Assembly: GCF_000744815.1 (NCBI RefSeq)
Contig: NZ_JQMQ01000005.1
Location: forward strand, 6,219,801 to 6,283,800
Length of the DNA: 64,000 bases
Reading direction: 5' to 3'
Source of the DNA: Phaeacidiphilus oryzae TH49
GTDB lineage: Bacteria; Actinomycetota; Actinomycetes; Streptomycetales; Streptomycetaceae
Part shown: positions 1-64,000 of the stretch, piece after piece
Layout of the letters: every line of letters begins with the position of its first letter
Position numbering within the stretch: the first letter of the stretch is position 1
Made by a program: the position numbers and the translations under genes
The notes under the pieces: generated by a model
Told to the model about the DNA's origin: nothing
What the model saw: only the letters and a program-made list of their open reading frames with translations
The model's database searches: none

Positions 1-2
1 CC

Positions 3-662
3 CGGCAGTGGGCGCGGCTCAACCCGGCTGCCTTCGAGCGCGAGCCGCTCACCCGTGAGGAGGTGCTGGGCTCCAGGATGATCAGCGACCCGCTGACGGT
101 CCGGGACTGCTGCCTGGTCACCGACGGCGGGGGCGCGCTGGTCGTGGTCTCCGCCGAGCGGGCCCGGGAGCTGGAGCGGAACGGCGGCCCGAAGCCGGCG
201 TACCTGCTGGGCGCGGGGGAGGCCACCTGGCACCGGAACATCTCCCGGATGCCCGACCTCACCGTCACCGCCGCGCGCGACTCCGGCCGCCGGGCGTTCG
301 AGATGGCCGGGCTGCGGCCGTCCGACGTGGACGTGGTCGAGCTCTACGACGCCTTCACCATCAACCCCGTCCTCTTCCTGGAGGACCTCGGCTTCTGCGC
401 CAAGGGGGAGGGCGGGTCCTTCGTCGCGGACGGCGCCATCGCCCCCGGCGGGCGGCTGCCGGTGAACACCAACGGCGGCGGGCTCTCCTACTGCCACCCG
501 GGGATGTACGGGGTGTTCACCGTCATCGAGGCGGTCCGGCAGCTGCGCGGGACCTGCGGGGAGCGGCAGGTCGCGGACGCGGAGGTGGCGCTGGCCCACG
601 GCAACGGAGGGACCCTCTCCAGCCAGGTCACCGCGATCCTCGGCACCGGCGAGACGCTCTGA
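3..662 (+). CDS. Thiolase (acetyl-CoA acetyltransferase family), C-terminal part, cut by window edge
   Basis: The frame is open from the left edge, so the N-terminal half with the nucleophilic cysteine lies outside. The remainder matches the C-terminal half of SCP2/SCPx-type thiolases: TDGGGALVV, then DVVELYDAFTINPVLFLED, then the glycine-rich NTNGGGLSYCHPG and a final LAHGNGG. Such enzymes cleave or condense 3-ketoacyl-CoA in the cytoplasm. An SDR reductase follows after about 50 bases on the same strand and fits as the next or previous beta-oxidation-like step, so the two probably form one operon. The substrate cannot be read from the fragment. Confidence 0.85.
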   Translation, partial: RQWARLNPAAFEREPLTREEVLGSRMISDPLTVRDCCLVTDGGGALVVVSAERARELERNGGPKPAYLLGAGEATWHRNISRMPDLTVTAARDSGRRAFEMAGLRPSDVDVVELYDAFTINPVLFLEDLGFCAKGEGGSFVADGAIAPGGRLPVNTNGGGLSYCHPGMYGVFTVIEAVRQLRGTCGERQVADAEVALAHGNGGTLSSQVTAILGTGETL

Positions 663-713
663 CGGCTCGCCGGCTCACATGGACGGATCAGGCAGCACAA
701 GGGAGTCATGGGA

Positions 714-1454
714 ATGCTGGTAGCGGGTAAGTCGGCGCTGGTCACCGGCGGGGCGCAGGGCATCGGCTTCGCCATCGCCAAGCGGCTGGTGGAGGAGGGG
801 GCGCGGGTCCTGATCGCGGACATCGACCCGGAGCTGGCCGCCGCCTCCGCCGAGCAGCTGGGCGGCCCGGCGGTCGCGCGGTCGGTGGGCTGCGACGTCA
901 CCTCGGCGGAGGCCGTGAAGGCCGCCGTGGACGCGGCGGTGGAGGCCTTCGGTTCGCTGGACGTCATGGTGAACAACGCCGGGATCACCCGGGACGCCAC
1001 CATGCGGAAGATGACCGAGGACCAGTTCGACGCGGTGATCGCGGTCCACCTCAAGGGCTGCTGGCTGGGCACCCGGGCGGCGTCCGCGGTGATGCGCGAG
1101 CAGGAGGGCGGCGGGTCGATCGTCAACGTCTCGTCGATCTCCGGCAAGGTCGGCATGATCGGCCAGACCAACTACAGCGCGGCCAAGGCCGGCATCGTGG
1201 GCCTGACCAAGGCGGCCGCGAAGGAGGTCGCCTTCCGCAACGTCCGGGTGAACGCGGTGCAGCCGGGGCTGATCCGGACCCGGATGACGGAGGCGCTGCG
1301 GGAGGACGTCTGGGCGTCCAAGCAGGCCGAGGTGCCGATGGGACGGGCGGGGGAGCCGGAGGAGGTGGCCGATGTGGTCCTCTTCCTGGCGAGCGGGCTC
1401 TCGTCGTATGTGACGGGGACGGTACTGGAGATCTCCGGGGGCCGGCACATCTGA
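714..1454 (+). CDS. SDR-family 3-oxoacyl reductase (FabG-like)
   Basis: A classical short-chain dehydrogenase of 246 residues. The NAD(P)-binding TGGAQGIG lies near residues 11-18, NNAG at 87-90, and the catalytic Ser141, Tyr154 and Lys158 sit in NVSSISG and YSAAK. An in-frame ATG occurs at 708, but the GGGAG at 701-705 is only two bases from it and eight bases from the ATG at 714, so the later start is preferred. Its position behind a thiolase suggests reduction of a 3-ketoacyl-CoA (or the reverse reaction). FabG-like SDRs are broad, so the substrate remains open. Confidence 0.85.
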
Positions 1455-2141
1455 TCCCGCCCCGGCGCTTCCTCCGCCTCGGGGGACGCGGGGTTTCCTT
1501 CGGGACCGCCCGGTGGCGTGCCGCCTCCTGCCAAGGGGCGGCCCGCAGCCGGGAGTCGAGGCGGATCCCGGCGCGGGGCGGGCGGCGGCCCGGCGGCCGG
1601 CGGCGTGGGCGGCGGCCCGGTCCCTCCCACAGCCCGTCGCGCCCGTCGCGCGCCCGGCCGCCCGGCGAACGGCGGTGTAGGCGCGGGGGCCGGCCGGCGG
1701 GGGCGTGCGGCGGGGCCGGTCGCGCCCCGAACTGGGCTTCGCCGCAGTCGAGTTGGCTCCGCCGCCGGGCGCGGTGGCCGACGCGGCCAGAGCCGCCGGG
1801 ACGCCCGCTGTCGCCTCGCCGAGTGCCGTCCCTCCGCACCCGGGGATCTCCCGCGGCGCTGTGTGACCCGCTTACTCGAACGTAAAGGCGGGGGCGGATG
1901 GATATCCCGCGGGGAAGAACCCGTAAGGTGCTCTCCGACCGGGCCCGATGGGCCCGTCGGCGAGAGGCGCCTCGGAGGGGTGTCGGAACGGCCGATCCAG
2001 GTCCGACGACCACTCATGGTGACGTCACCATACACAAGTTGCGTATGCGGACCGGAATCGAGCCCTGAATTCCTCTTTTCGCAGTGTGAGTGCGGGCACC
2101 AGTGCTCCAACTCCGCGCGCGATGCTCTAATCTGCCGAAGC
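1455..2141. other. Long intergenic region, no supported gene
   Basis: About 690 bases separate the SDR gene from the zinc-protein pair. The first 400 bases are almost pure G/C with simple GGC/CGG runs. They leave all frames open, so the long ORFs here on both strands are compositional artefacts with no family signature. The last 130 bases are less G+C-rich and probably hold the promoter of the downstream pair. A TAATCT hexamer lies about 10 bases before the ATG at 2142, which would imply a very short leader. A long inverted repeat lies at 1931-1966. Confidence 0.6.
1931..1966. promoter_or_regulatory. Imperfect long inverted repeat (hairpin or operator)
   Basis: The arms CTCTCCGACC-GGGCCC and GGGCCC-GTCGGCGAGAG pair around a GAT centre with single-base bulges. 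No T-run follows and no gene ends within 450 bases, so a structured leader or an operator for the pair starting at 2142 is likelier than a terminator. Function is inferred only from symmetry. Confidence 0.35.
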
Positions 2142-2495
2142 ATGGACGCAACGCACTTCGCAGACGTCGATGCGGTCCGCGACTACGCGGCCGGACTGTC
2201 GTTTCAGCAACTCCAGTGCCGGGACTTCGGCCACAACTGGCGCCCCCACACCGCGACGCGGCGGGACGACGGCGGTTTCGACCGAGTCCTGGTCTGCCGC
2301 TGCCACGCGCAGCGGCACCAGATCCTGGACTCCTACGGCCGGATCGTGGCCTCGCACTACTCCTACCCGGACGGCTACCAGATGCCCCGCGGCTCCGGCC
2401 GCATCAGCAGTGACGACAAGGGCATCCTCCGCATTGCCAGCATCGAGGAGAGCTCCCGCCGCTCCGACTCCAAGCGCGGGAAGAAGTCGGCCTGA
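2142..2495 (+). CDS. Small Cys/His-rich protein, unknown function
   Basis: A 117-residue basic protein. The middle carries LQCRDFGHNW, then about 20 residues later VLVCRCHAQRHQ, an arrangement of Cys and His that could bind zinc. The segment SHYSYPDGYQMP follows, and the C-terminus is rich in Ser, Arg and Lys. The frame runs on far upstream through G/C-only sequence, but the ATG here is the first codon after which composition and content look like protein. A similar Cys-Arg-Asp...His-Trp module is, to my recollection, common in actinobacterial phage and plasmid proteins, but I cannot name a family. Its TGA overlaps the ATG of the next gene by one base, so the two are probably translationally coupled. 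Confidence 0.7.
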   Translation: MDATHFADVDAVRDYAAGLSFQQLQCRDFGHNWRPHTATRRDDGGFDRVLVCRCHAQRHQILDSYGRIVASHYSYPDGYQMPRGSGRISSDDKGILRIASIEESSRRSDSKRGKKSA

Positions 2496-3274
2496 TGGCC
2501 CAGGACGTCACCATCTCGCTTTGGTGCGACTGGTGCGACCTGCTGGGTCTCGAGCGGGTGCCGGCTCGGCACCAGCACGAGCTCGCGCTGGACGGGCCGG
2601 TGCGCAGGGTCGACCTGTGCGACCGGTGCCATCTTCAGCTCGAACCCTTCCTGGAGCTCTACAAGGAGCGCGGGCAGCAGGTCGAGCAGCCGAAGAAGAA
2701 GGCGCTCGCCCGTAAGCGGCCCAAGCCGGAGCCCCAGCTCGTCTCCGTCCCGCAACAGCAGCAGCTGGGCGGCATGGGGGCGGGCGCGGGCGTCGGCGCG
2801 AGCTCCGGCGCGGAGCTCGCCGGCGGGGGCGCGCAGCCGGGTGCTCAGCAACAACTCGGCGGCCAGCAGGAGTTGGCCGCCGGGGACGCCGCTGTGCCCG
2901 GCGGGGTGCCGGCCGCGCAGGCCATCCAGGGTGACGTGTTCGGTGGCGCGCAGATCGTGCAGCCGCGTGTTCCGCAGAAGAAGCGCGGCGGGCGTACCCG
3001 CGACCCGAACAAACCGAGCCTGGTCTGTCCACTGGCCCACCCCGGCAGTGAGACCGGCCCGATGCGGATCAGCTACGAGGGCCGGAACAGCCACGCCGAC
3101 ATGGTGCACGGGCTGCGGTTCTCGCAGATCGAGTGGCATGACCCGGACCAGATACTGACGGTGCCCTGCACGGTGCACCAGGAGTGCCTGGACCACAGGG
3201 TCATGTTCACTACAGAGGTCGGGGCCCGCAGCCACCGCGCGAGCTCCAACCTGCCGCGGCTGGACGAGGACTGA
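2495..3274 (+). CDS. Zinc-ribbon protein with Lsr2-like N-terminal pattern, unknown function
   Basis: A 259-residue protein in three parts. Residues 1-62 contain CxxC pairs at 11/14 and 42/45 and follow the pattern of the Lsr2 dimerisation domain (MAQ-V, LDG, VDL, then a Leu-rich helix). Residues 65-165 are a low-complexity linker with Lys/Pro, Gln runs and Gly/Ala. Residues 165-259 have a second Cys/His set (VCPLAHPG, NSHADMVHG, CTVHQECLDH). The layout suggests two metal-stabilised small domains joined by a flexible linker, as in a DNA- or RNA-binding adaptor. The Lsr2 likeness is my reading, not a known family assignment. It is coupled to the preceding small Cys/His protein. Confidence 0.7.
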   Translation: MAQDVTISLWCDWCDLLGLERVPARHQHELALDGPVRRVDLCDRCHLQLEPFLELYKERGQQVEQPKKKALARKRPKPEPQLVSVPQQQQLGGMGAGAGVGASSGAELAGGGAQPGAQQQLGGQQELAAGDAAVPGGVPAAQAIQGDVFGGAQIVQPRVPQKKRGGRTRDPNKPSLVCPLAHPGSETGPMRISYEGRNSHADMVHGLRFSQIEWHDPDQILTVPCTVHQECLDHRVMFTTEVGARSHRASSNLPRLDED

Positions 3275-3321
3275 CCCCGGCTCGATACGTACAACCGACC
3301 ACATATCCGACCACTACCGAA

Positions 3322-3369
3322 CGCCGCCCCCTTTCCGCGCTGTTTCCACCAGCCGGAGCGGGGGCGGCG
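3322..3369 (+). terminator. Rho-independent-like terminator after the zinc-protein pair
   Basis: A perfect 10-bp stem, CGCCGCCCCC paired with GGGGGCGGCG, encloses a 28-base loop and is followed by CTTTGT. It lies about 50 bases beyond the stop codon of the zinc-ribbon gene. Confidence 0.6.
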
Positions 3370-3449
3370 CTTTGTCGGATACGGGCCGCGAGGGCGCCGG
3401 ATACCGGTGCGCGGCAGTGGTTGGACCGCGGGGAATAGGTGTATCTTGC

Positions 3450-3475
3450 ACGTACCTTTTGAGCACCGTGTACGT
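3450..3475. promoter_or_regulatory. Small inverted repeat upstream of the MFS exporter
   Basis: ACGTAC and GTACGT face each other across 14 bases, about 40 bases before the GTG start. The size and place suit an operator for a MarR- or TetR-type repressor, but no regulator gene is adjacent. Confidence 0.3.
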
Positions 3476-3511
3476 CGTCCTTGAACCGATTCCGAGCAAG
3501 GAGCACAGCAC

Positions 3512-4744
3512 GTGAGTGGCACCCCCGGCGGCGCGCACGCCAGCCCCTTCCGACAGCCCAAGGCGGTCTTCGCGGTCGCCTTCGCCTGCGTGGTCTCCTT
3601 CATGGGCATCGGTCTCGTCGACCCCATCCTGCCCGCGATCTCCCACCAGCTGAACGCCTCGCCGACCCAGGTGACCCTGCTCTTCACCAGCTACCTCGTG
3701 GTCACCGCGGTGGCCATGCTGATCACTGGCTGGGTCTCCAGCCGCATCGGCGCCAAGCGCACCCTGATCTACGGGCTCTGCCTGATCGTCGTCTTCGCCG
3801 CGCTGGCCGGGTCCAGCGGCAGCATCGGCGGCATAGTGGGCTTCCGGGCCGGCTGGGGCGTCGGCAACGCGCTCTTCATCGCCACCTCGCTGGCGGTCAT
3901 CGTGGCCTCGGCCACCGGCGGCTTCGCCGGGGCGATCATCCTCTACGAGACCGCGCTGGGCGTCGGCATCGCCTTCGGGCCGCTGGTGGGCGGGCTGCTG
4001 GGGGAGGTCAGCTGGCGGGGGCCGTTCTACGGGGTGGCCGTGCTGATGGCGATCGCGCTGCTGGCGACGGTCGTCCTGGTCGAGCCGCTGCCGAAGCCGG
4101 CCCAGCGCACCTCGCTGAGCGCGCCGCTGCGGGCGCTGCGGCATCGGGGGCTGCTGACCATGTCCGTCGCGGCGCTGCTGTACAACTGGGCGTTCTTCAC
4201 GATGCTGGGCTATGCGCCGTTCCCGATGGGGCTTGGGGCGATCCAGCTGGGGCTGGTGTTCACCGGGTGGGGTGTGCTGGTGGCGGTCTTCGCGGTGTTC
4301 GGGGCGCCGGCGCTGCAGCGGCGATTGGGCATCGCGCGGACGCTTTACGCCAATCTCTTCCTTTTCGCTCTCACGATGGCCGCGATCGGATTGTGGACGA
4401 ACCAGCGGACGGTGCTGATCTGCTGCGTCATCGTGGCGGGCGTCTTCTGCGGGGTGAACAACACCGTCACGACGCAGGCGGTGATGACCATCTCGCCGGT
4501 CGAGCGGCCGGTTGCCTCGGCGGCGTATGGTTTCGTCCGATTCATCGGGGGCGGGCTGGCGCCTTATGCGGCGGGGCGGATGGTGGACGCGTTCAACGTC
4601 CATGTCCCGTTCTACGTGGGCGCGTTGACCCTGCTGGCGGCGATCGCGGTACTGGCGACCGCGCGCCGCGAGCTGGCGCAGTCCGAACGCGCGCAGGCGT
4701 CGGAGGCGCCGACCGCGGCGCCGGTCCCCGCGACGCAGGGCTGA
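3512..4744 (+). CDS. MFS transporter, 12-TM drug-exporter type
   Basis: A 410-residue polytopic membrane protein. Residues 15-110 carry LVDPILPAISHQL, SYLVVTAVAMLITGWVSS and the loop-2 signature RIGAKR of drug:H+ antiporters, and hydrophobic segments recur to about residue 385. The GTG start is set by AAGGAG eight bases upstream. It stands alone between a terminator and a large repeat, so it is probably monocistronic. Export of a small organic molecule is likely; the substrate is unknown. Confidence 0.85.
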   Translation: MSGTPGGAHASPFRQPKAVFAVAFACVVSFMGIGLVDPILPAISHQLNASPTQVTLLFTSYLVVTAVAMLITGWVSSRIGAKRTLIYGLCLIVVFAALAGSSGSIGGIVGFRAGWGVGNALFIATSLAVIVASATGGFAGAIILYETALGVGIAFGPLVGGLLGEVSWRGPFYGVAVLMAIALLATVVLVEPLPKPAQRTSLSAPLRALRHRGLLTMSVAALLYNWAFFTMLGYAPFPMGLGAIQLGLVFTGWGVLVAVFAVFGAPALQRRLGIARTLYANLFLFALTMAAIGLWTNQRTVLICCVIVAGVFCGVNNTVTTQAVMTISPVERPVASAAYGFVRFIGGGLAPYAAGRMVDAFNVHVPFYVGALTLLAAIAVLATARRELAQSERAQASEAPTAAPVPATQG

Positions 4745-4792
4745 CGCCTCTAGCCGCAGCTTGCGGCGACGGGGTCGCGTCTGCGACCCGCG

Positions 4793-5460
4793 CGCCGCAG
4801 GCGCGCCTCGGGGGCGCGGGGAACTGCGCCGTGCGGCAGGGCAGTCAGTGCGCTCGGCGGCGGAGTTGGGGTTGCAGCCCGTTGGCCGTTGCCGTGTGCG
4901 GCGGGGTGGTGTCTGGGCCGCGCAGTTCCTCGCGCCCCTTGATCGCGCCTGCGGCGCCGGGGTCGCGGAGCGACTTGGGGGCGCGGGGAACTGCGCGGGG
5001 CGGCAGGGCAGTCTGGTGCGCTCGGCGGCGGAGTTGGGGTTGCAGCTCGTTGGCCGTTGGCGTGTGTGGCGGGGTGGTGTCTGGGCCGCGCAGTTCCTCG
5101 CGCCCCTTGATCGCGCCTGCGGCGCCGGGGTCGCGGAGCGACTTGGGGGCGCGGGGAACTGCGCGGGGCGGCAGGGCAGTTTGGTGTGCTCGGCGGCGGG
5201 GTTGGGGTTGCAGCTCGTTGGCCGTTGCCGTGTGTGGCGGGGTGGTGTCTGGGCCGCGCAGTTCCTCGCGCCCCTTGATCGCGCCTGCGGCGCCGGGGTC
5301 GCGGAGCGACTTGGGGGCGCGGGGAACTGCGCGGCGCGGTAGGGCAGTTTGGTGTGCTCGGCGGCGGGGTTGGGGTTGCAGCTCGTTGGCCGTTGCCGTG
5401 TGCGGCGGGGTGGTGTCTGGGCCGCGCAGTTCCTCGCGCCCCTGAGGCGCGCCTGCGGCG
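4793..5460. repeat. Four-copy 168-bp tandem repeat enclosed by 37-bp inverted repeats
   Basis: The motif GAACTGCGC recurs at 4821, 4988, 5156 and 5324, giving units of 167-168 bp that are nearly identical. Each unit contains its own inverted repeat, GGGGCGCGGGGAACTGCGC against GCGCAGTTCCTCGCGCCCC, about 110 bases apart. The whole array is bounded by 37-nt arms (4793-4829 and 5424-5460) that are complementary with two mismatches. Because 168 is a multiple of three, open frames run through it on both strands; they are not genes. It fills the gap between two convergent genes and can form strong hairpins in either direction, so it may act as a bidirectional terminator. Confidence 0.85.
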
Positions 5461-5498
5461 GCGCGGTCCGGGTTGCGGACCGTTGGCCGGTTGCGGGG

Positions 5499-6323
5499 TC
5501 AGGCTGTGGGGGACGGGCCGCGTTGGCAGTGGGTGCACCAGTAGGTGACGCGGTCCTCCGGGTCGGCGCCGGGCGGGGTCGTGGAGACCGGGCCGCCGCA
5601 GCGGCCGCAGCCCGTGCGGTCGCGGCCGTAGATCCAGTGGCGCCTGCCGGGCCGGGTGTCGCCGGTGGTGACGTGGCCGTGGCGGAGGCGGTTCGCCCAC
5701 AGCAGCCGGCGCCCCAGCGCGACCGTGCGGGCGAGGTCCGCCTCGGAGAGCTCGCCCACCGGGATCCACGGCGTCACCCCGCGAAGGAAGCACAGCTCGA
5801 CCCGGTAGACATTGCCGATGCCGGCCAGGTTCCGCTGGTCGAGGAGCGCAGCGCCGAGCGCCCGCTCGGGCCGGGACGCCAGCCGGCGTACCGCCTCGGC
5901 CGCGGCCTCCGGCCCCCACCCGGGGCCGAGGAGGTCCGGGCCGAGGTGGCCGACGGCCTGCTCCTCCTCCGCGGTGTCGAGGAGCTCCAGTACCGGCAGG
6001 CGGTAGCCGACCGCCGTGTACCGGCTGTTCCCCAGCACCGCCCGCACCTGGAACGCCGGCCCGCCCCGCCACCGCTCGCCGGCCTTGCTGATGTCCCAGC
6101 GCCCGTCCATCCGCAGATGGCTGTGGAGGGTGCGGCGGGCGCCGTCCCGTTCGATCCGCATCAGCAGGTGCTTGCCGCGCGGTACCACCTCGGTGACCGT
6201 CCCACCGGTCAGGTCGACGGTGGCCAGCCGCGGCACCCGCAGATCGGCGCGGACCAGCTCGCGGCCGGCCAGCGCCTGGTGGAGGCGGTGGGCGGCGAGA
6301 TAGACGGTGTCACCCTCGGGCAT
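5499..6323 (-). CDS. nei: Endonuclease VIII-like DNA glycosylase (Fpg/Nei family)
   Basis: A base-excision repair enzyme of 274 residues that excises oxidised bases and nicks at the abasic site. It begins MPEGDT, giving the catalytic Pro2 and Glu3 after loss of Met1; Lys51 in PRGKHLL matches the conserved lysine of the family. QRNLAGIGNVYR is the helix-two-turn-helix, and the C-terminus has a zinc finger (CGRC, 20 residues, CTHC). The MPEGDT start and GDT rather than LPE are typical of actinobacterial Nei2 proteins. It is single and faces the repeat array at its 3' end. Confidence 0.93.
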   Translation of the reverse strand: MPEGDTVYLAAHRLHQALAGRELVRADLRVPRLATVDLTGGTVTEVVPRGKHLLMRIERDGARRTLHSHLRMDGRWDISKAGERWRGGPAFQVRAVLGNSRYTAVGYRLPVLELLDTAEEEQAVGHLGPDLLGPGWGPEAAAEAVRRLASRPERALGAALLDQRNLAGIGNVYRVELCFLRGVTPWIPVGELSEADLARTVALGRRLLWANRLRHGHVTTGDTRPGRRHWIYGRDRTGCGRCGGPVSTTPPGADPEDRVTYWCTHCQRGPSPTA

Positions 6324-6546
6324 CCCCCCATGATGCCCCGACCGGGCGGCGTACTGCGGCTATCTCACATGGGCATGTCAGGTTACTGATGGGTGGATTC
6401 TCCAGATGCCGGGCGAAAGTCGGCGTCGGAGGACTGTGCGGCGGGGGTGCCGTCTGCTACTCAAGAGAGGCGGGACGCCTACCGGCGAGTACCCGCAGGG
6501 CACCAGGCAGTACTCCGTGGCACCACCCGTCACCGTGGAGGAACCC

Positions 6547-7395
6547 ATGCGCATCAGACCCAGCCGCACCGCCTCCCGCACCGCCTCCCGCACCGCCTCC
6601 CGCACCGCGTCCCGCACCGCCTCCCTCGCCGCAGGACTCGCCGCCGTCGCCGGGGCCGTCCTCGCGCTCGCCGACCCCGCCGGGGCGGCCGGCGTGAACT
6701 ACGTGGCCCTCGGCGACTCGTACTCCTCCGGAGTCGGCGCCTCCAGCAGCTACCTCAACTCCTGCGACCAGAGCACCAGCGCGTACCCGTACCTCTACCA
6801 GTCGGCCGTCAAGCCCGCCTCGTTCGGCTTCGAGGCCTGCGGCGGTGCCACCACCACCGACGTCCTCAACAACCAGCTCGGTCCGCTCAACTCGGCGACG
6901 ACGCTGGTCAGCATGACCATCGGCGGCAATGATGTCGGGTTCTCCACGGTGATGGAGGACTGCGTGCTGGGCAGCGACTCGACCTGCCTGAACGCCATCA
7001 ACAGCGCCGAGAACACCACCCGCACCCAGCTCCCCGCCTGGCTGGACGCCACCTACAGCGCCATTCGCTCGCACGCCCCCAGCGCCCACGTGGTGATCCT
7101 CGGCTACCCGCACTTCTACGACCTCGCCAACTCCAGCTCCTGCGTCGGGCTGGACACCACCAAGCGCACCGCGCTGGACCAGGGCGCGGACCTGCTGAAC
7201 AGCACCATCCAGACCGAGGTCGCCAAGTACGCGAACTTCACCTGGGAGAGCGTGGCCTCCCGGTTCGCCGGCCACGAGCTGTGCGACTCCACCCCGTGGC
7301 TCCACTCCCTCACCTGGCCGATCGGCAGCTCGTACCACCCCACCGCGGCCGGCCAGTCCGGCGCCTACCTGCCGGCGCTGGAGGCCGGGCTGTAA
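6547..7395 (+). CDS. Secreted GDSL/SGNH lipase-esterase
   Basis: A 282-residue secreted hydrolase. The start is set by GGAGGAA just upstream of the ATG at 6547, although the frame is open further up. The signal peptide has an odd Arg-rich n-region built from repeated Thr-Ala-Ser-Arg, a hydrophobic stretch, and likely cleavage near AGAA-G (about residue 48). The mature part has block I GDSYSSG (nucleophile Ser58), block III MTIGGNDVG and block V YHPTAAGQ with the catalytic His, plus several cysteines that may form disulfides as in Streptomyces extracellular lipases. It likely hydrolyses short- to medium-chain esters outside the cell. Confidence 0.9.
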   Translation: MRIRPSRTASRTASRTASRTASRTASLAAGLAAVAGAVLALADPAGAAGVNYVALGDSYSSGVGASSSYLNSCDQSTSAYPYLYQSAVKPASFGFEACGGATTTDVLNNQLGPLNSATTLVSMTIGGNDVGFSTVMEDCVLGSDSTCLNAINSAENTTRTQLPAWLDATYSAIRSHAPSAHVVILGYPHFYDLANSSSCVGLDTTKRTALDQGADLLNSTIQTEVAKYANFTWESVASRFAGHELCDSTPWLHSLTWPIGSSYHPTAAGQSGAYLPALEAGL

Positions 7396-7510
7396 CCGCG
7401 GCGACCGTGGCGACCGCTCCGGCAGGCGGCGGTCTCCCGTCCGGCGGCGGGAGTTGAGAGGCTGGCGGCGTTCTTCGACGCCGTCACCGCCTCCGCTCGA
7501 AAGGGAACGC

Positions 7511-9189
7511 ATGAGCGACCCCGCCGCCACCCCGCCCGCCCCCGCCCGGGCGGGCGGATCCTCGTCGACCAGCTCCTCCGGCACGGCGTCCGCACCGTCT
7601 ACGGCGTGCCGGGGGAGAGCTACCTCGCCGTGCTGGACGCCCTCCACGACAGCGCCGTGCGGATGGTGGTCTGCCGCCAGGAGGGCGGCGCCGCCTACAT
7701 GGCCGAGGCCTACGGCAAGCTCACCGGGCGGCCCGGGGTCTGCCTGGTCACCCGCGGGCCCGGCGCCTCCAACGCCCTGGTCGGCCTGCACACCGCGGAG
7801 CAGGACGGCACCCCGCTGCTGCTCTGCGTCGGACTCGTGCCCCGCGGGCACAGCGACCGGTTCGCCTTCCAGGAGATGGACCTGCGGGCGGTCTTCGGCT
7901 CGGTGGCGAAGGCCGTGGAGGTCTGCGCGGACGCCGCCCGGCTGCCGGAGTACCTGGCCCGGGCGATGGCGGTGGCCGCGAGCGGGCGCCCGGGGCCGGT
8001 GGTGCTCGGGATCCCCGAGGACGTCCTCGCCGACACCGCCTCGGTGCCGGACGCCGAGCCGCTGCCGATCCCGTCCGGGGGTGTGGGCGAGCCCGAACTC
8101 GACCGGCTGGCACGGCTGCTGGCGCAGGCCGAGCGGCCGCTGCTGTTCCTCGGCGGCAGCCGGTGGACCGAGCCGGCCCGGGAGGACCTGCGGGCCTGGG
8201 CGGAGGCCTGGGAGCTCCCGGTGGCCGTGGACTTCCGCTGCCAGGACCTGATACCCGACGACAGCCCCGTCCACATCGGCAACTTCGGCTACGGCCGCTC
8301 GCCCCGGCTGGCCCGCCGGCTGGCCGAGACCGACCTGCTGCTGTGCGTGGGCACGGCCCCGGGCGACGTGGCCACCGAGGGCTACACCCTGCTGGACGAG
8401 GCCGGCACCCGGATCGTCCAGGTGCTCCCGTACGACCAGCCGCCCGGCGTCCTCTACCGGGCCGAACTCGCCCTGCTGGCCACCCCGGAGGCGTTCGGGG
8501 CGGCCGTGCGGCGGCGGCTGCCCGCGCCGGAGGGTCCCGGTCCGCTGCCCTGGTCCGCCCGCACCAAGCGGGACCGCGCCGACCGGCTGGACTTCCGCGC
8601 GCCCGTCCACAACGAGGAGGACGAACTCGATCTGGGCAGCTGCGTCGAGGAGTTGGACGCGCGGCTGCCGGGGGACGCGGTGATCACCTTCGGCGCGGGC
8701 AACTACTCCCACTGGGCGCAGCGCTTCCTCACCTACCACGCGGGAACCCGCCAACTCGGGCCGCGCAACGGCTCGATGGGCTACGGACTGCCGGCAGCGG
8801 TGGCCGCCTCGATCGAGTACCCGGGCCGGCGGGTGGTCTGCTTCGCCGGCGACGGCTGCTTCCTGATGAACGGTCAGGAGCTGGCCACGGCGGTGGGGGA
8901 GGGGGCGGCGCCGCTGATCCTGGTGCTGGAGAACGGCACCTACGGGACCATCCGGATGCACCAGGAGCGCGCGTACCCGGGCCGGGTCAGCGGCACCGCC
9001 CTGACCAATCCGGACTTCGCCGCCCTGGCCAGGGCGTACGGCGCCTTCGGCGAGGCGGTGACCGCGACCGCGGAGTTCGCGCCCGCCCTGGACCGCGCGC
9101 TGGCGGCGGTCGACGCGGGCCGCCCGGCGCTGCTGGCACTGCGGATGGCGCGGGGGCGGCTGGGGCCGGAGCTGCGCGTCGCGGAGTGA
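7511..9189 (+). CDS. ThDP-dependent enzyme of the acetolactate synthase type, with apparent frameshift near its start
   Basis: The body is a typical three-domain thiamine-diphosphate enzyme. QEGGAAYMAEAYGKLTG holds the catalytic glutamate, TRGPGASNA follows, and the C-terminal domain has FAGDGCFLMNGQEL and ENGTYGTI, the Mg/ThDP motif. The only start with a ribosome site (AAGGGA, ATG 7511) encodes MSDPAATPPAPARAGG, but the conserved continuation RILVDQLLRHGVRTVYGVPG lies in another frame and no start exists in that frame before the GTG at 7606. One missing base in the G/C tract near 7545-7557 explains this. With it restored the protein is about 560 residues. It is probably a decarboxylase or carboligase acting on 2-keto acids; which one is not evident. 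Confidence 0.8.
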
Positions 9190-9292
9190 GGCGAAGCGCG
9201 GGGACGGCTCGACGCCGAGGCGGGCCGCCGGCAACCGGCGCTCCCGCCGCTCCGGGCGCTCCCGCGCTCCCGCCGACCCCGGCGCCGGGGCG

Positions 9293-9877
9293 TCAGAGCC
9301 CGGGCCGGGGCTCTTCGAGGAGTCCCGCGACGAGCTCGCGGACGTAGGCCTCGTCCGTGCCGGGGATCGAGAAGACCACCCGGAAGTAGAGCGGCGCGAC
9401 GATCCGGTCCAGGACCTCCGTCAAGGAGGGGGGCGGCGGCGCGTCGCCGCGCTCCCGCGCCGCGTCGAGGACCGGGCGGAACCGCTCGCTGACCCGGCGC
9501 AGGCACTCCCGCAGTCCGTCGTGGCGCTCGTCGACGTCGGGTGCGACCTCGGCGCGGAAGAAGGCGATGCCGCCGGGGCGGGAGAGCTCCGCCAGCGTCC
9601 AGGCCGCCTGGTTCTCCAGGTCGGCGCGGAGCTCGCCGACCAGCGGGGGCGCGCCCGCCTCGCCGCGGTGCTCGGCCACGTCGGCCAGCAGCCCGGCGAC
9701 CGTCCCCCAACGCCGGTAGAGAGTGCTGGAGTTGACGCCCGCGCGCTTGGCCACGGCGGGCAGGGTCACCTGGTCGGCGCCGCGTTCGCCCACCAGTGCC
9801 ACGGCGGCGCTGTGTACGGCGGCACGGACGCGGCTGCTGCGGCCACCGGGCCGCTTCGTCGATGCGTCGGTGTTCAC
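9293..9877 (-). CDS. TetR-family repressor
   Basis: A 194-residue regulator with a GTG start. Residues 15-60 form the TetR helix-turn-helix (VTLPAVAKRAGVNSSTLYRRW), followed by a Leu/Arg-rich ligand domain. It is divergent from the SnoaL-like gene at 9979, and the 100-base gap holds two copies of a 22-bp palindromic site, so it very probably represses both genes. The ligand is unknown. Confidence 0.88.
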   Translation of the reverse strand: MNTDASTKRPGGRSSRVRAAVHSAAVALVGERGADQVTLPAVAKRAGVNSSTLYRRWGTVAGLLADVAEHRGEAGAPPLVGELRADLENQAAWTLAELSRPGGIAFFRAEVAPDVDERHDGLRECLRRVSERFRPVLDAARERGDAPPPPSLTEVLDRIVAPLYFRVVFSIPGTDEAYVRELVAGLLEEPRPGL

Positions 9878-9888
9878 CCGGCCATTCT

Positions 9889-9958
9889 AATGCAGAGATT
9901 TGTGCTTTAGTCGCGGGTGGGTCTAGGGTCGGGTTTAAAGCGGAAATCGCTGCTTTAG
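9889..9958. promoter_or_regulatory. Two copies of a 22-bp operator between the TetR and SnoaL genes
   Basis: Copy one (9889-9910) and copy two (9937-9958) agree at 16 of 22 positions and both end TGCTTTAG. Copy two is itself palindromic at its ends (TAAAGC...GCTTTA). One copy sits just before each divergent start, the expected layout for an autoregulating TetR repressor. Confidence 0.6.
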
Positions 9959-9978
9959 TGCCATCCGAAGGGAACGCC

Positions 9979-10365
9979 ATGTCCACCTATGAAGACGCCC
10001 TCGCCCTCGGGCGCAGCTTCCACCAGGCCCTCATCTCGGCCGACTGGGAGGGCATCCGGGCCCTGCTGCACGAGGACGCCACCTGGACCCTGCCCGGCGA
10101 CAACGCCGTCTCCGGCACGGCCGCCGGCGCCGACGCGGTGGTAGAGCGCGCCCAGCGGATCGCCTCCTACGGCCTCGACTTCGCGCTGCTCCACCTTCTG
10201 GTGAGCCGGGAGAATCTGGCGCTCTCCCTCCACAACACCGCCCGCAGGGGCGATGTCGTGCTGGACGAGTACCTGGCCACGGTCTGCCGGCTCCGGGACG
10301 GCAGGATCGCCGGCATCGAGACCTATCTCTCCGACGTGGCCGGGATGGACGCCTTCTTCGTCTGA
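9979..10365 (+). CDS. SnoaL/NTF2-like protein
   Basis: A 128-residue alpha+beta protein of the NTF2-like fold. It opens with an Asp/Glu-rich helix (ALALGRSFHQALISADWEGIR), then LLHEDATWTLPGDN, the usual first strand of SnoaL-like proteins, and ends with the strand-rich VCRLRDGRIAGIETYLSD. The start follows GAAGGGA by five bases. Members are small enzymes (isomerases, cyclases, hydrolases) or binding proteins. Here the partner is the divergent TetR regulator, hinting at a ligand-induced detoxification role. Confidence 0.8.
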   Translation: MSTYEDALALGRSFHQALISADWEGIRALLHEDATWTLPGDNAVSGTAAGADAVVERAQRIASYGLDFALLHLLVSRENLALSLHNTARRGDVVLDEYLATVCRLRDGRIAGIETYLSDVAGMDAFFV

Positions 10366-10381
10366 CCGTCGCGGTGCGGGG

Positions 10382-11011
10382 TCAGCGCCTGACCCCGTAG
10401 TCGCCCAGGGAGGGTTCGAGGAGGTCGAAGGCGGCGCGGGCGGCCCGCGCCAGCGAGCGGCGGATCCGCTCGGGCGGCTCGCCGGCCAGCACGCGACGGG
10501 CCGCCTCGGCGAACAGGACCCGGGGGACCGCGGCCAGTTGGGCGGCGACCACGCGCTGCCGCGGGCCGTCCGCGCCGGACTCGGCGGCGATGGCGTCGCC
10601 GAGGGCCTGCTCACGGAGGTCGAGGAGTTCCCGGCCGCGGGCGGCGAGCACCTCGCTGTCCCGGACCAGCCGGGCGAAGTCGGCGGTGGGCGGGCCGAGG
10701 GTGACGTCGCCGGCGGCGAGCCGCGCGGAGTGATCGCGGCGGACGGCGGTCAGCAGGCTCTCGCCGGGCGCGCGGGCGGCGACGGCGTCGGCGAGGCCAC
10801 GGACGGTCTCCTCGGCGCGGTCGAAGACCAGGTCCTCCTTGCGCGGAAAGTAGTTGGTGACGGTCATCTTGGACACCCCGGCGGCCTCGGCGATCCGGGC
10901 GATCGTCACGGTGTCGAAGCCCTCGGCGGCGAAGAGCGCCATCGCGGCCCCGGAGACGGCTCGCCGGGTCTCCTGCTTCCTGCGCTCCCGCAGTCCTGCT
11001 GCTGGACTCAT
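10382..11011 (-). CDS. TetR-family regulator
   Basis: A 209-residue regulator whose HTH reads VTIARIAEAAGVSKMTVTNYF near residues 35-56, with a helical C-terminal domain rich in Ala, Arg and Leu. It ends 16 bases after the convergent SnoaL gene and is divergent from a second SnoaL-like gene at 11091, with a clean palindrome between the two starts. This repeats the layout of the preceding TetR/SnoaL pair although the two TetR sequences differ clearly. Confidence 0.88.
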   Translation of the reverse strand: MSPAAGLRERRKQETRRAVSGAAMALFAAEGFDTVTIARIAEAAGVSKMTVTNYFPRKEDLVFDRAEETVRGLADAVAARAPGESLLTAVRRDHSARLAAGDVTLGPPTADFARLVRDSEVLAARGRELLDLREQALGDAIAAESGADGPRQRVVAAQLAAVPRVLFAEAARRVLAGEPPERIRRSLARAARAAFDLLEPSLGDYGVRR

Positions 11012-11045
11012 GGCCGCCAGAATAGCGAGATGGTGGGTCGAACCA

Positions 11046-11068
11046 AAACTTATGCTTGACCTAAGTTT
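11046..11068. promoter_or_regulatory. TetR operator overlapping a -35 element
   Basis: AAACTTA-N9-TAAGTTT is a perfect inverted repeat with 7-bp arms in the divergent gap. TTGACC at 11056-11061 lies inside it and may be the -35 box of the SnoaL gene, so a bound repressor would block transcription. Confidence 0.6.
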
Positions 11069-11090
11069 GGGTCGGGCCTACGGTGGCGGT

Positions 11091-11513
11091 ATGAGTGACG
11101 AGTCCGTCGAGCGCCGGGCGATCCGGGAGCTCGGGCAGCGCCTCCAGGACGCCTGGAACCGCGGCGACGCGGTGGGCTACGCGTCGTGCTTCACCGAGGA
11201 CGCGAGCTTCGTCGCGTGGAACGGCGAGCGGGGGTTCGGCCGCGAGGCGATCGCGGCGGCCCACCGCCCGCTGTTCGCCGGACCGCTGGCGGGATCCCGG
11301 ATGAGCCTGACCGACCGCCGCCTCGGCGGCCGCCACCTCCGGTTCGTCCGCGAGGACGTGGCGATCGTGGTGGCGCCGGGCGTGGTCACGCGGGCCGGCG
11401 AGGACCCCGAGCGCCCCGAGCATGCATCAGTCCAGACCTTCGTCCTGACCAGGGATGCCGAGCGGCGGTGGCGCGTGGCCGCCTTCCAGAACACCCGCCG
11501 GTCGGCTGCGTAG
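11091..11513 (+). CDS. SgcJ/EcaC-type SnoaL-like protein
   Basis: A 140-residue NTF2-fold protein. It reads IRELGQRLQDAWNRGDAVGYA followed by SCFTEDASFVAWNGE, the standard opening of the SgcJ/EcaC subgroup. The middle GRHLRFVREDVAIVVAPGVV and the end RWRVAAFQNTRR complete the fold. The ATG is chosen because the upstream codons overlap the operator and the divergent TetR gene. A binding or small-enzyme role under TetR control is likely; no substrate can be named. Confidence 0.8.
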   Translation: MSDESVERRAIRELGQRLQDAWNRGDAVGYASCFTEDASFVAWNGERGFGREAIAAAHRPLFAGPLAGSRMSLTDRRLGGRHLRFVREDVAIVVAPGVVTRAGEDPERPEHASVQTFVLTRDAERRWRVAAFQNTRRSAA

Positions 11514-11598
11514 CGGGGGCGGACGCCCCTGCGCGTGCCCGGCCACCCGTTCCGCCGCACTCGCCGGGGGCCCAGGGGGTGGGATCCGCGTGCGTCCC

Positions 11599-12309
11599 CT
11601 AGCGCGCCTCCGCCGCGTACGCGGTGACATGGCGGGCCATCCGGCGGGAGGCGGCGGGCGCGTCGCCGGCGCGGATGGCGCGGGTCACCGCGCGGTGGGC
11701 CAGGACGGTCTGGTGGCGGATCTCCGGGTCGGCGAAGCGGGTCGACTCCGCGCGGGTCGCGCCGTGCACCGCCGCCGAGAGGGCCGTCATCAGCCCCGCC
11801 AGGATCTCGTTCCGTCCGGCCGTCGCGACCGCGACATGCCAGTCGATGTTCGCCCGCAGGAACTCCTCGATCGGCGCCGAGGCCTCCGCCATCAGCTCGG
11901 TCGCCGCCTCCAGCGCGGCCAGGTCCTCGTCCGTCCGGTGCACGGCCGCCAGCGCGGCGCAGGACGGCTCGATCGCCTCCCGCGTCTCCAGCAGCGCGTC
12001 CAAGCGGATGTCGTGGCCCCGGATCACCAGTTCGACCGACCGGGCCACCGACTCCCGCCCCGGCCGCCGTACGAACGCGCCGCCGCCGCGCCCGGTCCTG
12101 ATCCGCAGCAGGCCCTGGACCTCCAGGATCCGCAGTGCCTCGCGCACGGTCGAGCGGCTCATCCGGGTCTGGGTGACGAGCTCGCGTTCCGCCGGCAGGG
12201 CGGTGCCCTCGGCGAACTCGCCGTCCAGGATGCGCTCCCGCAGCTCGGCGGCGAGGACGTCGGAGGCCTTGGGGACGGTGAGCGGGCCCAGCCGCGGGGT
12301 CTCGGGCAT
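11599..12309 (-). CDS. GntR-family regulator, FadR subfamily (FCD domain)
   Basis: A 236-residue protein with the N-terminal winged HTH of GntR proteins (LPAERELVTQTRMSRSTVRE, residues about 38-57, then LLRIRTGRGGGAFV) and an all-helical FCD effector domain in which D..H/H residues (NIDWHVAVATAGRN, HRAVTRAIRAGD) probably bind a metal and an organic acid. It is divergent from an acyl-CoA dehydrogenase, which it likely controls. Confidence 0.88.
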   Translation of the reverse strand: MPETPRLGPLTVPKASDVLAAELRERILDGEFAEGTALPAERELVTQTRMSRSTVREALRILEVQGLLRIRTGRGGGAFVRRPGRESVARSVELVIRGHDIRLDALLETREAIEPSCAALAAVHRTDEDLAALEAATELMAEASAPIEEFLRANIDWHVAVATAGRNEILAGLMTALSAAVHGATRAESTRFADPEIRHQTVLAHRAVTRAIRAGDAPAASRRMARHVTAYAAEAR

Positions 12310-12334
12310 GCGGCGCAGAGTACCAGCGCGGGCC

Positions 12335-12366
12335 GTCTGAACATCAGTCTGTGTTTTCGGTCAGAC
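12335..12366. promoter_or_regulatory. Candidate GntR operator before the acyl-CoA dehydrogenase
   Basis: GTCTGA and TCAGAC form an inverted repeat across 20 bases, with a further CAGTCT inside, in the short gap between the divergent GntR and dehydrogenase starts. It covers the probable promoter of both. Confidence 0.4.
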
Positions 12367-12386
12367 CTTTGTTAGCTTGCGGGCCC

Positions 12387-13553
12387 ATGGACTTCGAACT
12401 GACAGAGGATCAGCGGACCATCCGCAAGGCCGTCGCCGAGCTGGCCGCCCGTTTCGACGACGACTACTGGCGGGAGCACGACGAGTCCAAGACCTTCCCG
12501 GAGGCCTTCTACCGGGCGCTCGCGGACGGCGGCTGGCTCGGCGTCACCATCCCCGCCGAGTACGGCGGCCACGGCCTCGGGATCACCGAGGCCTCGCTCA
12601 TCCTGGAGGAGGTCGCCGCCTCCGGGGGCGCGATGAACGCGGCCAGCTCGATCCATATGTCGATATTCGGCATGCACCCGGTGGTGGTGCACGGCTCGGA
12701 GGACCTCAAGTCCCGTACCCTGCCCCGGATCGCCGACGGCGGCCTGCATGTCTGCTTCGGCGTCACCGAGCCCGAGGCCGGCCTCGACACCACCCGGATC
12801 CGCACCTTCGCCCGGCGGGAGGGCGGGGGGTACGTGGTGGACGGCCGCAAGGTGTGGATCTCCAAGGCGGTGGAGTCCGAGAAGATCCTCCTCCTCACCC
12901 GCACCACCCCGCTCGACCAGGTGAAGAAGCGGACCGACGGCCTCACCCTCTTCCTGACCGACCTGGACCGCGGGCACGTGGAGATCCGGCCGATCCGCAA
13001 GATGGGCCGGAACGCGGTGACCTCGAACGAGCTCTTCATCGACGGACTGCGGATCCCCGAGCGGGACCGGGTCGGCGAGGAGGGCCGGGGCTTCCACTAC
13101 CTGCTGGACGGCCTCAACCCGGAGCGGATGCTGATCGCCGCCGAGGCGCTGGGGATAGGGCGCGCGGCGCTGCGCCGGGCGGTGCGGTACGGCAACGAGC
13201 GCGAGGTCTTCGGGCGGCCGATCGGCATGAACCAGGGCCTGCAGTTCCCGCTCGCCGACTCGCTCGCCCGGCTGGACGCGGCGGAGCTGGCGCTGCGCAA
13301 GGCCACCTGGACCTACGACCGGGGGCTGCCCTGCGGCAGGGAGGCGAACACCGCCAAGTACCTCTGTGCGGACGCGGGCTTCCAGGCGGCGGACCGGGCG
13401 CTGCAGACCCACGGCGGGATGGGCTACTCCGAGGAGTACCACGTGGCCCGCTACTTCCGGGAGGCCCGGCTGATGAAGATCGCCCCGGTCAGCCAGGAGA
13501 TGGTCCTCAACTACCTCGGCGAGCACGTGCTGGGGCTGCCGCGCAGCTACTAG
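12387..13553 (+). CDS. Acyl-CoA dehydrogenase
   Basis: A 388-residue flavoenzyme that desaturates an acyl-CoA at C2-C3. It has the expected helical N-domain (DFELTEDQRTIRKAVAELA), the FAD/substrate beta-domain (CFGVTEPEAGLDTTRIRTFA) and C-terminal helices with GGMGYSEEYHVARYFREARL. The catalytic glutamate found in the C-terminal loop of medium-chain enzymes is replaced (KIAPVSQEM), but Glu246 in GLNPERMLIA matches the alternative base position of isovaleryl-CoA and long-chain enzymes. It is probably controlled by the divergent GntR protein. Confidence 0.9.
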   Translation: MDFELTEDQRTIRKAVAELAARFDDDYWREHDESKTFPEAFYRALADGGWLGVTIPAEYGGHGLGITEASLILEEVAASGGAMNAASSIHMSIFGMHPVVVHGSEDLKSRTLPRIADGGLHVCFGVTEPEAGLDTTRIRTFARREGGGYVVDGRKVWISKAVESEKILLLTRTTPLDQVKKRTDGLTLFLTDLDRGHVEIRPIRKMGRNAVTSNELFIDGLRIPERDRVGEEGRGFHYLLDGLNPERMLIAAEALGIGRAALRRAVRYGNEREVFGRPIGMNQGLQFPLADSLARLDAAELALRKATWTYDRGLPCGREANTAKYLCADAGFQAADRALQTHGGMGYSEEYHVARYFREARLMKIAPVSQEMVLNYLGEHVLGLPRSY

Positions 13554-13625
13554 CGCCGCGTCGGGCGAGGGTCCGCCCCGTCCCGGGCTCCCCCCGCCTG
13601 CGCCCGCGGTGCTGCGCGACCGCGG

Positions 13626-14363
13626 TCACAGGCGGGCGGAGAGGTCCGCCGTCGCGGACTTCAGACGGGCCGCCGCCTCGTCGAGGAGGGCGGCCATCCG
13701 GGTGGTGGGGCCGGCGATCGCCACCGCTGCCGCCAGGCGGTTGCCGACGAAGACGCCGCAGGCCGCGGCGGAGATGTCGGGCAGGGTCTCGCCGCGGTTG
13801 TAGGCCACGCCCTCCGCCTGAACGGCCGTCAGAACGGCCTCCGCGTCCGCCCGCCGCCCCGGGTCGGCGAACTCCCGGGCGAGGTAGGCGGCCCGCCGCG
13901 CCGCGGACCGGTGGGCGAGCGCGACCTTCCCCGCGCTGGTCGGGTACAGCGGCCGCCGCACATGCAGCGGCGGTGAGTAGCGCAGCACCTGGCGGGACTC
14001 CGCCGTGTCCAGGTACACCATCGAGTCGCCGACCGGCCGGCCGAGGGTGACCGTCTCGTCGAACTCGTCCCGCAGCTGCTCCAGCATCGGCCGGGCGAGC
14101 TGCACCAGCGGCGGCTGCGGGGTGGCCAGCAGGGCCCCCGCGGCCGGTCCGAGGACGTATCCGGCGCCCCCGTCCGCCTCCGCCAGGTAGCCGGTGGCGA
14201 TCAGGCCGTGGACGAGCCCGTGCACCGAGGACTTGGGCGCGTCCAGAGCCGCGCACAGCTCCGACAGCCGCACTCCGCCGCGTCCGGTGGCGGCCGCCGC
14301 CGCGGCGGCCTCCAGGATCGCGGTGACCCGGCTCACGGTGCGGTGCTCCGCCGACGACGCCAC
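13626..14363 (-). CDS. IclR-family regulator of the MFS/CoA-transferase unit
   Basis: A 245-residue protein with GTG start. The N-terminal winged helix reads VRLSELCAALDAPKSSVHGL (residues about 31-50) and the C-terminal GAF-like effector domain contains YLDTAESRQVLRY and YPTSAGKVALAH, the typical IclR signature. It is divergent from an MFS transporter followed by a CoA-transferase, and an IclR-type palindrome lies between. It probably senses the acid imported or its CoA ester. Confidence 0.88.
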   Translation of the reverse strand: MASSAEHRTVSRVTAILEAAAAAAATGRGGVRLSELCAALDAPKSSVHGLVHGLIATGYLAEADGGAGYVLGPAAGALLATPQPPLVQLARPMLEQLRDEFDETVTLGRPVGDSMVYLDTAESRQVLRYSPPLHVRRPLYPTSAGKVALAHRSAARRAAYLAREFADPGRRADAEAVLTAVQAEGVAYNRGETLPDISAAACGVFVGNRLAAAVAIAGPTTRMAALLDEAAARLKSATADLSARL

Positions 14364-14503
14364 GGTTGCCGATCCCTCCCAGGTGGGACGCGATTAGGTC
14401 CTGATGCGACGTCATTGTGTCAGCCAACCGACCTGATCGGACCGGTACCCGAGCCTTGACGGTGATCTGCGCCACTTCCTAGCTTGTCCTTGCCGGCGAA
14501 CCG

Positions 14504-14523
14504 GCGTTCGCATTTACGAACGC
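14504..14523. promoter_or_regulatory. IclR-type operator
   Basis: GCGTTCGcatttaCGAACGC is a perfect inverted repeat with 7-bp arms, about 40 bases before the transporter ATG. It resembles the GTTCG-N6-CGAAC sites known for Pca/Pob-type IclR regulators. Confidence 0.6.
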
Positions 14524-14563
14524 ACGGGCATCCTCCCATCCGCCCGCAGGACAAGGATTCGCG

Positions 14564-16036
14564 ATGACCGGAACCGGACACGGACCAGCCCAGCCCGTCG
14601 CGGGCAGACCCCAGGAGCCGGCCGGCGCCGGCGCGGCCCGCGCCCTCGGCGCGCGGATCGACCGCCTGCCGGTCTGGGGGCTCAGCCGGGCCTTCTTCGG
14701 AGTCCTCGGACTCTCCTTCTTCTTCGCCTACTTCGACATCTCCGCCATCGGCGTCGACATGGCCCCGATGCTGGCCGACCTGCACATCCCGCTGGCCGAC
14801 TCGGGGCCGCCGGTCACCTGGGGCCTGATCGGCTACGTCGGCGGCTCGGCCGTCTTCGGCCACCTCGCCGACGCCATCGGCCGGCGTACCGCCCTGCGGC
14901 TGAGCATCGCCACCCTCGCCGTCGGCAGCCTCCTCACCGCCTGCTCCTGGGACCTCGTCTCGGTCACCGTCTTCCGTACCCTCACCGGCTTCGGCATCGG
15001 CGCCCAGATCGCCGTCGCCACCACGCTGGCCGGCGAGTTGGCGGGCCGCAGCGTACGGGGGCGGACCGTCGCGCTGTCGGCGCTCGGCGGGGCGGTGGCC
15101 TTCGTCGTCACCCCACTGGTCGGCCTCGGCCTGACGCCGTTCGCCCACACCGGATGGCGGGTGGTCTTCGCACTGGGCGCGGTCAGCGCGCTGCTGCTGC
15201 CGTTCTCCGGCGACCGCTGGCTGCCGGAGTCCCCGCGCTGGCTGGCCGAGCGCGGCCAGGGCGCCCGGGCCGAGGAGACCGTGCGGCGGATGGAGCGCAC
15301 CGCCCGCGAGCGCACCGGCGGCGCCGAACTGCCGGAGCCGGTGGTGCCGGTGGAGCCCGCGGCGCCGGTGGAGCCGGTGGTGCCGGTGGCGCCCGGACCG
15401 GCCGCGGTCTCCGGAGCGGCCACGGCCTCCCGCTGGTCCGGGCTGCGGGCGCTGCTGACGCCCCGTCTCCTCCGGCGCCTGGTACTGGTGTTCGCGTTCT
15501 GGTTCTGCTGGTACCTCACCATCTACGGCTTCCTCGGCTACGGCCCCGAGCTCCTCACCGACCTCGGGCTCTCCGTCCCGGAGGGGCTGCTCTCCAGCGC
15601 CGTCGGCAACCTCGGCTTCCTGGCCGCCGGGCTGCTCGCGCCGCTGCTGATCGACCGGGTCGACCGCAGGTGGATGATCCTCGGCGGCGGGCTGGTCTCC
15701 GCCCTCGGCCTGCTGCTGCTGGCGGGCGCCGGCCAGTCCACGGCCTCCTGGATCAGCCTGCTGGTGGGCTTCGGCAACTTCCTCGGCGTCACCGCCGCCT
15801 ACACCTACACCAGCGAGATCTTCCCGACCGCGGTGCGCGGTTCGGCGATGGCGGTCGGGGACGGCCTCGGGCACGTCGGCGGGGCGATGGCGCCCTTCCT
15901 GGTCCTGCCGCTGCTCCACGACTTCGGGGCGGGCGGGGCCTTCCGCGGCCTCGCGGTGGTCGGCGTGGCCAGCGCCGTGCTGATCGCCTTCGGCGTCCGC
16001 ACCCACCGCAAGTCCCTGGTGGAACTGACCGGTTGA
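14564..16036 (+). CDS. MFS transporter, metabolite:H+ symporter type
   Basis: A 490-residue 12-TM carrier. Features of the sugar/aromatic-acid porter branch are GYVGGSAVFGHLADAIGRR after TM2, WLPESPRWLAERG after TM6 and YTSEIFPTAVRGS before TM11. The central loop is extended by a low-complexity run of Pro-Val-Glu/Ala repeats (about residues 259-283), unusual but in frame. As the first gene of a unit with a class III CoA-transferase and under an IclR regulator, it probably imports an organic acid that is then activated as a CoA thioester. Confidence 0.87.
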   Translation: MTGTGHGPAQPVAGRPQEPAGAGAARALGARIDRLPVWGLSRAFFGVLGLSFFFAYFDISAIGVDMAPMLADLHIPLADSGPPVTWGLIGYVGGSAVFGHLADAIGRRTALRLSIATLAVGSLLTACSWDLVSVTVFRTLTGFGIGAQIAVATTLAGELAGRSVRGRTVALSALGGAVAFVVTPLVGLGLTPFAHTGWRVVFALGAVSALLLPFSGDRWLPESPRWLAERGQGARAEETVRRMERTARERTGGAELPEPVVPVEPAAPVEPVVPVAPGPAAVSGAATASRWSGLRALLTPRLLRRLVLVFAFWFCWYLTIYGFLGYGPELLTDLGLSVPEGLLSSAVGNLGFLAAGLLAPLLIDRVDRRWMILGGGLVSALGLLLLAGAGQSTASWISLLVGFGNFLGVTAAYTYTSEIFPTAVRGSAMAVGDGLGHVGGAMAPFLVLPLLHDFGAGGAFRGLAVVGVASAVLIAFGVRTHRKSLVELTG

Positions 16037-16093
16037 GGGAAGAACGGCACCGAACGCCGACCCCGGCCGACCCCGGATGAGGAGTGTGGACCC

Positions 16094-17287
16094 ATGCGTC
16101 CCTTGGACGGAATCACCGTCGTCAGTCTCGAGCAGGCCGTCGCCGCCCCGCTCGCCACCCGGCACCTCGCCGACCTGGGCGCCCGGGTGATCAAGATCGA
16201 GCGCCCGGACGGCGGCGACTTCGCCCGCGCGTACGACGGCGCCGTCCGCGGCATGGCCGCCCACTTCGTGTGGCTCAACCGCGGCAAGGAGTCCGTCGTG
16301 CTGGACCTCAAGTCAGAGGAGGGGCGGGCGGCGCTGGCCGCCCTGGTCGCGCGGGCGGACGTCTTCCTGCAGAACCTGGCGCCCGGCGCGGCCGCCCGGC
16401 TCGGTTTCGACGCGGCGACCCTCCGGGAGCGCCATCCCGAGCTGGTGGTGGTCGACATGTCCGGCTACGGCAGCGCCGGTCCCTACCGGGACAAGCTCGC
16501 CTACGACCTGCTGGTGCAGGGCGAGGCCGCGCTGGCCTCGGTCACCGGCACCCCGGACACCCCGGTGAAGACGGGGGTGCCGATGGCGGACATCGGCGCC
16601 GGGGTCTACGCCTACTCCAGCACTCTCGCCGCTCTCCTCCGGCGCGAGCGCGGAGGCGGCGGGGCGCACCTGGAGATCTCCATGTTCGATGCCATCGCGG
16701 AGTGGATGGGACACCCGCTGTACACCGCCGTCCACACCGGCCGCGAACTGCCGCGCAGCGGCCTCGGCCACCCGGTCATCGCCCCCTACGACGCCTATCC
16801 GACGGCGGACCGGGAGGCCGACGGATCGCCGGTGCGGGTGCTGATAGGCATTCAGAACGACCGGCAGTGGCAGCGGCTGGCCGAATCCGTGCTGGGCCGC
16901 CCCGAGCTGGCCGCAGACCCCGGGTACGCCACCAACGTGGCCCGGGCGGGCAACAGGGAGGCGGTGGACGCGGTGGTCGCCGAGACCACCCGCACCCTGG
17001 GTGCGGACGAGCTGCTCGACCGGCTGGACAAGGCGGGCATCGGCAACGCCCGGCTGAACACGGTGGCCGGGCTGGTCGACCACCCGCAACTCGCCGCCCG
17101 CGACCGGTGGCGGGAGGTGGCCACCCCGGTGGGCCCGATCCGGGCACTCCTCCCGCCGATGAACTTCGCGGACGCCGACCCGGAGTCGGAGGGACCGGTG
17201 ATGGGCCCGGTGCCGGCACTCGGCGAGCACACCGAGGCGGTGCTCGCCGAGTTCGGCCTCACGAACGGAGCGGGGGGAACGGACTGA
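16094..17287 (+). CDS. Class III (CaiB/BaiF) CoA-transferase
   Basis: A 397-residue enzyme of formyl-CoA transferase type, moving CoA between carboxylic acids. The N-terminus LDGITVVSLEQAVAAPLATR and LADLGARVIKIERPDGGD form the CoA-binding part. The catalytic aspartate is Asp138 in LAYDLLVQGEAALASVTG, and GIGNARLNTVAGLVDHPQL lies in the small domain. It follows the transporter after 57 bases, with a ribosome site GAGGAG, and is likely cotranscribed. The nearest named functions by memory are mesaconyl- and succinyl-citramalyl-type transferases; the actual acid is unknown. Confidence 0.9.
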   Translation: MRPLDGITVVSLEQAVAAPLATRHLADLGARVIKIERPDGGDFARAYDGAVRGMAAHFVWLNRGKESVVLDLKSEEGRAALAALVARADVFLQNLAPGAAARLGFDAATLRERHPELVVVDMSGYGSAGPYRDKLAYDLLVQGEAALASVTGTPDTPVKTGVPMADIGAGVYAYSSTLAALLRRERGGGGAHLEISMFDAIAEWMGHPLYTAVHTGRELPRSGLGHPVIAPYDAYPTADREADGSPVRVLIGIQNDRQWQRLAESVLGRPELAADPGYATNVARAGNREAVDAVVAETTRTLGADELLDRLDKAGIGNARLNTVAGLVDHPQLAARDRWREVATPVGPIRALLPPMNFADADPESEGPVMGPVPALGEHTEAVLAEFGLTNGAGGTD

Positions 17288-17311
17288 ACGGGGGGAACGG
17301 ATCGAGACGGG

Positions 17312-17833
17312 TCAGCAGTCCGGGACCCCGGGGAGCGGCGCGTCGTCGTCGCCCCCGGCGACGAAGACGTTGGAGACCCAGTTGCCGTCGCCGAGCCGGG
17401 TCCACCAGAAGTTGTAGTGCCTCCCGTAGGAGACCGATCCGCCCGGCGCCTGGCAGCGGGCGAACGCCGGGCCCGTGGTGACGTGGCCGGTCACCGGGTC
17501 CGTGATGTGCGGCCCGGAGTGGACGTTGGCCCGGGCCGCCGTGACGTTGACGACCAGCGCCTGGATCGTGTGGGGCGCCAGGTCGGTGCCGGAGGCGAGG
17601 CTCGGGCGCGCGGCGTGCTGCGGGTACTGCGGCAGGGCGTGCGGGGCCGGGATCGCCGGGATCGCCGCCGGCCGGGGGGCCGGCCGGGTCGCGGCCGAGG
17701 CGGCTGCGCCGGGGGCCAGTGCCAGCGCCAGTGCGGCGGCCGCCCCCAGGGCGCCGAGGGCGCGGACCCGGAGTCCGGGGCCACGGCGGGTGCCGGAGCC
17801 GCAGCGGGCGTGGTTCTCGATCAGATTGACCAT
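17312..17833 (-). CDS. Secreted SH3-like domain protein
   Basis: About 173 residues from the ATG at 17833 (a GTG six bases further up is also possible). An Arg-rich n-region and an Ala/Leu stretch, then AAASAA, give a Sec signal peptide. A Pro/Ala-rich linker follows, then a domain with VVNVTAARANVHSGPHITDP, GHVTTGPAFARCQAPG and NFWWTRLGDGNWVSNVFV, the pattern of bacterial SH3 domains that bind cell-wall peptides. Two cysteines may form a disulfide. It is convergent with the CoA-transferase gene. Confidence 0.75.
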   Translation of the reverse strand: MVNLIENHARCGSGTRRGPGLRVRALGALGAAAALALALAPGAAASAATRPAPRPAAIPAIPAPHALPQYPQHAARPSLASGTDLAPHTIQALVVNVTAARANVHSGPHITDPVTGHVTTGPAFARCQAPGGSVSYGRHYNFWWTRLGDGNWVSNVFVAGGDDDAPLPGVPDC

Positions 17834-17969
17834 GCCCACTGCTTCGGCAGCCGGGCCCGCGGACCCCAGCGCTTTCGCCGAAAGCCACTCCGGTGGAGTA
17901 GCGGTCGGCCGTCGCGGGCGCCGGGGCGCGGGGCCGCGGGCGCGCGACGGGCGCGCCGGCCGTGGCGGG

Positions 17970-18332
17970 TCAGGACCGGGAGATGGCGTCCCGGACCGCC
18001 TCCTCGCTCCGCGCGACCAAGGCCGTGCCGTCGTCGGCGGTGATGATCGGCCGCTGGATCAGCTTGGGGTGTTCGGCCAGCGCGGCGATCCAGCGGTCGC
18101 GGTTGGCGGCCTTGCGCGGCCAGTTCTTCAGCCCGAGCTCCTTGGCCGCCTCCTCCTGGGTCCGGACGATGTCCCACGGCTCCAGGCCGAGCCGGTCCAG
18201 CACCTGGCGGAGCTCGTCCGCGGTGGGGACGTCCTCCAGGTAGCGCCGCACGGTGTAGTCGGCGCCCTCCGCGTCCAGCAGCCGCAACGCGGAGCGGCAC
18301 TTCGAGCACGCGGGATTGATCCAGATCTCCAT
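17970..18332 (-). CDS. ArsC/Spx-family thioredoxin-fold protein
   Basis: A 120-residue protein with the redox motif C9-SK-C12 in MEIWINPACSKCRSALRLL, then VRRYLEDVPTADELRQVL and LIQRPIITADDG. It has the size and order of the ArsC/YffB group. Glutaredoxin-dependent arsenate reductases of this fold use a single Cys; the CxxC here and the absence of ars genes nearby make a general thiol-redox role as likely as arsenate reduction. Confidence 0.82.
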   Translation of the reverse strand: MEIWINPACSKCRSALRLLDAEGADYTVRRYLEDVPTADELRQVLDRLGLEPWDIVRTQEEAAKELGLKNWPRKAANRDRWIAALAEHPKLIQRPIITADDGTALVARSEEAVRDAISRS

Positions 18333-18496
18333 GCCAAGAGGGTAGCCATCCCGGCCGGTGCTCCCGACCTCGGCCGGACGGCCACCGAACGAGTGGCAGA
18401 GGGGCGCGCGCAGAGCGTGGCGCGCCGGTTCGGATGGGGACGCGCGGGTGTCATGAAACCGAACGGGATCCGGATGAACGAAGGGACTTCCGCATC

Positions 18497-19428
18497 ATGA
18501 GTACCAGTACCGCCACTGCCCGCCGGGGGCGTGTCCGCCTGCGGGCGGCCGCCGCCACCGTCGCCGCTGCCGCCGCCGTCGCCCTGTCGACGGGGCTGTG
18601 GGCGTCGGCCGTCCAGTCCGCGTCGGCCGCGCCGCTGCCGGGCGCCGTGTCAGCCGCCGATCCGGTGGCCCCGGCCCAGACGGCCGTCCAGGCCCCGGCC
18701 CAGACGTCCACTCAGACCCCCGCCCAGGCGCCGGCACAGACCCCCGCCCAGGCGCCGGCCCAGGCGCCGGCCCCGCCCAGGCCCCGGCCCCCGCCCAGGC
18801 CCCGGCCCAGACGCCGGTCCGGGCTGACGGAGCCTCCGTGGTGATGGACGGCCATGCCTCCTTCGACCTCAGCGGGAAGATCCCCGGTCTCACCCTGGCC
18901 GGCACGGACGGCGCTGCCACGGTCGGCCAGGGCAGCGGCGTCCGGATGTGGGTCACCGGGGGCTCGCTGGACCACGCCGACCGGCGGTTCACCGGCGGCG
19001 AGGCGGTCCTCTCCGGCGGCTTCCAGCTTCGGATGGCCGACCGCAGCACCACGATCGACCACCTCGACCTCGACGTGGCCAGCGGCGAGCTGCGGGGCCG
19101 GATCGACGGCCAGGCGATGCCGCTCGGCACCCTGGACACCGACCGGCTGCACGTCACCTCCGCCGCCGGCCAGCACCGGGTGTACTTCTCGGTCCGCGGT
19201 GACCTGCGGCTGAGCGAGGCCGCCGCGGCCCGGCTGAACACCGCGCTGAACACCGGCGTGTTCGCCTCGGGTGACGTCCTGATGGAGGGTGACGTCGCCC
19301 TCGGCGTGCCGCTGGACCGGCGGCTCGCCTCCGACCTGGGCATCGGCTACGAGGCCGCGACGGACGCCAGCATCCAGGCCGACATCCAGCGGGGCGCCCC
19401 CACCGACCTGGGGCTAGGCCTGATCTGA
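18497..19428 (+). CDS. Secreted protein with Pro/Ala/Gln repeat, apparent frameshift; unknown function
   Basis: The ATG at 18497, preceded by GAAGGGA, begins MSTSTATARRGRVRLRAAA, a clear Sec signal peptide ending near SASAAP. Then comes a linker of Ala-Pro-Ala-Gln(-Thr-Pro) repeats. The frame is lost inside the repeat near 18771-18777 (CCCCGCCC where the repeat predicts one more G), and the remaining 200 residues continue in the next frame from AQAPAPAQAPAQTPVRADG to the stop. That C-terminal domain is all-beta in appearance (VVMDGHASFDLSGK, FQLRMADRSTTIDHLDLDV, LNTALNTGVFASGDV) and has no family I can name. Restored length is about 310 residues. The gene end overlaps the convergent VOC gene by 15 bases. 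Confidence 0.65.
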
Positions 19429-20154
19429 CCTCCCGGCGGCCGGGCCCTGCGGGCCGCCCGCCAGCAGGCAGTACGGCGCCCCGGTCGGGTCGGCGCAGGT
19501 CGCCGGCCCGACCTGGGCGCCGAGCCGCCGGTGGAGTGCGGCGGTCGCCGCCGGATCGTCGCAGGCCAGCGCCGGGCTGGCGGACGCCGGGTAGGGGCCG
19601 GCGGCGCCCAGGCCCCGTACGGAGAGGTCGAAGGGCAGCGGGGCGGGGGCGAGCAGCCGGTGGTCCCGGCCGCCGGCGGCGACCAGGGTGTCCCACCCCG
19701 TCAGCGAGGACCAGAAGCCCAGCTCGGCGGCGAGGCCGGCGGTGTGGACCGCCAGGACGACCCGGCCCAGCCGGACCGGCGCCGGGGGCGGGGTGCGCTC
19801 CCCGCGCCAGCCCCGTACGGTGAACGGCTGCCCGGCGGGGGAGCGGAGCCATCCGTCCGGGCCGACCCGGGCGCCCAGCGCGCGGGCCCTGACGGCCAGC
19901 CGGTCCGGCTCGTCGTCCGCCAACTCCAGCCGCACGCCGGGGAGTTCGGCCGAGGCGGCGTCGCCGCCGGCGCCCCGGCCGGTGGCCAGCAGGCCCAGGC
20001 AGGCGTCTCCGCCCGCGGGGAGGAGAGTGGTGTGGGTCCAGTCGCGGCCGTGCTGCACCGAGGGCCGGGTGCCGGTGGCCGCCGCCCAGAACTCGCGGGC
20101 GCGGGCCACATCCCGGCGCTGCCGCACGAGATGGGCGAACGTCCAGCGGATCAC
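19414..20154 (-). CDS. Two-domain VOC (glyoxalase-like) protein
   Basis: A 246-residue protein with two tandem VOC modules, each ending in the typical SPAGQPFTV and DPTGAPYCLL strands and each starting with a helix holding the REFW / LGFW motif. The frame is open to a TTG at 20187, but the GTG at 20154 is preferred because GGGGAG lies about 11 bases upstream. Such proteins are metal-dependent dioxygenases or lyases, or bind antibiotics. Metal ligands are not obvious here, so the role is open. Confidence 0.75.
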   Translation of the reverse strand: MIRWTFAHLVRQRRDVARAREFWAAATGTRPSVQHGRDWTHTTLLPAGGDACLGLLATGRGAGGDAASAELPGVRLELADDEPDRLAVRARALGARVGPDGWLRSPAGQPFTVRGWRGERTPPPAPVRLGRVVLAVHTAGLAAELGFWSSLTGWDTLVAAGGRDHRLLAPAPLPFDLSVRGLGAAGPYPASASPALACDDPAATAALHRRLGAQVGPATCADPTGAPYCLLAGGPQGPAAGRSDQA

Positions 20155-20276
20155 AACGGCTTCATGCTCCCCACAGATCTGTTTCAATCACCCTACGGGA
20201 CAGCGATTCACATACAGCTCACGGGAGTTGACCGACCGTGCGCGATCGGCGGGCGGCTGCCGGCGGACCGGTGCCG

Positions 20277-21200
20277 TCAGCGGGTGCCCATGTCGTGCCG
20301 GGTGCCGTCGGCGAGGGCGTGCAGCTTGTCCGGGTTGGCGACGTTGTGGACGGCGGTGATCCGGCCCTCGGCGTCGAAGTCGAAGGTCACGGTGGCGATC
20401 ACCCGCTCGGGCCCGCGGAAGAGGAGGCCGGGGCCGCCGTTGATCTCGGTGAGCTCGCCGTGGATGTCGGCCGGCTCGACGCCCTGGTAGGAGGTCTCGC
20501 CGAGGGCCGCGAACCAGGCCGCCACGGTGGTCGCGCCCACCACCGGGCGCAGCGCCTGGCGGACCTTGCCGCCGCCGTCTGTCCACAGCGTGACGTCCGG
20601 GGAGAGCAGCTCCATCAGCGCGTTGACGTCACCGCCGCCGGCCGCCGCGAAGAACCGCTCGGTGGCAGCGCGCTGGGCCGCGCGGTCGGCGGTGAAGCGC
20701 GGGCGGCGGGCCCGCACATGCTCCCTGGCGCGGTGCCCGGCCTGGCGTACCGCCGCCTCGGAGCGCTCCACCGCCTCGGCGATCTCCGCGTGGCTGAAGT
20801 CGAAGACCTCGCGCAGCACGAACACCGCCCGCTCCAGCGGGCTGAGCGTCTCCAGCACCACCAGCAGGGCCATCGAGACCGTCTCCGCCTCGGCCACCGC
20901 ATCGGCGGCGCTCGCGGTGGTGAGGATCGGCTCCGGCAGCCACGGCCCGACGTAGGTCTCCCGCTTGCGCCGGGTGGAACGCAGCCGCTCCAGCGCCAGG
21001 TTGGACACGATCCTGGTCAGGTACGCCCTGGGGTCGGCGACCTGGCGGCGGTCCGCGGCCGACCACTTGAGCCAGGCGTCCTGCACCGCGTCCTCGGCGT
21101 CCGCCGCCGAGCCGAGGAGGCGGTACGCCACGGAGAACAGCAGGCGGCGGTGCCGGTCGAAGACCCGCTGGTCGGGATGGGCGGGGAAGAGATCGGTCAC
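20277..21200 (-). CDS. ECF41-type sigma factor with C-terminal SnoaL domain (SigJ-like)
   Basis: A 307-residue sigma factor. Region 2 includes LLFSVAYRLLGSAADAEDAVQDAW and region 4 includes SHAEIAEAVERSEAAVRQ. A C-terminal NTF2-like domain carries the DGGGK motif and ends with NVANPDKL, both hallmarks of ECF41, where this extension tunes sigma activity in place of an anti-sigma factor. The GTG start overlaps the TGA of the upstream oxidoreductase (GTGA). ECF41 genes are known to sit beside carboxymuconolactone decarboxylases, oxidoreductases or epimerases, as here. Confidence 0.9.
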   Translation of the reverse strand: MTDLFPAHPDQRVFDRHRRLLFSVAYRLLGSAADAEDAVQDAWLKWSAADRRQVADPRAYLTRIVSNLALERLRSTRRKRETYVGPWLPEPILTTASAADAVAEAETVSMALLVVLETLSPLERAVFVLREVFDFSHAEIAEAVERSEAAVRQAGHRAREHVRARRPRFTADRAAQRAATERFFAAAGGGDVNALMELLSPDVTLWTDGGGKVRQALRPVVGATTVAAWFAALGETSYQGVEPADIHGELTEINGGPGLLFRGPERVIATVTFDFDAEGRITAVHNVANPDKLHALADGTRHDMGTR

Positions 21201-22444
21201 TGCGGCCCCCGGTTCCTGGTGTAGCGGCCCCCGCGGGGCCAGAACGCGCCCCAGGCGGGCATCCTCTTCATACGGCCGTACGTCGGCCAGGGCGAGGCGG
21301 TCACCGTCTCCTTGTACCTGACCGCGGCCCGGCCGGTGAGGAACATCCGCCGGGGACTGTCGTCGGGGTGGGTGAACTGCACCACGGCGTCGCCGCGGCC
21401 GAGGCTGACCGGCGTGTGGTAGTAGCCGAAGCGGAACGGCCTGGGCCGGCGGCCGCGGAGCTCTCGGTGGATGGAGAGGGCGGCGTGCGCCCCCGTGGGC
21501 ATCCCGCTCTGGCAGGTGCCGTGGAGGACACCGTAGCCCTGGCGGACGGCGGCGGCGTCGCCGATCGCGTACACCTCCGGGTGGGAGACCGACCGCAGGG
21601 CGGCGTCGGTGACGATCCGGCCGCGCTCGTCGACGGCCAGCCCGGCGGCGGCCGCCAGCGGGGAGACCCGGGTGCCGCCGGTCCACAGGACGGCGTCGGC
21701 GGCGACCGCCTCCCCGCCGTCCAGCTGGACCCCGTCGGGAAGCACCTTCACCACCTCGACGCCGGCCCGGACCTGGACGCCCAGCCGGTCGAGGGCGGCC
21801 CGCAGGTGGGCGCGCGCCCGGGCGGCCATGGCCGCGCCCGGTTCCTGACGGCCCATCAGCACCACCTTCAGCCGCGGGTAGCGCTCGGCGATCTCGGCGG
21901 CCGACTCGACGCCGGCCGGCCCGCTGCCGACGACGGCGAGGGTGGGGGCGGAGGGGGAGGCGGAGCCGGGGGCGGGGACGGCGTCGCCGTCGGCCAGTCG
22001 CCGCAGCCGGTCCGCGAGCAGCTCCGCGTCATGGACGCTGTCGAGGGTGTAGGCGTGGCCGTCCGCCCCGGGGACGGCGGCGGTGTCCGCGACCCCGCCC
22101 AGGCCCCAGACCAGGGTGTCGTACCGGAGGACCCGGTCGTCGTCGATCCGCACCGTCCGGGCGTCCGCGTCGGCACCGGTGACCCAGCCGCGGACGAACT
22201 GCACGCCGGTGCCGTCCAGCAGCTCCGGGATGCTGAGGTCGGCGGTCCGCCGGCCGGCCGCCGTCATGGGCAGCCGCAGCCGCTCGGTGAACCGCTCCTC
22301 CGCGTTGACCAGGGTCAGCCGCACGTCCTCCCGGCTCTTCACCCGGGCCGCGAGCTGCACGGCCGCGGCCAGCCCCGCGTAGCCCGCGCCGAGGATCACC
22401 ACCTGGCGCTGCCCCCGGTCCTCCTGCTTGTTCCGTGCGCCCAT
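21197..22444 (-). CDS. NDH-2-like NAD(P)H/FAD oxidoreductase, ECF41 partner
   Basis: A 415-residue two-dinucleotide-fold flavoprotein: VVILGAGYAGLAAAVQLA near the start, VVGSGPAGVESAAEIAERYP in the middle for NAD(P)H, and VYAIGDAAAV for FAD. It lacks an obvious C-terminal membrane anchor but ends in a basic, aromatic-rich tail. It is the first gene of a two-gene unit with the ECF41 factor, the COE-type partnership known for this sigma group, and is probably part of its regulon. Confidence 0.88.
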   Translation of the reverse strand: MGARNKQEDRGQRQVVILGAGYAGLAAAVQLAARVKSREDVRLTLVNAEERFTERLRLPMTAAGRRTADLSIPELLDGTGVQFVRGWVTGADADARTVRIDDDRVLRYDTLVWGLGGVADTAAVPGADGHAYTLDSVHDAELLADRLRRLADGDAVPAPGSASPSAPTLAVVGSGPAGVESAAEIAERYPRLKVVLMGRQEPGAAMAARARAHLRAALDRLGVQVRAGVEVVKVLPDGVQLDGGEAVAADAVLWTGGTRVSPLAAAAGLAVDERGRIVTDAALRSVSHPEVYAIGDAAAVRQGYGVLHGTCQSGMPTGAHAALSIHRELRGRRPRPFRFGYYHTPVSLGRGDAVVQFTHPDDSPRRMFLTGRAAVRYKETVTASPWPTYGRMKRMPAWGAFWPRGGRYTRNRGPQ

Positions 22445-22546
22445 CGTTCCGCCCTCTTCCGGTTGCTCGTTCTGCCTCGTTCCGCCTCGTTCGGCGTTGA
22501 CGACCAGCAGATGGAGGCGGACCGCCGGTCCGTGACATCGGGGCGG

Positions 22547-22562
22547 TGTGACCCGCGTCACG
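22547..22562. promoter_or_regulatory. Crp-like site between divergent genes
   Basis: TGTGACCCGCGTCACG fits both the general TGTGA-N6-TCACA pattern and the GTG-N6-GNCAC motif described for Streptomyces Crp. It lies 90 bases before the PLP-enzyme start and about 100 bases before the oxidoreductase start. Confidence 0.4.
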
Positions 22563-22651
22563 TCCCCGGATGGCACTCCGCCGCCGGGATCTTGCCCCTG
22601 ACCTGCGGTTTGCGTAGCGTCGGGCGGACGGGGGCGGACGGGGGCGAACCG

Positions 22652-23893
22652 ATGAGCGTGAGGAGAGCCGAGTTGGACACCGGTCGGATACGGGCGCAGT
22701 TCCCGGCGCTGGGCGAGGCCGTCTTCTTCGACGGGCCGGGCGGGACGCAGACCCCCACGCCCGTGATCGAGGCGATGGCCCGGGCGATGAGCTCGCCGCT
22801 GTCCAACCGGGGCGCGCGGACCCCGGGTGAGCGCAACGCCGAGCGCCTGGTCGCCGAGGCCCGGTCGGCGATGGCCGACCTGCTGGGCGCCGACCCGCGC
22901 GGGATCGTCTTCGGCCGCAGCGCGACCCAGCTCGCCTACGACTTCTCCCGGACGCTGGCCAAGGAGTGGTCGCCCGGCGACGAGGTGGTGGTCACCCGGC
23001 TCGACCACGACTCCAACATCCGCCCCTGGGTGCAGGCGGCCGAGCAGGCGGGCGCGACCGTGCGGTGGGCCGGATTCGACGCCGAGAGCGGCGAACTGAC
23101 GGTCGATCACATCCGCCGGGAGCTCTCCGCGCGGACCCGGCTGGTCGCGGTGACCGCGGCCTCCAACCTGATCGGCACCAAGCCGCCGACGGCGGAGATC
23201 GCCGCCGCGGTGAAGGAGGCCGCGCCCGAGGCGCTGGTGTACGTGGACGGCGTCCACCGCACCGCCCACGGCCTGGTCGACCTCGCGGAGACGGGGGCCG
23301 ACCTCTACACCTGCTCGCCGTACAAGTTCCTCGGCCCGCATCTCGGCGTGCTGGCGGCGGCCCCCGAACTCCTGGAGCGGCTGCGCCCGGACAAGCTGCT
23401 GCCCTCCACGGACGCCGTGCCCGAGCGCTTCGAACTCGGCACCCTGCCCTACGAGTCGCTGGCGGGAACGCGTGCGGCGGTGGACTTCCTCGCCGATCTG
23501 GTGCCGGGCGGGGAGGGCAGCCGCCGCGAGCGGCTGGCCGGCTCGCTGGCCGCGCTGGAGCGCCACGAGGAGGTCCTGCGGGCCGAGTTGGAGTCGGGGA
23601 TCGCCGCGCTCGCGCCGCGCGGAGCGGTGCTGCGCTCCCGGGCCGCGAGCCGCACCCCGACCCTGCTGGTCAGCCTGGCCGGCGGCGCCGAGGAGGAGGC
23701 CGCGGCCTACCGCTTCCTCGGTGCCCGCGGCATCCAGGCCCCGGCCGGCAGCTTCTACGCGGTGGAGGCCTCCCGCCATCTGGGCCTCGGCGACAGCGGT
23801 GGCCTCCGCATCGGCCTCGCGCCCTACAACGACGCCGAGGACGTCCACGCGCTCCTCTCCGCCCTCGGGGAGTTCCTGACCCAGGCCCCGTGA
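22652..23893 (+). CDS. Cysteine desulfurase-like class V aminotransferase
   Basis: A 413-residue PLP enzyme. FFDGPGGTQTPTPVIEAM opens the fold, LDHDSNIRPW and VYVDGVHRTAHG contain the cofactor-stacking His and the Asp, and Lys225 in CSPYKFLGPH is the Schiff-base lysine. It belongs to the SufS-like subgroup often called cysteine desulfurase-like, but I see no mobile-loop cysteine in the usual place, so another beta-elimination or transamination reaction is possible. There are no Isc/Suf genes nearby. Confidence 0.85.
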   Translation: MSVRRAELDTGRIRAQFPALGEAVFFDGPGGTQTPTPVIEAMARAMSSPLSNRGARTPGERNAERLVAEARSAMADLLGADPRGIVFGRSATQLAYDFSRTLAKEWSPGDEVVVTRLDHDSNIRPWVQAAEQAGATVRWAGFDAESGELTVDHIRRELSARTRLVAVTAASNLIGTKPPTAEIAAAVKEAAPEALVYVDGVHRTAHGLVDLAETGADLYTCSPYKFLGPHLGVLAAAPELLERLRPDKLLPSTDAVPERFELGTLPYESLAGTRAAVDFLADLVPGGEGSRRERLAGSLAALERHEEVLRAELESGIAALAPRGAVLRSRAASRTPTLLVSLAGGAEEEAAAYRFLGARGIQAPAGSFYAVEASRHLGLGDSGGLRIGLAPYNDAEDVHALLSALGEFLTQAP

Positions 23894-23942
23894 GACCGGG
23901 GAGCCGCGCCCCGGTGGGGCGCCCGAGGCGCTGCGCCCGGGG

Positions 23943-24043
23943 CTAGGGAGCGTATTCGGTTGTGATCAAGGGGCCGCTCGTGTGAGGTCCTTGATCCAGA
24001 TCACGGAGGCCCGGAGGTGGAGTCCGGCGAGGTAGCTCCCCGG
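23943..24043 (-). repeat. Solo 101-bp end of an IS5-type element
   Basis: These 101 bases are an exact inverted copy of 26670-26770, the right end of the IS to the right, including the last codons of the transposase (GSYLAGLHLRASVIWIKDL) and the terminal CTAGGGAGCGTATTCGG. The rest of this IS copy is gone. It marks the left boundary of the inserted block. Confidence 0.9.
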
Positions 24044-24078
24044 TCCCATAGTTGGCGCGCGCCTCGGGCCGGTGGCGG

Positions 24079-25020
24079 TCACTTGGACTCCAGTCGTCCC
24101 AACGCGTGGGAATCGCCGGCGAGGACGGTCCGGGCCGTCTCCCAGTCGGTGTCGTTGGTGCCAGTGATGTGGCGCAGGTAGGCGAGGGTGACCTGCTGGA
24201 CGAGGGCGACGCGGTCGGGGTTCTCGTCGGTGGTCTCCGCTGCGTCGTAGCCGGGGATGCCGCCGAGGGAGTGCTGGCCTCCATAGACCGTCAGCAGGCT
24301 CTTGTTGCCCCTGCTGAGCGTATAGGGCTCGCTCGTCCAGGACGGGCCCGTGGTGGAAAGCGGCAGTTCGTCCTTGTCGCCGGCGACGACGAGTCCCGGG
24401 GCGGTGATGTGGGAGAAGTCCTGGTCGCGCAGCCAGGGAGCGACCTCGAGAGCCAAGGGGCTCAGGTTGGCGCCGCCTTCGCCAGCGGTGGCCAGCTGGA
24501 TGGTGGCCATGACCCGGGAGTCGGACAGGTCTTCGGTGACGCCGGTCACCGGGTCTGTGACGCGAAGCCCCACGAGGATGCCCGCGGTCTGGCCGCCGAA
24601 GGAGTGTCCGGCCGCGACAATTCGGCTGTGATCGACCCGACCGGCCAGACCGGGCACGGATGCCACCAGGGTGCCGAGTTCGTCGAGGATCCGCTTCATG
24701 TCCTGCACGCGGTAGCGCCACATATGGGGCTTGCGGGGGTCGTCCGCGGCCACGTTAAAGCGCTTGGAGTCGAGGTGGGTGGCCTGGGCGACCACGAAGC
24801 CGTGGGAGGCCCAGTGGTCGACCAATGGTGCGTAGCCGTCCAGGTTCGAGCCGAATCCGTGCGCGAACAGCACGATCGGCAGATTGGCGCCGGTGACCGG
24901 TGCGGAGATGCGTACGTGCAGGTCCTCGCCGCGCCACGGTGCGGGCAGCATGAGCGGCTTGACCGAAATGATCGGGGTGGACGGGGGGCCGGTGAGACCT
25001 GTCGTCTGGTCGATGGCCAT
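24079..25020 (-). CDS. Alpha/beta hydrolase, chlorophyllase/dienelactone-like
   Basis: A 313-residue serine hydrolase. HGFGSNLDGYAPLVDHWASHGF provides the oxyanion region, Ser140 in AAGHSFGGQ is the nucleophile, the acid probably lies in VVAGDKDELPL, and the base is the His in GGQHSLGG. This order matches the chlorophyllase / PET-hydrolase-like group, but there is no signal peptide, so it is cytoplasmic. Codon use is less G+C-rich than in the flanking genes and it sits inside the IS-bounded block, so it was probably acquired with it. It follows a broken small gene at 37 bases. Confidence 0.85.
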   Translation of the reverse strand: MAIDQTTGLTGPPSTPIISVKPLMLPAPWRGEDLHVRISAPVTGANLPIVLFAHGFGSNLDGYAPLVDHWASHGFVVAQATHLDSKRFNVAADDPRKPHMWRYRVQDMKRILDELGTLVASVPGLAGRVDHSRIVAAGHSFGGQTAGILVGLRVTDPVTGVTEDLSDSRVMATIQLATAGEGGANLSPLALEVAPWLRDQDFSHITAPGLVVAGDKDELPLSTTGPSWTSEPYTLSRGNKSLLTVYGGQHSLGGIPGYDAAETTDENPDRVALVQQVTLAYLRHITGTNDTDWETARTVLAGDSHALGRLESK

Positions 25021-25056
25021 GTGTGTGCTTCTTTCAGGTGTGGTGCGAGTGGTGGA

Positions 25057-25248
25057 TCAGGAGGTCTTGAGATTGAGGATGCGATCGGCGTCGGGGTGTC
25101 CGCGCTCGCCGACATCGATCGGACGGAGATTGATCTCCCCGAGACCTCTCATCTTGTTGACGGTCTTGTCGCCGCCCCACTTGAGGGGCCCAGGCGTGTT
25201 ATTCCCCGCCGGTCACCCGCTGGGGCGCGGGGTGGTGTCCTCATTCAT
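25057..25248 (-). pseudogene. Small gene interrupted by an in-frame TGA
   Basis: Reading leftwards, ATG 25248 is preceded by GGAG at five bases and encodes MNEDTTPRPSG. A TGA follows, and the same frame continues as PAGNNTPGPLKWGGDKTVNK, then MRGLGEINLRPIDVGERG, to a TGA, ending just before the hydrolase gene. The second part reads as a folded small protein, and the spacing suggests an operon with the hydrolase. I see no homologue I can name. The stop may be a real nonsense mutation; nothing suggests recoding. The remaining 140 bases up to the MerR start hold only its promoter region. Confidence 0.4.
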
Positions 25249-25334
25249 GGGCGCTCCATTTCGTTCAACCCGTGGCCTGCCGGGGGCCTACCAGCAGGAA
25301 TCCCCGGCAGAAGTTCATATCGGCTACGCTAAAA

Positions 25335-25354
25335 CCTGACGTTGACGTCAAAGG
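25335..25354. promoter_or_regulatory. MerR-type operator/promoter
   Basis: CCTGACGTTGACGTCAAAGG is a near-palindrome containing the perfect TTGACGTCAA, about 45 bases before the MerR start. MerR proteins bind such long-spaced promoters, so this probably serves autoregulation and the divergent hydrolase unit. Confidence 0.45.
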
Positions 25355-25395
25355 CAAGCGGGCGTGGCGTAAGTCACATGGAAATGGAGACGGGA

Positions 25396-25776
25396 ATGCG
25401 CATCGGAGAACTCGCCCGGAAGACCGGAGTCACCACCCGCGCCCTGAGGTACTACGAGGAGCAGAATCTGCTTGTCTCCGAGCGCAGCGACAGCGGCCAG
25501 CGCCACTATGCGGAAGCCGCTGTTGACCAGATCCGGCTGATCCGGGATCTGTACGCCGCCGGCCTGTCCAGCAAGACCATCGCCGAGTTGACACCCTGCG
25601 TCATAGACGGCAAAGCCACGCCCGAGCTTCTCGACCGCCTTGCCATAGAGCGCGACGGCATCGACCGGCGCATCGCGGACCTGAACCGCACCCGGGACCG
25701 GCTCGACTCGGTCATCGCCAGCGCCTCCGCCAACATGCGCACTGGCGCCCCCTGTCGACGAAACACGGCCGTCTAG
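25396..25776 (+). CDS. MerR-family regulator
   Basis: A 126-residue protein starting MRIGELARKTGVTTRALRYY, the winged HTH of MerR proteins, followed by RDLYAAGLSSKTIAEL and a dimerisation coiled coil ending in Arg/Asn-rich sequence. The start at 25396 is chosen because GGAGACGGGA precedes it, although two more ATGs lie just upstream. There is a lone Cys near the C-terminus and in TPCVID, which does not define a metal sensor. Its TAG stop lies within the CTAG at the IS junction, so the original C-terminus may have been slightly different. Confidence 0.85.
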   Translation: MRIGELARKTGVTTRALRYYEEQNLLVSERSDSGQRHYAEAAVDQIRLIRDLYAAGLSSKTIAELTPCVIDGKATPELLDRLAIERDGIDRRIADLNRTRDRLDSVIASASANMRTGAPCRRNTAV

Positions 25777-26766
25777 GGCACGTCGAGTCGTGAACAAACT
25801 GCGGGACGTGCTTTCGTGGCACGGTCTGGTCCGGTAGACCGTCGTACGTGACACGAGTACAACTGACTGACCTGGAGTGGGAGTTCATCGAGCCGTACCT
25901 GCCGATTGGCGAGTACGGCCCGTACCCCGAGCGGCTGCGGCAGCAGTCCGAGGGCGTGATCTGGCGGTTCAAGACGGGCGGCCAGTGGCGGGAGATGCCA
26001 ACAGAATTCGGTGCATGGTCGACCGTCCACAACCGCTTCCGGCAGTGGCGTGACGCCGGGGTCTTCGAGGCGCTGCTGGAGGGCCTGATCGCGGAAGCCG
26101 CGAAGCGCGGTGAGGTGGACCTGTCCTTGGTCAGCATCGATTCCACCACTGCCCTGGAGAAAGCCTCCGCCGAGGAGGAGAAGGCCAGGTCAAAGGGGGC
26201 GGTCTCGAAGAACAACTGGGCAGGAGAGCGAAAGCGATCCCGCGCGGGAGGAACGACGACGCGTCCGGCGTCGGCACAAACTCCGGCTGAAGGCCGCCCT
26301 CCTCGGACGCTCCAGGGGCGGATAGACCAGCAAGGTCCACCTCGCCGCCGACCGCAAGTGCTGCCCGCTGGCGTTCATCCTGACCGCGGGCCAGTCAGCC
26401 GACAGCCCACAGTTCATCCCCGTCCTGAAGAAGGTGCGGGTGCGCGGGCCTACTCGTCTCGCGGCAACCGTGCCTACCTGCGCAAACGCCATATCAAGGC
26501 GGTCATCCCGGAGAAGAAGGACCAGGCCGCCAACCGGAAGAAGAAGGGCAGTGGAGGCGGTAGGCCCGTCAGTCACGACACCGAGCTCTACAAGGAACGG
26601 AACACCGTCGAGCGGGCGATCAACAGGATGAAAGCATGGCGAGGCATCGCCACCCGCTACGACAAGACCCCGGGGAGCTACCTCGCCGGACTCCACCTCC
26701 GGGCCTCCGTGATCTGGATCAAGGACCTCACACGAGCGGCCCCTTGATCACAACCGAATACGCTCC

Positions 26767-26770
<4 letters not shown>
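25773..26770 (+). mobile_element. IS5-family insertion sequence (degenerate)
   Basis: About 1 kb from CTAGGGCACGT at the left to ACGCTCCCTAG at the right. The ends are imperfect inverted repeats sharing CTAGGG, CGT and GTGA-N2-AA, and each runs into CTAG, compatible with a CTAG target. The single transposase gene is decayed. The stop codons of the MerR gene and of the acyl-CoA synthetase gene both fall within the flanking CTAG. Confidence 0.8.
25848..26747 (+). pseudogene. IS5-family transposase, decayed
   Basis: N-terminal WEFIEPYLPIGEYGPYPERL, IWRFKTGGQWREMP and the first catalytic Asp in SIDSTTA are intact, and the end NTVERAINRMKAWRGIATRYD with the catalytic Glu is intact. Between them the frame is lost: LRLKAALLGRSRGG and, after a TAG at 26323, KVHLAADRKCCPLAFILTAG lie in another frame. 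The frame returns near AYSSRGNRAYLRKRH with a short deletion that removes the usual Asp before AYSS. A continuous ORF exists only by chance of frame. The protein lacks a DDE centre and cannot be active. Confidence 0.85.
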
Positions 26771-28329
<1,559 letters not shown>

Positions 28330-28458
28330 CGGGGCACCTCCGTGCGTGCGGCTGGCGCGATGCTGCGGCTGTGCCGCATTCAACCCGGCGGAGGGGCCCG
28401 GTCCAAGGGGTTCGACCGGGGGAGATCCGGTGCCGGGCCGGCATCGGCATTGTGAGAC

Positions 28459-28474
28459 TACCGACCAGTTGGTA
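28459..28474. promoter_or_regulatory. Palindromic operator before the monooxygenase
   Basis: TACCGACCAGTTGGTA is a near-perfect palindrome 11 bases before the ATG, of the ACCnACC/GGTnGGT type bound by many TetR repressors. No TetR gene is adjacent, so the repressor would act from elsewhere. Confidence 0.45.
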
Positions 28475-28484
28475 CGTTCGCGTC

Positions 28485-29978
28485 ATGACGAGCAACGGGG
28501 ACGGCCCGGGCGGGGACCCGGAGCGCACCGAGCACCTCGACGTGCTGATCGTGGGCGCCGGCCTCTCCGGCATCGGCGCCGCCTGCCATCTGCGCCGCAG
28601 CCACCCCCACCGGTCGTTCGCCCTGCTGGAGTCGCGCGGGGCGCTCGGCGGCACCTGGGACCTCTTCCGCTACCCGGGCATCCGCTCCGACTCGGACATG
28701 TTCACCCTCGGCTACCGCTTCTCGCCGTGGCGGCACGAGGACGCCATCGCCGGCGGCGGCACCATCCGCGAGTACCTCCGCCGTACCGCGGAGGAGCACC
28801 GGATCACCGAGCGCATCCGCTACCACCACCGCGTACTGTCCGCCGACTGGTCGAGCGCGGACGCCCGCTGGACGGTGACCGTGCTGCGGGGCGAGGGGGC
28901 GGCGGCCGAACCCGCCACCCTCACCTGCTCGTTCCTCTACTGCTGCAGCGGCTACTACCGCTACGACGCCGGCTATCTCCCCGAGTTCCCCGACGCCGAC
29001 CGCTACACCGGCCGGCTGGTGCACCCGCAGCACTGGCCCGAGGACCTGGACCACGAGGGCAAGCGGGTCGCGGTGATCGGCAGCGGGGCCACCGCGATCA
29101 CCCTGGTGCCGGCGCTCGCCGAGAAGGCCGCCCGGGTCACCATGGTGCAGCGCTCGCCCAGCTACATAGCCTCCCGCCCGGCCAAGGACCGCTTCGGCCC
29201 CGCGCTGTCCTCGGTGCTGCCGGGCGACGCCGCCTGGACCCTCGCCCGCTGGGGGAACCTGCTGGTCTCCATGGGCCTGTACGGGCTGAGCCGGCGCGCT
29301 CCGGCCCTCGCCCGGCGGCTGCTCAAGGCGGGGGTACGGGCCCAACTGCCGGACGGCTACGACGTCGAGCGCGACTTCGACCCCCGCTACCAGCCGTGGG
29401 ACCAGCGGCTCTGCCTGGCCGCCGACGGCGACCTGTTCAAGGCGATCCGCGAGGACCGGGCCGAGGTGGTCACCGGGGGGATCGAGCGGTTCACCGAGAA
29501 GGGCCTGCGGATGGAGTCCGGCCGGGAGGTGGAGGCCGACGTCGTGGTCACCGCCACCGGCCTCAACCTCCTTCCGCTGGGCGGGATGTCGCTCTCCGTC
29601 GATGGCGAGGAGGTCAGCCTGCCGGACACGTTCGCCTACCGCGGCCTGATGCTCTCCGGCGTGCCCAACTTCGCCTTCACCATCGGGTACGTCAACGCCT
29701 CCTGGACGCTGCGGGCCGACCTGGTCGCGGAGTACGTCTGCCGGCTGCTCGACCACCTGGACCGCAGCGGCCGCCGCACCGCCACCCCGCAGGTCCCGCC
29801 CGGCACCCGGGCCCGCCCGTACCTGGAGCTGACCTCGGGCTACATCGCCCGCGGCATCGACCGGATGCCGAAGCAGGGCGAGGCCGCGCCGTGGCTGGTC
29901 CAGCAGAACTACCTGGCGGACCGGCGGCAGATGCGCCGCACGCCGGTGGACGACGGGCATCTGGTCTTCGGCGGCTGA
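28485..29978 (+). CDS. Flavin-containing / Baeyer-Villiger-type monooxygenase
   Basis: A 497-residue class B flavoprotein monooxygenase. The FAD motif is LIVGAGLSGIGAACHL, followed by LLESRGALGGTWDLFRYPG. YTGRLVHPQHWP matches the FxGxxxHxxxWP fingerprint (Tyr for Phe), and VAVIGSGATAITLVP is the NADPH motif. It resembles EthA-like enzymes that oxygenate ketones, aldehydes or thio compounds. With the neighbouring acyl-CoA synthetase and thioesterase it could turn a hydrophobic ketone into an ester and then acids. No ribosome site is clear before the ATG. Confidence 0.9.
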   Translation: MTSNGDGPGGDPERTEHLDVLIVGAGLSGIGAACHLRRSHPHRSFALLESRGALGGTWDLFRYPGIRSDSDMFTLGYRFSPWRHEDAIAGGGTIREYLRRTAEEHRITERIRYHHRVLSADWSSADARWTVTVLRGEGAAAEPATLTCSFLYCCSGYYRYDAGYLPEFPDADRYTGRLVHPQHWPEDLDHEGKRVAVIGSGATAITLVPALAEKAARVTMVQRSPSYIASRPAKDRFGPALSSVLPGDAAWTLARWGNLLVSMGLYGLSRRAPALARRLLKAGVRAQLPDGYDVERDFDPRYQPWDQRLCLAADGDLFKAIREDRAEVVTGGIERFTEKGLRMESGREVEADVVVTATGLNLLPLGGMSLSVDGEEVSLPDTFAYRGLMLSGVPNFAFTIGYVNASWTLRADLVAEYVCRLLDHLDRSGRRTATPQVPPGTRARPYLELTSGYIARGIDRMPKQGEAAPWLVQQNYLADRRQMRRTPVDDGHLVFGG

Positions 29979-30009
29979 CCGGGGCTCCGCCTCCGCGTGT
30001 CGCGGTTCA

Positions 30010-30037
30010 TTGACGCTCGTCAAGTGAACGCTATACC
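30010..30037 (+). promoter_or_regulatory. Promoter with overlapping palindrome
   Basis: TTGACG, a 16-base spacer and TATACC form a good sigma-70-type promoter, and the -35 box lies in the perfect inverted repeat TTGACgctcGTCAA. A repressor bound there would block the thioesterase gene that starts about 50 bases downstream. Confidence 0.55.
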
Positions 30038-30088
30038 TTCGCGGTGTCAGCGGCGTCACGGGCCTTTCACGGTGGCGGAGGGAGAGCG

Positions 30089-30481
30089 ATGAGCGTCCCG
30101 GAGGTCAGCATCGAGCGACGGGTCGAGTGGATCGACACCGACGCCGCGGGGCACCACCACTTCTCCTCGGTGCTCCGCTGGGTGGAGTCGGCGGAGGCCG
30201 AACTCCTGCGCCGGTACGGCCTCGACTGGCTCTTCGGCCGCGCCCCGCGGGTGCGCCACGAGGTGGACTACCGCAACCGGCTGCGGTTCGGCGAGCTCGT
30301 CACCACCCGGCTCCGCGTGGAGCGGATCGGCCGCACCTCGCTCACCTACGCCTTCACCGTGCACGGCAAGGAGGGGCTGGCGGCGGAGGGCAGGATGACG
30401 GTGGCCCACGTCGAGCGGGACGCCCCGTCCGCCTCCCCGTGGCCGCCGGAGGTCCGGGAGGCCTTCGGAGCGCCGGCCTGA
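30089..30481 (+). CDS. Hotdog-fold acyl-CoA thioesterase (4HBT type)
   Basis: A 130-residue hotdog protein. VEWIDTDAAGHHHFSSVLRWVE carries the Asp of the 4-hydroxybenzoyl-CoA thioesterase group, then RHEVDYRNRLRFGELVTTRLRVERIG and LTYAFTVHGKEG. The ATG follows GGAGGGAG. It likely hydrolyses an acyl- or aroyl-CoA in the cytoplasm, consistent with the acyl-CoA synthetase and monooxygenase to its left. Confidence 0.85.
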   Translation: MSVPEVSIERRVEWIDTDAAGHHHFSSVLRWVESAEAELLRRYGLDWLFGRAPRVRHEVDYRNRLRFGELVTTRLRVERIGRTSLTYAFTVHGKEGLAAEGRMTVAHVERDAPSASPWPPEVREAFGAPA

Positions 30482-30537
30482 ACGGGCGGACCCGCAGTGC
30501 CGAATCGGCATACGCGCGGCGGGCTGGACTGCGAACG

Positions 30538-30788
30538 CTGACGGAACAGCCCGCCGGCGCACCGGACCTGCCCGCCCTCCCCGCTCTGCTCCGGCTGCGG
30601 CTCGGCCACCTCCTCATCGGGACTTCGCCGAGCGCGGGAGAAAACGGGCGCTGGAGGAGGCGGCCGGCTCGGCGTCCAGACCCGAGTGGGCCCACCCCCA
30701 GATGGTCCTCCGCTGGTCCGCCCAGCGCTACGAGGCGGAACGCGACGAACACGCCGCCCGTCACCGGCCCGACCCGCCGGGCGCCTGA
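30538..30788 (+). pseudogene. Possible frameshifted small gene or remnant
   Basis: Two frames together read as protein: LTEQPAGAPDLPALPALLRL and on to LGHLLIG, then after one missing base near 30618-30622 DFAERGRKRALEEAAG and PEWAHPQMVLRWSAQRYEAE to a TGA. Third positions are G/C-biased in both parts. There is no clear start codon or ribosome site and no family I recognise, so this may be a decayed gene. It occupies most of the 330-base gap between the thioesterase and nadR; nothing else is visible there. Confidence 0.3.
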
Positions 30789-30812
30789 CCGGCCCCCGGT
30801 CACCGCCCCCGG

Positions 30813-31994
30813 TCACCGCCCCCCGCCCGCCGGCGCCCGTTCGCCGATCGGGTCCGCCAGGCCCCAGCCGGCGGAGAGGATGCCGTCCACCGCCGCGAGC
30901 GCTCGGCCCAGGCGTTCCGGTCGGTCGCCCGCCACCTCGACCCACGGCACCGGCTGGGCCGCCAGCACCTCCCGGAAGCGCCCGGTCATCCAGGAGCGCA
31001 GATGCTCGCCGTCGCGCAGCCCGTCGTCCTCGAACGGCACCCCTTCCTCGCTGGTCAGGATGTAGAGGGCGCGCGGCGGCAGGCCCGCCGCCGCGGCCAG
31101 GACCTCGGGCGTGGCGGACCCCGTATACCGCTCCTGCCAGACGGTGGTGGCCAGCGCGTCCGTGGCGCAGACCAGCACCGGGCCGCCCTGCCTGGCCGCA
31201 CGCTCCTCCTCGGCGAGCTGACGGCGCGTCACCAGCTCGAAGTCCGCGTCGCACCAGTCGAGTCCGGCCATTCCCGGCTCCGCCCGTCCGGCTCGGGCCG
31301 CCCGGGCCCGCGCCGCCGCGAGCTTGACCACGGTGAGGGCTCTGCCGTACTCCGGCACCCAGCCGGTCCGCGCGTGCGCCCCGCCCCGCGCCCGCAGCGC
31401 CGCGGCCAGGTCGAGGGAGAGCGTCGTGGTGCCGGTGGACTCCGCGCCGAGGACCACGACGCGGCGGGCGAGCCAGGCCCGGACCGGCGGCTCCAGCAGG
31501 TCCCAGTGGGCGGCGGGATCGGACCTGACCGCGGTCGCGGAGATCGCCACGGTGGCCCGCGCCTCGTCCAGGCGCACGTCGGCCGCGTCGAACCGGCGGG
31601 CGAGCTCCGCGCCGTACGGTTCGGAGGTGAAGACGGCGTCCACCGGGTGAGCGGAGTGCCGGGAGTCCCCGACGGCCTCCCGCATCAGCGCGACGTGGCC
31701 GGTCCAGACGTCCTCGTCGGCGTAGTCGACGACCAGGTTGTCCGCGACGCCGACCACCTCGACGTGCCGTCGGGCCTCCGGGCGGGCCTCGCGCAGCCAG
31801 GCGACACGGGCGGCGAGCGGGATGCTCTCCACGTCCGCGGCCATCACCACCACGGTGACCCGGCGGCAGGAGACCGCGGCCGCGTCGATCAGGAAGTGGT
31901 GGCCCGCGTGCGGCGGATAGAACTTGCCGATCACCAGGCCGTGTTCGAAGGCGGCGGCCCCGCCGCCGGGCCCGTCGGCGGCCCCGTCGCTCAC
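30813..31994 (-). CDS. nadR: NadR-like NMN adenylyltransferase / nicotinamide riboside kinase
   Basis: A 393-residue bifunctional NAD-salvage enzyme. The N-domain has GKFYPPHAGHHFLIDAA and the nucleotidyl-transferase signature ISATAVR (residues 151-157). The C-domain is the kinase, with the P-loop-like GAESTGTT at 183-190, where the usual Lys is Thr. No N-terminal DNA-binding domain is present, unlike enterobacterial NadR. The GTG start overlaps the TGA of pnuC, coupling import and phosphorylation of nicotinamide riboside. Confidence 0.88.
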   Translation of the reverse strand: MSDGAADGPGGGAAAFEHGLVIGKFYPPHAGHHFLIDAAAVSCRRVTVVVMAADVESIPLAARVAWLREARPEARRHVEVVGVADNLVVDYADEDVWTGHVALMREAVGDSRHSAHPVDAVFTSEPYGAELARRFDAADVRLDEARATVAISATAVRSDPAAHWDLLEPPVRAWLARRVVVLGAESTGTTTLSLDLAAALRARGGAHARTGWVPEYGRALTVVKLAAARARAARAGRAEPGMAGLDWCDADFELVTRRQLAEEERAARQGGPVLVCATDALATTVWQERYTGSATPEVLAAAAGLPPRALYILTSEEGVPFEDDGLRDGEHLRSWMTGRFREVLAAQPVPWVEVAGDRPERLGRALAAVDGILSAGWGLADPIGERAPAGGGR

Positions 31995-32695
31995 GCGGCA
32001 CCCGCCGTTCCCGATGCGGCCACCGCGCCCGCCGGGGCGCCCGGGCCGGCGGGGCCGGCGGCGAGCTCCCGGCGCCAGGCCCGCAGCCCCAGCAGGCACA
32101 TGGCCAGGAAGACCACGTAGACGATCCCGGTCAGGTAGAGCACCTTGGCGAAGTACAGCGGGACGTAGACCACGTCGGCCGCGATCCAGAAGTACCAGTT
32201 CTGCAGCTTCTTGAGGTTGAGCAGCCACTGCGCGGCCAGCGAGAGGGCGGTGGTGAGGGCGTCCCAGAACGGCGCGATGTCGTGGGCCGAGGCCAGCAGG
32301 ACGGTGAGGCCCCAGGTCGCCGGCGCGGCCGCCAGCAGGAGCCCGGCCACCAGGCGGGCCGGGGCGCGCCGCACCGTCCGCCTGCCGCGGCGCTCCCCGC
32401 CGCGCTCCCCGCCGTGCAGCCACTCCCACCAGCCGGCCGCGCCCAGCGCCAGGTAGACGATCTGCAGCGAGGCGTCCGCGTAGAGGCGTCCCTGCCAGAA
32501 GAGCACCAGGAAGAACAGGTTGTTGGCGATGCCGACCGGGAAGTTCCAGATGCTGGACCCGACGGTGAGCCCGACGCAGAGCGCGCCGGTGGCGAAGCCC
32601 AGCAGCTCGGCCCAGGTGACGGCGTCCTGCCCGAAGTGGAAGAGCACCGCGTTGAGCGGCGCCACCAGCGAGTCCAGCCAATGCGCGAGCGGCAC
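31991..32695 (-). CDS. pnuC: Nicotinamide riboside transporter PnuC
   Basis: A 234-residue membrane protein with about seven hydrophobic segments. The family signatures are WNFPVGIANNLFFLVLFWQG, YLALGAAGWWEWLHGG and LKKLQNWYFWIAADVVYVPL. The start is the GTG at 32695 behind GGGAGGG; the frame is open further up but lacks a ribosome site. It forms a coupled two-gene unit with nadR, which traps imported nicotinamide riboside by phosphorylation. Confidence 0.92.
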   Translation of the reverse strand: MPLAHWLDSLVAPLNAVLFHFGQDAVTWAELLGFATGALCVGLTVGSSIWNFPVGIANNLFFLVLFWQGRLYADASLQIVYLALGAAGWWEWLHGGERGGERRGRRTVRRAPARLVAGLLLAAAPATWGLTVLLASAHDIAPFWDALTTALSLAAQWLLNLKKLQNWYFWIAADVVYVPLYFAKVLYLTGIVYVVFLAMCLLGLRAWRRELAAGPAGPGAPAGAVAASGTAGAA

Positions 32696-32713
32696 GCCCG
32701 GCCCTCCCCCCGC

Positions 32714-32740
32714 TTGACGTCGGCCCCCGCTTAACGTCAA
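32714..32740. promoter_or_regulatory. Operator-like repeats upstream of pnuC
   Basis: TTGACGT and ACGTCAA form an inverted repeat across 13 bases. The same stretch holds a direct repeat of CCCCCGCTTGACGTC (second copy CCCCCGCTTAACGTC) with 17-base spacing. It lies 20-45 bases before the start, suiting control by an NAD-pathway repressor, which is not encoded here. Confidence 0.45.
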
Positions 32741-32812
32741 CCCGACGATAACGACCGGAACGTAGCGCAGCCGCTCGGACGGCGTCAACCGGAGGGCGGG
32801 GGAGCGCTCGGC

Positions 32813-33808
32813 TCAGAGCACGGAGACCCGGGCCGCCGGGGCGTCGCACGGCCAGCCGGCGCGCTCCAGGACCGCACTCGCCGTGACGTAGGCCTGGTGG
32901 GCGCTGAGGGCCGGGGGCTGGGAGTCCAGCGCGTCCGACTGGACCTCCACCGAGACCGGGGCCTGGGTGCCGTGGGCCTGCAGGCGGTTGAGCAGTCCGC
33001 GCAGGTCGGCGTAGCCGAGGCCGGGGAGCTGTCGGAGGTGGGCGGACTCGTGCCGGACCCGCGGGGCCGGCTCGGCCAGTGCGTCCGAGAGCTGCACCCC
33101 GGCGATCCGGTCGGCCGGCACCTCGGCCAGCTTGGCCTCCTGCTCGTCCGGGGAGTAGGCCCGCGCCCAGTGCCAGGTGTCGATCAGGATCCCGGCGTTC
33201 TCCGCCTCGGACGCCTCGACCACCGTCCAGTCCAGCCCGGGGCCGTAGACCCCCGCGTACGGCATGTACTCGACGGCGACCAGGGCGCCGCTGTCCGCCG
33301 CCCGGGCGCAGAGCTCGCGGAGTCCGGCGACGTAGGTCCCGACCGGGAACTCGTCCAGCAGCTCGGCGTGGATCCGGCGGACGCCCAGCCGGGCGGCGAG
33401 GGCCAGCAGCTCGCCGTCGGCCTCGCGCTCCTCCTCGCTGTAGACGCTCGGATCGGCCCAGGCCTGGGCGAGCTCCACCTCGTCCAGCCGCAGCCCGTGC
33501 TCCGCGAGGAGGGCCAGCAGGTCGGCGTCGGAGAGCCCCTCCGCGCGGGCCTGGTGGTAGTGGCTGACGGAGAGCCCGATCCCGCCGAAGCCGGCCATCG
33601 CGGCCGCGTTCACCCGGGTCGCGAAGCTCGCCTGGCGTAGCGTCAGGTCACTCAGGGTGAGGTCGTACGGCATCGGTGCGGGGGAGAGCGGGAGGGCCGC
33701 CGCGGCGGGGGCCGGGGCGCCGCCCGTCAGGGCGCCGCCCGGGCCGGCGGCGGGAGTGCTGCGGGACTCCGGAAGGTGTGCGGAGCCCGGCGCCTGAGGG
33801 GTCGTCAT
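32813..33808 (-). CDS. Xylose-isomerase-like TIM-barrel protein
   Basis: A 331-residue protein of the sugar-phosphate isomerase/epimerase group. The first 45 residues are Ala/Pro/Gly-rich and dispensable-looking; the barrel begins MPYDLTLSDLTLRQASF. Probable metal ligands are the Glu in VAVEYMPYAG, Asp and His in GILIDTWHWAR, and Glu in PVSVEVQSD, with GVQLSDAL between. This is the AP_endonuc_2 fold, used by isomerases, epimerases and dehydratases of sugars and inositols. No sugar genes are adjacent and the substrate is unknown. Confidence 0.8.
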   Translation of the reverse strand: MTTPQAPGSAHLPESRSTPAAGPGGALTGGAPAPAAAALPLSPAPMPYDLTLSDLTLRQASFATRVNAAAMAGFGGIGLSVSHYHQARAEGLSDADLLALLAEHGLRLDEVELAQAWADPSVYSEEEREADGELLALAARLGVRRIHAELLDEFPVGTYVAGLRELCARAADSGALVAVEYMPYAGVYGPGLDWTVVEASEAENAGILIDTWHWARAYSPDEQEAKLAEVPADRIAGVQLSDALAEPAPRVRHESAHLRQLPGLGYADLRGLLNRLQAHGTQAPVSVEVQSDALDSQPPALSAHQAYVTASAVLERAGWPCDAPAARVSVL

Positions 33809-33973
33809 CGAGGTCTGTCTCGCTGTCTGGGCGGTCTCGCGGTCTTACCGTCTCACTGGTGTGACCCGGCTCACCCTACCCGCCGCCTCCCCGCCACCCG
33901 CGAGGACCAAGGTCCTCCACCCCCCACCGGGCACCACACCCTCACCTCCCGTCCTCCTGCCGGGCCGCCCCGC

Positions 33974-34474
33974 TCAGTAGGCCGCTTGATCGGCGCCCCC
34001 GGCACTCCCGGCACCTCCGGAATCCGCAGCGTCCCCGGCCGCCTCGGCGGCCCGGCTGCGCCGGTGGAGCAGCACGGCGAGGCAGAGGCCGATTCCCGCG
34101 GTCACCGCGGCCGCCCCCTCGGCGATCGCCGAGACGGTCTTCTCGGTGTACCAGGTGGGGTCGTACATGTCGGGGATCGGGCCGAGGGCGCCGACGTCGA
34201 CATGGGTGTAGACGAGCACCGCCGCCACCCCGGCCCCCGCCACCAGGAACGCCACCAGCCAGGCGAACCGGTGCCGGAAGAACAGCAGGAGGAGCAGCGC
34301 CGCGAGCGCCGCCGCGGCCGCCTCGGCGCGGAACAGTTCGCCCTCGGTCAGGCCGCCCCGCCCCACCGGGTCGAAGGAGGGTGCGAAGTCGGCGTGCACA
34401 TAGGCGTCCACGGCCAGTCCGGCCGCCGTGGCGAGGGCGAGGAGGAGGCGCAGCGCGCGCAGGGCGAGGTTCAT
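33974..34474 (-). CDS. Small integral membrane protein, unknown function
   Basis: A 166-residue protein with about four transmembrane segments: residues 5-22, 52-68, 70-89 and 116-135. An outside loop after the first holds DAYVHADFAPSFDPV, and another between TM3 and TM4 holds THVDVGALGPIPDMYDP. The C-terminus is Ala/Gly/Asp-rich. I do not recognise a family. It is divergent from the epoxide hydrolase with a 120-base gap. Confidence 0.7.
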   Translation of the reverse strand: MNLALRALRLLLALATAAGLAVDAYVHADFAPSFDPVGRGGLTEGELFRAEAAAAALAALLLLLFFRHRFAWLVAFLVAGAGVAAVLVYTHVDVGALGPIPDMYDPTWYTEKTVSAIAEGAAAVTAGIGLCLAVLLHRRSRAAEAAGDAADSGGAGSAGGADQAAY

Positions 34475-34573
34475 CCGCGGTCACCATTCGGTGCGAAGGG
34501 AAAGTGGTCGGCTCGAAAACGGATCCCGAACAGTTCCGAAGGTTGCTACGCCGGCCATGGTCCCGTGGTTCAC

Positions 34574-34593
34574 GGCAGGGCAGAATCCCTGCC
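34574..34593. promoter_or_regulatory. Perfect hairpin abutting the epoxide hydrolase start
   Basis: GGCAGGG-N6-CCCTGCC ends on the base before the ATG, where a ribosome site would be expected. None is visible, so the mRNA is either leaderless or the hairpin limits translation; an operator is a third option. Confidence 0.45.
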
Positions 34594-35619
34594 ATGGCGA
34601 CAGACCGAGGCACGGCGGCGGGTACCGGGATCCGGCATCGCACGGTGGACCTGCCGGGGAGAGTGCGGATGCACCTCGCCGAGGCGGGGCCCGCGGACGG
34701 CCCGCCGGTGATCATGCTGCACGGCTTCCCCGAGTGCTGGTACTCCTGGCGGCACCAGCTGAGGGCGCTCGGCGCCGCGGGCTTCCACGCCATCGCCCCG
34801 GACCAGCGCGGATACGCCCGCACCGAGGCCCCGGAGGAGATCGAGGAGTACTCGCTGCCGGACCTGGCCGGCGACGTGGTCGCGCTGATCGGCGCGACCG
34901 GCAACCGCTCCGGCCGCAGGCCGGTGCTGGTCGGCCACGACTGGGGCGCGCCGGTGGCCTGGGTGACCGCCATGCTCCGGCCGGACCTGCTGTCCGGCGT
35001 GGCCGGGCTCAGCGTCCCGCCGATCCTCCCGGCCGGGATGCAGCCGCCGTCCGTCACCCGGCACACCTACGGCGAGGGCTTCTACCAGATCTACTTCCAG
35101 GAACCCGGCCGCGCGGACGCCGAGTTGGCCGCCGACCCGGACCTCAGCTTCCGCTCGCTGCTCTTCTTCGGCTCGGGCGACAACCCCGGCAACAACCCGC
35201 CGAAGGTCTGGGTCGTCCCCGAGGGCCTCCGCCTCTCCGACGGCCTCCGCGCCCCCGAGAAGCTGCCGGACTGGCTGACGGAGGAGGACGTGGCGACCTT
35301 CGTCCGGGAGTACGCGGAGCACGGCGACCGCGCCTTCACCGGCCCGCTCAACTGGTACCGGAACATCGAGCGGAACAACAGGCAGCTGGCGGTCTTCGAC
35401 GGCCGCACGATCCCCCTCCCCGCGCTCTTCGTCGGCGGCGACCGGGACCTGGTGATGGCCTTCCGCGGGATGGAGCACCTGCCGGAGATCCTCCGGCACG
35501 CGCTGCCGCGGCTGCGCGGCTCCCACATCCTCCCGGGCTGCGGCCACTGGACCCAGCAGGAGCGCCCCGACGAGGTCAACGGGCTGCTGCTGGAGTTCCT
35601 GCGCGGCCTGGAGGAGTAG
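34594..35619 (+). CDS. Epoxide hydrolase (alpha/beta fold)
   Basis: A 341-residue enzyme opening epoxides to diols. HGFPECWYSWRHQ gives the HGxP oxyanion motif, Asp116 in VGHDWGAPVAW is the nucleophile expected in epoxide hydrolases rather than the Ser of esterases, the cap domain has LNWYRNIERN with a candidate activating Tyr, and the base is the His in GCGHWTQQERP. It is probably cytoplasmic and monocistronic, ending at a terminator. Confidence 0.9.
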   Translation: MATDRGTAAGTGIRHRTVDLPGRVRMHLAEAGPADGPPVIMLHGFPECWYSWRHQLRALGAAGFHAIAPDQRGYARTEAPEEIEEYSLPDLAGDVVALIGATGNRSGRRPVLVGHDWGAPVAWVTAMLRPDLLSGVAGLSVPPILPAGMQPPSVTRHTYGEGFYQIYFQEPGRADAELAADPDLSFRSLLFFGSGDNPGNNPPKVWVVPEGLRLSDGLRAPEKLPDWLTEEDVATFVREYAEHGDRAFTGPLNWYRNIERNNRQLAVFDGRTIPLPALFVGGDRDLVMAFRGMEHLPEILRHALPRLRGSHILPGCGHWTQQERPDEVNGLLLEFLRGLEE

Positions 35620-35640
35620 CCGGGCAGCCGCGCCGGGCGT

Positions 35641-35663
35641 GCCCCGGGCCGGCCGCCCGGGGC
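35641..35663. terminator. Bidirectional terminator between convergent genes
   Basis: GCCCCGGGC and GCCCGGGGC form a perfect 9-bp stem around CGGCC in the 50-base gap between the epoxide hydrolase and the convergent MFS gene. No T-run follows on either strand. Confidence 0.5.
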
Positions 35664-35669
35664 GTCCGC

Positions 35670-37091
35670 TCAGCCGGGGTCGCGGGCCAGCCGGCGGCGT
35701 TCCGCCAGGGCGTCCGCGACGCGGTGGGCGTCCCGCCGGTAGGTCAGGTGGAGCGCGCCCAGCAGCACGGCGTTCGCCAGCATCAGGACCACCAGCACCC
35801 AGAGGAACACCCCCTGCAGCCCGAGGCTCGCGGCGAGCCGGCCGGCGAGGATCGAGAACAGGCCCCAGCCCAGGGTCTCGAAGACGGACAGCCACACCGC
35901 GAAGGCCTGGCCGCGCAGTTCGGGCAGCACCACGGCGGCCACCACCGGCCGGTTCACCGGCGGGTTGAGCCCCTGCCCGACACCCATCAGCGCCCAGAAC
36001 ACGCAGTACGGCGCGATCCCGCCGGGGTAGTGGAACTGGGTGCCGAAGAACGCCGCCACGGCGAAGAAGACCTGCGCCGCCTGGAGGTAGCCGGCCCGGC
36101 CGTGGTCCGGCCAGCGCCGGTCGACCGGGCCGAGGAGGAAGCCCCCGCCGACCGTCCCGGCCAGGTAGCCGAGGCCGAACGGCAGCGACACCACCGCCGC
36201 CACCGCATTGCTGAACCCCCGCTCGGAGGCCAGGAACTGGACGCCGAAGACGAGGATCAGCAGATGCCCGGAGAGCAGCCGGGACGCCATCATCAGCGCA
36301 TACGTCGGGATCCGGAACAGCCCGAGCACCGACCGCACGGTGACCGGTCGCCGCTGCCGCTCCCGGACGTCCTCGTCGAGGTCCGCGAGCTGCTCCTCGG
36401 CGGCCCCGACGCCCGGGTCCCGGTAGACCGTCGCCACCACCAGGCCGGAGAGGAGGCAGACCGCGCCGATCGCCCACATCGCGTAGCGCCAGCCGTCGCT
36501 GAAGCCGGTGAGCAGGGCCAGCAGCGGTCCGAGCGCCGAGCCGACGGTGCTGGTGACGCCGTAGAGGATGCCGGCCGCCCGGCCGCGCTCGCGGTCGCTG
36601 AAGGAGTCCGCGATGACGGCGTTGGCGATCGGGTTGCCGCCGTTGACCGCCGCGGCCATCAGCGCGTTCAGGAGCAGCAGCCAGCCGAAGCCGGACGAGA
36701 ACCCGGCGAGGATGCCGAAGAGGCCGCCGAGCGAGGTACTGGCCACCAGGGCGGCACGCCGCCCGACCCGTCCGGCGAGCCAGACGAACAGCGGTCCGGC
36801 CGGCACCGAGGCGGCCTTGCCGAGCGCGCCGAGGAGGCCCAGGCTGCCGTTGTCCAGGCCGAGGGCGGCGGCGATGGAGGGGAAGAGGGTGGCGGTGACA
36901 CTGCCCTCGGTGCTGTCCACCGCGGTGACGCCGGTCAGGGTGAGGAGATTGCGCCAGCGGTGCGGCACACCGGCGGCCGCGGCCGCCCCGGCCGGCGGCG
37001 TGGACGCCGGCGTGGACGCCGGCGTGGATGCCTCGGCCGCCGGCCGGACTCCGGCATCGGCTCCCGCGCCGGACGCGGGCTCCGCGGTCAT
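35670..37091 (-). CDS. MFS transporter linked to the sulfatase
   Basis: A 473-residue 12-TM carrier. A disordered N-terminus with Ser-Thr-Pro-Ala repeats precedes TM1. The loop GRVGRRAALVAS lies after TM2, SDRERGRAAGILYGVTST lies near TM5, and there is a long central loop (DLDEDVRERQRRPVTVR). The ATG overlaps the TGA of the sulfatase gene (ATGA), so it is the last gene of the PadR-sulfatase-MFS unit and probably moves the sulfatase substrate or product. Confidence 0.85.
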   Translation of the reverse strand: MTAEPASGAGADAGVRPAAEASTPASTPASTPPAGAAAAAGVPHRWRNLLTLTGVTAVDSTEGSVTATLFPSIAAALGLDNGSLGLLGALGKAASVPAGPLFVWLAGRVGRRAALVASTSLGGLFGILAGFSSGFGWLLLLNALMAAAVNGGNPIANAVIADSFSDRERGRAAGILYGVTSTVGSALGPLLALLTGFSDGWRYAMWAIGAVCLLSGLVVATVYRDPGVGAAEEQLADLDEDVRERQRRPVTVRSVLGLFRIPTYALMMASRLLSGHLLILVFGVQFLASERGFSNAVAAVVSLPFGLGYLAGTVGGGFLLGPVDRRWPDHGRAGYLQAAQVFFAVAAFFGTQFHYPGGIAPYCVFWALMGVGQGLNPPVNRPVVAAVVLPELRGQAFAVWLSVFETLGWGLFSILAGRLAASLGLQGVFLWVLVVLMLANAVLLGALHLTYRRDAHRVADALAERRRLARDPG

Positions 37092-38872
37092 CGGACTCTC
37101 CCCTCGGCGAGCCGCGGGCGGACGGCGTCCAGGCCGGCGCCGAGCTCGCGCAGCGCGCCGACCGGGAACAGCGCCCAGCGGGCCAGGTCGATCGGGGTCG
37201 CCCCGGCCGGGAAGGCGACCAGTTCGGTGTGGGCCAGTCCGGGCAGCCGCTCCTCCACCACCGTGCGGTAGGCGGGCTCGCGGAGGAGTTCGAGCACCGG
37301 CCGGCCGAGGAGGTCGGCGGCCGGCAGCTCGTCCGGCGGCGGCATCGGCTCGGCGGTGGCGGCAGCGCGCGCGGCCTGCGCCCGCACCAGCAGATGCCGC
37401 TCGGTGACCGGCCCCTCGTACGGGATGCCCAGGCGTTCGAACTGGCTGCGGGGGGCGTCGGCGTCCCGGAGGAGGGAGGCGAGGAGGCGCAGCATCCGCA
37501 GCTCGGTCTCCGGGTCGTCCAGCGGGCGCTGTTGGCCGGGGTCGCTGTCGAGGTCGAACAGCAGGGTGCCGTGCCGCCAGGGGTTCATCCAGCCGCCGGC
37601 GCCGGGTATCCGGAGGGTCCGCAGGCCCTTGGTGAACGGCAGCGGCTCGGCCGGCTCCCACTCGGCGAGCTCCTCGACGGCGTACCGGCCGCGCATATGG
37701 GTGGGCATCAGGGTGTACTCCTCCAGCGGCCCGTTCTCCGGGGTGGCGGAGGCCCGCATGTACACATGGCGGCCGTCGGTGACGTTGACGTGGCCGCCGT
37801 GGATCCCGAACAGGGCGCCCTCGCGTAGTCGCCGATCCTCCGTCAGCACCGCGGCCAGATCGCGGCCCTGCATGTCCGGCGGGGTCTCCAGGCCGAAGTA
37901 GCGCAGCAGGGTGGGGGCGATGTCGATGGTCTGGGCGAGCGCGCCGCGGCGGGTGTCCGCGCCGCGGGTCCGCGGGTCCCACAGGAACATCGGCAGGTGC
38001 ACCAGCTCGTTGAACCAGGGCATCACCGACTTCGCCCACCAGCCGTGCTCGCCGAGGAGGAAGCCGTGGTCGGTGTTGACGATCAGCATGGTGTCGTCCC
38101 ACATGCCGTGCTCGTCCATCAGGTCCAGCACCCGGCCCAGCGAGTGGTCGCACATCGAGACCAGGGCGGCATAGCGGCGGCGGGCGTGCTCCACCTGCTC
38201 CTGCGGCTCGGTGACCTTCCGGTAGCTCGGCCAGTCGAACTCCGGTCCCTCGTAGTCGTCCCCGTCCTGGTAGCGGTCGGTGTAGGGCCGGTGGACGAAG
38301 AAGGGCTCGTGGGGGTCGAAGAGCTCCAGCTGGAGGAGCCAGCGGTCGGCGTCCGCATTGGTCTCCAGGAAGTGCAGCCCGGCGTCGACGGTCCGGGTCT
38401 GGGAGTGCTCGGCCTCTGTGGGCATGTAGCTGCGGTTGATGGCGTCCTGGCGGCGCAGTGGCGGGCCGCTGCCCTCGCGCAGCCCGTCCACCACGCCCTT
38501 CCACGGATCGCCCTCCTGGCCGCGGAAGAACTCCCAGGTGGTGTAGCGGGTGTGGTAGGTGGCGCCCCCGTCCTCCCAGTAGTGCGGGTGGTCGGAGACC
38601 AGGTGGGTGTGGACGCCGGCGTCCCGCAGCAGTTGCGGCATCGAGTCGTCGAACGGCTCCAGTGGCCCCCAGGAGCGGTGGAGGAAGTTGTAACGGCCGG
38701 TGTGGAGCTCCCGGCGGGCCGGCATGCAGGGCAGGGAGCCGGCGTAGAAGTCGTCGAAGGTGACCGCCCGGGCGGCCAGCCGCGCGAAGTTGGGGGCGTC
38801 CACGACGGTCCTGGCGTAGGGGGCGAGGAGGTGCCGGTTGAGGCTGTCGAACATCAGGATGATGGCGCGCAC
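37088..38872 (-). CDS. Type I (formylglycine) sulfatase
   Basis: A 594-residue sulfatase of the alkaline-phosphatase fold. MFDSLNRHLL near the start supplies a metal-binding Asp. Cys49 in LPCMPARRELHTGRY is the CxPxR residue converted to formylglycine, and MLIVNTDHGFLLGEHGWWAK supplies further metal ligands. There is no signal peptide, so it acts in the cytoplasm on an imported sulfate ester. It follows the PadR gene by 16 bases. The maturation enzyme is not in the window. Confidence 0.92.
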   Translation of the reverse strand: MRAIILMFDSLNRHLLAPYARTVVDAPNFARLAARAVTFDDFYAGSLPCMPARRELHTGRYNFLHRSWGPLEPFDDSMPQLLRDAGVHTHLVSDHPHYWEDGGATYHTRYTTWEFFRGQEGDPWKGVVDGLREGSGPPLRRQDAINRSYMPTEAEHSQTRTVDAGLHFLETNADADRWLLQLELFDPHEPFFVHRPYTDRYQDGDDYEGPEFDWPSYRKVTEPQEQVEHARRRYAALVSMCDHSLGRVLDLMDEHGMWDDTMLIVNTDHGFLLGEHGWWAKSVMPWFNELVHLPMFLWDPRTRGADTRRGALAQTIDIAPTLLRYFGLETPPDMQGRDLAAVLTEDRRLREGALFGIHGGHVNVTDGRHVYMRASATPENGPLEEYTLMPTHMRGRYAVEELAEWEPAEPLPFTKGLRTLRIPGAGGWMNPWRHGTLLFDLDSDPGQQRPLDDPETELRMLRLLASLLRDADAPRSQFERLGIPYEGPVTERHLLVRAQAARAAATAEPMPPPDELPAADLLGRPVLELLREPAYRTVVEERLPGLAHTELVAFPAGATPIDLARWALFPVGALRELGAGLDAVRPRLAEGRVR

Positions 38873-38888
38873 GGAGGTCCCTCCCCGT

Positions 38889-39497
38889 TCAGCGGACTTC
38901 GTCGAGGCGGGCCAGCAGCTCCGGGCCGGCCACGTGGTCCGGGGTGTCCAGCAGGATCTTGCGCAGCAGGTCCAGGCGCTCGATGTGGGCGTCGATGGCG
39001 CGGGCGCCGGTGCGGTGGGCCCATTCGGAGACCAGGACGGCGATCCCCGCGTCGAACGGGGCGGGGGTCTCGGCGTCCGGGAGGCTGCGGTCGCGGTGGC
39101 GGTAGCGGGCCACCTCTCCGCGCCGGGCGTGGAGCTCGGTGTCGATCAGGCCGAGGAGCTGATCGCGGGTCAGGAAGCCGGCGAAGGCGAGCCGGACGCC
39201 GAAGTCCGGGTCCTGGAACCGGGAGGGCGGGCTGTACGGGCCGGTGAGCCAGTCCAGGAAGACCGTCATCCCCTCGTCGGTGATCCGGTAGGTCTTGGCG
39301 TCGGTGGCGCCGGGCCGCCGCTGGACGGTGTGCGCGACCCAGCCGCTGGACTCCATCTTCGCCAGCGAGCGGTAGACCTGGCTCATCTGGGTGTTGGACC
39401 GCAGGAAGCGCCCGTGGCTGTCGAGGAACTTCTTCAGGTCGTAGCCGGTGCGCGGATGCCAGGCGAGGACCCCCAGCAGGATGCTCTCGAGCTTCAT
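38889..39497 (-). CDS. PadR-family regulator
   Basis: A 202-residue regulator. The PadR winged helix spans MKLESILLGVLAWHPRTGYD to the wing RRPGATDAKTYRITDEG, followed by a helical C-domain of the PadR_C (Vir) type. It heads the unit with the sulfatase and the transporter, and a perfect 22-bp inverted repeat stands 10 bases before its start, so autoregulation of the whole unit is likely. Confidence 0.9.
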   Translation of the reverse strand: MKLESILLGVLAWHPRTGYDLKKFLDSHGRFLRSNTQMSQVYRSLAKMESSGWVAHTVQRRPGATDAKTYRITDEGMTVFLDWLTGPYSPPSRFQDPDFGVRLAFAGFLTRDQLLGLIDTELHARRGEVARYRHRDRSLPDAETPAPFDAGIAVLVSEWAHRTGARAIDAHIERLDLLRKILLDTPDHVAGPELLARLDEVR

Positions 39498-39507
39498 CGC
39501 TTGCTCT

Positions 39508-39561
39508 CCATGTCACTTGTGGAATGGTCGACCTGCCGAGACCATTCCACAAGTGACATGG
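39508..39561. promoter_or_regulatory. Perfect 22-bp inverted repeat upstream of padR
   Basis: Both arms (39508-39529 and 39540-39561) are 22 bases, exactly complementary, and begin CCATGTCACTTG; the spacer is 10 bases. It is A/T-richer than its surroundings. It lies between the PadR start and the 3' end of the KDPG aldolase gene, so it is either the PadR operator or a terminator for the upstream unit. The absence of a T-run and the closeness to padR favour the operator. Confidence 0.7.
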
Positions 39562-39612
39562 GGTGACAAGACTCCGGACGCAGAGGCCGGGACGCTCCGG
39601 GGGAGCCTCCGA

Positions 39613-40260
39613 TCAGAGCGCGGCCGTGAACTCCCGCGCCCGGCGGGTGATCTCCGGCCAGTCCCCGGACGCCACCGCCTGCGGCGGGACGGCGTCCGTG
39701 CCGGCCGAGACGGCTATCGCGCCCTGGGCGAGGAACTCCCCGGCGTTGCCGGCGTTGACCCCGCCGGAGGGGAGGAGCCGGACGTCCGGCAGGGGGCCGC
39801 GGAGGTCCTTGAAGTACCGCGGGCCGAGGGCGTGCGCCGGGAAGATCTTCACCGCCGCCGCGCCCAGGTCCAGCGCGGTGAGCACCTCGGTCGGGGTGAA
39901 CGCGCCCATCACGACCGGGACCCCGCGCTCCCGCCCGACCGCCGCGACCTCCGGCCGCAGCCCCGGGGTGACCAGGAACTCGGCGCCCGCGTCCACCGCC
40001 GCGGCGGCGTCACCGGCGGTGAGGACGGTGCCGGCGCCGATCCGGCAGCCGGTCTCCGCCGCGACGGCCGCGGCCGCGCGGAGATGGCCGGTCAGATCCG
40101 GCGTGGTGAAGGTGAGTTCGACGGTGCGGATGCCGCCCTCGGCCAGCGCCCGGCAGAGCGCGGCGGCGTCCGGGATCCGCGGCGCGCGGACCACCGTCAG
40201 CACGCGGTCGGCGGCGAGGACGTCCATCACCGTGGGGGTGGAGGTGCGGGTGGTGGTCAC
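39613..40260 (-). CDS. 2-keto-3-deoxy-6-phosphogluconate aldolase (KDPG/KHG aldolase)
   Basis: A 215-residue class I aldolase that splits KDPG to pyruvate and glyceraldehyde-3-phosphate. Glu48 in VELTFTTPD is the catalytic acid/base, GAGTVLTAGDAAAAVDAGA is typical, and Lys138 in AAVKIFPAH forms the Schiff base. The GTG start, behind GGAAGGAAC, overlaps the TGA of the deacylase gene (GTGA). It is the last gene of the leftward unit and completes the route from KDG made by its neighbours. Confidence 0.93.
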   Translation of the reverse strand: MTTTRTSTPTVMDVLAADRVLTVVRAPRIPDAAALCRALAEGGIRTVELTFTTPDLTGHLRAAAAVAAETGCRIGAGTVLTAGDAAAAVDAGAEFLVTPGLRPEVAAVGRERGVPVVMGAFTPTEVLTALDLGAAAVKIFPAHALGPRYFKDLRGPLPDVRLLPSGGVNAGNAGEFLAQGAIAVSAGTDAVPPQAVASGDWPEITRRAREFTAAL

Positions 40261-41870
40261 CGAACGGTTCCTTCCGGGGTGCGGCGGAGGGCGCGGCCGG
40301 GGCGGGCCCCGGTCGGACGGCCGTCCGCGATGACGGCGGTGCCGTCGACGAATACCTGCGGGATGCCGGCGGCCTGCTGTCTCGGGTCCTCGAAGGTGGC
40401 GGTGTCGGCCACCGTCTCCGGGTCGAAGAGCACCAGGTCGGCGCGGTGGCCTGGGCGGATCAGCCCGCGGTCGGCCAGCCGCAGCCGGCGGGCCGGACGG
40501 CCGGTGAGGTGGGCGACGCACTCCTCCAGGCCTAGCACCCCCTCCTCCCGGACGTAGTGGCCGAGGTAGCGGGGGAAGGTGCCCCAGGCGCGCGGGTGCG
40601 GGCGGGCGGCGGCCAGGAGCCCGTCGCTGCCGCCGGTGTGCGCCGGGTGGCGCATGATCGCCCGGACGTTCTCCTCGTGGCCGACCAACTGGAGGATGGT
40701 GGTGCCCAGTTCGTCGCCCAGGAGCAGGTCGGTGTAGAGGGCGAACGGCTCCCGGCCGCGCTCGGCGGCGAGTTGGGCCAGGGTGCGGCCGACGGCGGCG
40801 GTGTCCCGGGAGCCGGAGATCTGGACGGTGTGCCAGTCAGCGGTGACGCCGTGGCAGCCGTCCGAGCCGTTCACCTCCAGATCGGCGCGGATGCGGGCGA
40901 GGGAGGACGGGTCCCGGAGCCGGTCCAGGATCGCCGCCGGGCCGCCGGCCGAGGCCCAGCTCGGCAGCAGGGCGACCAGGGTGGTCGAGCCCGGCAGGTA
41001 CGGATAGCTGTCCAGGGTGAGGTCGCAGCCCCCGGCGATCGCCGCGTCCAGGAGGTCCAGCAGCTCGCCCGCCCGGCCCCGGTTGACGCCGAAGTTCATG
41101 GTGGCGTGGGAGAGGTGGAGCGGGCAGCCGGACTCGCGGGAGATCCGCACCATCTCGGCGTAGGCCGCCAGCGCGCCGGCCCCGTAGGAGCGGTGGTGGG
41201 GGGCGTAGAAGCCGCCCAGCTCGGCGACCGTGCGGCAGAGGGCGGTGAGTTCGGCCTCGTCCGCGTACATCCCGGGGGCGTAGGTGAGGCCGGAGGACAT
41301 CCCCACCGCGCCCTCCGCCATCCCCTCGGCGACCAGGGCCCGCATCCGGTCCAGGGCCGCGGCGTCGGCGGGGCGCGGCTCCCAGCCGAGGACGAGCATC
41401 CGGACCGAGCCCTGCGGGACCAGGTAGCAGGCGTTGACCGCGATCCCGTCCCGGTCCAGCCGGTCCAGGTACCCGCCGACCGAGCGCCAGTCCCAGGCGA
41501 AGTCCGCGTCGTCCGGGTCGCCGTTCCAGCCGGCGACGGCACGGCGGGTCTGCTCCAGGGTGGCGTCGTCCACCGGGGCGTAGGAGAGGCCGTCCTGGCC
41601 GAGCACCTCGCAGGTGACGCCCTGGGAGACCTTGGCGAAGTGGTCCGGCTCGGTGAGGAGGGCCAGATCGGAGTGGGCGTGCATGTCGATGAAGCCGGGG
41701 GAGAGGACCAGGCCGTCCGCGTCCAGCACCCGGCGCCCGGTCAACCGCTCGCCGGGGGCGGCGAGTTCGGCGATCCGGCCGGCCGCGACGGCGACCTCGC
41801 GGCGGACCGCGGGCGCACCGGTGCCGTCGGCGACCAGGGCGCCCCGGATCACCAGGTCGGTGCCGGGCAT
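40257..41870 (-). CDS. N-acyl-D-amino-acid deacylase family amidohydrolase
   Basis: A 537-residue amidohydrolase. GFIDMHAHSDLALL holds the metal-binding HxH, GVTCEVLGQDGLSYAPV contains the bridging Cys typical of D-aminoacylases, HHRSYGAG and LHLSHATMNFG supply further His ligands, and the catalytic Asp is in THTGG-type PAHTGGSDG. It removes an acyl group from a D-configured amine. With the PLP deaminase and the KDG kinase and aldolase the likely substrate is N-acetyl-D-glucosaminate; a D-amino acid is the alternative. Its ATG shares one base with the TGA of the deaminase gene. Confidence 0.9.
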   Translation of the reverse strand: MPGTDLVIRGALVADGTGAPAVRREVAVAAGRIAELAAPGERLTGRRVLDADGLVLSPGFIDMHAHSDLALLTEPDHFAKVSQGVTCEVLGQDGLSYAPVDDATLEQTRRAVAGWNGDPDDADFAWDWRSVGGYLDRLDRDGIAVNACYLVPQGSVRMLVLGWEPRPADAAALDRMRALVAEGMAEGAVGMSSGLTYAPGMYADEAELTALCRTVAELGGFYAPHHRSYGAGALAAYAEMVRISRESGCPLHLSHATMNFGVNRGRAGELLDLLDAAIAGGCDLTLDSYPYLPGSTTLVALLPSWASAGGPAAILDRLRDPSSLARIRADLEVNGSDGCHGVTADWHTVQISGSRDTAAVGRTLAQLAAERGREPFALYTDLLLGDELGTTILQLVGHEENVRAIMRHPAHTGGSDGLLAAARPHPRAWGTFPRYLGHYVREEGVLGLEECVAHLTGRPARRLRLADRGLIRPGHRADLVLFDPETVADTATFEDPRQQAAGIPQVFVDGTAVIADGRPTGARPGRALRRTPEGTVR

Positions 41871-43204
41871 CAGAACCACGTCCGGACCAGGTCGACCACC
41901 ACCGGGTCGGCGGAGTCCGCGTCGTCCAGGACGGGGATCAGGGACCACTTGTCGAAGGCCGTGCAGGGGTGGGAGAGCCCCAGCCGCAGCACGTCGCCGA
42001 CGGCGGCCCGGGCGGCGCCCGGGCCGGTCAGGAAGGCGTGCTGGTCGTTGAGGGCGCTGACCTCGCACTCCGTCAACCGGCCTGCGCCGAAGAGGAGTTG
42101 GGGCTCGGGCAGGCCCTCGTCGAAGGGCAGGTCGCGCTTTCCGGCGTCCAGCAGGGCGAGTTCGGGCTCGGGGTGCGAGACCACCCGCGCCCAGCCGTGC
42201 ATCCCGGCGCGCAGCCGGGGGGTGCCCGGCGCCCGGCCGTCGGCCGAGCCGAACGGCGAGATGCCGCGGTAGAAGCCGTCGTCGTGGATCAGGTAGGCGC
42301 CGGAGCGGAGGACGGCGTCCACCTCGGGGGCGCCGTTCGGGCCGTTCGCGCCGCTCGGGCCGTTCGCGCCGTTCAGCGCGCCGAGGGCACGGGCCACCCG
42401 GTCCGGGTAGGCGCTGCCGCCGGCGGTGACCACCGGGCGCTCGGTCTCGTAGCCGAGCCCGGCCAGCCGGCCGTGGAGCTCGGTGAGCCGGTCCAGGTAG
42501 CCGTCGACGACGGCGAGGGAGTCGGCGGAGGCGTCGTGGGCGAAGGCCCCCTCGTAGCCGCCGGTGCCGGCCAGCCGCAGGAGGGGGGAGCGGCGGACCG
42601 CCTCGGCGACCCGCAGCGCGGCGTCCAGGTCCCGTACGCCGGTGCGGCCATGCGGCCCGCCCAGCTCGACCAGGACGTCCACCGGGCGGCCGGCGCCGGC
42701 CGCGCGGAGGGCGGCGTCCATCAGCTCGACCGTGCGCTCGGAGTCCACCCAGCAGAGGAAGGCGAATTCCGGATCGGCGTCCAACTCGGCGGAGAGCCAG
42801 GCCAGTCCGGCCGGGTCGACCAGCGAGTTGGCCAGCATCAGCCGGCTCACCCGGAAGGCGCGGGCGACCCGCAGCTGCGGGAGGTTGGCCAGGGTGACGC
42901 CCCAGGCCCCGGCGTCCAGCTGCTGCTTCCACAGCGCCGGCGCCATGGTGGTCTTGCCGTGCGGGGCGAGGAGCACGCCGGCCGCGTCGGCCCAGGCGGC
43001 CACGGTGTCCCGGTTGTGCGCCAGGGCGGAGGCGTCCAGGGTCAGCAGAGGGGTGCCGAGCTCGGAGAGCCGGGGGCGGGAGGCCAGCCAGGAGCCGGCG
43101 GTCTCGCCGTGGGCGGCGGCGGGGACGGCCTTGAACCGCCAGTCCAACCGCTCCTCGCGGAGGGCGGCCACCGCCACCTCGTCCAGAGTGCCCGCTGCTG
43201 CCAT
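41870..43204 (-). CDS. PLP-dependent amino acid deaminase (D-serine dehydratase-like / D-threonine aldolase fold type III)
   Basis: A 444-residue fold-type III PLP enzyme. Lys84 in APHGKTTMAPALW binds PLP, the barrel continues with WGVTLANLPQLRVA, and the C-terminal domain has GLSHPCTAFDKWSLIPV, whose His and Cys match the zinc ligands of eukaryotic D-serine dehydratase. The ATG is chosen for CTGGAGG seven bases upstream. A short Gly-Ala-Asn-Gly-Pro repeat (residues about 280-295) is an odd insert. It should eliminate ammonia from a 2-amino-3-hydroxy acid; D-glucosaminate would give 2-keto-3-deoxygluconate. Confidence 0.88.
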   Translation of the reverse strand: MAAAGTLDEVAVAALREERLDWRFKAVPAAAHGETAGSWLASRPRLSELGTPLLTLDASALAHNRDTVAAWADAAGVLLAPHGKTTMAPALWKQQLDAGAWGVTLANLPQLRVARAFRVSRLMLANSLVDPAGLAWLSAELDADPEFAFLCWVDSERTVELMDAALRAAGAGRPVDVLVELGGPHGRTGVRDLDAALRVAEAVRRSPLLRLAGTGGYEGAFAHDASADSLAVVDGYLDRLTELHGRLAGLGYETERPVVTAGGSAYPDRVARALGALNGANGPSGANGPNGAPEVDAVLRSGAYLIHDDGFYRGISPFGSADGRAPGTPRLRAGMHGWARVVSHPEPELALLDAGKRDLPFDEGLPEPQLLFGAGRLTECEVSALNDQHAFLTGPGAARAAVGDVLRLGLSHPCTAFDKWSLIPVLDDADSADPVVVDLVRTWF

Positions 43205-43232
43205 CGCTCTGCCTCCAGGTTCACCTGCCACG

Positions 43233-43258
43233 TTGCAGAATACGCAATCAACGTTGCG
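43233..43258. promoter_or_regulatory. Candidate IclR operator in the divergent gap
   Basis: TTGC at 43233, GCAA at 43244 and TTGCG at 43254 are spaced about one DNA turn apart, and ACGTTGC occurs twice. The site lies between the deaminase and KDG-kinase starts, where one regulator could control both halves of the pathway. Confidence 0.45.
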
Positions 43259-43361
43259 CTACCTGCTACCGTGGTTCTAGCATCGCCGCGACGAACCGGT
43301 CAATCCGGACGACGGCCGCGACCGCGCGGGCCCGCCGGGCCGCCCCCACGCCGAGGGAGAC

Positions 43362-44498
43362 ATGGGACACAGCAACCCGCCGACCGCCGCCGCGGTCTGC
43401 ATCGGCGAGACGATGGCCCTGCTGGTGCCCGAGCAGCCGCTGCCGCTGGAGCGGGTGACGAGCTTTCAGCACGCCTTCGGCGGGGCCGAGTCCAACGTCG
43501 CCCGCGGACTCGTCGCCCTCGGCGTCCCGACCGCCTGGATCAGCCGGGTCGGCGCGGACGGCTTCGGCCGCCGGATCACCGAGGCGCTCGCCGCCGACGG
43601 GGTGGACACCGGCGCGGTCGCCGTCGACCCGCACCGCCCGACCGGGCTCTACGTCAAGGAGATCGGCACCCGCGGCGACGGCACCGGCTCCCGGATGCAC
43701 TACTACCGCCGGGGCTCCGCCGCCTCCGCCCTCGGCCCCGGACTGCTGGGCGAACCGGCCGTGCGGTCCCGGCTGGACCGGGCCGGCCTGGTGCACGTCT
43801 CCGGGATCACCGCCGCGCTCTCCGACAGCGCGCTGGCCCTGCTGCGCCGGCTGGTCGCCGACCGCGCGCCGGGCGGGGATCGGCAGCCTGGCGGGGATCG
43901 GCGGTCGGACGGGGATCGGTGGTCGGACGGGGATCGGCGGCCGGACCGGGCTCCCGCCGGGGCGGGCCCGCTGATCAGCTTCGACCTCAACTGGCGCCCC
44001 GCGCTCTGGCGGGACCCCGACCGCGACCCGGCCGTCCTCCGCGAGCTGGCCGCCGCCGCCGACCTCGTGCTGTGCGGGGCCGACGAGGCCGAGGCGGTCT
44101 TCGGCACCGGCGACCCGCTGGAACTGCGGGCGCTGCTGCCCGGTCCGGGCACCCTGGTGGTGAAGGACGACTCCAGTGCCGCCACCGCGGTCGACCGGGA
44201 CGGCACCGTCACCGTCCAACCCGCCCTGCGGGTACGGGTGGTGGAGCCGGTCGGGGCCGGCGACGCGTTCGCCGCCGGGTATCTGGCCGGCACCCTGCGC
44301 GGATACGGCCAGACCGGCCGGCTCCGCCTCGGCCATCTGACCGCCGCCGCCACCCTGGTCGTCTCCGGGGACCACGGCGCCCCGCCGCCGGCCCCGGCCG
44401 TGGAGCGGCTGCTCGCCGCCGGGCCGGAGGAGTGGGCGGCCGCCCTGGTCTCCGCCGACGGGATCGCCCGCGCCGGGGAAGGAGCGCTGACCGCATGA
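43362..44498 (+). CDS. 2-keto-3-deoxygluconate kinase (PfkB family)
   Basis: A 378-residue sugar kinase. CIGETMALLVPEQPL and HAFGGAESNVARGLVALG are the first PfkB motifs, SFDLNWRPALW is typical of KDG kinases, and VEPVGAGDAFAAGYLAG carries the catalytic Asp and anion hole. Residues 170-201 are an in-frame insert of Gly/Asp-Gly-Asp-Arg repeats not expected in the family, located at a surface loop. The ATG follows GGGAGA. It phosphorylates KDG for the aldolase encoded in the divergent unit; its TGA overlaps the IclR start. Confidence 0.92.
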   Translation: MGHSNPPTAAAVCIGETMALLVPEQPLPLERVTSFQHAFGGAESNVARGLVALGVPTAWISRVGADGFGRRITEALAADGVDTGAVAVDPHRPTGLYVKEIGTRGDGTGSRMHYYRRGSAASALGPGLLGEPAVRSRLDRAGLVHVSGITAALSDSALALLRRLVADRAPGGDRQPGGDRRSDGDRWSDGDRRPDRAPAGAGPLISFDLNWRPALWRDPDRDPAVLRELAAAADLVLCGADEAEAVFGTGDPLELRALLPGPGTLVVKDDSSAATAVDRDGTVTVQPALRVRVVEPVGAGDAFAAGYLAGTLRGYGQTGRLRLGHLTAAATLVVSGDHGAPPPAPAVERLLAAGPEEWAAALVSADGIARAGEGALTA

Positions 44499-45250
44499 GC
44501 CAGAGCCTGGTCCGCGCGCTGACCATCCTGGTCCGGCTCGGCGACCGGCCGTACTCGCTGGACGAGTTGGCCGCCGAGCTCGGCGTCCACAAGACCACCG
44601 TGCTGCGGCTGCTGCGCGACCTGGAGGAGGAGCGGTTCGTCTACCGGGACGACCGGGACGGGGCCCACCGCTTCCACCTCGGCTCGCGCACCTTCGAGCT
44701 GGCCGGCGCGGCCCTGGAGCAGCGCGAGGTACGGGCGATCGCGGCACCGCACCTGGCCGCGCTCAACCGGTCCACCGGGCAGACCGTCCATCTGGGCGTG
44801 ATGGAGGGCGAGGACGTCCTCTACCTGGACAAGTGCGAGGCCCGCGAGGCGCCGATCCGGATGTACTCCAGGATCGGCCTGCGGATGCCGCTGCACTGCA
44901 CGGCGATCGCCAAGGTGCTGGTCGCCGACCTGCCGCCGGCCGAGCGCCGGCGGATCGCGGAGGGCATCGAGTACCGGCGGTTCACCGCCCGCACCCTCAC
45001 CGACGCCAAGGCCTACCTGGCCGAGCTGGCCAAGGTCGCCGAGCAGGGCTGGGCGATGGACGACGCCGAGCACGAGTCCTTCATCACCTGCGTGGCCGCC
45101 CCGATCCGGGACGCGGCGGGCGGGGTGGTGGCGGCCGTGTCGATCTCCGTCCCCGACGTACTGCTGCCCCGGGAGCAGGTGCTCGCCCTCCTCCCGGAAC
45201 TGCGGGAGACGGCCCGCGCCGTCTCCGCCGACTGCGGCTACCGCCGCTGA
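44495..45250 (+). CDS. IclR-family regulator (KdgR-like position)
   Basis: A 251-residue regulator. YSLDELAAELGVHKTTVLRLL is the HTH, and LGVMEGEDVLYLDKCEA and MPLHCTAIAKVLVADLP are the effector-domain signatures. The ATG overlaps the TGA of the KDG kinase gene. The context suggests that it senses KDG or KDPG, as KdgR proteins do, and controls the divergent promoter region. Confidence 0.9.
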   Translation: MSQSLVRALTILVRLGDRPYSLDELAAELGVHKTTVLRLLRDLEEERFVYRDDRDGAHRFHLGSRTFELAGAALEQREVRAIAAPHLAALNRSTGQTVHLGVMEGEDVLYLDKCEAREAPIRMYSRIGLRMPLHCTAIAKVLVADLPPAERRRIAEGIEYRRFTARTLTDAKAYLAELAKVAEQGWAMDDAEHESFITCVAAPIRDAAGGVVAAVSISVPDVLLPREQVLALLPELRETARAVSADCGYRR

Positions 45251-45252
45251 CC

Positions 45253-45302
45253 CACACCGATCCATACCGATACGCACCGATCCGCACCGATCCGCGCGGA
45301 TC
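45253..45302 (+). repeat. Five tandem 10-bp repeats before ridA
   Basis: Five head-to-tail 10-bp units of consensus CGCACCGATC fill the gap between the IclR and RidA genes. The spacing equals one helical turn, so they could be a multi-site binding array, or simply slippage. They begin two bases after the IclR stop and end 26 bases before the RidA start. Confidence 0.65.
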
Positions 45303-45328
45303 CACCCAGGGAAAGGCACCACCCCGCC

Positions 45329-45733
45329 ATGAGCGACAAGATCGAGGTCCGGACCGACGGCGCCCCCGCCCCCGCGTGGGTGTTCTCGCAGGGTGTCCGC
45401 AAGGGCCCGCTGCTCCAGGTCTCCGGCCAGGGCCCGCAGGACCCGTCCACCGGCGAGTACCTCCACCACGGGGACGTGAAGGCGCAGACCCGGCGGACCC
45501 TGGAGAACGTCAAGGCCATCCTGACGGCAGGCGGCGCCTCGGTCTCCGACGTGATCATGTTCCGGGTCTATCTCACCAAGCGCTCCGACTTCGCCGCGAT
45601 GAACGAGGTCTACGGCGAGTTCATCAAGGAGAACCTGGCCGAGGGCGAGGTCATGCCCTGCCGGACCACGGTCTTCGTGGAGCTGCCGCAGGAGCCGATG
45701 CTGGTCGAGATCGACGCGCTGGCCTCCGTCTGA
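45329..45733 (+). CDS. ridA: RidA-family enamine/imine deaminase
   Basis: A 134-residue YjgF/YER057c/UK114 protein. LLQVSGQGPQDPSTGE and TLENVKAILTAGGASVSDV are typical. Arg112 in MPCRTTVFVELP is the carboxylate-binding residue and EPMLVEIDALASV closes the fold. RidA hydrolyses 2-imino/enamine acids released by PLP dehydratases to the 2-keto acid, so it fits directly as helper of the divergent deaminase. GGGAAAGG precedes the ATG. Confidence 0.92.
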   Translation: MSDKIEVRTDGAPAPAWVFSQGVRKGPLLQVSGQGPQDPSTGEYLHHGDVKAQTRRTLENVKAILTAGGASVSDVIMFRVYLTKRSDFAAMNEVYGEFIKENLAEGEVMPCRTTVFVELPQEPMLVEIDALASV

Positions 45734-45771
45734 CCCTGCGCTGAGCTCTGCCGGTCCGCGCTGACGGCCCG

Positions 45772-46893
45772 TCAGGAATCGAGCACCGCCACCTCCGTCG
45801 CCGCGAGCAGGAAGGCTCCGACGCCGAAGGCGGCGGTGCTCGACGCCGTCCAGGGGTAGTTGTCGGCCGGCTTGGCGCCCGTCCCCTGCACCCAGCCGAG
45901 GAGGCCGGAGGGCTGCAGGGCGGTGTGTGCCACCCACTGCCAGGCCCGTTCCACCACCGGCCGGTAGACCGCCGCCGGCAGCACCCCGTGGTTGACGCCC
46001 CAGGCCAGGCCGTAGGTGAAGAAGGCGGTGCCACTGGTCTCCGGGCCCGGATAGCGGTCCGGGCGGATCAGGTCGGCCGGCCAGTAACCGTCCTCCGACT
46101 GCAGTGGCTTGAGTGCGGCGGCCATCGCCCGCATGTCGGCCGCGTAGCCGGCCCGGTTCGGGTCGCCCGGCGGCAGCGCGCCGAGCACCTTGGCCAGGTC
46201 GGCCAGTGCCCAGCCGTTGCCGCGCGACCAGTAGGTGTCGGTGTGGAGGAAGCCGGCGTCCCGCCACCACAGTGAGCGGGCGGGATCCCACAGTCCGGGG
46301 CCGCCGCACTGGTCGCGGGTGTAGAGGTAGGAGGAGTGGGCGTAGTCCAGATAGTCCGGCCGGGAGTCCTGGGCGGCCATCCGGACGAACACCGGCATCG
46401 CCATGTGGAGGGCGTCCACCCAGGTCCAGTAGTCGGCGCTGCCGGAGGACAGCTGGGCGTCCAGCCGCTGCCGGACGGCGGCCAGGTACGCGGGGTGCGG
46501 GCCGTCCGGCGAGGTCTGGTAGAGGTCCAGGTAGGCCTGGCCGGCGGTCTCGTGGTCGGCGTGGAAGGGGGCCGAGGACGAGGGGATCAGGGCGAAGCCG
46601 TTCTGTTCGGCCCAGCCGAGGGTGAACTCCCGGTAGCGGGGGTCGCCGGTGAGCCGGTACAGCGCCATCTCGCCGCTGTGGAAGGTGGCGTTGACCCAGT
46701 CGGCGTTGTTCGCGTACGGCTGCGGCTGGGCCTGCCAGTAGTCGGCGGCGAGCCGGGCCGAGGCGACCGCGTCGGGGTTGGCCCGGCCGGCGGCCCGGGC
46801 CGGGGCGGGGCGTCCGGATGCGGACAGCAGCGTGGCGCCGAGTACCGAGCCGAGGCCGATGCCGAGTGCGCGGCGGCGGGGGACCAAGGGCAT
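45772..46893 (-). CDS. GH105/GH88-type unsaturated glucuronyl hydrolase, Tat-secreted
   Basis: A 373-residue (alpha/alpha)6-barrel hydrolase. The N-terminus PRRRALGIGLGSVLGATLL is a twin-arginine signal. The mature part has WVNATFHSGEMALYRLTGD, ADHETAGQAYLDLY, YWTWVDALHMAMPVF (probable catalytic Asp) and YWSRGNGWALADLAK, the pattern of YteR-like enzymes that remove unsaturated uronic acid from pectin-type oligosaccharides. The freed sugar is converted in other bacteria to KDG, which would link it to the neighbouring kinase and aldolase, although the isomerase and reductase steps are not in the window. Confidence 0.85.
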   Translation of the reverse strand: MPLVPRRRALGIGLGSVLGATLLSASGRPAPARAAGRANPDAVASARLAADYWQAQPQPYANNADWVNATFHSGEMALYRLTGDPRYREFTLGWAEQNGFALIPSSSAPFHADHETAGQAYLDLYQTSPDGPHPAYLAAVRQRLDAQLSSGSADYWTWVDALHMAMPVFVRMAAQDSRPDYLDYAHSSYLYTRDQCGGPGLWDPARSLWWRDAGFLHTDTYWSRGNGWALADLAKVLGALPPGDPNRAGYAADMRAMAAALKPLQSEDGYWPADLIRPDRYPGPETSGTAFFTYGLAWGVNHGVLPAAVYRPVVERAWQWVAHTALQPSGLLGWVQGTGAKPADNYPWTASSTAAFGVGAFLLAATEVAVLDS

Positions 46894-47052
46894 GGTTCCG
46901 TCCTCTGCTGTGCACGAGGTGGCGTTAGGCCTCCGATGTTTCTCGCGTTGTTGATGGTTCGTCAACAGTGGGTGAGCACAGGGGAATTCAGGCCACGGAA
47001 ATTCGGTGGACAGGGTGTCGCGAGGCGCCCGTGCAAGTTACTCTGTTCATTG

Positions 47053-47087
47053 AAGGGCCCGTCGTTTCCCCCGTACGACGGGCCCTT
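47053..47087 (-). terminator. Terminator after the M14 peptidase unit
   Basis: AAGGGCCCGTCG pairs perfectly with CGACGGGCCCTT across an 11-base loop, 26 bases beyond the stop codon of the leftward peptidase gene. It is symmetric and can act in both directions. Confidence 0.75.
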
Positions 47088-47112
47088 CCCTTGTCTTCTG
47101 AGGCGCCGGCGC

Positions 47113-48420
47113 TCAGCGCGCGTGGTCCAGGGCGAGGAGCAGCGCGGCCAGCTGGGTCCGGATCAGGTCGCGGATCGGCGTCGGCCGCACTCCCAGCTCG
47201 GCGGCGAACTCGGCGGAGAGCGCGGGAAGCAGCGCCCGCAGTCCCGGCGCGACCGGCAGGGGGGAGCGCAGTCGCATCCCGAGCGCCCGCAGCGGCAGCC
47301 GGTACGCCCCGGCGCGCACGCTGTTCCACACATCGGCGGCCAGCTCGGGGTCCTCAGGGCGGAGCATCCCCCGCCAGCGCTCGGTCTCGTTGCCCAGCAG
47401 GCGCAGCGTCTCCCGGACCGGCGGCAGGTACACCGGGTCCTCGGCGCCGAACGGGGCCTCCGGCCCGGCGGCCCGCAGCTGCGCGCTCCGGCGGTCCGCG
47501 AGGTCCGCCAACTCGCCCATCCGGCGCCGCCACCGGGACTGCGGTGGGGCCGGCTCGCGGCGCATCCGCCAGAGCGGCACCTCGGCGATCACCCCGAGCG
47601 CCCCGCAGACCCGCTCGGCGTAGTGGAGGCTGCAGGCGCCGTGGCCGCGTCCGTCGCCGCCCGCGGCGGCGTTCGCCTCCGGGCCGAGGATGTAGAGCTC
47701 GTCGGCGCCCGGCAGGACGTGCACCCCCGGGGCGGGGGTGGCCCAGCCGACGCTGTCCGCGTCGTACCGGCCGAGGGAGAGGCCGAAGCGGGCCGGCAGC
47801 CGGGACAGCTCCTGCGCGAGACCGCCCTGCTGCCGGCTGAGCATGAAGAAGGAGCCGTCCAGGTCGGTGTTGTGGAGCGAGGCGACCAGCTCGGGACGGA
47901 GCCGGTCGACCGCCTCCATCACCGCCCGGGTCTCCGGCCACAGCGCCTCCCGGCCGGTCCGCGCCCCGGCCAGCGGGAAGGTCCACTCCGGCTGCTCGCA
48001 CAGCCGCGGCCGGTAGAACCAGCGGTGGTAGACCTCCGGGGTCAGCGGGCGGACGCCGTACCAGCCCTCGTTGCGGCGGGCGCCGACGGCGTCCCAGCAG
48101 GCGACGACGTTCCAGGTCCAGCCCGCCCGCAGGGCCGCGGCCTGCGGGCCGGGGCCGCCGAGCAGCCGCAGCAGCTCCAGGCAACTGGCCATCCCCACCG
48201 GCTCGTTGGGGTGGGGCCCGCCCAGCAGCAGCACCTGGCGCCGACCGCTGCCGGCGCGCACCAGCTCCAGCGGCCTGCCGTCCCGGTACCGGCCCAGCGC
48301 TTCGACCCGCCCCCCGGCGCGCTCGGCCAGGCTCCGCGCCTGGGCCAGCACTTCGTCCACCCCCGGGAAGCCCGGGAAGTCCCGTACGGGATCGAGCGTG
48401 CCTGCTTCTCCACTCGTCAC
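47113..48420 (-). CDS. M14-family zinc carboxypeptidase-like protein
   Basis: A 435-residue protein. His70 and Glu73 in LLGGPHPNEPVG form the HxxE zinc motif, a second His is in ELVASLHNTDLDG, and the catalytic Glu is probably in VIAEVPLW. The C-terminal 150 residues are Arg/Leu-rich helices not needed for catalysis. There is no signal peptide, so an intracellular peptide or amide is the substrate. Its GTG overlaps the TGA of the upstream flavoprotein gene (GTGA), an unusual pairing. Confidence 0.82.
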   Translation of the reverse strand: MTSGEAGTLDPVRDFPGFPGVDEVLAQARSLAERAGGRVEALGRYRDGRPLELVRAGSGRRQVLLLGGPHPNEPVGMASCLELLRLLGGPGPQAAALRAGWTWNVVACWDAVGARRNEGWYGVRPLTPEVYHRWFYRPRLCEQPEWTFPLAGARTGREALWPETRAVMEAVDRLRPELVASLHNTDLDGSFFMLSRQQGGLAQELSRLPARFGLSLGRYDADSVGWATPAPGVHVLPGADELYILGPEANAAAGGDGRGHGACSLHYAERVCGALGVIAEVPLWRMRREPAPPQSRWRRRMGELADLADRRSAQLRAAGPEAPFGAEDPVYLPPVRETLRLLGNETERWRGMLRPEDPELAADVWNSVRAGAYRLPLRALGMRLRSPLPVAPGLRALLPALSAEFAAELGVRPTPIRDLIRTQLAALLLALDHAR

Positions 48421-49964
48421 CCTCCGGTCATACCCGCCTCGGGCCGCCGCCGGAACCGGAGCGGCGGCAACTGCCGGGCCGACGGCCGGCCGGGCGTCTC
48501 CGGCGAGCGCTCCCCGCAGGCGCGGAGCGCGGCCCTGGCCGCCAGATAGCCGGCCATGCCATGGACGCCGGGGCCGGGCGGCGTGGAGGCGGAGCAGAGG
48601 AAGACCCCGGGCAGCGGGGTGGCGTACGGATTCCAGCGGGCGACCGGGCGCAGCAGCGTCTGCCGGATCGTCACCGCCCCGGCGCCGATGTCCCCGCCGA
48701 CGTAGTTGGGGTTGTACGCCTCCAGCGCGCGCGCCGGCACCGAGCGGGCGGCGACGATGGTGTCCCGGAACCCCGGGGCGTGCTCCTCGATCCGCCTGAT
48801 GATCTCCTCCTGGGCGTCCTCCGGCCGCCCCTGCGGGACGTGGGCGTAGGCCCAGAGCGGGTAGCGGCCGCCGACCGCCCGCCCGGGGTCGGTGTTGGCC
48901 GGCTCGGTGACCAGGATGAACGGGCGGGCGGTGGCCAGCCCGCGGGAGGTCTCCGACTCCGCCCGGTAGAGCTCCTCGCGGGTGCCGCCGAGGTGGACGG
49001 TGCCGGCGATCCGCAGCTCGGGATCGCGCCACGGCACCGGCGAGTCGAGCAGCAGGTCGGTCTTGGCCGCGCCGGGCCCGTGCCGGAAGCGGCCGAGCGC
49101 CCGGGCGTACCCGGCGGGCAGCCGGCCGCGGCTGATCCGCAGGAACTCGCGCGGGCCGAGGTCGGCCAGGACCAGCCGGTCGGAGTCGAGTTCGGCCAGG
49201 TCGTCGATCCGCCGGCCGGTCACCACCCGCCCGCCGTGCGCCTCCAGGTCGGCGATCAGCGCGTCCGCCAGGGACTGGCTGCCGCCGGCCGGCAGCGGCC
49301 AGCCGCCCGCGTGGGCGAGATGGCCGAGGAGGAGCCCGGTGGCCGCGCCGGTCAGGCTGGGCAGCGGCCCGACGGAGTGCGCCGCCACACCGGCCAGCAT
49401 CGCGGCGGCCTGCGGGGTGCGCAGCCCCCGCTCGGCGGTCAGCCGCAGGGCGAGCAGCAGCGGGGCGACCGGATCGCGCGGCGGGGTGCGGAAGTCGGAG
49501 AGCATCAGCCGGACCACCTCCTCGCTGTGCGCCCGCAGCGGGCCCATCAGCCGCCGCCAGCCGGGGCCGTCCGGGCCGAGGCCCTCGGCGGTGACCTCCA
49601 GCGAGCGCCAGGCCAGTCCGGGCGGGCGGCCGCCGGGGAGCGGATGGGCGTAGGAGAGGGCGGGGGTGAGGAGCCGCACGCCGTGCGCGGCGAGGTCGAA
49701 ATGCCGGAAGAAGGGCGAGGCGGCGGCCATCGGATGGACCGCGGCGCAGATGTCGTGCCGTACGCCGGACTCGAAGAGGTCGACGGAGCGCAGCCCGCCG
49801 CCGGGGGTGTCGGCCGCCTCGTGGACGGTGACCCGCAGCCCGGCCCGGGCCAGGGTGACCGCGGCGGCCAGCCCGTTCGGCCCGCTGCCGATCACGCTCG
49901 CCGTGCCCGAGTCGGATGACCGTTTCGCTGACCGCCCCGTCGCGCGCCCCGAGTTCACCACCAT
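48417..49964 (-). CDS. Phytoene-desaturase-like FAD oxidoreductase
   Basis: A 515-residue flavoprotein starting with a basic leader and then ASVIGSGPNGLAAAVTLARAG, HEAADTPGGGLRS and, near the end, LPGVFLCSASTPPGPGVHGM, where the FAD-binding end motif is found. This is the CrtI/NAD(P)-FAD group (COG1233) without carotenoid genes nearby. The start is the ATG at 49964; the frame extends upstream through sequence that lacks a ribosome site. The substrate is unknown, and coupling to the M14 peptidase suggests a shared pathway. Confidence 0.85.
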   Translation of the reverse strand: MVVNSGRATGRSAKRSSDSGTASVIGSGPNGLAAAVTLARAGLRVTVHEAADTPGGGLRSVDLFESGVRHDICAAVHPMAAASPFFRHFDLAAHGVRLLTPALSYAHPLPGGRPPGLAWRSLEVTAEGLGPDGPGWRRLMGPLRAHSEEVVRLMLSDFRTPPRDPVAPLLLALRLTAERGLRTPQAAAMLAGVAAHSVGPLPSLTGAATGLLLGHLAHAGGWPLPAGGSQSLADALIADLEAHGGRVVTGRRIDDLAELDSDRLVLADLGPREFLRISRGRLPAGYARALGRFRHGPGAAKTDLLLDSPVPWRDPELRIAGTVHLGGTREELYRAESETSRGLATARPFILVTEPANTDPGRAVGGRYPLWAYAHVPQGRPEDAQEEIIRRIEEHAPGFRDTIVAARSVPARALEAYNPNYVGGDIGAGAVTIRQTLLRPVARWNPYATPLPGVFLCSASTPPGPGVHGMAGYLAARAALRACGERSPETPGRPSARQLPPLRFRRRPEAGMTGG

Positions 49965-50053
49965 GGTCCCGGACCCTAGCGCTCCGCAACGACAATCGGG
50001 CGTACGGGCGCGGACCGGCCCGGACACCGGGGCCGGAGCGGAGGTCAGGACAG

Positions 50054-50095
50054 GCCGAGGCCCCCGGAGCGGGGGACCGCTCCGGGGGCCTCGGC
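50054..50095 (-). terminator. Strong terminator after the 19-codon ORF
   Basis: A perfect 18-bp stem (50054-50071 with 50078-50095) with a six-base loop, all G/C except two pairs, lies 11 bases beyond the small ORF and upstream of the flavoprotein gene. It isolates the small ORF as its own transcription unit or ends the Lrp transcript. Confidence 0.8.
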
Positions 50096-50105
50096 AGGGC
50101 ATCCG

Positions 50106-50165
50106 TCAGACGAGCACGCCGATCAGGTGGAGGAGCCCGGCCAGCGCGTCGGTGAGGAAGTTCAT
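50106..50165 (-). CDS. 19-residue hydrophobic micro-ORF
   Basis: ATG 50165 opens MNFLTDALAGLLHLIGVLV and ends at TGA. The peptide is an amphipathic or membrane helix with a single Asp and His. It is followed at once by a strong terminator and preceded by a 180-base leader with its own possible promoter, so it stands in a short unit of about 250 bases between the Lrp and flavoprotein genes. A ribosome site is weak (ACGAG/CCGAG). It could be a small membrane protein, a leader peptide or chance; no known family is claimed. Confidence 0.4.
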   Translation of the reverse strand: MNFLTDALAGLLHLIGVLV

Positions 50166-50339
50166 CTCGGTCACTCGTTTCTCTGCTTGCTCTTACTGGG
50201 ACAGTTCGCGCCACGCGGTCTGCAGCCCGTCTCTGGCACACCGTCAGCATCACGTGTCACGTTCACCCGTGGGCGGGATATCGATGGGGTGCATTCGTTC
50301 GCGTGAACACCCGATCGTTTGTACGGAGAGCAATCAGAA

Positions 50340-50356
50340 GTTGACGCAACGTCAAC
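50340..50356. promoter_or_regulatory. Perfect TTGAC-type palindrome at the end of the Lrp gene
   Basis: GTTGACGcaaCGTCAAC overlaps the Lrp stop codon and lies at the upstream end of the micro-ORF unit. It could be an operator for that unit or a weak terminator hairpin. Confidence 0.4.
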
Positions 50357-50852
50357 CCGACGCCGAAATCGCCCGCAGCAGGGGGTCCACCCGGTAGGGC
50401 ACCAGTTCGCGCATGGCCAGCGCGGTCGAGGTCCGCTCGACACCGGGGACGGCCAGGATCCGGTCCGCGATCCCGTACAGATGACCGGCGTCCTCGGCCA
50501 CCACCCGGACCAGCAGGTCCCGCTCGCCGGTCAGCCCCAGCACCTCGACCACCTGCGGGATCTCCGCCAGCTCGGCCGAGACCTCGGCCAGCCGGTGCTG
50601 GTTGACCTGAGTGGTGACCACGGCCGTCAGCGGATGCCCGAGGGCCTCCGGGAGCACCCGCCGCTGGGCCCGGCCGAGAGCCCCGTCCCGCTCCAGGCGG
50701 GCCAGCCGCGCCTGCACGGTGTTCCGGGACAGGTCCAGCTTCTGGGCGAGGGAGAGCACCGTCGCCCGCGGGTCCGCGTCCAGCGCGAGGAGGATCCGCG
50801 CGTCGGTGGCGTCCACGGCGCGGCGGGGCGGTCGGCTGCTCACGGTGCTCAA
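50352..50852 (-). CDS. Lrp/AsnC-family regulator
   Basis: A 166-residue regulator. VDATDARILLALDADPRATV and LAQKLDLSRNTVQARLARLE are the AsnC HTH, and the RAM effector domain follows (VTTQVNQHRLAEVSAEL, GERDLLVRVVAEDAGHLYG). It is divergent from an AceE-like gene with a palindrome between. Such proteins sense amino acids or their keto acids, which suits regulation of a ThDP keto-acid enzyme. Confidence 0.9.
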   Translation of the reverse strand: MSTVSSRPPRRAVDATDARILLALDADPRATVLSLAQKLDLSRNTVQARLARLERDGALGRAQRRVLPEALGHPLTAVVTTQVNQHRLAEVSAELAEIPQVVEVLGLTGERDLLVRVVAEDAGHLYGIADRILAVPGVERTSTALAMRELVPYRVDPLLRAISASG

Positions 50853-50877
50853 CTGCGGGCTCCTGTGCTCGGCTGGT

Positions 50878-50896
50878 ATTGGGCAGACTGCTCAAT
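50878..50896. promoter_or_regulatory. Lrp-type operator
   Basis: ATTGggCAgacTGctCAAT is a palindrome (ATTG-N2-CA-N3-TG-N2-CAAT) 26 bases before the Lrp start and about 70 bases before the AceE-like start, probably the autoregulatory site. Confidence 0.5.
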
Positions 50897-50968
50897 CGGA
50901 CAGTCGAATATTGTGCGTCGGCCCAGCTCTGTGTCTACTGAGCGGCAGAAAGAGCAGCAGGGCCGGCA

Positions 50969-53350
50969 ATGGAGGTGGCCGCGGTGACGGTGACGGACGC
51001 GAACTCGGCGGAGTCCGGGGCGGAGCTCGGGGCGGCCCGGCTCGGCACGCTGGAGGCGATCGAGCGGCGGGTGCTGTGGCTGGCCACCGCGATCATCGAC
51101 CACACCAACCGGGTCAACCCGGACCCCTCAGGCCTCAAGGTCGGCGGCCACCAGGCGTCCAGCGCCTCGATGACCACCATCGCCACCGCACTCTGGTTCC
51201 ACGCCCTCGGCCCCGAGGACCGGGTCTCGGTCAAGCCGCACGCCTCACCGGTGCTGCACGCCGTCCAGTACCTCCTCGGCGACCTGGACGCCCGCTACCT
51301 CACCACCCTCCGCACCCTCGGCGGACTGCAGTCCTACCCCAGCCGCTCCAAGGACCCGGACACCGTCGACTACTCCACCGGCTCGGTCGGCATCGGCGCT
51401 ACCGCCCCGCTGTGGGGCGCCATCGCCCGCCGCTACGTGGACGGCCGCTTCGGCACCGGCCCGGCGGCGGGCGCCGGCACCGGCCGCCAGTACTCGCTGC
51501 TCGGCGACGCCGAACTGGACGAGGGCGCGATCTGGGAGGCGCTCCAGGACCCGATGGTCGCCGGGCTCGGCGAGGCCGTCTGGATCGTCGACCTCAACCG
51601 CCAGTCCCTGGACCGGGTGGTGCCGGCGATGGCCGGCGAGCGGCTGCACGGCATGTTCCGGGCGGCCGGCTGGCAGGTGCTCACCGTCAAGTACGGCCGG
51701 CTCCTCGAGGAGCTGTTCGCTCGGCCGGACGGCGGGCCGGAACTCCGCGCCCGGATCGAGACCATGGGCAACCCGGAGTACCAGCGGCTGCTCCGCTGCA
51801 CCCCGGCCGAGCTGCGCAGGCGGCTGCCCGGCACCGGCTCCACCGCGGCCCCGATCGGCCGGCTGCTGGACGGCCTGGACGACGCCGTGCTGCCCGCCGC
51901 CCTGCGCAACCTCGGCGGCCACGACCTGGGCGCCCTGCTGGCCGCCTTCGACGCCGTCGACGACACCCGCCCGACGGTGATCCTCGCCTACACCGTCAAG
52001 GGCCGCGGCCTGCCCACCGAGGGCCACCCGCAGAACCACTCCTCGCTGCTGACGGGCGATCAGATCGCCGCCCTCGCCGCCGACCTGGGCGTCGACCCGG
52101 CAGACCCGTGGGCCGCCTTCCCGGCCGGCAGCCCGGAGGCCGGGCTCTGCGCGGCCGCCGCCGAACGCCTCCGCCGCCCGCGGCGCGAGTACACCGCCCC
52201 GCCGCCGGTCCCCACCGACTTCGGCCGCACCCCGACCGGCACCGCCACCACCCAGCAGGCCCTCGGCCGGGCCCTTCTCGACCTCACCCGGCAGGCCCCG
52301 GAGGCGGCCGCCCGGGTGGTCACGGTCAGCCCGGACGTCAGCTCCTCCACCAACCTCGGCGGCTGGCTCAACAAGGTCGGGGTGTGGTCCCCGAACGAGC
52401 GGCCGGACTGGTTCGCGGACGACGCCGAGACCATCCTCCACTGGCGGGAGGAGCCCACCGGCCAGCACATCGAGCTGGGGATCGCGGAGACCAACCTGGT
52501 CGGCCTCCTCGGCGAGCTCGGCGCCACCTGGTCCCGCTGGGGGCAGCCGCTGCTGCCGGTCGGCGTGGTCTACGACCCGTTCGTCAACCGGGCGCTGGAG
52601 CCGTGGTCCTTCGGCGTCTACGCGGGCGGGCAGTCGCTGCTGGTCGGCACGCCGGCCGGGGTGACCCTGGCCCCCGAGGGCGGCGCCCACCAGTCCGTCA
52701 CCACCCCCTCGCTGGGCATCGAGCAGCCCGGCGTCACCGCCTGGGAGCCCGCCTTCGCGCTGGACGCCGAATGGTGCCTGCTGGCGGCCCTGGGCCTGCT
52801 CGGCCGGCCGGACGGCGGCTCGGCGTACGTCCGCCTCTCCACCCGGCCGGTGGCCCAGGGCCTGGCCGGGGTGCCGGCCGACCCGGCGGCGCGGGAGCGC
52901 CGGCGCCGGCAGGTGGTGGCGGGCGCCTACCCGCTGCGCCGGGCCGCCGGGGTCGACCGGCCGGACGTCACCATCGCCGTGATGGGCGCGCCCACCACGG
53001 AGGCGCTGGAGGCCGCCGACCGGCTCACCGCCCTCGGCCACCCGGCCGACGTGGTCTGCGTGACCAGTCCCGACCTCCTCTTCCGCGCCCAACGGGCCCG
53101 CCGCGGCCTCGCCGACGCCCCCGACTGGATCCTCGACCAGGCCTTCCCCGCCGACCGGGCGGCCCCCATGGTCACCCTCCTCGACGGCCACCCCCACACC
53201 CTGGCCTTCCTCCCGACGATCCACCGGGTCCCCGGCGCCAACCTCGGTGTCACCGACTTCGGCCAGTCCGGCCGCCTGGCCGAGGTCTACCGCAAGCACG
53301 GCCTGGACGCCGACACCGTGGTCGGCACCGCGCTCGACCTGGTGGAGTGA
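50969..53350 (+). CDS. AceE-like ThDP enzyme (pyruvate dehydrogenase E1 / transketolase group)
   Basis: A 793-residue enzyme of homodimeric 2-oxo-acid dehydrogenase E1 type. VGGHQASSASMTTIATALWF opens the ThDP domain, GDAELDEGAIWEALQDP and WIVDLNRQSLDRVVP are the cofactor motif, HPQNHSSLL follows, and the second domain has HIELGIAETNLVGLLGELG. It is shorter than typical AceE (about 890 residues) and no E2 or E3 gene is present. A stand-alone decarboxylase/ligase or a partner to a remote E2 are both possible. The Lrp regulator is divergent. Confidence 0.85.
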   Translation: MEVAAVTVTDANSAESGAELGAARLGTLEAIERRVLWLATAIIDHTNRVNPDPSGLKVGGHQASSASMTTIATALWFHALGPEDRVSVKPHASPVLHAVQYLLGDLDARYLTTLRTLGGLQSYPSRSKDPDTVDYSTGSVGIGATAPLWGAIARRYVDGRFGTGPAAGAGTGRQYSLLGDAELDEGAIWEALQDPMVAGLGEAVWIVDLNRQSLDRVVPAMAGERLHGMFRAAGWQVLTVKYGRLLEELFARPDGGPELRARIETMGNPEYQRLLRCTPAELRRRLPGTGSTAAPIGRLLDGLDDAVLPAALRNLGGHDLGALLAAFDAVDDTRPTVILAYTVKGRGLPTEGHPQNHSSLLTGDQIAALAADLGVDPADPWAAFPAGSPEAGLCAAAAERLRRPRREYTAPPPVPTDFGRTPTGTATTQQALGRALLDLTRQAPEAAARVVTVSPDVSSSTNLGGWLNKVGVWSPNERPDWFADDAETILHWREEPTGQHIELGIAETNLVGLLGELGATWSRWGQPLLPVGVVYDPFVNRALEPWSFGVYAGGQSLLVGTPAGVTLAPEGGAHQSVTTPSLGIEQPGVTAWEPAFALDAEWCLLAALGLLGRPDGGSAYVRLSTRPVAQGLAGVPADPAARERRRRQVVAGAYPLRRAAGVDRPDVTIAVMGAPTTEALEAADRLTALGHPADVVCVTSPDLLFRAQRARRGLADAPDWILDQAFPADRAAPMVTLLDGHPHTLAFLPTIHRVPGANLGVTDFGQSGRLAEVYRKHGLDADTVVGTALDLVE

Positions 53351-53490
53351 CCCTCCGGAAGCGCGATCCAGCTGATCCCCCTCACCCCTCCTCAGCTGTG
53401 CGGATGCCGGGTGCGCCCTTCCGCAAGATCGGGAGTTGGGGCAGGATCGGGCGGTAGGCGCGGAACTGTCCGACGGAGGGTGAGACGGGC

Positions 53491-54696
53491 GTGACCAGGA
53501 CTCTGCTCAGCGGCGGCCAGGTGTTCGACGGAACCGGCGCCGAGGTCGCCGACGGCGATGTGGTCGTCGAGGACGGCCGGATCGTCGACATCGGCACCGG
53601 CCTCGACGGCGACGAGCGGGTGGACGTCTCCGGTCTGACCGTGCTGCCCGGCCTGATCGACTGCCACGTCCACGTCACCGTCTCCGGCGTCCTCGGCGAC
53701 AAGGGCCTCCATCTCCCGTACTCCTACGGCTACTTCGAGGCCGTCCGGAACCTCGCGGCCACCCTCGACTGCGGGGTCACCACCGTTCGCGACGCGGGCG
53801 GCGCCGACCTCGGCGTCCGCCGCGCGGTCGAGGACGGCCTGATCGAGGGGCCCCGGCTGCGGATCGCCATCACCATCCTCAGCCAGACCGGCGGCCACGC
53901 CGACGGCTGGCTGCCCTCCGGGGCCTGCGCCCCGCTGGTCCCCGCCCACGAGGGCCGCCCGGACGGCGTGGTCGACGGGCCGGAGGAGATGCGCAAGCGC
54001 GCCCGCGAGATCATCCGGGCGGGAGCCGACGTCCTGAAGGTCTGCACCTCCGGCGGCGTCCTCTCGCCGCGCGACGATCCCCGCCACGCCCACTTCCGCG
54101 CCGACGAGTTGGACGCCCTGGTCGCCGAGGCGACCGCGGCCGGACTGCCGGTGATGGCGCACGCCCAGGCCACCGACGGGATCAAGAACGCCGTCCGGGC
54201 CGGCATCCGCTCCATCGAGCACGGCATCTTCCTCGACGACGAGGCCATCGACATGATGCTGGCCGCCGGCACCTGGCTGGTGCCGACCCTGGTCGCCCCG
54301 GCGGCGGTGCTGGAGGCCGTCGCGGCCGGCGTGGAACTGCCGGAGAGCGTGGTGGTCAAGGCCCGCGAGGTGATCGACGTCCACCGGGAGTCCTTCACGC
54401 GGGCGGTGGCCGCGGGTGTGCGGATCGCGATGGGCACCGACTCCGGGGTCGGCCCGCACGGGCGCAACCTGGAGGAGCTGGCGCTGATGGCGGCCGGCGG
54501 GATGAAGCCGCCGGCGGTGCTGGCCGCCGCCACCTCCTCGGCGGCCGAACTCCTCGGCGTCGCCGACTCGGTGGGCACCCTCACCCCGGGCCGGCGGGCC
54601 GACCTCCTGCTGGTCTCCGGCGACCCGTACGACTTCACCGACCTGCGGTCCCGGGTGCACTCCGTCTACCAGGACGGGCGCCGGGTGCGGGGCTGA
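53491..54696 (+). CDS. Amidohydrolase (imidazolonepropionase/prolidase-like)
   Basis: A 401-residue metal-dependent hydrolase with GTG start. GLIDCHVHVTVSG carries HxH, GADVLKVCTSGG the probable carboxylated Lys, PVMAHAQATDGIKNAV and SIEHGIFLDD further His ligands, and AMGTDSGVGPHGRN the catalytic Asp; GTLTPGRRADLLLV is the usual end. Relatives hydrolyse Xaa-Pro dipeptides, cyclic amides and similar. It lies 140 bases after the AceE-like gene and may be separate. Confidence 0.85.
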   Translation: MTRTLLSGGQVFDGTGAEVADGDVVVEDGRIVDIGTGLDGDERVDVSGLTVLPGLIDCHVHVTVSGVLGDKGLHLPYSYGYFEAVRNLAATLDCGVTTVRDAGGADLGVRRAVEDGLIEGPRLRIAITILSQTGGHADGWLPSGACAPLVPAHEGRPDGVVDGPEEMRKRAREIIRAGADVLKVCTSGGVLSPRDDPRHAHFRADELDALVAEATAAGLPVMAHAQATDGIKNAVRAGIRSIEHGIFLDDEAIDMMLAAGTWLVPTLVAPAAVLEAVAAGVELPESVVVKAREVIDVHRESFTRAVAAGVRIAMGTDSGVGPHGRNLEELALMAAGGMKPPAVLAAATSSAAELLGVADSVGTLTPGRRADLLLVSGDPYDFTDLRSRVHSVYQDGRRVRG

Positions 54697-54736
54697 GTGC
54701 CCGCGGTCGAGCGGCTGCGGTCGAGTGGACAACGGC

Positions 54737-54772
54737 CAGGGCCGCCGGACCTGTTGCGGTCCGGCGGCCCTG
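54737..54772. terminator. Bidirectional terminator between convergent genes
   Basis: A perfect 14-bp stem (CAGGGCCGCCGGAC with GTCCGGCGGCCCTG) and an eight-base loop separate the amidohydrolase end from the convergent ABC permease end. Confidence 0.75.
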
Positions 54773-54785
54773 ACCTCCCGTTCCT

Positions 54786-54833
54786 CAGGCCTTCAGGCCT
54801 TCAGGCCTTCAGGCCTTCAGGCCTTCAGGCCTT
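54786..54833. repeat. Six tandem 8-bp repeats spanning the permease stop codon
   Basis: CAGGCCTT is repeated six times without error. Read on the minus strand each unit is AAGGCCTG and consecutive units create TGA; the permease ends in Gly-Leu-Lys-Ala-stop inside the array. Most of the array is 3' untranslated. Confidence 0.85.
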
Positions 54834-55605
54834 GAGGCTTGTTGAAGGTGCTCCGCGCCCACAGGTAGGACACCGCGCCGATGCCGAGGCACCAGGCGAG
54901 GGCGATCACGCCGTTGTTCCCGATCGCGCCGCCGAGGAGCAGTCCGCGGACGGTCTCCATGATCGGCGTGAACGGCTGGTACTCGGCGAACCAGCGCAGG
55001 CCGGCCGGCATCGAGCCGGTGGGCACGAACCCGCTGCCTAGGAAGGGCAGCAGCACCAGCGGCATCGGCGCGTTGCCGGCCGCCTCGGGGGTCGAGGCCC
55101 GCAGGCCGAGGGCGACCGACAGCCAGGTGACGGCCAGGACGAAGAGGGCGAGCAGTCCGATCGCGGCCAGCCACTCCACGAAGCCGGCGTTCGGCCGGAA
55201 GCCGACGGCCAGGGCAATCCCGATCAGCACGGCCATCCCGAGGAGCTGCTGGACGACGCTGCCGACGACGTGCCCGGTGAGCACCGAGGCCCGGGAGATC
55301 CGCATGGTCCGGAAGCGGGCGATGATGCCCTCGGTCATGTCGGTGGCCACCATCACGGCGGTCCCGGTCGCGGCGATGGCCGCCGACATCATCAGGATGC
55401 CGGGGAGCACGTAGTTCACATAGCCGGCGCGGCCGCCGCCCAGTCCGGCACCGAGGGTGCCGCCCAGCACGTAGACGAAGAGGAGCAGCATGACGACCGG
55501 GGTGATGACCAGCTGCACGGTCATCGACGGATACCGCAGCAGGCGCTTCAGCTGGCGCCGGACCATGGTGTGGGAATCGCGGACGGCGAGGGCGAGGGTG
55601 CTCAT
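54817..55605 (-). CDS. ABC-2 type permease (DrrB-like)
   Basis: A 262-residue membrane protein with six hydrophobic segments: VITPVVMLLLFVYVLGG, LPGILMMSAAIAATG, an amphipathic region IIARFRTMRISRASVL, then VVGSVVQQLLGMAVLIGIAL, LLALFVLAVTWLSVALGL and VIALAWCLGIGAVSYLW. This is the pattern of DrrB/ABC2 exporters. The ATG overlaps the TGA of the ATPase gene (ATGA). Export of a hydrophobic compound is likely. Confidence 0.9.
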   Translation of the reverse strand: MSTLALAVRDSHTMVRRQLKRLLRYPSMTVQLVITPVVMLLLFVYVLGGTLGAGLGGGRAGYVNYVLPGILMMSAAIAATGTAVMVATDMTEGIIARFRTMRISRASVLTGHVVGSVVQQLLGMAVLIGIALAVGFRPNAGFVEWLAAIGLLALFVLAVTWLSVALGLRASTPEAAGNAPMPLVLLPFLGSGFVPTGSMPAGLRWFAEYQPFTPIMETVRGLLLGGAIGNNGVIALAWCLGIGAVSYLWARSTFNKPQGLKA

Positions 55606-56651
55606 CGGACGGTCTCCTTCTGCTGCTGGTTCTGCTGGTCCTGGTGGTCTTGCCGGCCCTCCTGGCCCTGCTCGTGCTGCGGGCCGGTGAGGGTGAGGAA
55701 GACGTCGTCGAGGTCGGGGGTGTGCACGCTCATCCCGGTGACCTCGACCGCGTGCTCGTCCAGCAGGGCGAGCAGTTCGCGGACGGCCCGGACACTGCCG
55801 TCGCTCGGCACCTGGAGGGTGAGCGCCTCCAGGTCGGCACTGGCCGTCCCGAGCAGGCCGCGGGCGACCGCCAGCTGCTCCGGGTCGGTGAAGCCGAACT
55901 CGATGTGGCCTCCGGGGATCAGGCGCTTGAGCTCTTCCGCGGTGCCCTCGGCGATCAGCCGCCCCTGGTCCAGCAGGGCGATGCGGCCGGCGAGTTCGTC
56001 CGCCTCCTCCAGGTACTGGGTGGTGAGGAAGATGGTCACGCCGCCGGCGACCAGCTCCCGCACCAGCTGCCACATCGAGCGGCGGCTGCGCGGGTCGAGC
56101 CCGGTGGTGGGCTCGTCCAGGAAGATCAGCCGCGGGTCGCCGACCAGGGTCATCGCCAGGTCGAGCCGGCGCTGCATGCCGCCGGAGTAGGTGCCGGCCG
56201 GTTTGCGGGCCGCCTCCACCAGGTCGAAGCGGTCCAGGAGTTCGGCCGCCCGGCGCCTGCCGTCCCGGCGGGACAGGTGGTTGAGGTCGGCCATCAGGAG
56301 GAGGTTCTCCTCCCCGGTGAGCAGCTTGTCGACGGCCGAGTACTGGCCGGTGACGCCGATCGCGCCGCGCACGTCGTCGGCTCTGCGGGCCAGGTCGTGA
56401 CCGGCCACTCGGGCTGTGCCGCCGTCGGGTGGGAGGAGGGTGGACAGGATCTGGACGGTGGTGGTCTTGCCTGCCCCGTTCGGGCCGAGCAGTGCGAAGA
56501 CGGTGCCCTCCGGGACGGCCAGGTCGATGCCGTCCAGTACGGCCTTGTCGCCGTAGGACTTCCGCAGCCCGCTCGCCTCGACGGCCAAGTGCGCGGTGCT
56601 CGCCGGGGTGTTGGTGTGTGCCGGGTCGGTGGTGCGCGCCGGGTTCGCCAT
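55602..56651 (-). CDS. ABC transporter ATPase (DrrA-like)
   Basis: A 349-residue ATPase. Walker A is LLGPNGAGKTTTVQIL, the signature is YSGGMQRRLDLA, Walker B is RLIFLDEPTTGLDPRSR, and the switch His position is replaced in LTTQYLEEADELA as in many DrrA proteins. A C-terminal regulatory domain ends in an unusual Gln/Glu-rich tail. It energises the permease that follows and is preceded by a DUF4097-type gene in the same unit. Confidence 0.93.
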   Translation of the reverse strand: MANPARTTDPAHTNTPASTAHLAVEASGLRKSYGDKAVLDGIDLAVPEGTVFALLGPNGAGKTTTVQILSTLLPPDGGTARVAGHDLARRADDVRGAIGVTGQYSAVDKLLTGEENLLLMADLNHLSRRDGRRRAAELLDRFDLVEAARKPAGTYSGGMQRRLDLAMTLVGDPRLIFLDEPTTGLDPRSRRSMWQLVRELVAGGVTIFLTTQYLEEADELAGRIALLDQGRLIAEGTAEELKRLIPGGHIEFGFTDPEQLAVARGLLGTASADLEALTLQVPSDGSVRAVRELLALLDEHAVEVTGMSVHTPDLDDVFLTLTGPQHEQGQEGRQDHQDQQNQQQKETVR

Positions 56652-56712
56652 GGGTGTTTCCTCTCGCGTTCCGCCGTGTGGTCGGCGTGGTCAGGTCCGG
56701 TCCGGTGGAGGG

Positions 56713-57393
56713 TCAGAGGCTGCGGGCGGTGATGTCGCCCTGGACGGTGGTGGCGCGGATGGTCAGGCCGGCGGCGGCGCCCTCGGTGTTCCTGAGCGAG
56801 TTGCCGATCCGGCCCTGGGAGGTGCGGGCGTCCAGCGTGGCGGAGGCCTCCGGGGCGACGGTGACGGTGATGTCGCCCTGCTGGGTGCTCAGCACCAGCT
56901 CGCCGTCGACCGCCTCGCCGATCCGGATGCTGCCCTGCCGGGTGCTGAGCTCGGCGGGGCCGCCGAGCCGGCCGACCTCGATGTCCCCGCTGGCCAGCCG
57001 GATCCGGGCGGAGGCGGCCTCGGCCACCTGGACCGGGCCCTGCGCGCCCTCGACGGCGAGATCGCCGAGCCGACCGGTGCTGCGGAACTCCGCGGCGGCC
57101 GCCTTCGCCTCGACGGCGGAGCCGGCCGGGAGCCGGAGGGCGACCTCGACGGAACCGGTGTGGCTGAGGAGCCGGTTCGCGGCGGCGGGGAGGACCACCC
57201 GCAGCAGGCCGCCGGCCTCGTCGTAGCCGACCTCGGTCTGCTCGGCCGACTTCACGTCCCGGGCCCGGCCGCGGTCGCTGGGCCGGACCTCGACGGTGGC
57301 CGCGGACCGCTCGGCGTCGGCGGTGATCCGGATGCGGCCGGCCGGGACGGACAGGACGGCGGTGATCGGGGCGGTGATCTCGAACGCGTACAT
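56713..57393 (-). CDS. DUF4097-type beta-helix protein
   Basis: A 226-residue protein of repeated short beta strands, with recurrent [V/I]-x-[S/T]-x-[Q/S]-G-x-I (STRQGSIRIGEAVDGE, STQQGDITVTVAPEA, RTSQGRIGNSLRNTEG). This is the pattern of the DUF4097 group, which often precedes ABC exporters or sits with anti-sigma-like regulators. There is no signal peptide or membrane segment. It is the first gene of the exporter unit, 61 bases before the ATPase. Confidence 0.8.
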   Translation of the reverse strand: MYAFEITAPITAVLSVPAGRIRITADAERSAATVEVRPSDRGRARDVKSAEQTEVGYDEAGGLLRVVLPAAANRLLSHTGSVEVALRLPAGSAVEAKAAAAEFRSTGRLGDLAVEGAQGPVQVAEAASARIRLASGDIEVGRLGGPAELSTRQGSIRIGEAVDGELVLSTQQGDITVTVAPEASATLDARTSQGRIGNSLRNTEGAAAGLTIRATTVQGDITARSL

Positions 57394-57451
57394 GCGGGGC
57401 TCCTGGTCTTCGGGTTTCTCGCCTCGGTGTTTCCGACAGAGGAAACGCTAC

Positions 57452-57576
57452 GTTGCGTTCACAAAGCTGGCAACATTGAAGTTGCATCAGAATCCCTTAA
57501 CTCCAGCTCAACGCAAGGAAATTGTTGCAATAGGCTCGAAGTTAATGCAATGTCCGCCTAATGCCTCATTGCAATA
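57452..57576. promoter_or_regulatory. A/T-rich control region with repeated TTGC/GCAA motifs
   Basis: In about 125 bases of clearly lower G+C there are GTTGC and GCAAC facing each other (57452-57474), GTTGC at 57481, GCAA at 57513, GTTGCAA at 57524, TGCAAT at 57546 and ATTGCAATAGGCT at 57568; TTGCAATAGGCT occurs twice. It lies between the DUF4097/ABC unit and the TrxR-like gene and is probably a multi-site operator for one or both. Confidence 0.5.
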
Positions 57577-57668
57577 GGCTGTAGATGAACGCTTCGGCGG
57601 TGAGGCTTCTCTTGCCGAATCGGCATGAAATCTTGCCGGAGAGGCGGTGCCGGCCGCAGCTTTGCGGC

Positions 57669-58763
57669 ATGAGCGTTTTCGAATCGAACCGAGCCGACGA
57701 GCGCACCTGGGATGTCGTGGTGGTAGGAGGCGGCGCGGCCGGCCTCACCGCCGCCCTCACCCTGGCCCGGGTGCGCCGATCGGTACTGGTGATCGACGCG
57801 GGCGAGCCCCGCAACGCCCCGGCGGCGGCAGCCGACGGGCACGGCGTCCACGGCCTCCTCGGCCGCGAGGGGATCTCGCCGCTGGCCCTGCTGCGCATCG
57901 GCCGGGAGGAGGTCGCCTCGTACGGCGGCCGGGTGGTGGAGGGGCGCGTCACCCGGATCGAGCGGTCGGGCGCCGGCGCGGACGCGGACTTCGTGGTCGA
58001 CCTCGCGGCCGACGGCCCGCGCGTCCGCGCCCGGCGGATCCTGCTGGCCACCGGCCTCGTCGACGAACTGCCCCCGGTCCCCGGCCTGGCCGAGCGCTGG
58101 GGCCGTGACGTGGTGCACTGCGTCTACTGCCAGGGCTGGGAGGTCCGCGACCGGGCGATCGGCGTACTGGGCACCTTCCAGCAGGCACTGATGTTCCGCG
58201 GGCTGTCGGCCGAGGTCACCCTCTTCCGGCAGGACGGCCCCGACCTCACCGACGAGCAGTGGGAGCAACTGGCCGGCCTGGGCGTCGCCGTCGTCGACGG
58301 CGAGGTCGCCGGCCTGGCGGTCGACGAGCGGGACCGGCTGGCGGGTGTCCGCCTCGCCTCCGGGGCCGAGATCCCGATCGAGATCCTGGCGGTCGCCCCG
58401 CACTTCGCCGCCCGCACCGACCTCTTCTCCGGTCTCGGCCTCCCCGTCCGCGAACTCCCGAGGGGACTGGGCCGCCAACTCGCCGTCGACGCCTCCGGCG
58501 CCACCGGAGTCACCGGTGTCTGGGCGGCCGGCAACGCGGCCGACGCGATGGCCGGCGTGGCCGCGGCGGCGGCCTCCGGCATGGCCGCCGCCGCGGCGAT
58601 CAACCTGGACCTCCTCAACGCCGAGGCCGAGGCGGCCGCCGCGTCCCGCGCGACGACTTCAGTCCCCTTCAGTGCGGCCCTGGAGGCGGAGACGGCCCGC
58701 CGCGTCCAGAGCTCCTCCGCCCACGGCCTGAGCTCCCTCCTCACCGACCCGCCTACCGGCTGA
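57669..58763 (+). CDS. Thioredoxin-reductase-like flavoprotein
   Basis: A 364-residue NAD(P)H/FAD protein. VVVVGGGAAGLTAALTLAR binds FAD, ILLATGLVDELPPVPGLAERWG follows, and Cys151-VY-Cys154 in VHCVYCQGWEVRD stands where thioredoxin reductase has CATC. The C-terminal FAD motif is VWAAGNAADAMAGV. The second dinucleotide motif is weak (IGVLGTFQQA), so NADPH use is uncertain. The ATG at 57669 fits the family length, and no good ribosome site is seen. Confidence 0.85.
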   Translation: MSVFESNRADERTWDVVVVGGGAAGLTAALTLARVRRSVLVIDAGEPRNAPAAAADGHGVHGLLGREGISPLALLRIGREEVASYGGRVVEGRVTRIERSGAGADADFVVDLAADGPRVRARRILLATGLVDELPPVPGLAERWGRDVVHCVYCQGWEVRDRAIGVLGTFQQALMFRGLSAEVTLFRQDGPDLTDEQWEQLAGLGVAVVDGEVAGLAVDERDRLAGVRLASGAEIPIEILAVAPHFAARTDLFSGLGLPVRELPRGLGRQLAVDASGATGVTGVWAAGNAADAMAGVAAAAASGMAAAAAINLDLLNAEAEAAAASRATTSVPFSAALEAETARRVQSSSAHGLSSLLTDPPTG

Positions 58764-58893
58764 CCGCCGGCGGCCGGCGAACGCGGAGAAGGCCACCCGA
58801 GACAGGAGGCGCCGGCAGTTCGGCGGCCAGGCCGATCCGGAGGGAGCTGAGGGCCCTCGCTTTCGGCTCCCTTGGGCGTCTCGCCCGCCGGCG

Positions 58894-59666
58894 TCAGGAA
58901 AGCCGCGGGCGTTCGGCGAGGAGGAGGGCGGCCGTGTCGCTCGGGGCCTGGTGCGGGGCAGTGAGCAGCGGGAGGACGCGGACCCGGAAGCCTGCCGCCC
59001 GCAGGGCGGTGTGGACGCCGCGGAGGCGGAAGGTGCGGTAGTACATGACGAACGGGGGGCGCCAGAGGGCGTTGCGGAGGCGCATCGCCGCGTCGAAGCC
59101 GGTCAGCTGCCAGTAGGGGAGGCTGCCGAAACGGGGGAAGCGGCCGAGTGGGAAGGCGAAGACGCCGCCCGGCCGGAGGGCGGTCAGCACCTGCCGGAAG
59201 AGCACCGGCTGCTCGCGGGGGAGGAAGTGGCCGAAGGCGCCGAAGGAGACGACCAGGTCGAAGGAGGACGGCCGGAAGGGGAGCGCCCGGGCGTCGGCCC
59301 GGACCAGGCGGGCGGCGGGTTCGGCGGCCCGCGCCCGCTCCAGCATGCCGGCACTGAAGTCCAGCCCCACCGGCGGCTCCTCGCACAGCTCGCGCACGAT
59401 GCGCAGCCCGCGCCCGTCCCGCAGCACAGGTCGAGGCCGCGGGTGAAGTGCGCCCTGTCGCCGAGCGCCGAGCGGAGGGTGCGGGCGGTGGCGTCGAGCA
59501 CCGCCTCCGGCGTACGGAAGGGGGTGGCGTCGAACTTCGGGGCCAGCAGGTCGTATCCGTGCTCGGTGGAGGAGAGCGCCTGCCGGGCGAGCTCGGCGAG
59601 GTTGGGCCCCTCCGAGCCGGAGCGGAAGCGGGTGCGGTCGGCGGGCGGGGCGGGGGAGTCAGACAT
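58894..59666 (-). CDS. SAM-dependent methyltransferase with apparent frameshift
   Basis: Two overlapping frames make one class I methyltransferase. ATG 59666 (seven bases after the sigma-factor stop) encodes MSDSPAPPADRTRF, YDLLAPKFDATPFRTPEAVL and the SAM motif LDLCCGTG. The other frame continues RGLRIVRELCEEPPVGLDFS, DARALPFRPSSFDLVVSFGA and the rest to the stop. The break is in the G/C tract near 59404-59418, where adding one C would join them to about 257 residues. It probably belongs to the YCII/ECF42 unit. The substrate is unknown. Confidence 0.7.
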
Positions 59667-59673
59667 GGCGCGG

Positions 59674-61038
59674 TCAGCGTACCGGCAGCGCGCGGGCGCG
59701 GCGCAGCAGGAGTTCGCGCTCCGCCGCGTTGCGGGTCAACTCCGCCGCGCGCTCGAACTCGCGACGCGCCTCCGCCGTCCGTCCCAGCCTGGCCAGCAGA
59801 TCACCGCGCACCCCGGAGAGGAGGTGATAGGCCGTCAACTCCCGTGCTCCCGAGTCGCCGAGACCGTCGAGGAGGGCGAGGCCGGCCGCCGGGCCCTCCG
59901 CCATCCCCACCGCCACCGCCCGGTTGACCGCCACCACGGGCGAGGGCGCGCAGGCGTCCAGCAGCGCGTAGAGCTGAGCGATCCGCCCCCAGTCGGTCTC
60001 CTCGGCCCGTATCGCCGAGGCGTGGCAGGCGGCGATCGCGGCCTGGAGGAGGTACGGACCCGGTGGGCGCCCGCGCTCCCGGCCGGCGGCCTCGGCCGCC
60101 GCCAGCGCGGCGAAGCCCCGTCGGATCAGCAGCCGGTCCCAGCGCCCGCGGTCCTGGTCGGGGAGGAGGACCGGGGCGCCGGAGGCGTCCGCCCGGGCCG
60201 GCAGCCGGGAGGACTGGAGCTCAAGCAGCGCGGCCAGGCCCAGCACCTCGGGCTCCCCCGGCAGCAGCCCGGCCAGCACCCGGGCCAGCCGGAGGGCGTC
60301 CGCGCAGAGCCCGGGACGGGTCCAGTCCTCGCCCGAGGTGGCCGCGTACCCCTCGTTGAAGACCAGGTAGACCACCTCCAGGACGCTCTCCAGACGTTGC
60401 GTCAACTCCGCTCCGCCCGGCACCTCGTAGGGCACCTGTCTGGCGGCGAGGGTGCGCTTGGCGCGGACGATCCGCTGCGCCACGGTGGACTCCGGGACCA
60501 GGAAGGCCCGGGCGATCTCCTCCGTGGAGAGGCCGCCGATCAGCCGCAGGGTGAGGGCGACCCGGGCCTCCCGGGAGAGCACCGGGTGGCAGGCGGTGCA
60601 GATGAGGCGGAGGACGTCGTCGTCGATCGCGTCCTGGTCGAGCTCGGCCTCGACCTCCGCGTACGCGTCCGGGCCGCCGGCGGCCGGCGCCTCGGCGTCC
60701 CGGGCCAGCAGCGGCAGCTTCTCGGCGAGCCGGCGGTCCCGGCGGACCAGGTCGATCGCCCGCCGCCGGGCCACGGTGAGCAGCCAGGCGCCCGGCCGGC
60801 GCGGCACGCCGGACTCCGGCCACTGCTCCAGCGCGGCCACCAGCGCGTCCTGCGCCAGCTCCTCGGCCGTGCCGAGGTCCTGGACGATCCGCACCAGCGC
60901 GCCGACCAGCCGCGGCGCCTCTATCCGCCAGACCGCCTCGACGCTGCGCCGCGCCCCCTCGCGCGGACCGACGGGGCCGGCGCCGCTGCCGGCGCCGCCC
61001 GGCGGGGCGTGCTCCCGATGGGTCGTCATGGAAGCCAT
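59674..61038 (-). CDS. ECF42-type sigma factor with TPR-like C-terminal extension
   Basis: A 454-residue sigma factor. Region 2 includes APRLVGALVRIVQDLGTAEE and AQDALVAALEQWP, and region 4 includes LSTEEIARAFLVPESTVAQR. The 230-residue extension contains LLPDQDRGRWDR, YLLQAAIAACHA and AVNRAVAVGMAEGPAAGL, typical of ECF42, and is needed for activity in that group. Starts at 61038 or 61029 are both plausible. The YCII/DGPF gene just upstream is the known partner of ECF42 factors. Confidence 0.9.
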   Translation of the reverse strand: MASMTTHREHAPPGGAGSGAGPVGPREGARRSVEAVWRIEAPRLVGALVRIVQDLGTAEELAQDALVAALEQWPESGVPRRPGAWLLTVARRRAIDLVRRDRRLAEKLPLLARDAEAPAAGGPDAYAEVEAELDQDAIDDDVLRLICTACHPVLSREARVALTLRLIGGLSTEEIARAFLVPESTVAQRIVRAKRTLAARQVPYEVPGGAELTQRLESVLEVVYLVFNEGYAATSGEDWTRPGLCADALRLARVLAGLLPGEPEVLGLAALLELQSSRLPARADASGAPVLLPDQDRGRWDRLLIRRGFAALAAAEAAGRERGRPPGPYLLQAAIAACHASAIRAEETDWGRIAQLYALLDACAPSPVVAVNRAVAVGMAEGPAAGLALLDGLGDSGARELTAYHLLSGVRGDLLARLGRTAEARREFERAAELTRNAAERELLLRRARALPVR

Positions 61039-61074
61039 CAGAACACGTCCCACTGACAGTGGCGGGCGGGCTCC

Positions 61075-61437
61075 CTACGCCTCGGGCCCCGCCTCGTCCA
61101 GACGGCGCAGCTCCAGCGAGATCGTCCACTCGTCGCCGTGCACCTCCAGGAACCGGCGGCTCCACTCGACCGCCTCCTCGTGCGACTTGACCTCCATCAG
61201 CGCGTAGCCGCCGATGTACTCCTTGCCCTCGGTGTACGGGCCGTCCACGACGGTCTGCCTGCCACCGGCCAGCCGCAGCACGGTGCCCTCGGACGGCGGG
61301 CGGAGCCCCGCGGTGTCCAGCATCACCCCCGCCTTGGTGATCTCCTCCAGCAGCACCCCCATCTCCTTGATCAGCCGCTCGCTGGGGGCCTGCGGGTTGT
61401 CGTCGCCCTCAATGTGGATCATGGACAGATAGCGCAT
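61075..61437 (-). CDS. YCII-related DGPF-domain protein, ECF42 partner
   Basis: A 120-residue YCII-like protein beginning MRYLSMIHIEGDDNPQ, with the name-giving DGPYTEGKEYIGGYALMEV and WSRRFLEVHGDEWTISLE. The ATG at 61437 follows AGAGGAA by six bases and is preferred to the upstream in-frame start. DGPF proteins are the usual targets and partners of ECF42 sigma factors. Five 10-bp repeats lie just upstream. Confidence 0.9.
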   Translation of the reverse strand: MRYLSMIHIEGDDNPQAPSERLIKEMGVLLEEITKAGVMLDTAGLRPPSEGTVLRLAGGRQTVVDGPYTEGKEYIGGYALMEVKSHEEAVEWSRRFLEVHGDEWTISLELRRLDEAGPEA

Positions 61438-61450
61438 GGCGCGTTCCTCT

Positions 61451-61500
61451 CTCGTCACTGCTCGTCACTGTTGGTCAGTGCTCGTCAGTGCTCGTCACCG
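61451..61500. repeat. Five tandem 10-bp repeats upstream of the YCII/ECF42 unit
   Basis: Five head-to-tail units of consensus CTCGTCACTG begin 14 bases before the YCII start, in the place of the promoter and leader. Each unit carries GTCA, and four carry CGTC. Spacing equals one DNA turn. Confidence 0.7.
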
Positions 61501-61528
61501 GTCTCAGGACAGGCCCGTGGAGGGCCTT

Positions 61529-63028
61529 TCACCGGTACGTCGAACGGCGTCGGCCGGAATCGACACCGGCCGCCGAGGTTTTTTCCGAGGCTTCCCGGCG
61601 GCCCGGGACGGCCGCCCCGGCCAGCGCCGCGGCCAGGGAGAACGCGGCCGAGACGGCGATGGCCGGAACGAAGCCCGCGCGGAAGGACCCGGGGGAGGCG
61701 TAGCCGCCGGAGGCGGTGAAGACGGCGGCCAGCACGGCCAGACCGAAGGTGCCGCCGAGCTGGCGCAGAGTGGTGAAGACCCCGGACGCCGCGCCGATCG
61801 CCCCGCGCGGCACCGCGCCGATGACGGCGTTCTGCGCGGCGGGCATCGCGAGCGAGGTGCCGCAGCCGGAGAGGACGAGGGGCGCCAGCATGGGCGCGTA
61901 GTGCGGGTGCGGGGCGTCGGCGAGGAGGGCCAGCCAGGCGAAGCCGGCGCCTTGCAGGGTGAGCCCGCCGACCAGCATCGGCCGCTCGCCCAGGCGGCTC
62001 AGCAGGCGGCCGGAGGGCGCGGCGAGGACGAAGACGGTCCCGGTCCAGGGGGCCATCCGCAGACCCGCGCCCAGGGGCCCGTAGCCCAGGGTGTTCTGGA
62101 AGAACTGCGCGATGAAGAACGCCGAGCCGACCATCGCCCCGAAGAGGAGGAAGCCGGACGCGTTGCCGGCGGAGAAGGCGCGGGAGCGGAAGTACCGCAT
62201 GGGCAGCATCGGTTCGGCGGTGCGCAGCTCCCAGCCGATGAAGGCGGCGGTCAGCAGCGCGCCCCCGGCCAGCGCCCCGAGGGTCTCCGCGGCGGACCAG
62301 CCGACGGCCTCGCCCCGGACCAGGCCCCAGACGAGGCCCAGGGTGCCGGTCGCCACCAGGGCGAGCCCGACGGGATCGAACCGCTTCGCGGCCTCGCCCC
62401 GGCTCTCCGCGATCCGCAGCCGGACGAGGGGTGCCAGGGCCAGCCCGATCGGGACGTTCAACCAGAAGATCCACTGCCATTCGAGCCCCTGGGTGACCGC
62501 CCCGCCGAGCAGCGGACCGCCGAGGGTGCCCAGCCCGGTGACGCCGCTGAACAGGCCGAGCGCCCTGGCCCGGCGCTCGGGCGGGAAGAGGACTCCGAGC
62601 AGGGCCAGCGCCTGCGGCATGATCATCGCCGCCCCGGCTCCCTGCACGGCCCTCGCCGTGATCAGCAGGCCCGAGTCCGGTGCCAGTGCGCAGGCCGCGG
62701 AGGCGGCGGTGAACAGGCCGATCCCGCCGGTCAGCAGCCGCCTGCGGCCGAAGCGGTCGCCCAGCGCGGAGGCCGGCATCAGCAGGATCGCGAAGCTGAG
62801 GGTGAAGGCGTTCACCGTCCACTCCAGCTGTGCCAGTGAGGCCCCCATGTCCAGCCGGATGGTGTTCAGGGCCGTCGCCACCACCAGCATGTCCAGAACG
62901 ACCATCAGCGAGGCCACCGACACCAGCGCGAGACCCCAGCGCTGCTCGGGGGTGGACCGCGCAGCCGCTCCGGCGCCGCCGGCCGTGCTCGCCGTGCCTG
63001 TTGTGCCCGCGGTATTCGTCGTGCTCAC
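61529..63028 (-). CDS. MFS exporter, 14-TM EmrB/QacA (DHA2) type
   Basis: A 499-residue drug-exporter-type carrier. LMVVLDMLVVATALNTIRLDM (motif D1), LGDRFGRRRLLTGG (motif A), ARAVQGAGAAMIMPQALALL (motif B) and GVTGLGTLGGPLLGGAVTQG (motif C) occur in order, with about 14 TM segments. The GTG start follows GGAG. The sigma-factor gene upstream ends 95 bases before it, so regulation by that factor is possible. Confidence 0.92.
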   Translation of the reverse strand: MSTTNTAGTTGTASTAGGAGAAARSTPEQRWGLALVSVASLMVVLDMLVVATALNTIRLDMGASLAQLEWTVNAFTLSFAILLMPASALGDRFGRRRLLTGGIGLFTAASAACALAPDSGLLITARAVQGAGAAMIMPQALALLGVLFPPERRARALGLFSGVTGLGTLGGPLLGGAVTQGLEWQWIFWLNVPIGLALAPLVRLRIAESRGEAAKRFDPVGLALVATGTLGLVWGLVRGEAVGWSAAETLGALAGGALLTAAFIGWELRTAEPMLPMRYFRSRAFSAGNASGFLLFGAMVGSAFFIAQFFQNTLGYGPLGAGLRMAPWTGTVFVLAAPSGRLLSRLGERPMLVGGLTLQGAGFAWLALLADAPHPHYAPMLAPLVLSGCGTSLAMPAAQNAVIGAVPRGAIGAASGVFTTLRQLGGTFGLAVLAAVFTASGGYASPGSFRAGFVPAIAVSAAFSLAAALAGAAVPGRREASEKTSAAGVDSGRRRSTYR

Positions 63029-63123
63029 GTGAACTCCCGCTCTCCTGCCCGGCCTTCCGATCGGCCGGGGCTCACCGGTACGTACCGGCCGGCGGGCGGG
63101 GACTCATCGCGGGCCCGGCGCGC

Positions 63124-64000
63124 TCAGCGCAGGCGGGCCGGGAGACCGAAGGCGGCGAAGACGTCCTCGTCGCGGAAGACGTCGTTGCGGGTGATCAGCG
63201 AACCCGCGACGGTGAAGACCTGCAGGGTGTGGAGTCGATGGCCGCCGCCGTCCGGCGCGCGGAGGTACGCGGCCAGCGCGGGCTGGCCGTTGGCGCCGGT
63301 CGGCAGCATCCGCCAGTCCGTGCCGCGCGTGGTGTACACCCGGGCGATGAAGCGGGCGTAGTGCTCGCGCCCGGCGAACCAGTTCAGGAACGGCGGCATC
63401 TCCAGCACCACGTCCTCGGCGAGCAGTTTCCGCAGGGTGGTCAGGTCCGCCTTCTCGAAGGCCGTCGCATAGCGTTCGACGACGGCTCGCTCGCCGGGGT
63501 CGGCGGGCTCGCCGAGCCGTTCCTCGCTCGGCCCCGCCTCGCGCAGCCGGGCCCGTGCCCGCTGCAGCGCGCTGTTCACCGCGGGCACGGTCATCCCCAG
63601 CGCCGCCGCGACCTCCGCGGCCGGCCATTGCAGCACCTCGCGGAGGATCAGCACCGCCCGCTGCCGGGCCGGCAGGAACTGCAACGCGGCGACGAAGGCC
63701 AGCCGCAGCGATTCCCGGGCCGCCACCACCTCGGCCGGATCGAGCTGCGGCCAACCACCGGGAGGCGAACCGCCCGCCGCCGGCCCGGCCACGCGTCCGG
63801 CGCCACCGCGACCGCCCGCGACCGCCGCCGAGGCCGCCCCCGCGACCGCCTCCGGCACCGCTGCCCCAGCCGAGCCAGGCGTCCGGGATCGGCTGGAGCC
63901 ACGGCACCTCCTCGCCCCGGACGAGCGGATGGTCGGGGTCCTCGTTCGGTGGTGTGCCGAGCCCGGCGGGCAGCGGGCGGCGGCTGCGCTGCTCCAGCGC
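63124..64000 (-). CDS. Sigma-70 family ECF factor with C-terminal SnoaL domain, partial and frameshifted
   Basis: Region 4 (FLPARQRAVLILREVLQWPA, ALGMTVPAVNSALQRARARL) and a SnoaL-like C-domain (ERYATAFEKADLTTLRKLLA, FLNWFAGREHYARFI, FRDEDVFAAFGLP) are intact. The preceding part, ALEQRSRRPLPAGLG, DPDHPLVRGEEVPWLQP and IPDAWLG, reaches the window edge in a different frame; in this family it is continuous with region 4. The break lies in a Gly/Ala/Arg-coding repeat near 63780-63870 and needs one base less or two more. Region 2 is outside the window. It is of the SigJ/SigG-like group with an NTF2-like extension. Confidence 0.75.
   Translation of the reverse strand, partial: RWSSAAAARCPPGSAHHRTRTPTIRSSGARRCRGSSRSRTPGSAGAAVPEAVAGAASAAVAGGRGGAGRVAGPAAGGSPPGGWPQLDPAEVVAARESLRLAFVAALQFLPARQRAVLILREVLQWPAAEVAAALGMTVPAVNSALQRARARLREAGPSEERLGEPADPGERAVVERYATAFEKADLTTLRKLLAEDVVLEMPPFLNWFAGREHYARFIARVYTTRGTDWRMLPTGANGQPALAAYLRAPDGGGHRLHTLQVFTVAGSLITRNDVFRDEDVFAAFGLPARLR

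Follow-up and report, generated by a model that had tools for sequence, protein, structure and literature searches.

In the window, i.e. the whole stretch of 64,000 nucleotides from Phaeacidiphilus oryzae TH49 that was analysed, a short gene, pepX, lies between a gene for an Lrp/AsnC-family regulator upstream (lrp, 50352..50852; PF01037, PF13412) and a flavin amine-oxidase-like gene downstream (48417..49964; PF01593), all three on the minus strand; the start of the latter at 49964 is presumed, its longest ORF starting at 50102. Reading of the ORF and its homologues at other loci place pepX at 50106..50165, from an ATG at 50165 to a TGA at 50108-50106, with a predicted product of 19 residues, MNFLTDALAGLLHLIGVLV. 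The 19-codon hydrophobic ORF proposed in a preliminary description of this DNA is therefore borne out, on the minus strand and with a peptide conserved beyond chance. Its start appears ambiguous between ATG 50165 and a GTG at 50174, nine bases upstream, from which a product of 22 residues, MTEMNFLTDALAGLLHLIGVLV, would be made. Where aligned units of the family have CAAGGAG as ribosome-binding site, the window has CAAGCAGAG (50181..50189, minus strand), and this site is weaker than in the relatives whether it is read before the ATG or the GTG.

A stem search revealed a terminator-like hairpin (50054..50095, minus strand) that begins 10 bases past the pepX stop codon. Its arms, 50054-50072 and 50077-50095, are both perfect and form a 19-bp stem with the loop UCCC on the transcribed strand, with no U-run after it; the perfect stem had been described correctly before, but with a length of 18 bp and a spacing of 11 bases. 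Only one other perfect stem in the window exceeds it in length when stems from 12 bp upwards and loops of 3-10 bases are considered, and five shuffles keeping local composition produced one 12-bp stem in all. The longest inverted repeat of this kind in the window, 22 bp and perfect around a 10-base loop, is found at 39508-39561. The simple, T-tailed terminator consensus did not match at the pepX hairpin, and no Rfam family matched at its gathering threshold in the window; we ascribe to chance, and not to a known RNA family, six sub-threshold matches (sR035, four microRNA families and Ms_IGR-5), of which five cover just the hairpin.

Upstream of the ORF the DNA is A/T-richer, as had been claimed, with a GC content of 58.6% at 50166-50351 versus 73.9% in the window. 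A covariance model built without the window (R1) matches a putative structured leader element at 50194..50247 (minus strand; E 2.7e-5, whole genome), with an outer stem UGUGCCA/UGGCGCG, an inner stem CGG/CCG and a loop G-CUGCAG-A. The most conserved stretch in the aligned leaders is ACGGGCTGCAGACCG (50216..50230, minus strand), which includes the palindrome CTGCAG, and motif counts single out a linker motif, GUCCCA (50197..50202, minus strand), between the leader stem and the ribosome-binding region. The conserved leader starts with GTGATGCTGACGG (50241..50253, minus strand), a presumed -10 region, and no sigma-70 promoter consensus matched at the window unit.

Further upstream lies the element GATCGG-GTGTTC-N4-GAACG (50283..50323, minus strand), with its core TGTTCACGCGAAC at 50297-50309, which pattern counts mark as a probable regulator site. 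The TTGAC-type palindrome that the preliminary description placed in the leader does exist, as TTGACGCAACGTCAA at 50341-50355, where it overlaps the lrp stop codon. However, because TTGACn3-7GTCAA was found within 350 bp upstream of none of the 57 other pepX units, we do not count it as part of the unit, and the conserved palindromic element is TGTTCN4GAAC at 50297-50309 instead. We take the TTGAC palindrome to resemble a BldD or Lrp-type site.

PepX homologues and their coding conservation

In Streptomyces venezuelae, PepX was identified by mass spectrometry as N-formyl-MNVITNLLAGVVHFLGWLV; it is among the main peaks of culture extracts, is strongly depleted by ethanol shock and occurs in the supernatant in traces alone (PMC9769785, the last point also PMC11256431). 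Deletion of pepX in this species altered the expression of hundreds of genes, with modest effects on metabolites (PMC11256431), and PepX homologues are ‘frequently’ identified in Streptomyces cultures, with their role unexplained (PMC13136089, 2026). The gene of S. venezuelae NRRL B-65442 (RS03776), like that of the window, codes for 19 residues of the pattern MNxxTxxLAGxxHxxGxLV and is an intergenic gene of its own, whereas the window copy diverges in having V instead of W at position 17 and, as described above, a weaker ribosome-binding site. As it is homologous to S. venezuelae PepX, we read the window gene as a new copy of PepX. The window copy stands at a new site, and the conserved cassette around the ORF was not found described in either PepX paper.

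Profile A1, which includes the window peptide, matches this 19-residue ORF with the PepX residue pattern at E 1.2e-8 in its own genome, and a DNA search from the window stretch alone also recovered homologues: across 297 genomes of the family its best matches span the ORF and little else, and the loci found in this way code for peptides of equal length. With the search profile, built from 14 peptides, we obtained 62 places in 60 of the 297 Streptomycetaceae genomes at E <= 1.5e-3 and no match at this threshold in the other 237; the next match stood at E 0.03 and the rest were short. At the same threshold 59 of the 60 matching genomes have a single match, and one has three copies. We read 58 of the 60, the window included, leaving out G135 and G288, and the 57 other loci contain 54 complete ORFs of exactly 19 codons, two of 20 codons (L113, L114) and one degenerate match with neither start nor stop codon (L112, genome G286). 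Locus L101 of genome G173 holds three pepX copies within ~700 bp (about 5880-6620), two of which lie tail to tail, share a 42-bp inverted repeat and both lack the leader motif.

The ORF can also be approached from its leader. A leader-only DNA pattern, which lies outside the ORF, was scanned in named genomes, with ORFs of 15-24 codons accepted and an SD-like motif required, and among the matches listed a PepX ORF follows in 79 of 80 loci, the exception being a Methylobacterium record; 77 of these ORFs are complete, all of exactly 19 codons, and two are cut by the locus end. Conservation, in the form of profile matches across the family and of an ORF following the leader motif, rules out a chance ORF. 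In a set of 92 distinct ORFs, which encode 71 peptides, conservation at second codon positions is 0.91-1.00, replacements at hydrophobic positions are mostly among V/I/L/F, with some A, and GC at third codon positions averages 95%; the mean pN/pS over 3000 random pairs, 0.54, is just moderately low. An amphipathic-helix pattern was present in all six sequences tested, with a hydrophobic moment above that of shuffles (p 0.004 or less) and a best helical angle of 100 degrees in each.

We saw no spread beyond the family, since all 11 matching genomes among the 296 class genomes searched fall within Streptomycetaceae. A PepX record labelled ‘Microtetraspora glauca’ (L251, JOFO01000001.1) is probably a mislabelled Streptomyces, because it is ~93% identical over several kb to L186 (Streptomyces sp. 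NRRL F-5727), and we attribute to chance the 34 bases of the window stretch that match a Nonomuraea record. A phage origin was set aside, the L089 unit having no phage match, as was a plasmid origin, the one ‘plasmid’ match being a 2.8-Mb Streptomyces replicon that agrees in length and coordinates with locus L095, already counted. Four PepX members gave no match to a known protein family in Pfam or NCBIfam, searches whose sensitivity is limited by such short queries, and the S. coelicolor homologue was reported as unannotated (PMC11256431); for these reasons pepX genes tend to be missed. In the text of a survey of small ORFs (PMC10654065), pepX was not found.

The cassette, its setting and its presumed RNA elements

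Alignment of 60 units in 58 loci delimits a conserved cassette of ~270 bp (window ~50323-50054, minus strand) that comprises the upstream element, the leader stem, the GUCCC linker, the 19-codon ORF and the terminator-like hairpin. The short unit of its own with a terminator that had been proposed is therefore confirmed in its anatomy, and it is larger and more conserved than was claimed. It stands among at least seven sets of neighbours, some with one neighbour in common and named by reading their sequences (a family scan was made for the window flanks alone): a YceG-type transglycosylase gene with an ABC exporter, a carboxylase-like gene with an S8 protease, a flavin monooxygenase with MFS, LacI or other genes, and others. 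S. venezuelae pepX lies between a YceG-type transglycosylase gene and an ABC transporter gene, a position not shared by the window pepX between lrp and the amine-oxidase gene; as the YceG-type gene adjoins the unit in just 24 of the 57 other loci, the remaining loci being elsewhere or having lost this gene, the position does not define the family. In 6 of these 24 loci the unit has the opposite orientation. When four loci were each compared with four others, all 16 pairs showed an inverted piece of ~226-313 bp, with the unit in it, between colinear flanks.

The preliminary description had asked for conservation of the peptide between the same flanking genes. The peptide is conserved; the lrp/amine-oxidase pair, in contrast, recurs in none of the 57 other loci read. 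A search of 101 genomes found a close lrp relative (E <= 1e-40) in five others, in all of which a transketolase-like gene is adjacent, and there we found no amine oxidase within the 1.5 kb examined and no PepX match in the genome, so that these five orthologous loci have the lrp-transketolase pair without pepX. In the window, lrp and the transketolase-like (pyruvate dehydrogenase E1-like) gene form a divergent pair at 50352-53350, and its retention in all five other genomes suggests that the Lrp protein may control the adjoining transketolase-like gene.

Across the family, the upstream element reads GAACA..GATCGG-TGTTC-N4-GAAC and lies ~155 bases ahead of the start. Its pattern [TG]GTTCN4[GA]AAC occurs upstream in 39 of the 60 units, the window included, against a background density of 0.011 per 270 bp at the same loci with the pepX sites counted in, and near forms are visible by eye in several of the other 21 units. 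We regard this GAACA/TGTTC-type element as a probable regulator site.

For the leader stem, all six outer pairs could form in 22 of 50 distinct leaders in a first test, versus 8% in shuffles; this set left out L063, L067 and L112, which have no leader motif, and L076, L101a and L101b, which do not match the motif pattern (42 of the 50 leaders form alignment A2, and A3 has 14). In 55 distinct rows aligned to the model, both sides differ in 48 cells that still pair, and the covariation score comes to 0.247; 0/500 shuffles reached either value, and the stem tolerates G-U pairs. However, two of the five measures do not exceed shuffles, namely the number of pairs in which both sides vary (5, the shuffle mean being 4.4; 219/500) and further pair types (16 against 14.5; 73/500), and one inner helix is paired in just 68% of cells. 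Since alignment A6 was fitted to an imposed structure and the sequences are related, we take covariation as support for an RNA structure in the leader, not as proof. The model failed to match seven of the 66 sources searched (L063, L067, L106, L112, L296, L297, L298). The loop palindrome is swapped for another palindrome in some loci, ATGCAT in L100/L101 and CCGCGG in L108, and is non-palindromic in L106 (CTTCGG).

The UCCC of the terminator loop is a second recurrent feature. It is present in 45 of the 49 hairpins found in 60 units, 11 of which have no perfect 9-bp hairpin within 90 nt, and in 48 of 53 distinct stems (137 units including the named loci listed; 124 with a hairpin). Control hairpins taken at these loci and scored by a looser rule have it in 45 of 1133 cases. 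The window hairpin keeps the UCCC loop although its stem sequence is unrelated to that of other units. Furthermore, [GA]UCCC occurs no more than 75 nt upstream of the start in all 60 units, whereas random windows contain it in 588 of 4036 cases and windows that precede other ORFs in 65 of 435. In the leaders of L091, L092 and L094, [GA]TCCC appears two or three times ahead of the start, as if the site were multiplying. An intramolecular pairing between the GGG of the leader and the UCCC loop is not supported, as L108 and L097 change the GGG and leave UCCC unchanged. The main texts of PMC9769785 and PMC11256431 mention no leader, UTR, secondary structure, terminator or sRNA, and the letters of the leader motif turned up, among the papers searched, only in an unrelated diatom paper. 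For Streptomyces in general, Moody et al. noted that four of 58 conserved sRNAs might encode protein, and they also brought up C-rich loops as a question (PMC3765725).

Peptide, RNA and DNA-site readings

We consider it probable that pepX is an autonomous gene, or cassette, for an amphipathic, abundant and membrane-associated peptide, with a regulator-like site, a structured 5' leader and a terminator-like hairpin. This reading draws on the homology, the coding conservation, the conservation of the cassette and its independence from neighbours observed here, and on the product, its abundance and the deletion effect shown for the S. venezuelae homologue (PMC9769785, PMC11256431). Of the four identities first offered for the locus, a small membrane peptide is the best supported, given the amphipathic pattern in all six sequences and an abundant homologue that leaves traces in the supernatant; the S. 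venezuelae authors propose membrane association via a partner and predict no transmembrane helix (PMC11256431). The window copy would be transcribed and translated, and its product would fold as an amphipathic alpha-helix in which the small or polar residues N2, T5, D6, A9, H13 and G16 form a stripe that may face water or a partner and the V/I/L/F face may lie in the membrane. PepX could then act as an abundant membrane-surface peptide that alters the state of the envelope, and the shift in stress-sigma-factor and secondary-metabolism expression would be downstream of that change.

Other roles for the peptide fit less well. A role as a leader peptide, or in attenuating the amine-oxidase gene downstream, would agree with the strand that both genes share and with the hairpin between them, but this earlier proposal is contradicted because the unit precedes different genes, often convergent ones, and does so in either orientation, even inverted between the same flanks; with its gene context so varied and no constant position and orientation before a regulated gene, we see next to no chance for it. 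It is also highly improbable that PepX is a type I toxin, as had been suggested, with an antisense RNA as the antitoxin that represses it: a short hydrophobic peptide and three close copies in one genome would be in line with it, but the peptide has no net positive charge, 59 of 60 genomes have a single match at E <= 1.5e-3, and the homologue is copious in the wild type. The published overexpression construct carries pepX and its native Shine-Dalgarno behind the promoter P21 (PMC11256431), and the passages on overexpression with this strong promoter mention no toxicity (PMC9769785, PMC11256431). A secreted signal or antimicrobial peptide strikes us as improbable. Formylated leaderless short amphipathic peptides can be secreted, as the phenol-soluble modulins are, but an ABC transporter gene adjoins pepX in one context only and the S. 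venezuelae supernatant holds just traces of the peptide.

Two further readings concern the sequences around the ORF. In one, which we find possible but doubtful, the leader palindrome and stem would be bound as DNA by a regulator close to where transcription starts, instead of being RNA structure, and UCCC would be the site of an RNA-binding protein or have a merely local role. In line with this, CGGnCTGCAGnCCG forms a DNA dyad of its own, which could be such a site, and upstream of it there is another, TGTTCN4GAAC; covariation with G-U pairs and variable internal loops, however, fits RNA better. The other, a rather unlikely one in our estimate, would add to the peptide reading and makes the pepX transcript a dual-function RNA that also acts in trans as a small RNA, so that the sRNA among the identities first offered would be its second function. 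Its UCCC sites (terminator loop, linker and, in some species, an extra leader loop) would pair with G-rich ribosome-binding sites on other mRNAs, its CUGCAG loop may serve for kissing between two transcripts or for binding a protein, and the peptide would be a second product, as delta-haemolysin is of RNAIII. Points in favour are the enrichment of UCCC in the hairpin loops and distinct stems, the [GA]TCCC upstream in every unit, above both control sets, the two covariation measures that no shuffle reached, the replacement of the loop palindrome by other palindromes, and UCCC in both a loop and a single-stranded stretch of the window unit, as in RNAs of the RNAIII/LhrC type. On the other side are the two covariation measures within the range of shuffles, the fitting of A6 to an imposed structure with seven sources lacking a model match, the non-palindromic loop of L106, the three loci without the motif (L063, L067, L112), and the lack of an Rfam match at gathering threshold for a UCCC-type sRNA. 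Moreover, the published deletion is in-frame and keeps the first and last codons, so the change in the transcriptome points to the peptide (PMC11256431). The most far-reaching version, in which pepX would be a mobile-like dual-function RNA gene that dimerises via its CUGCAG loop, regulates mRNAs via its UCCC sites and encodes a peptide, an independently arisen high-GC counterpart of RNAIII whose ~285-bp cassette moves and inverts, we hold to be unlikely.

We believe that, with PepX abundant in S. venezuelae, its loss shifting hundreds of genes and its function unexplained, the parts of the cassette matter, and that the upstream element, the covarying leader and the repeated UCCC sites are concrete parts to mutate singly. 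The published deletion and overexpression construct would appear to test the peptide, not the ends of the RNA.

Sister peptides and known systems

The leader model and motif also led to relatives of 17 codons in genus g14, where matches at E <= 0.1 occur in 8 of 70 genomes, and for seven of these E is no higher than 3.7e-5. Loci L292-L298 encode hydrophobic peptides such as MLLTLLGNIVAFLGWLL and MILNLLASIVAVLGWLL, which share with PepX the CTGCAG core in the leader, the amphipathic pattern and an ending GW[LV][LI]; they differ in being two residues shorter, in their N-terminus and in that GUCCC was not seen in the linker or hairpin loop of the seven relatives (L296 has UUCCC in the linker), which counts against the dual-function reading. 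Judged by these likenesses, the 17-codon peptides are a sister family of PepX, and we know of no description of it. Among 33 loci around exact leader-motif matches away from known pepX, two (L126, L129) are 17-codon relatives and the others, with no leader-like context by eye, were taken as chance; the pattern in reverse, run as a control on these 297 genomes, matched 24 times. The 20 regions from weaker covariance-model matches (L153-L172) yielded one new unit, L153, a divergent 19-codon form with the leader of pepX and a GUCCC hairpin loop, and two 17-codon units seen before (L156, L157), the remaining 17 being taken as chance by their appearance.

Among known systems, type I toxins such as Ibs are short hydrophobic peptides and resemble PepX in this and in having a stand-alone unit, whereas PepX is abundant in the wild type; to our knowledge, neither an antisense RNA nor toxicity is known for PepX. 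RNAIII of Staphylococcus aureus is a structured RNA coding for a short formylated amphipathic peptide, delta-haemolysin, and in this respect is like the pepX unit, which is much shorter. We know of no homology between the two, of no RNA target of pepX, and of no peptide encoded by the LhrC sRNAs of Listeria. The likeness of the pepX unit to both systems lies in its UCCC sites, which RNAIII shares and which in LhrC are found in two hairpin loops and a single-stranded stretch and bind the Shine-Dalgarno region, much as the dual-function reading would have it for pepX (PMC4132741).
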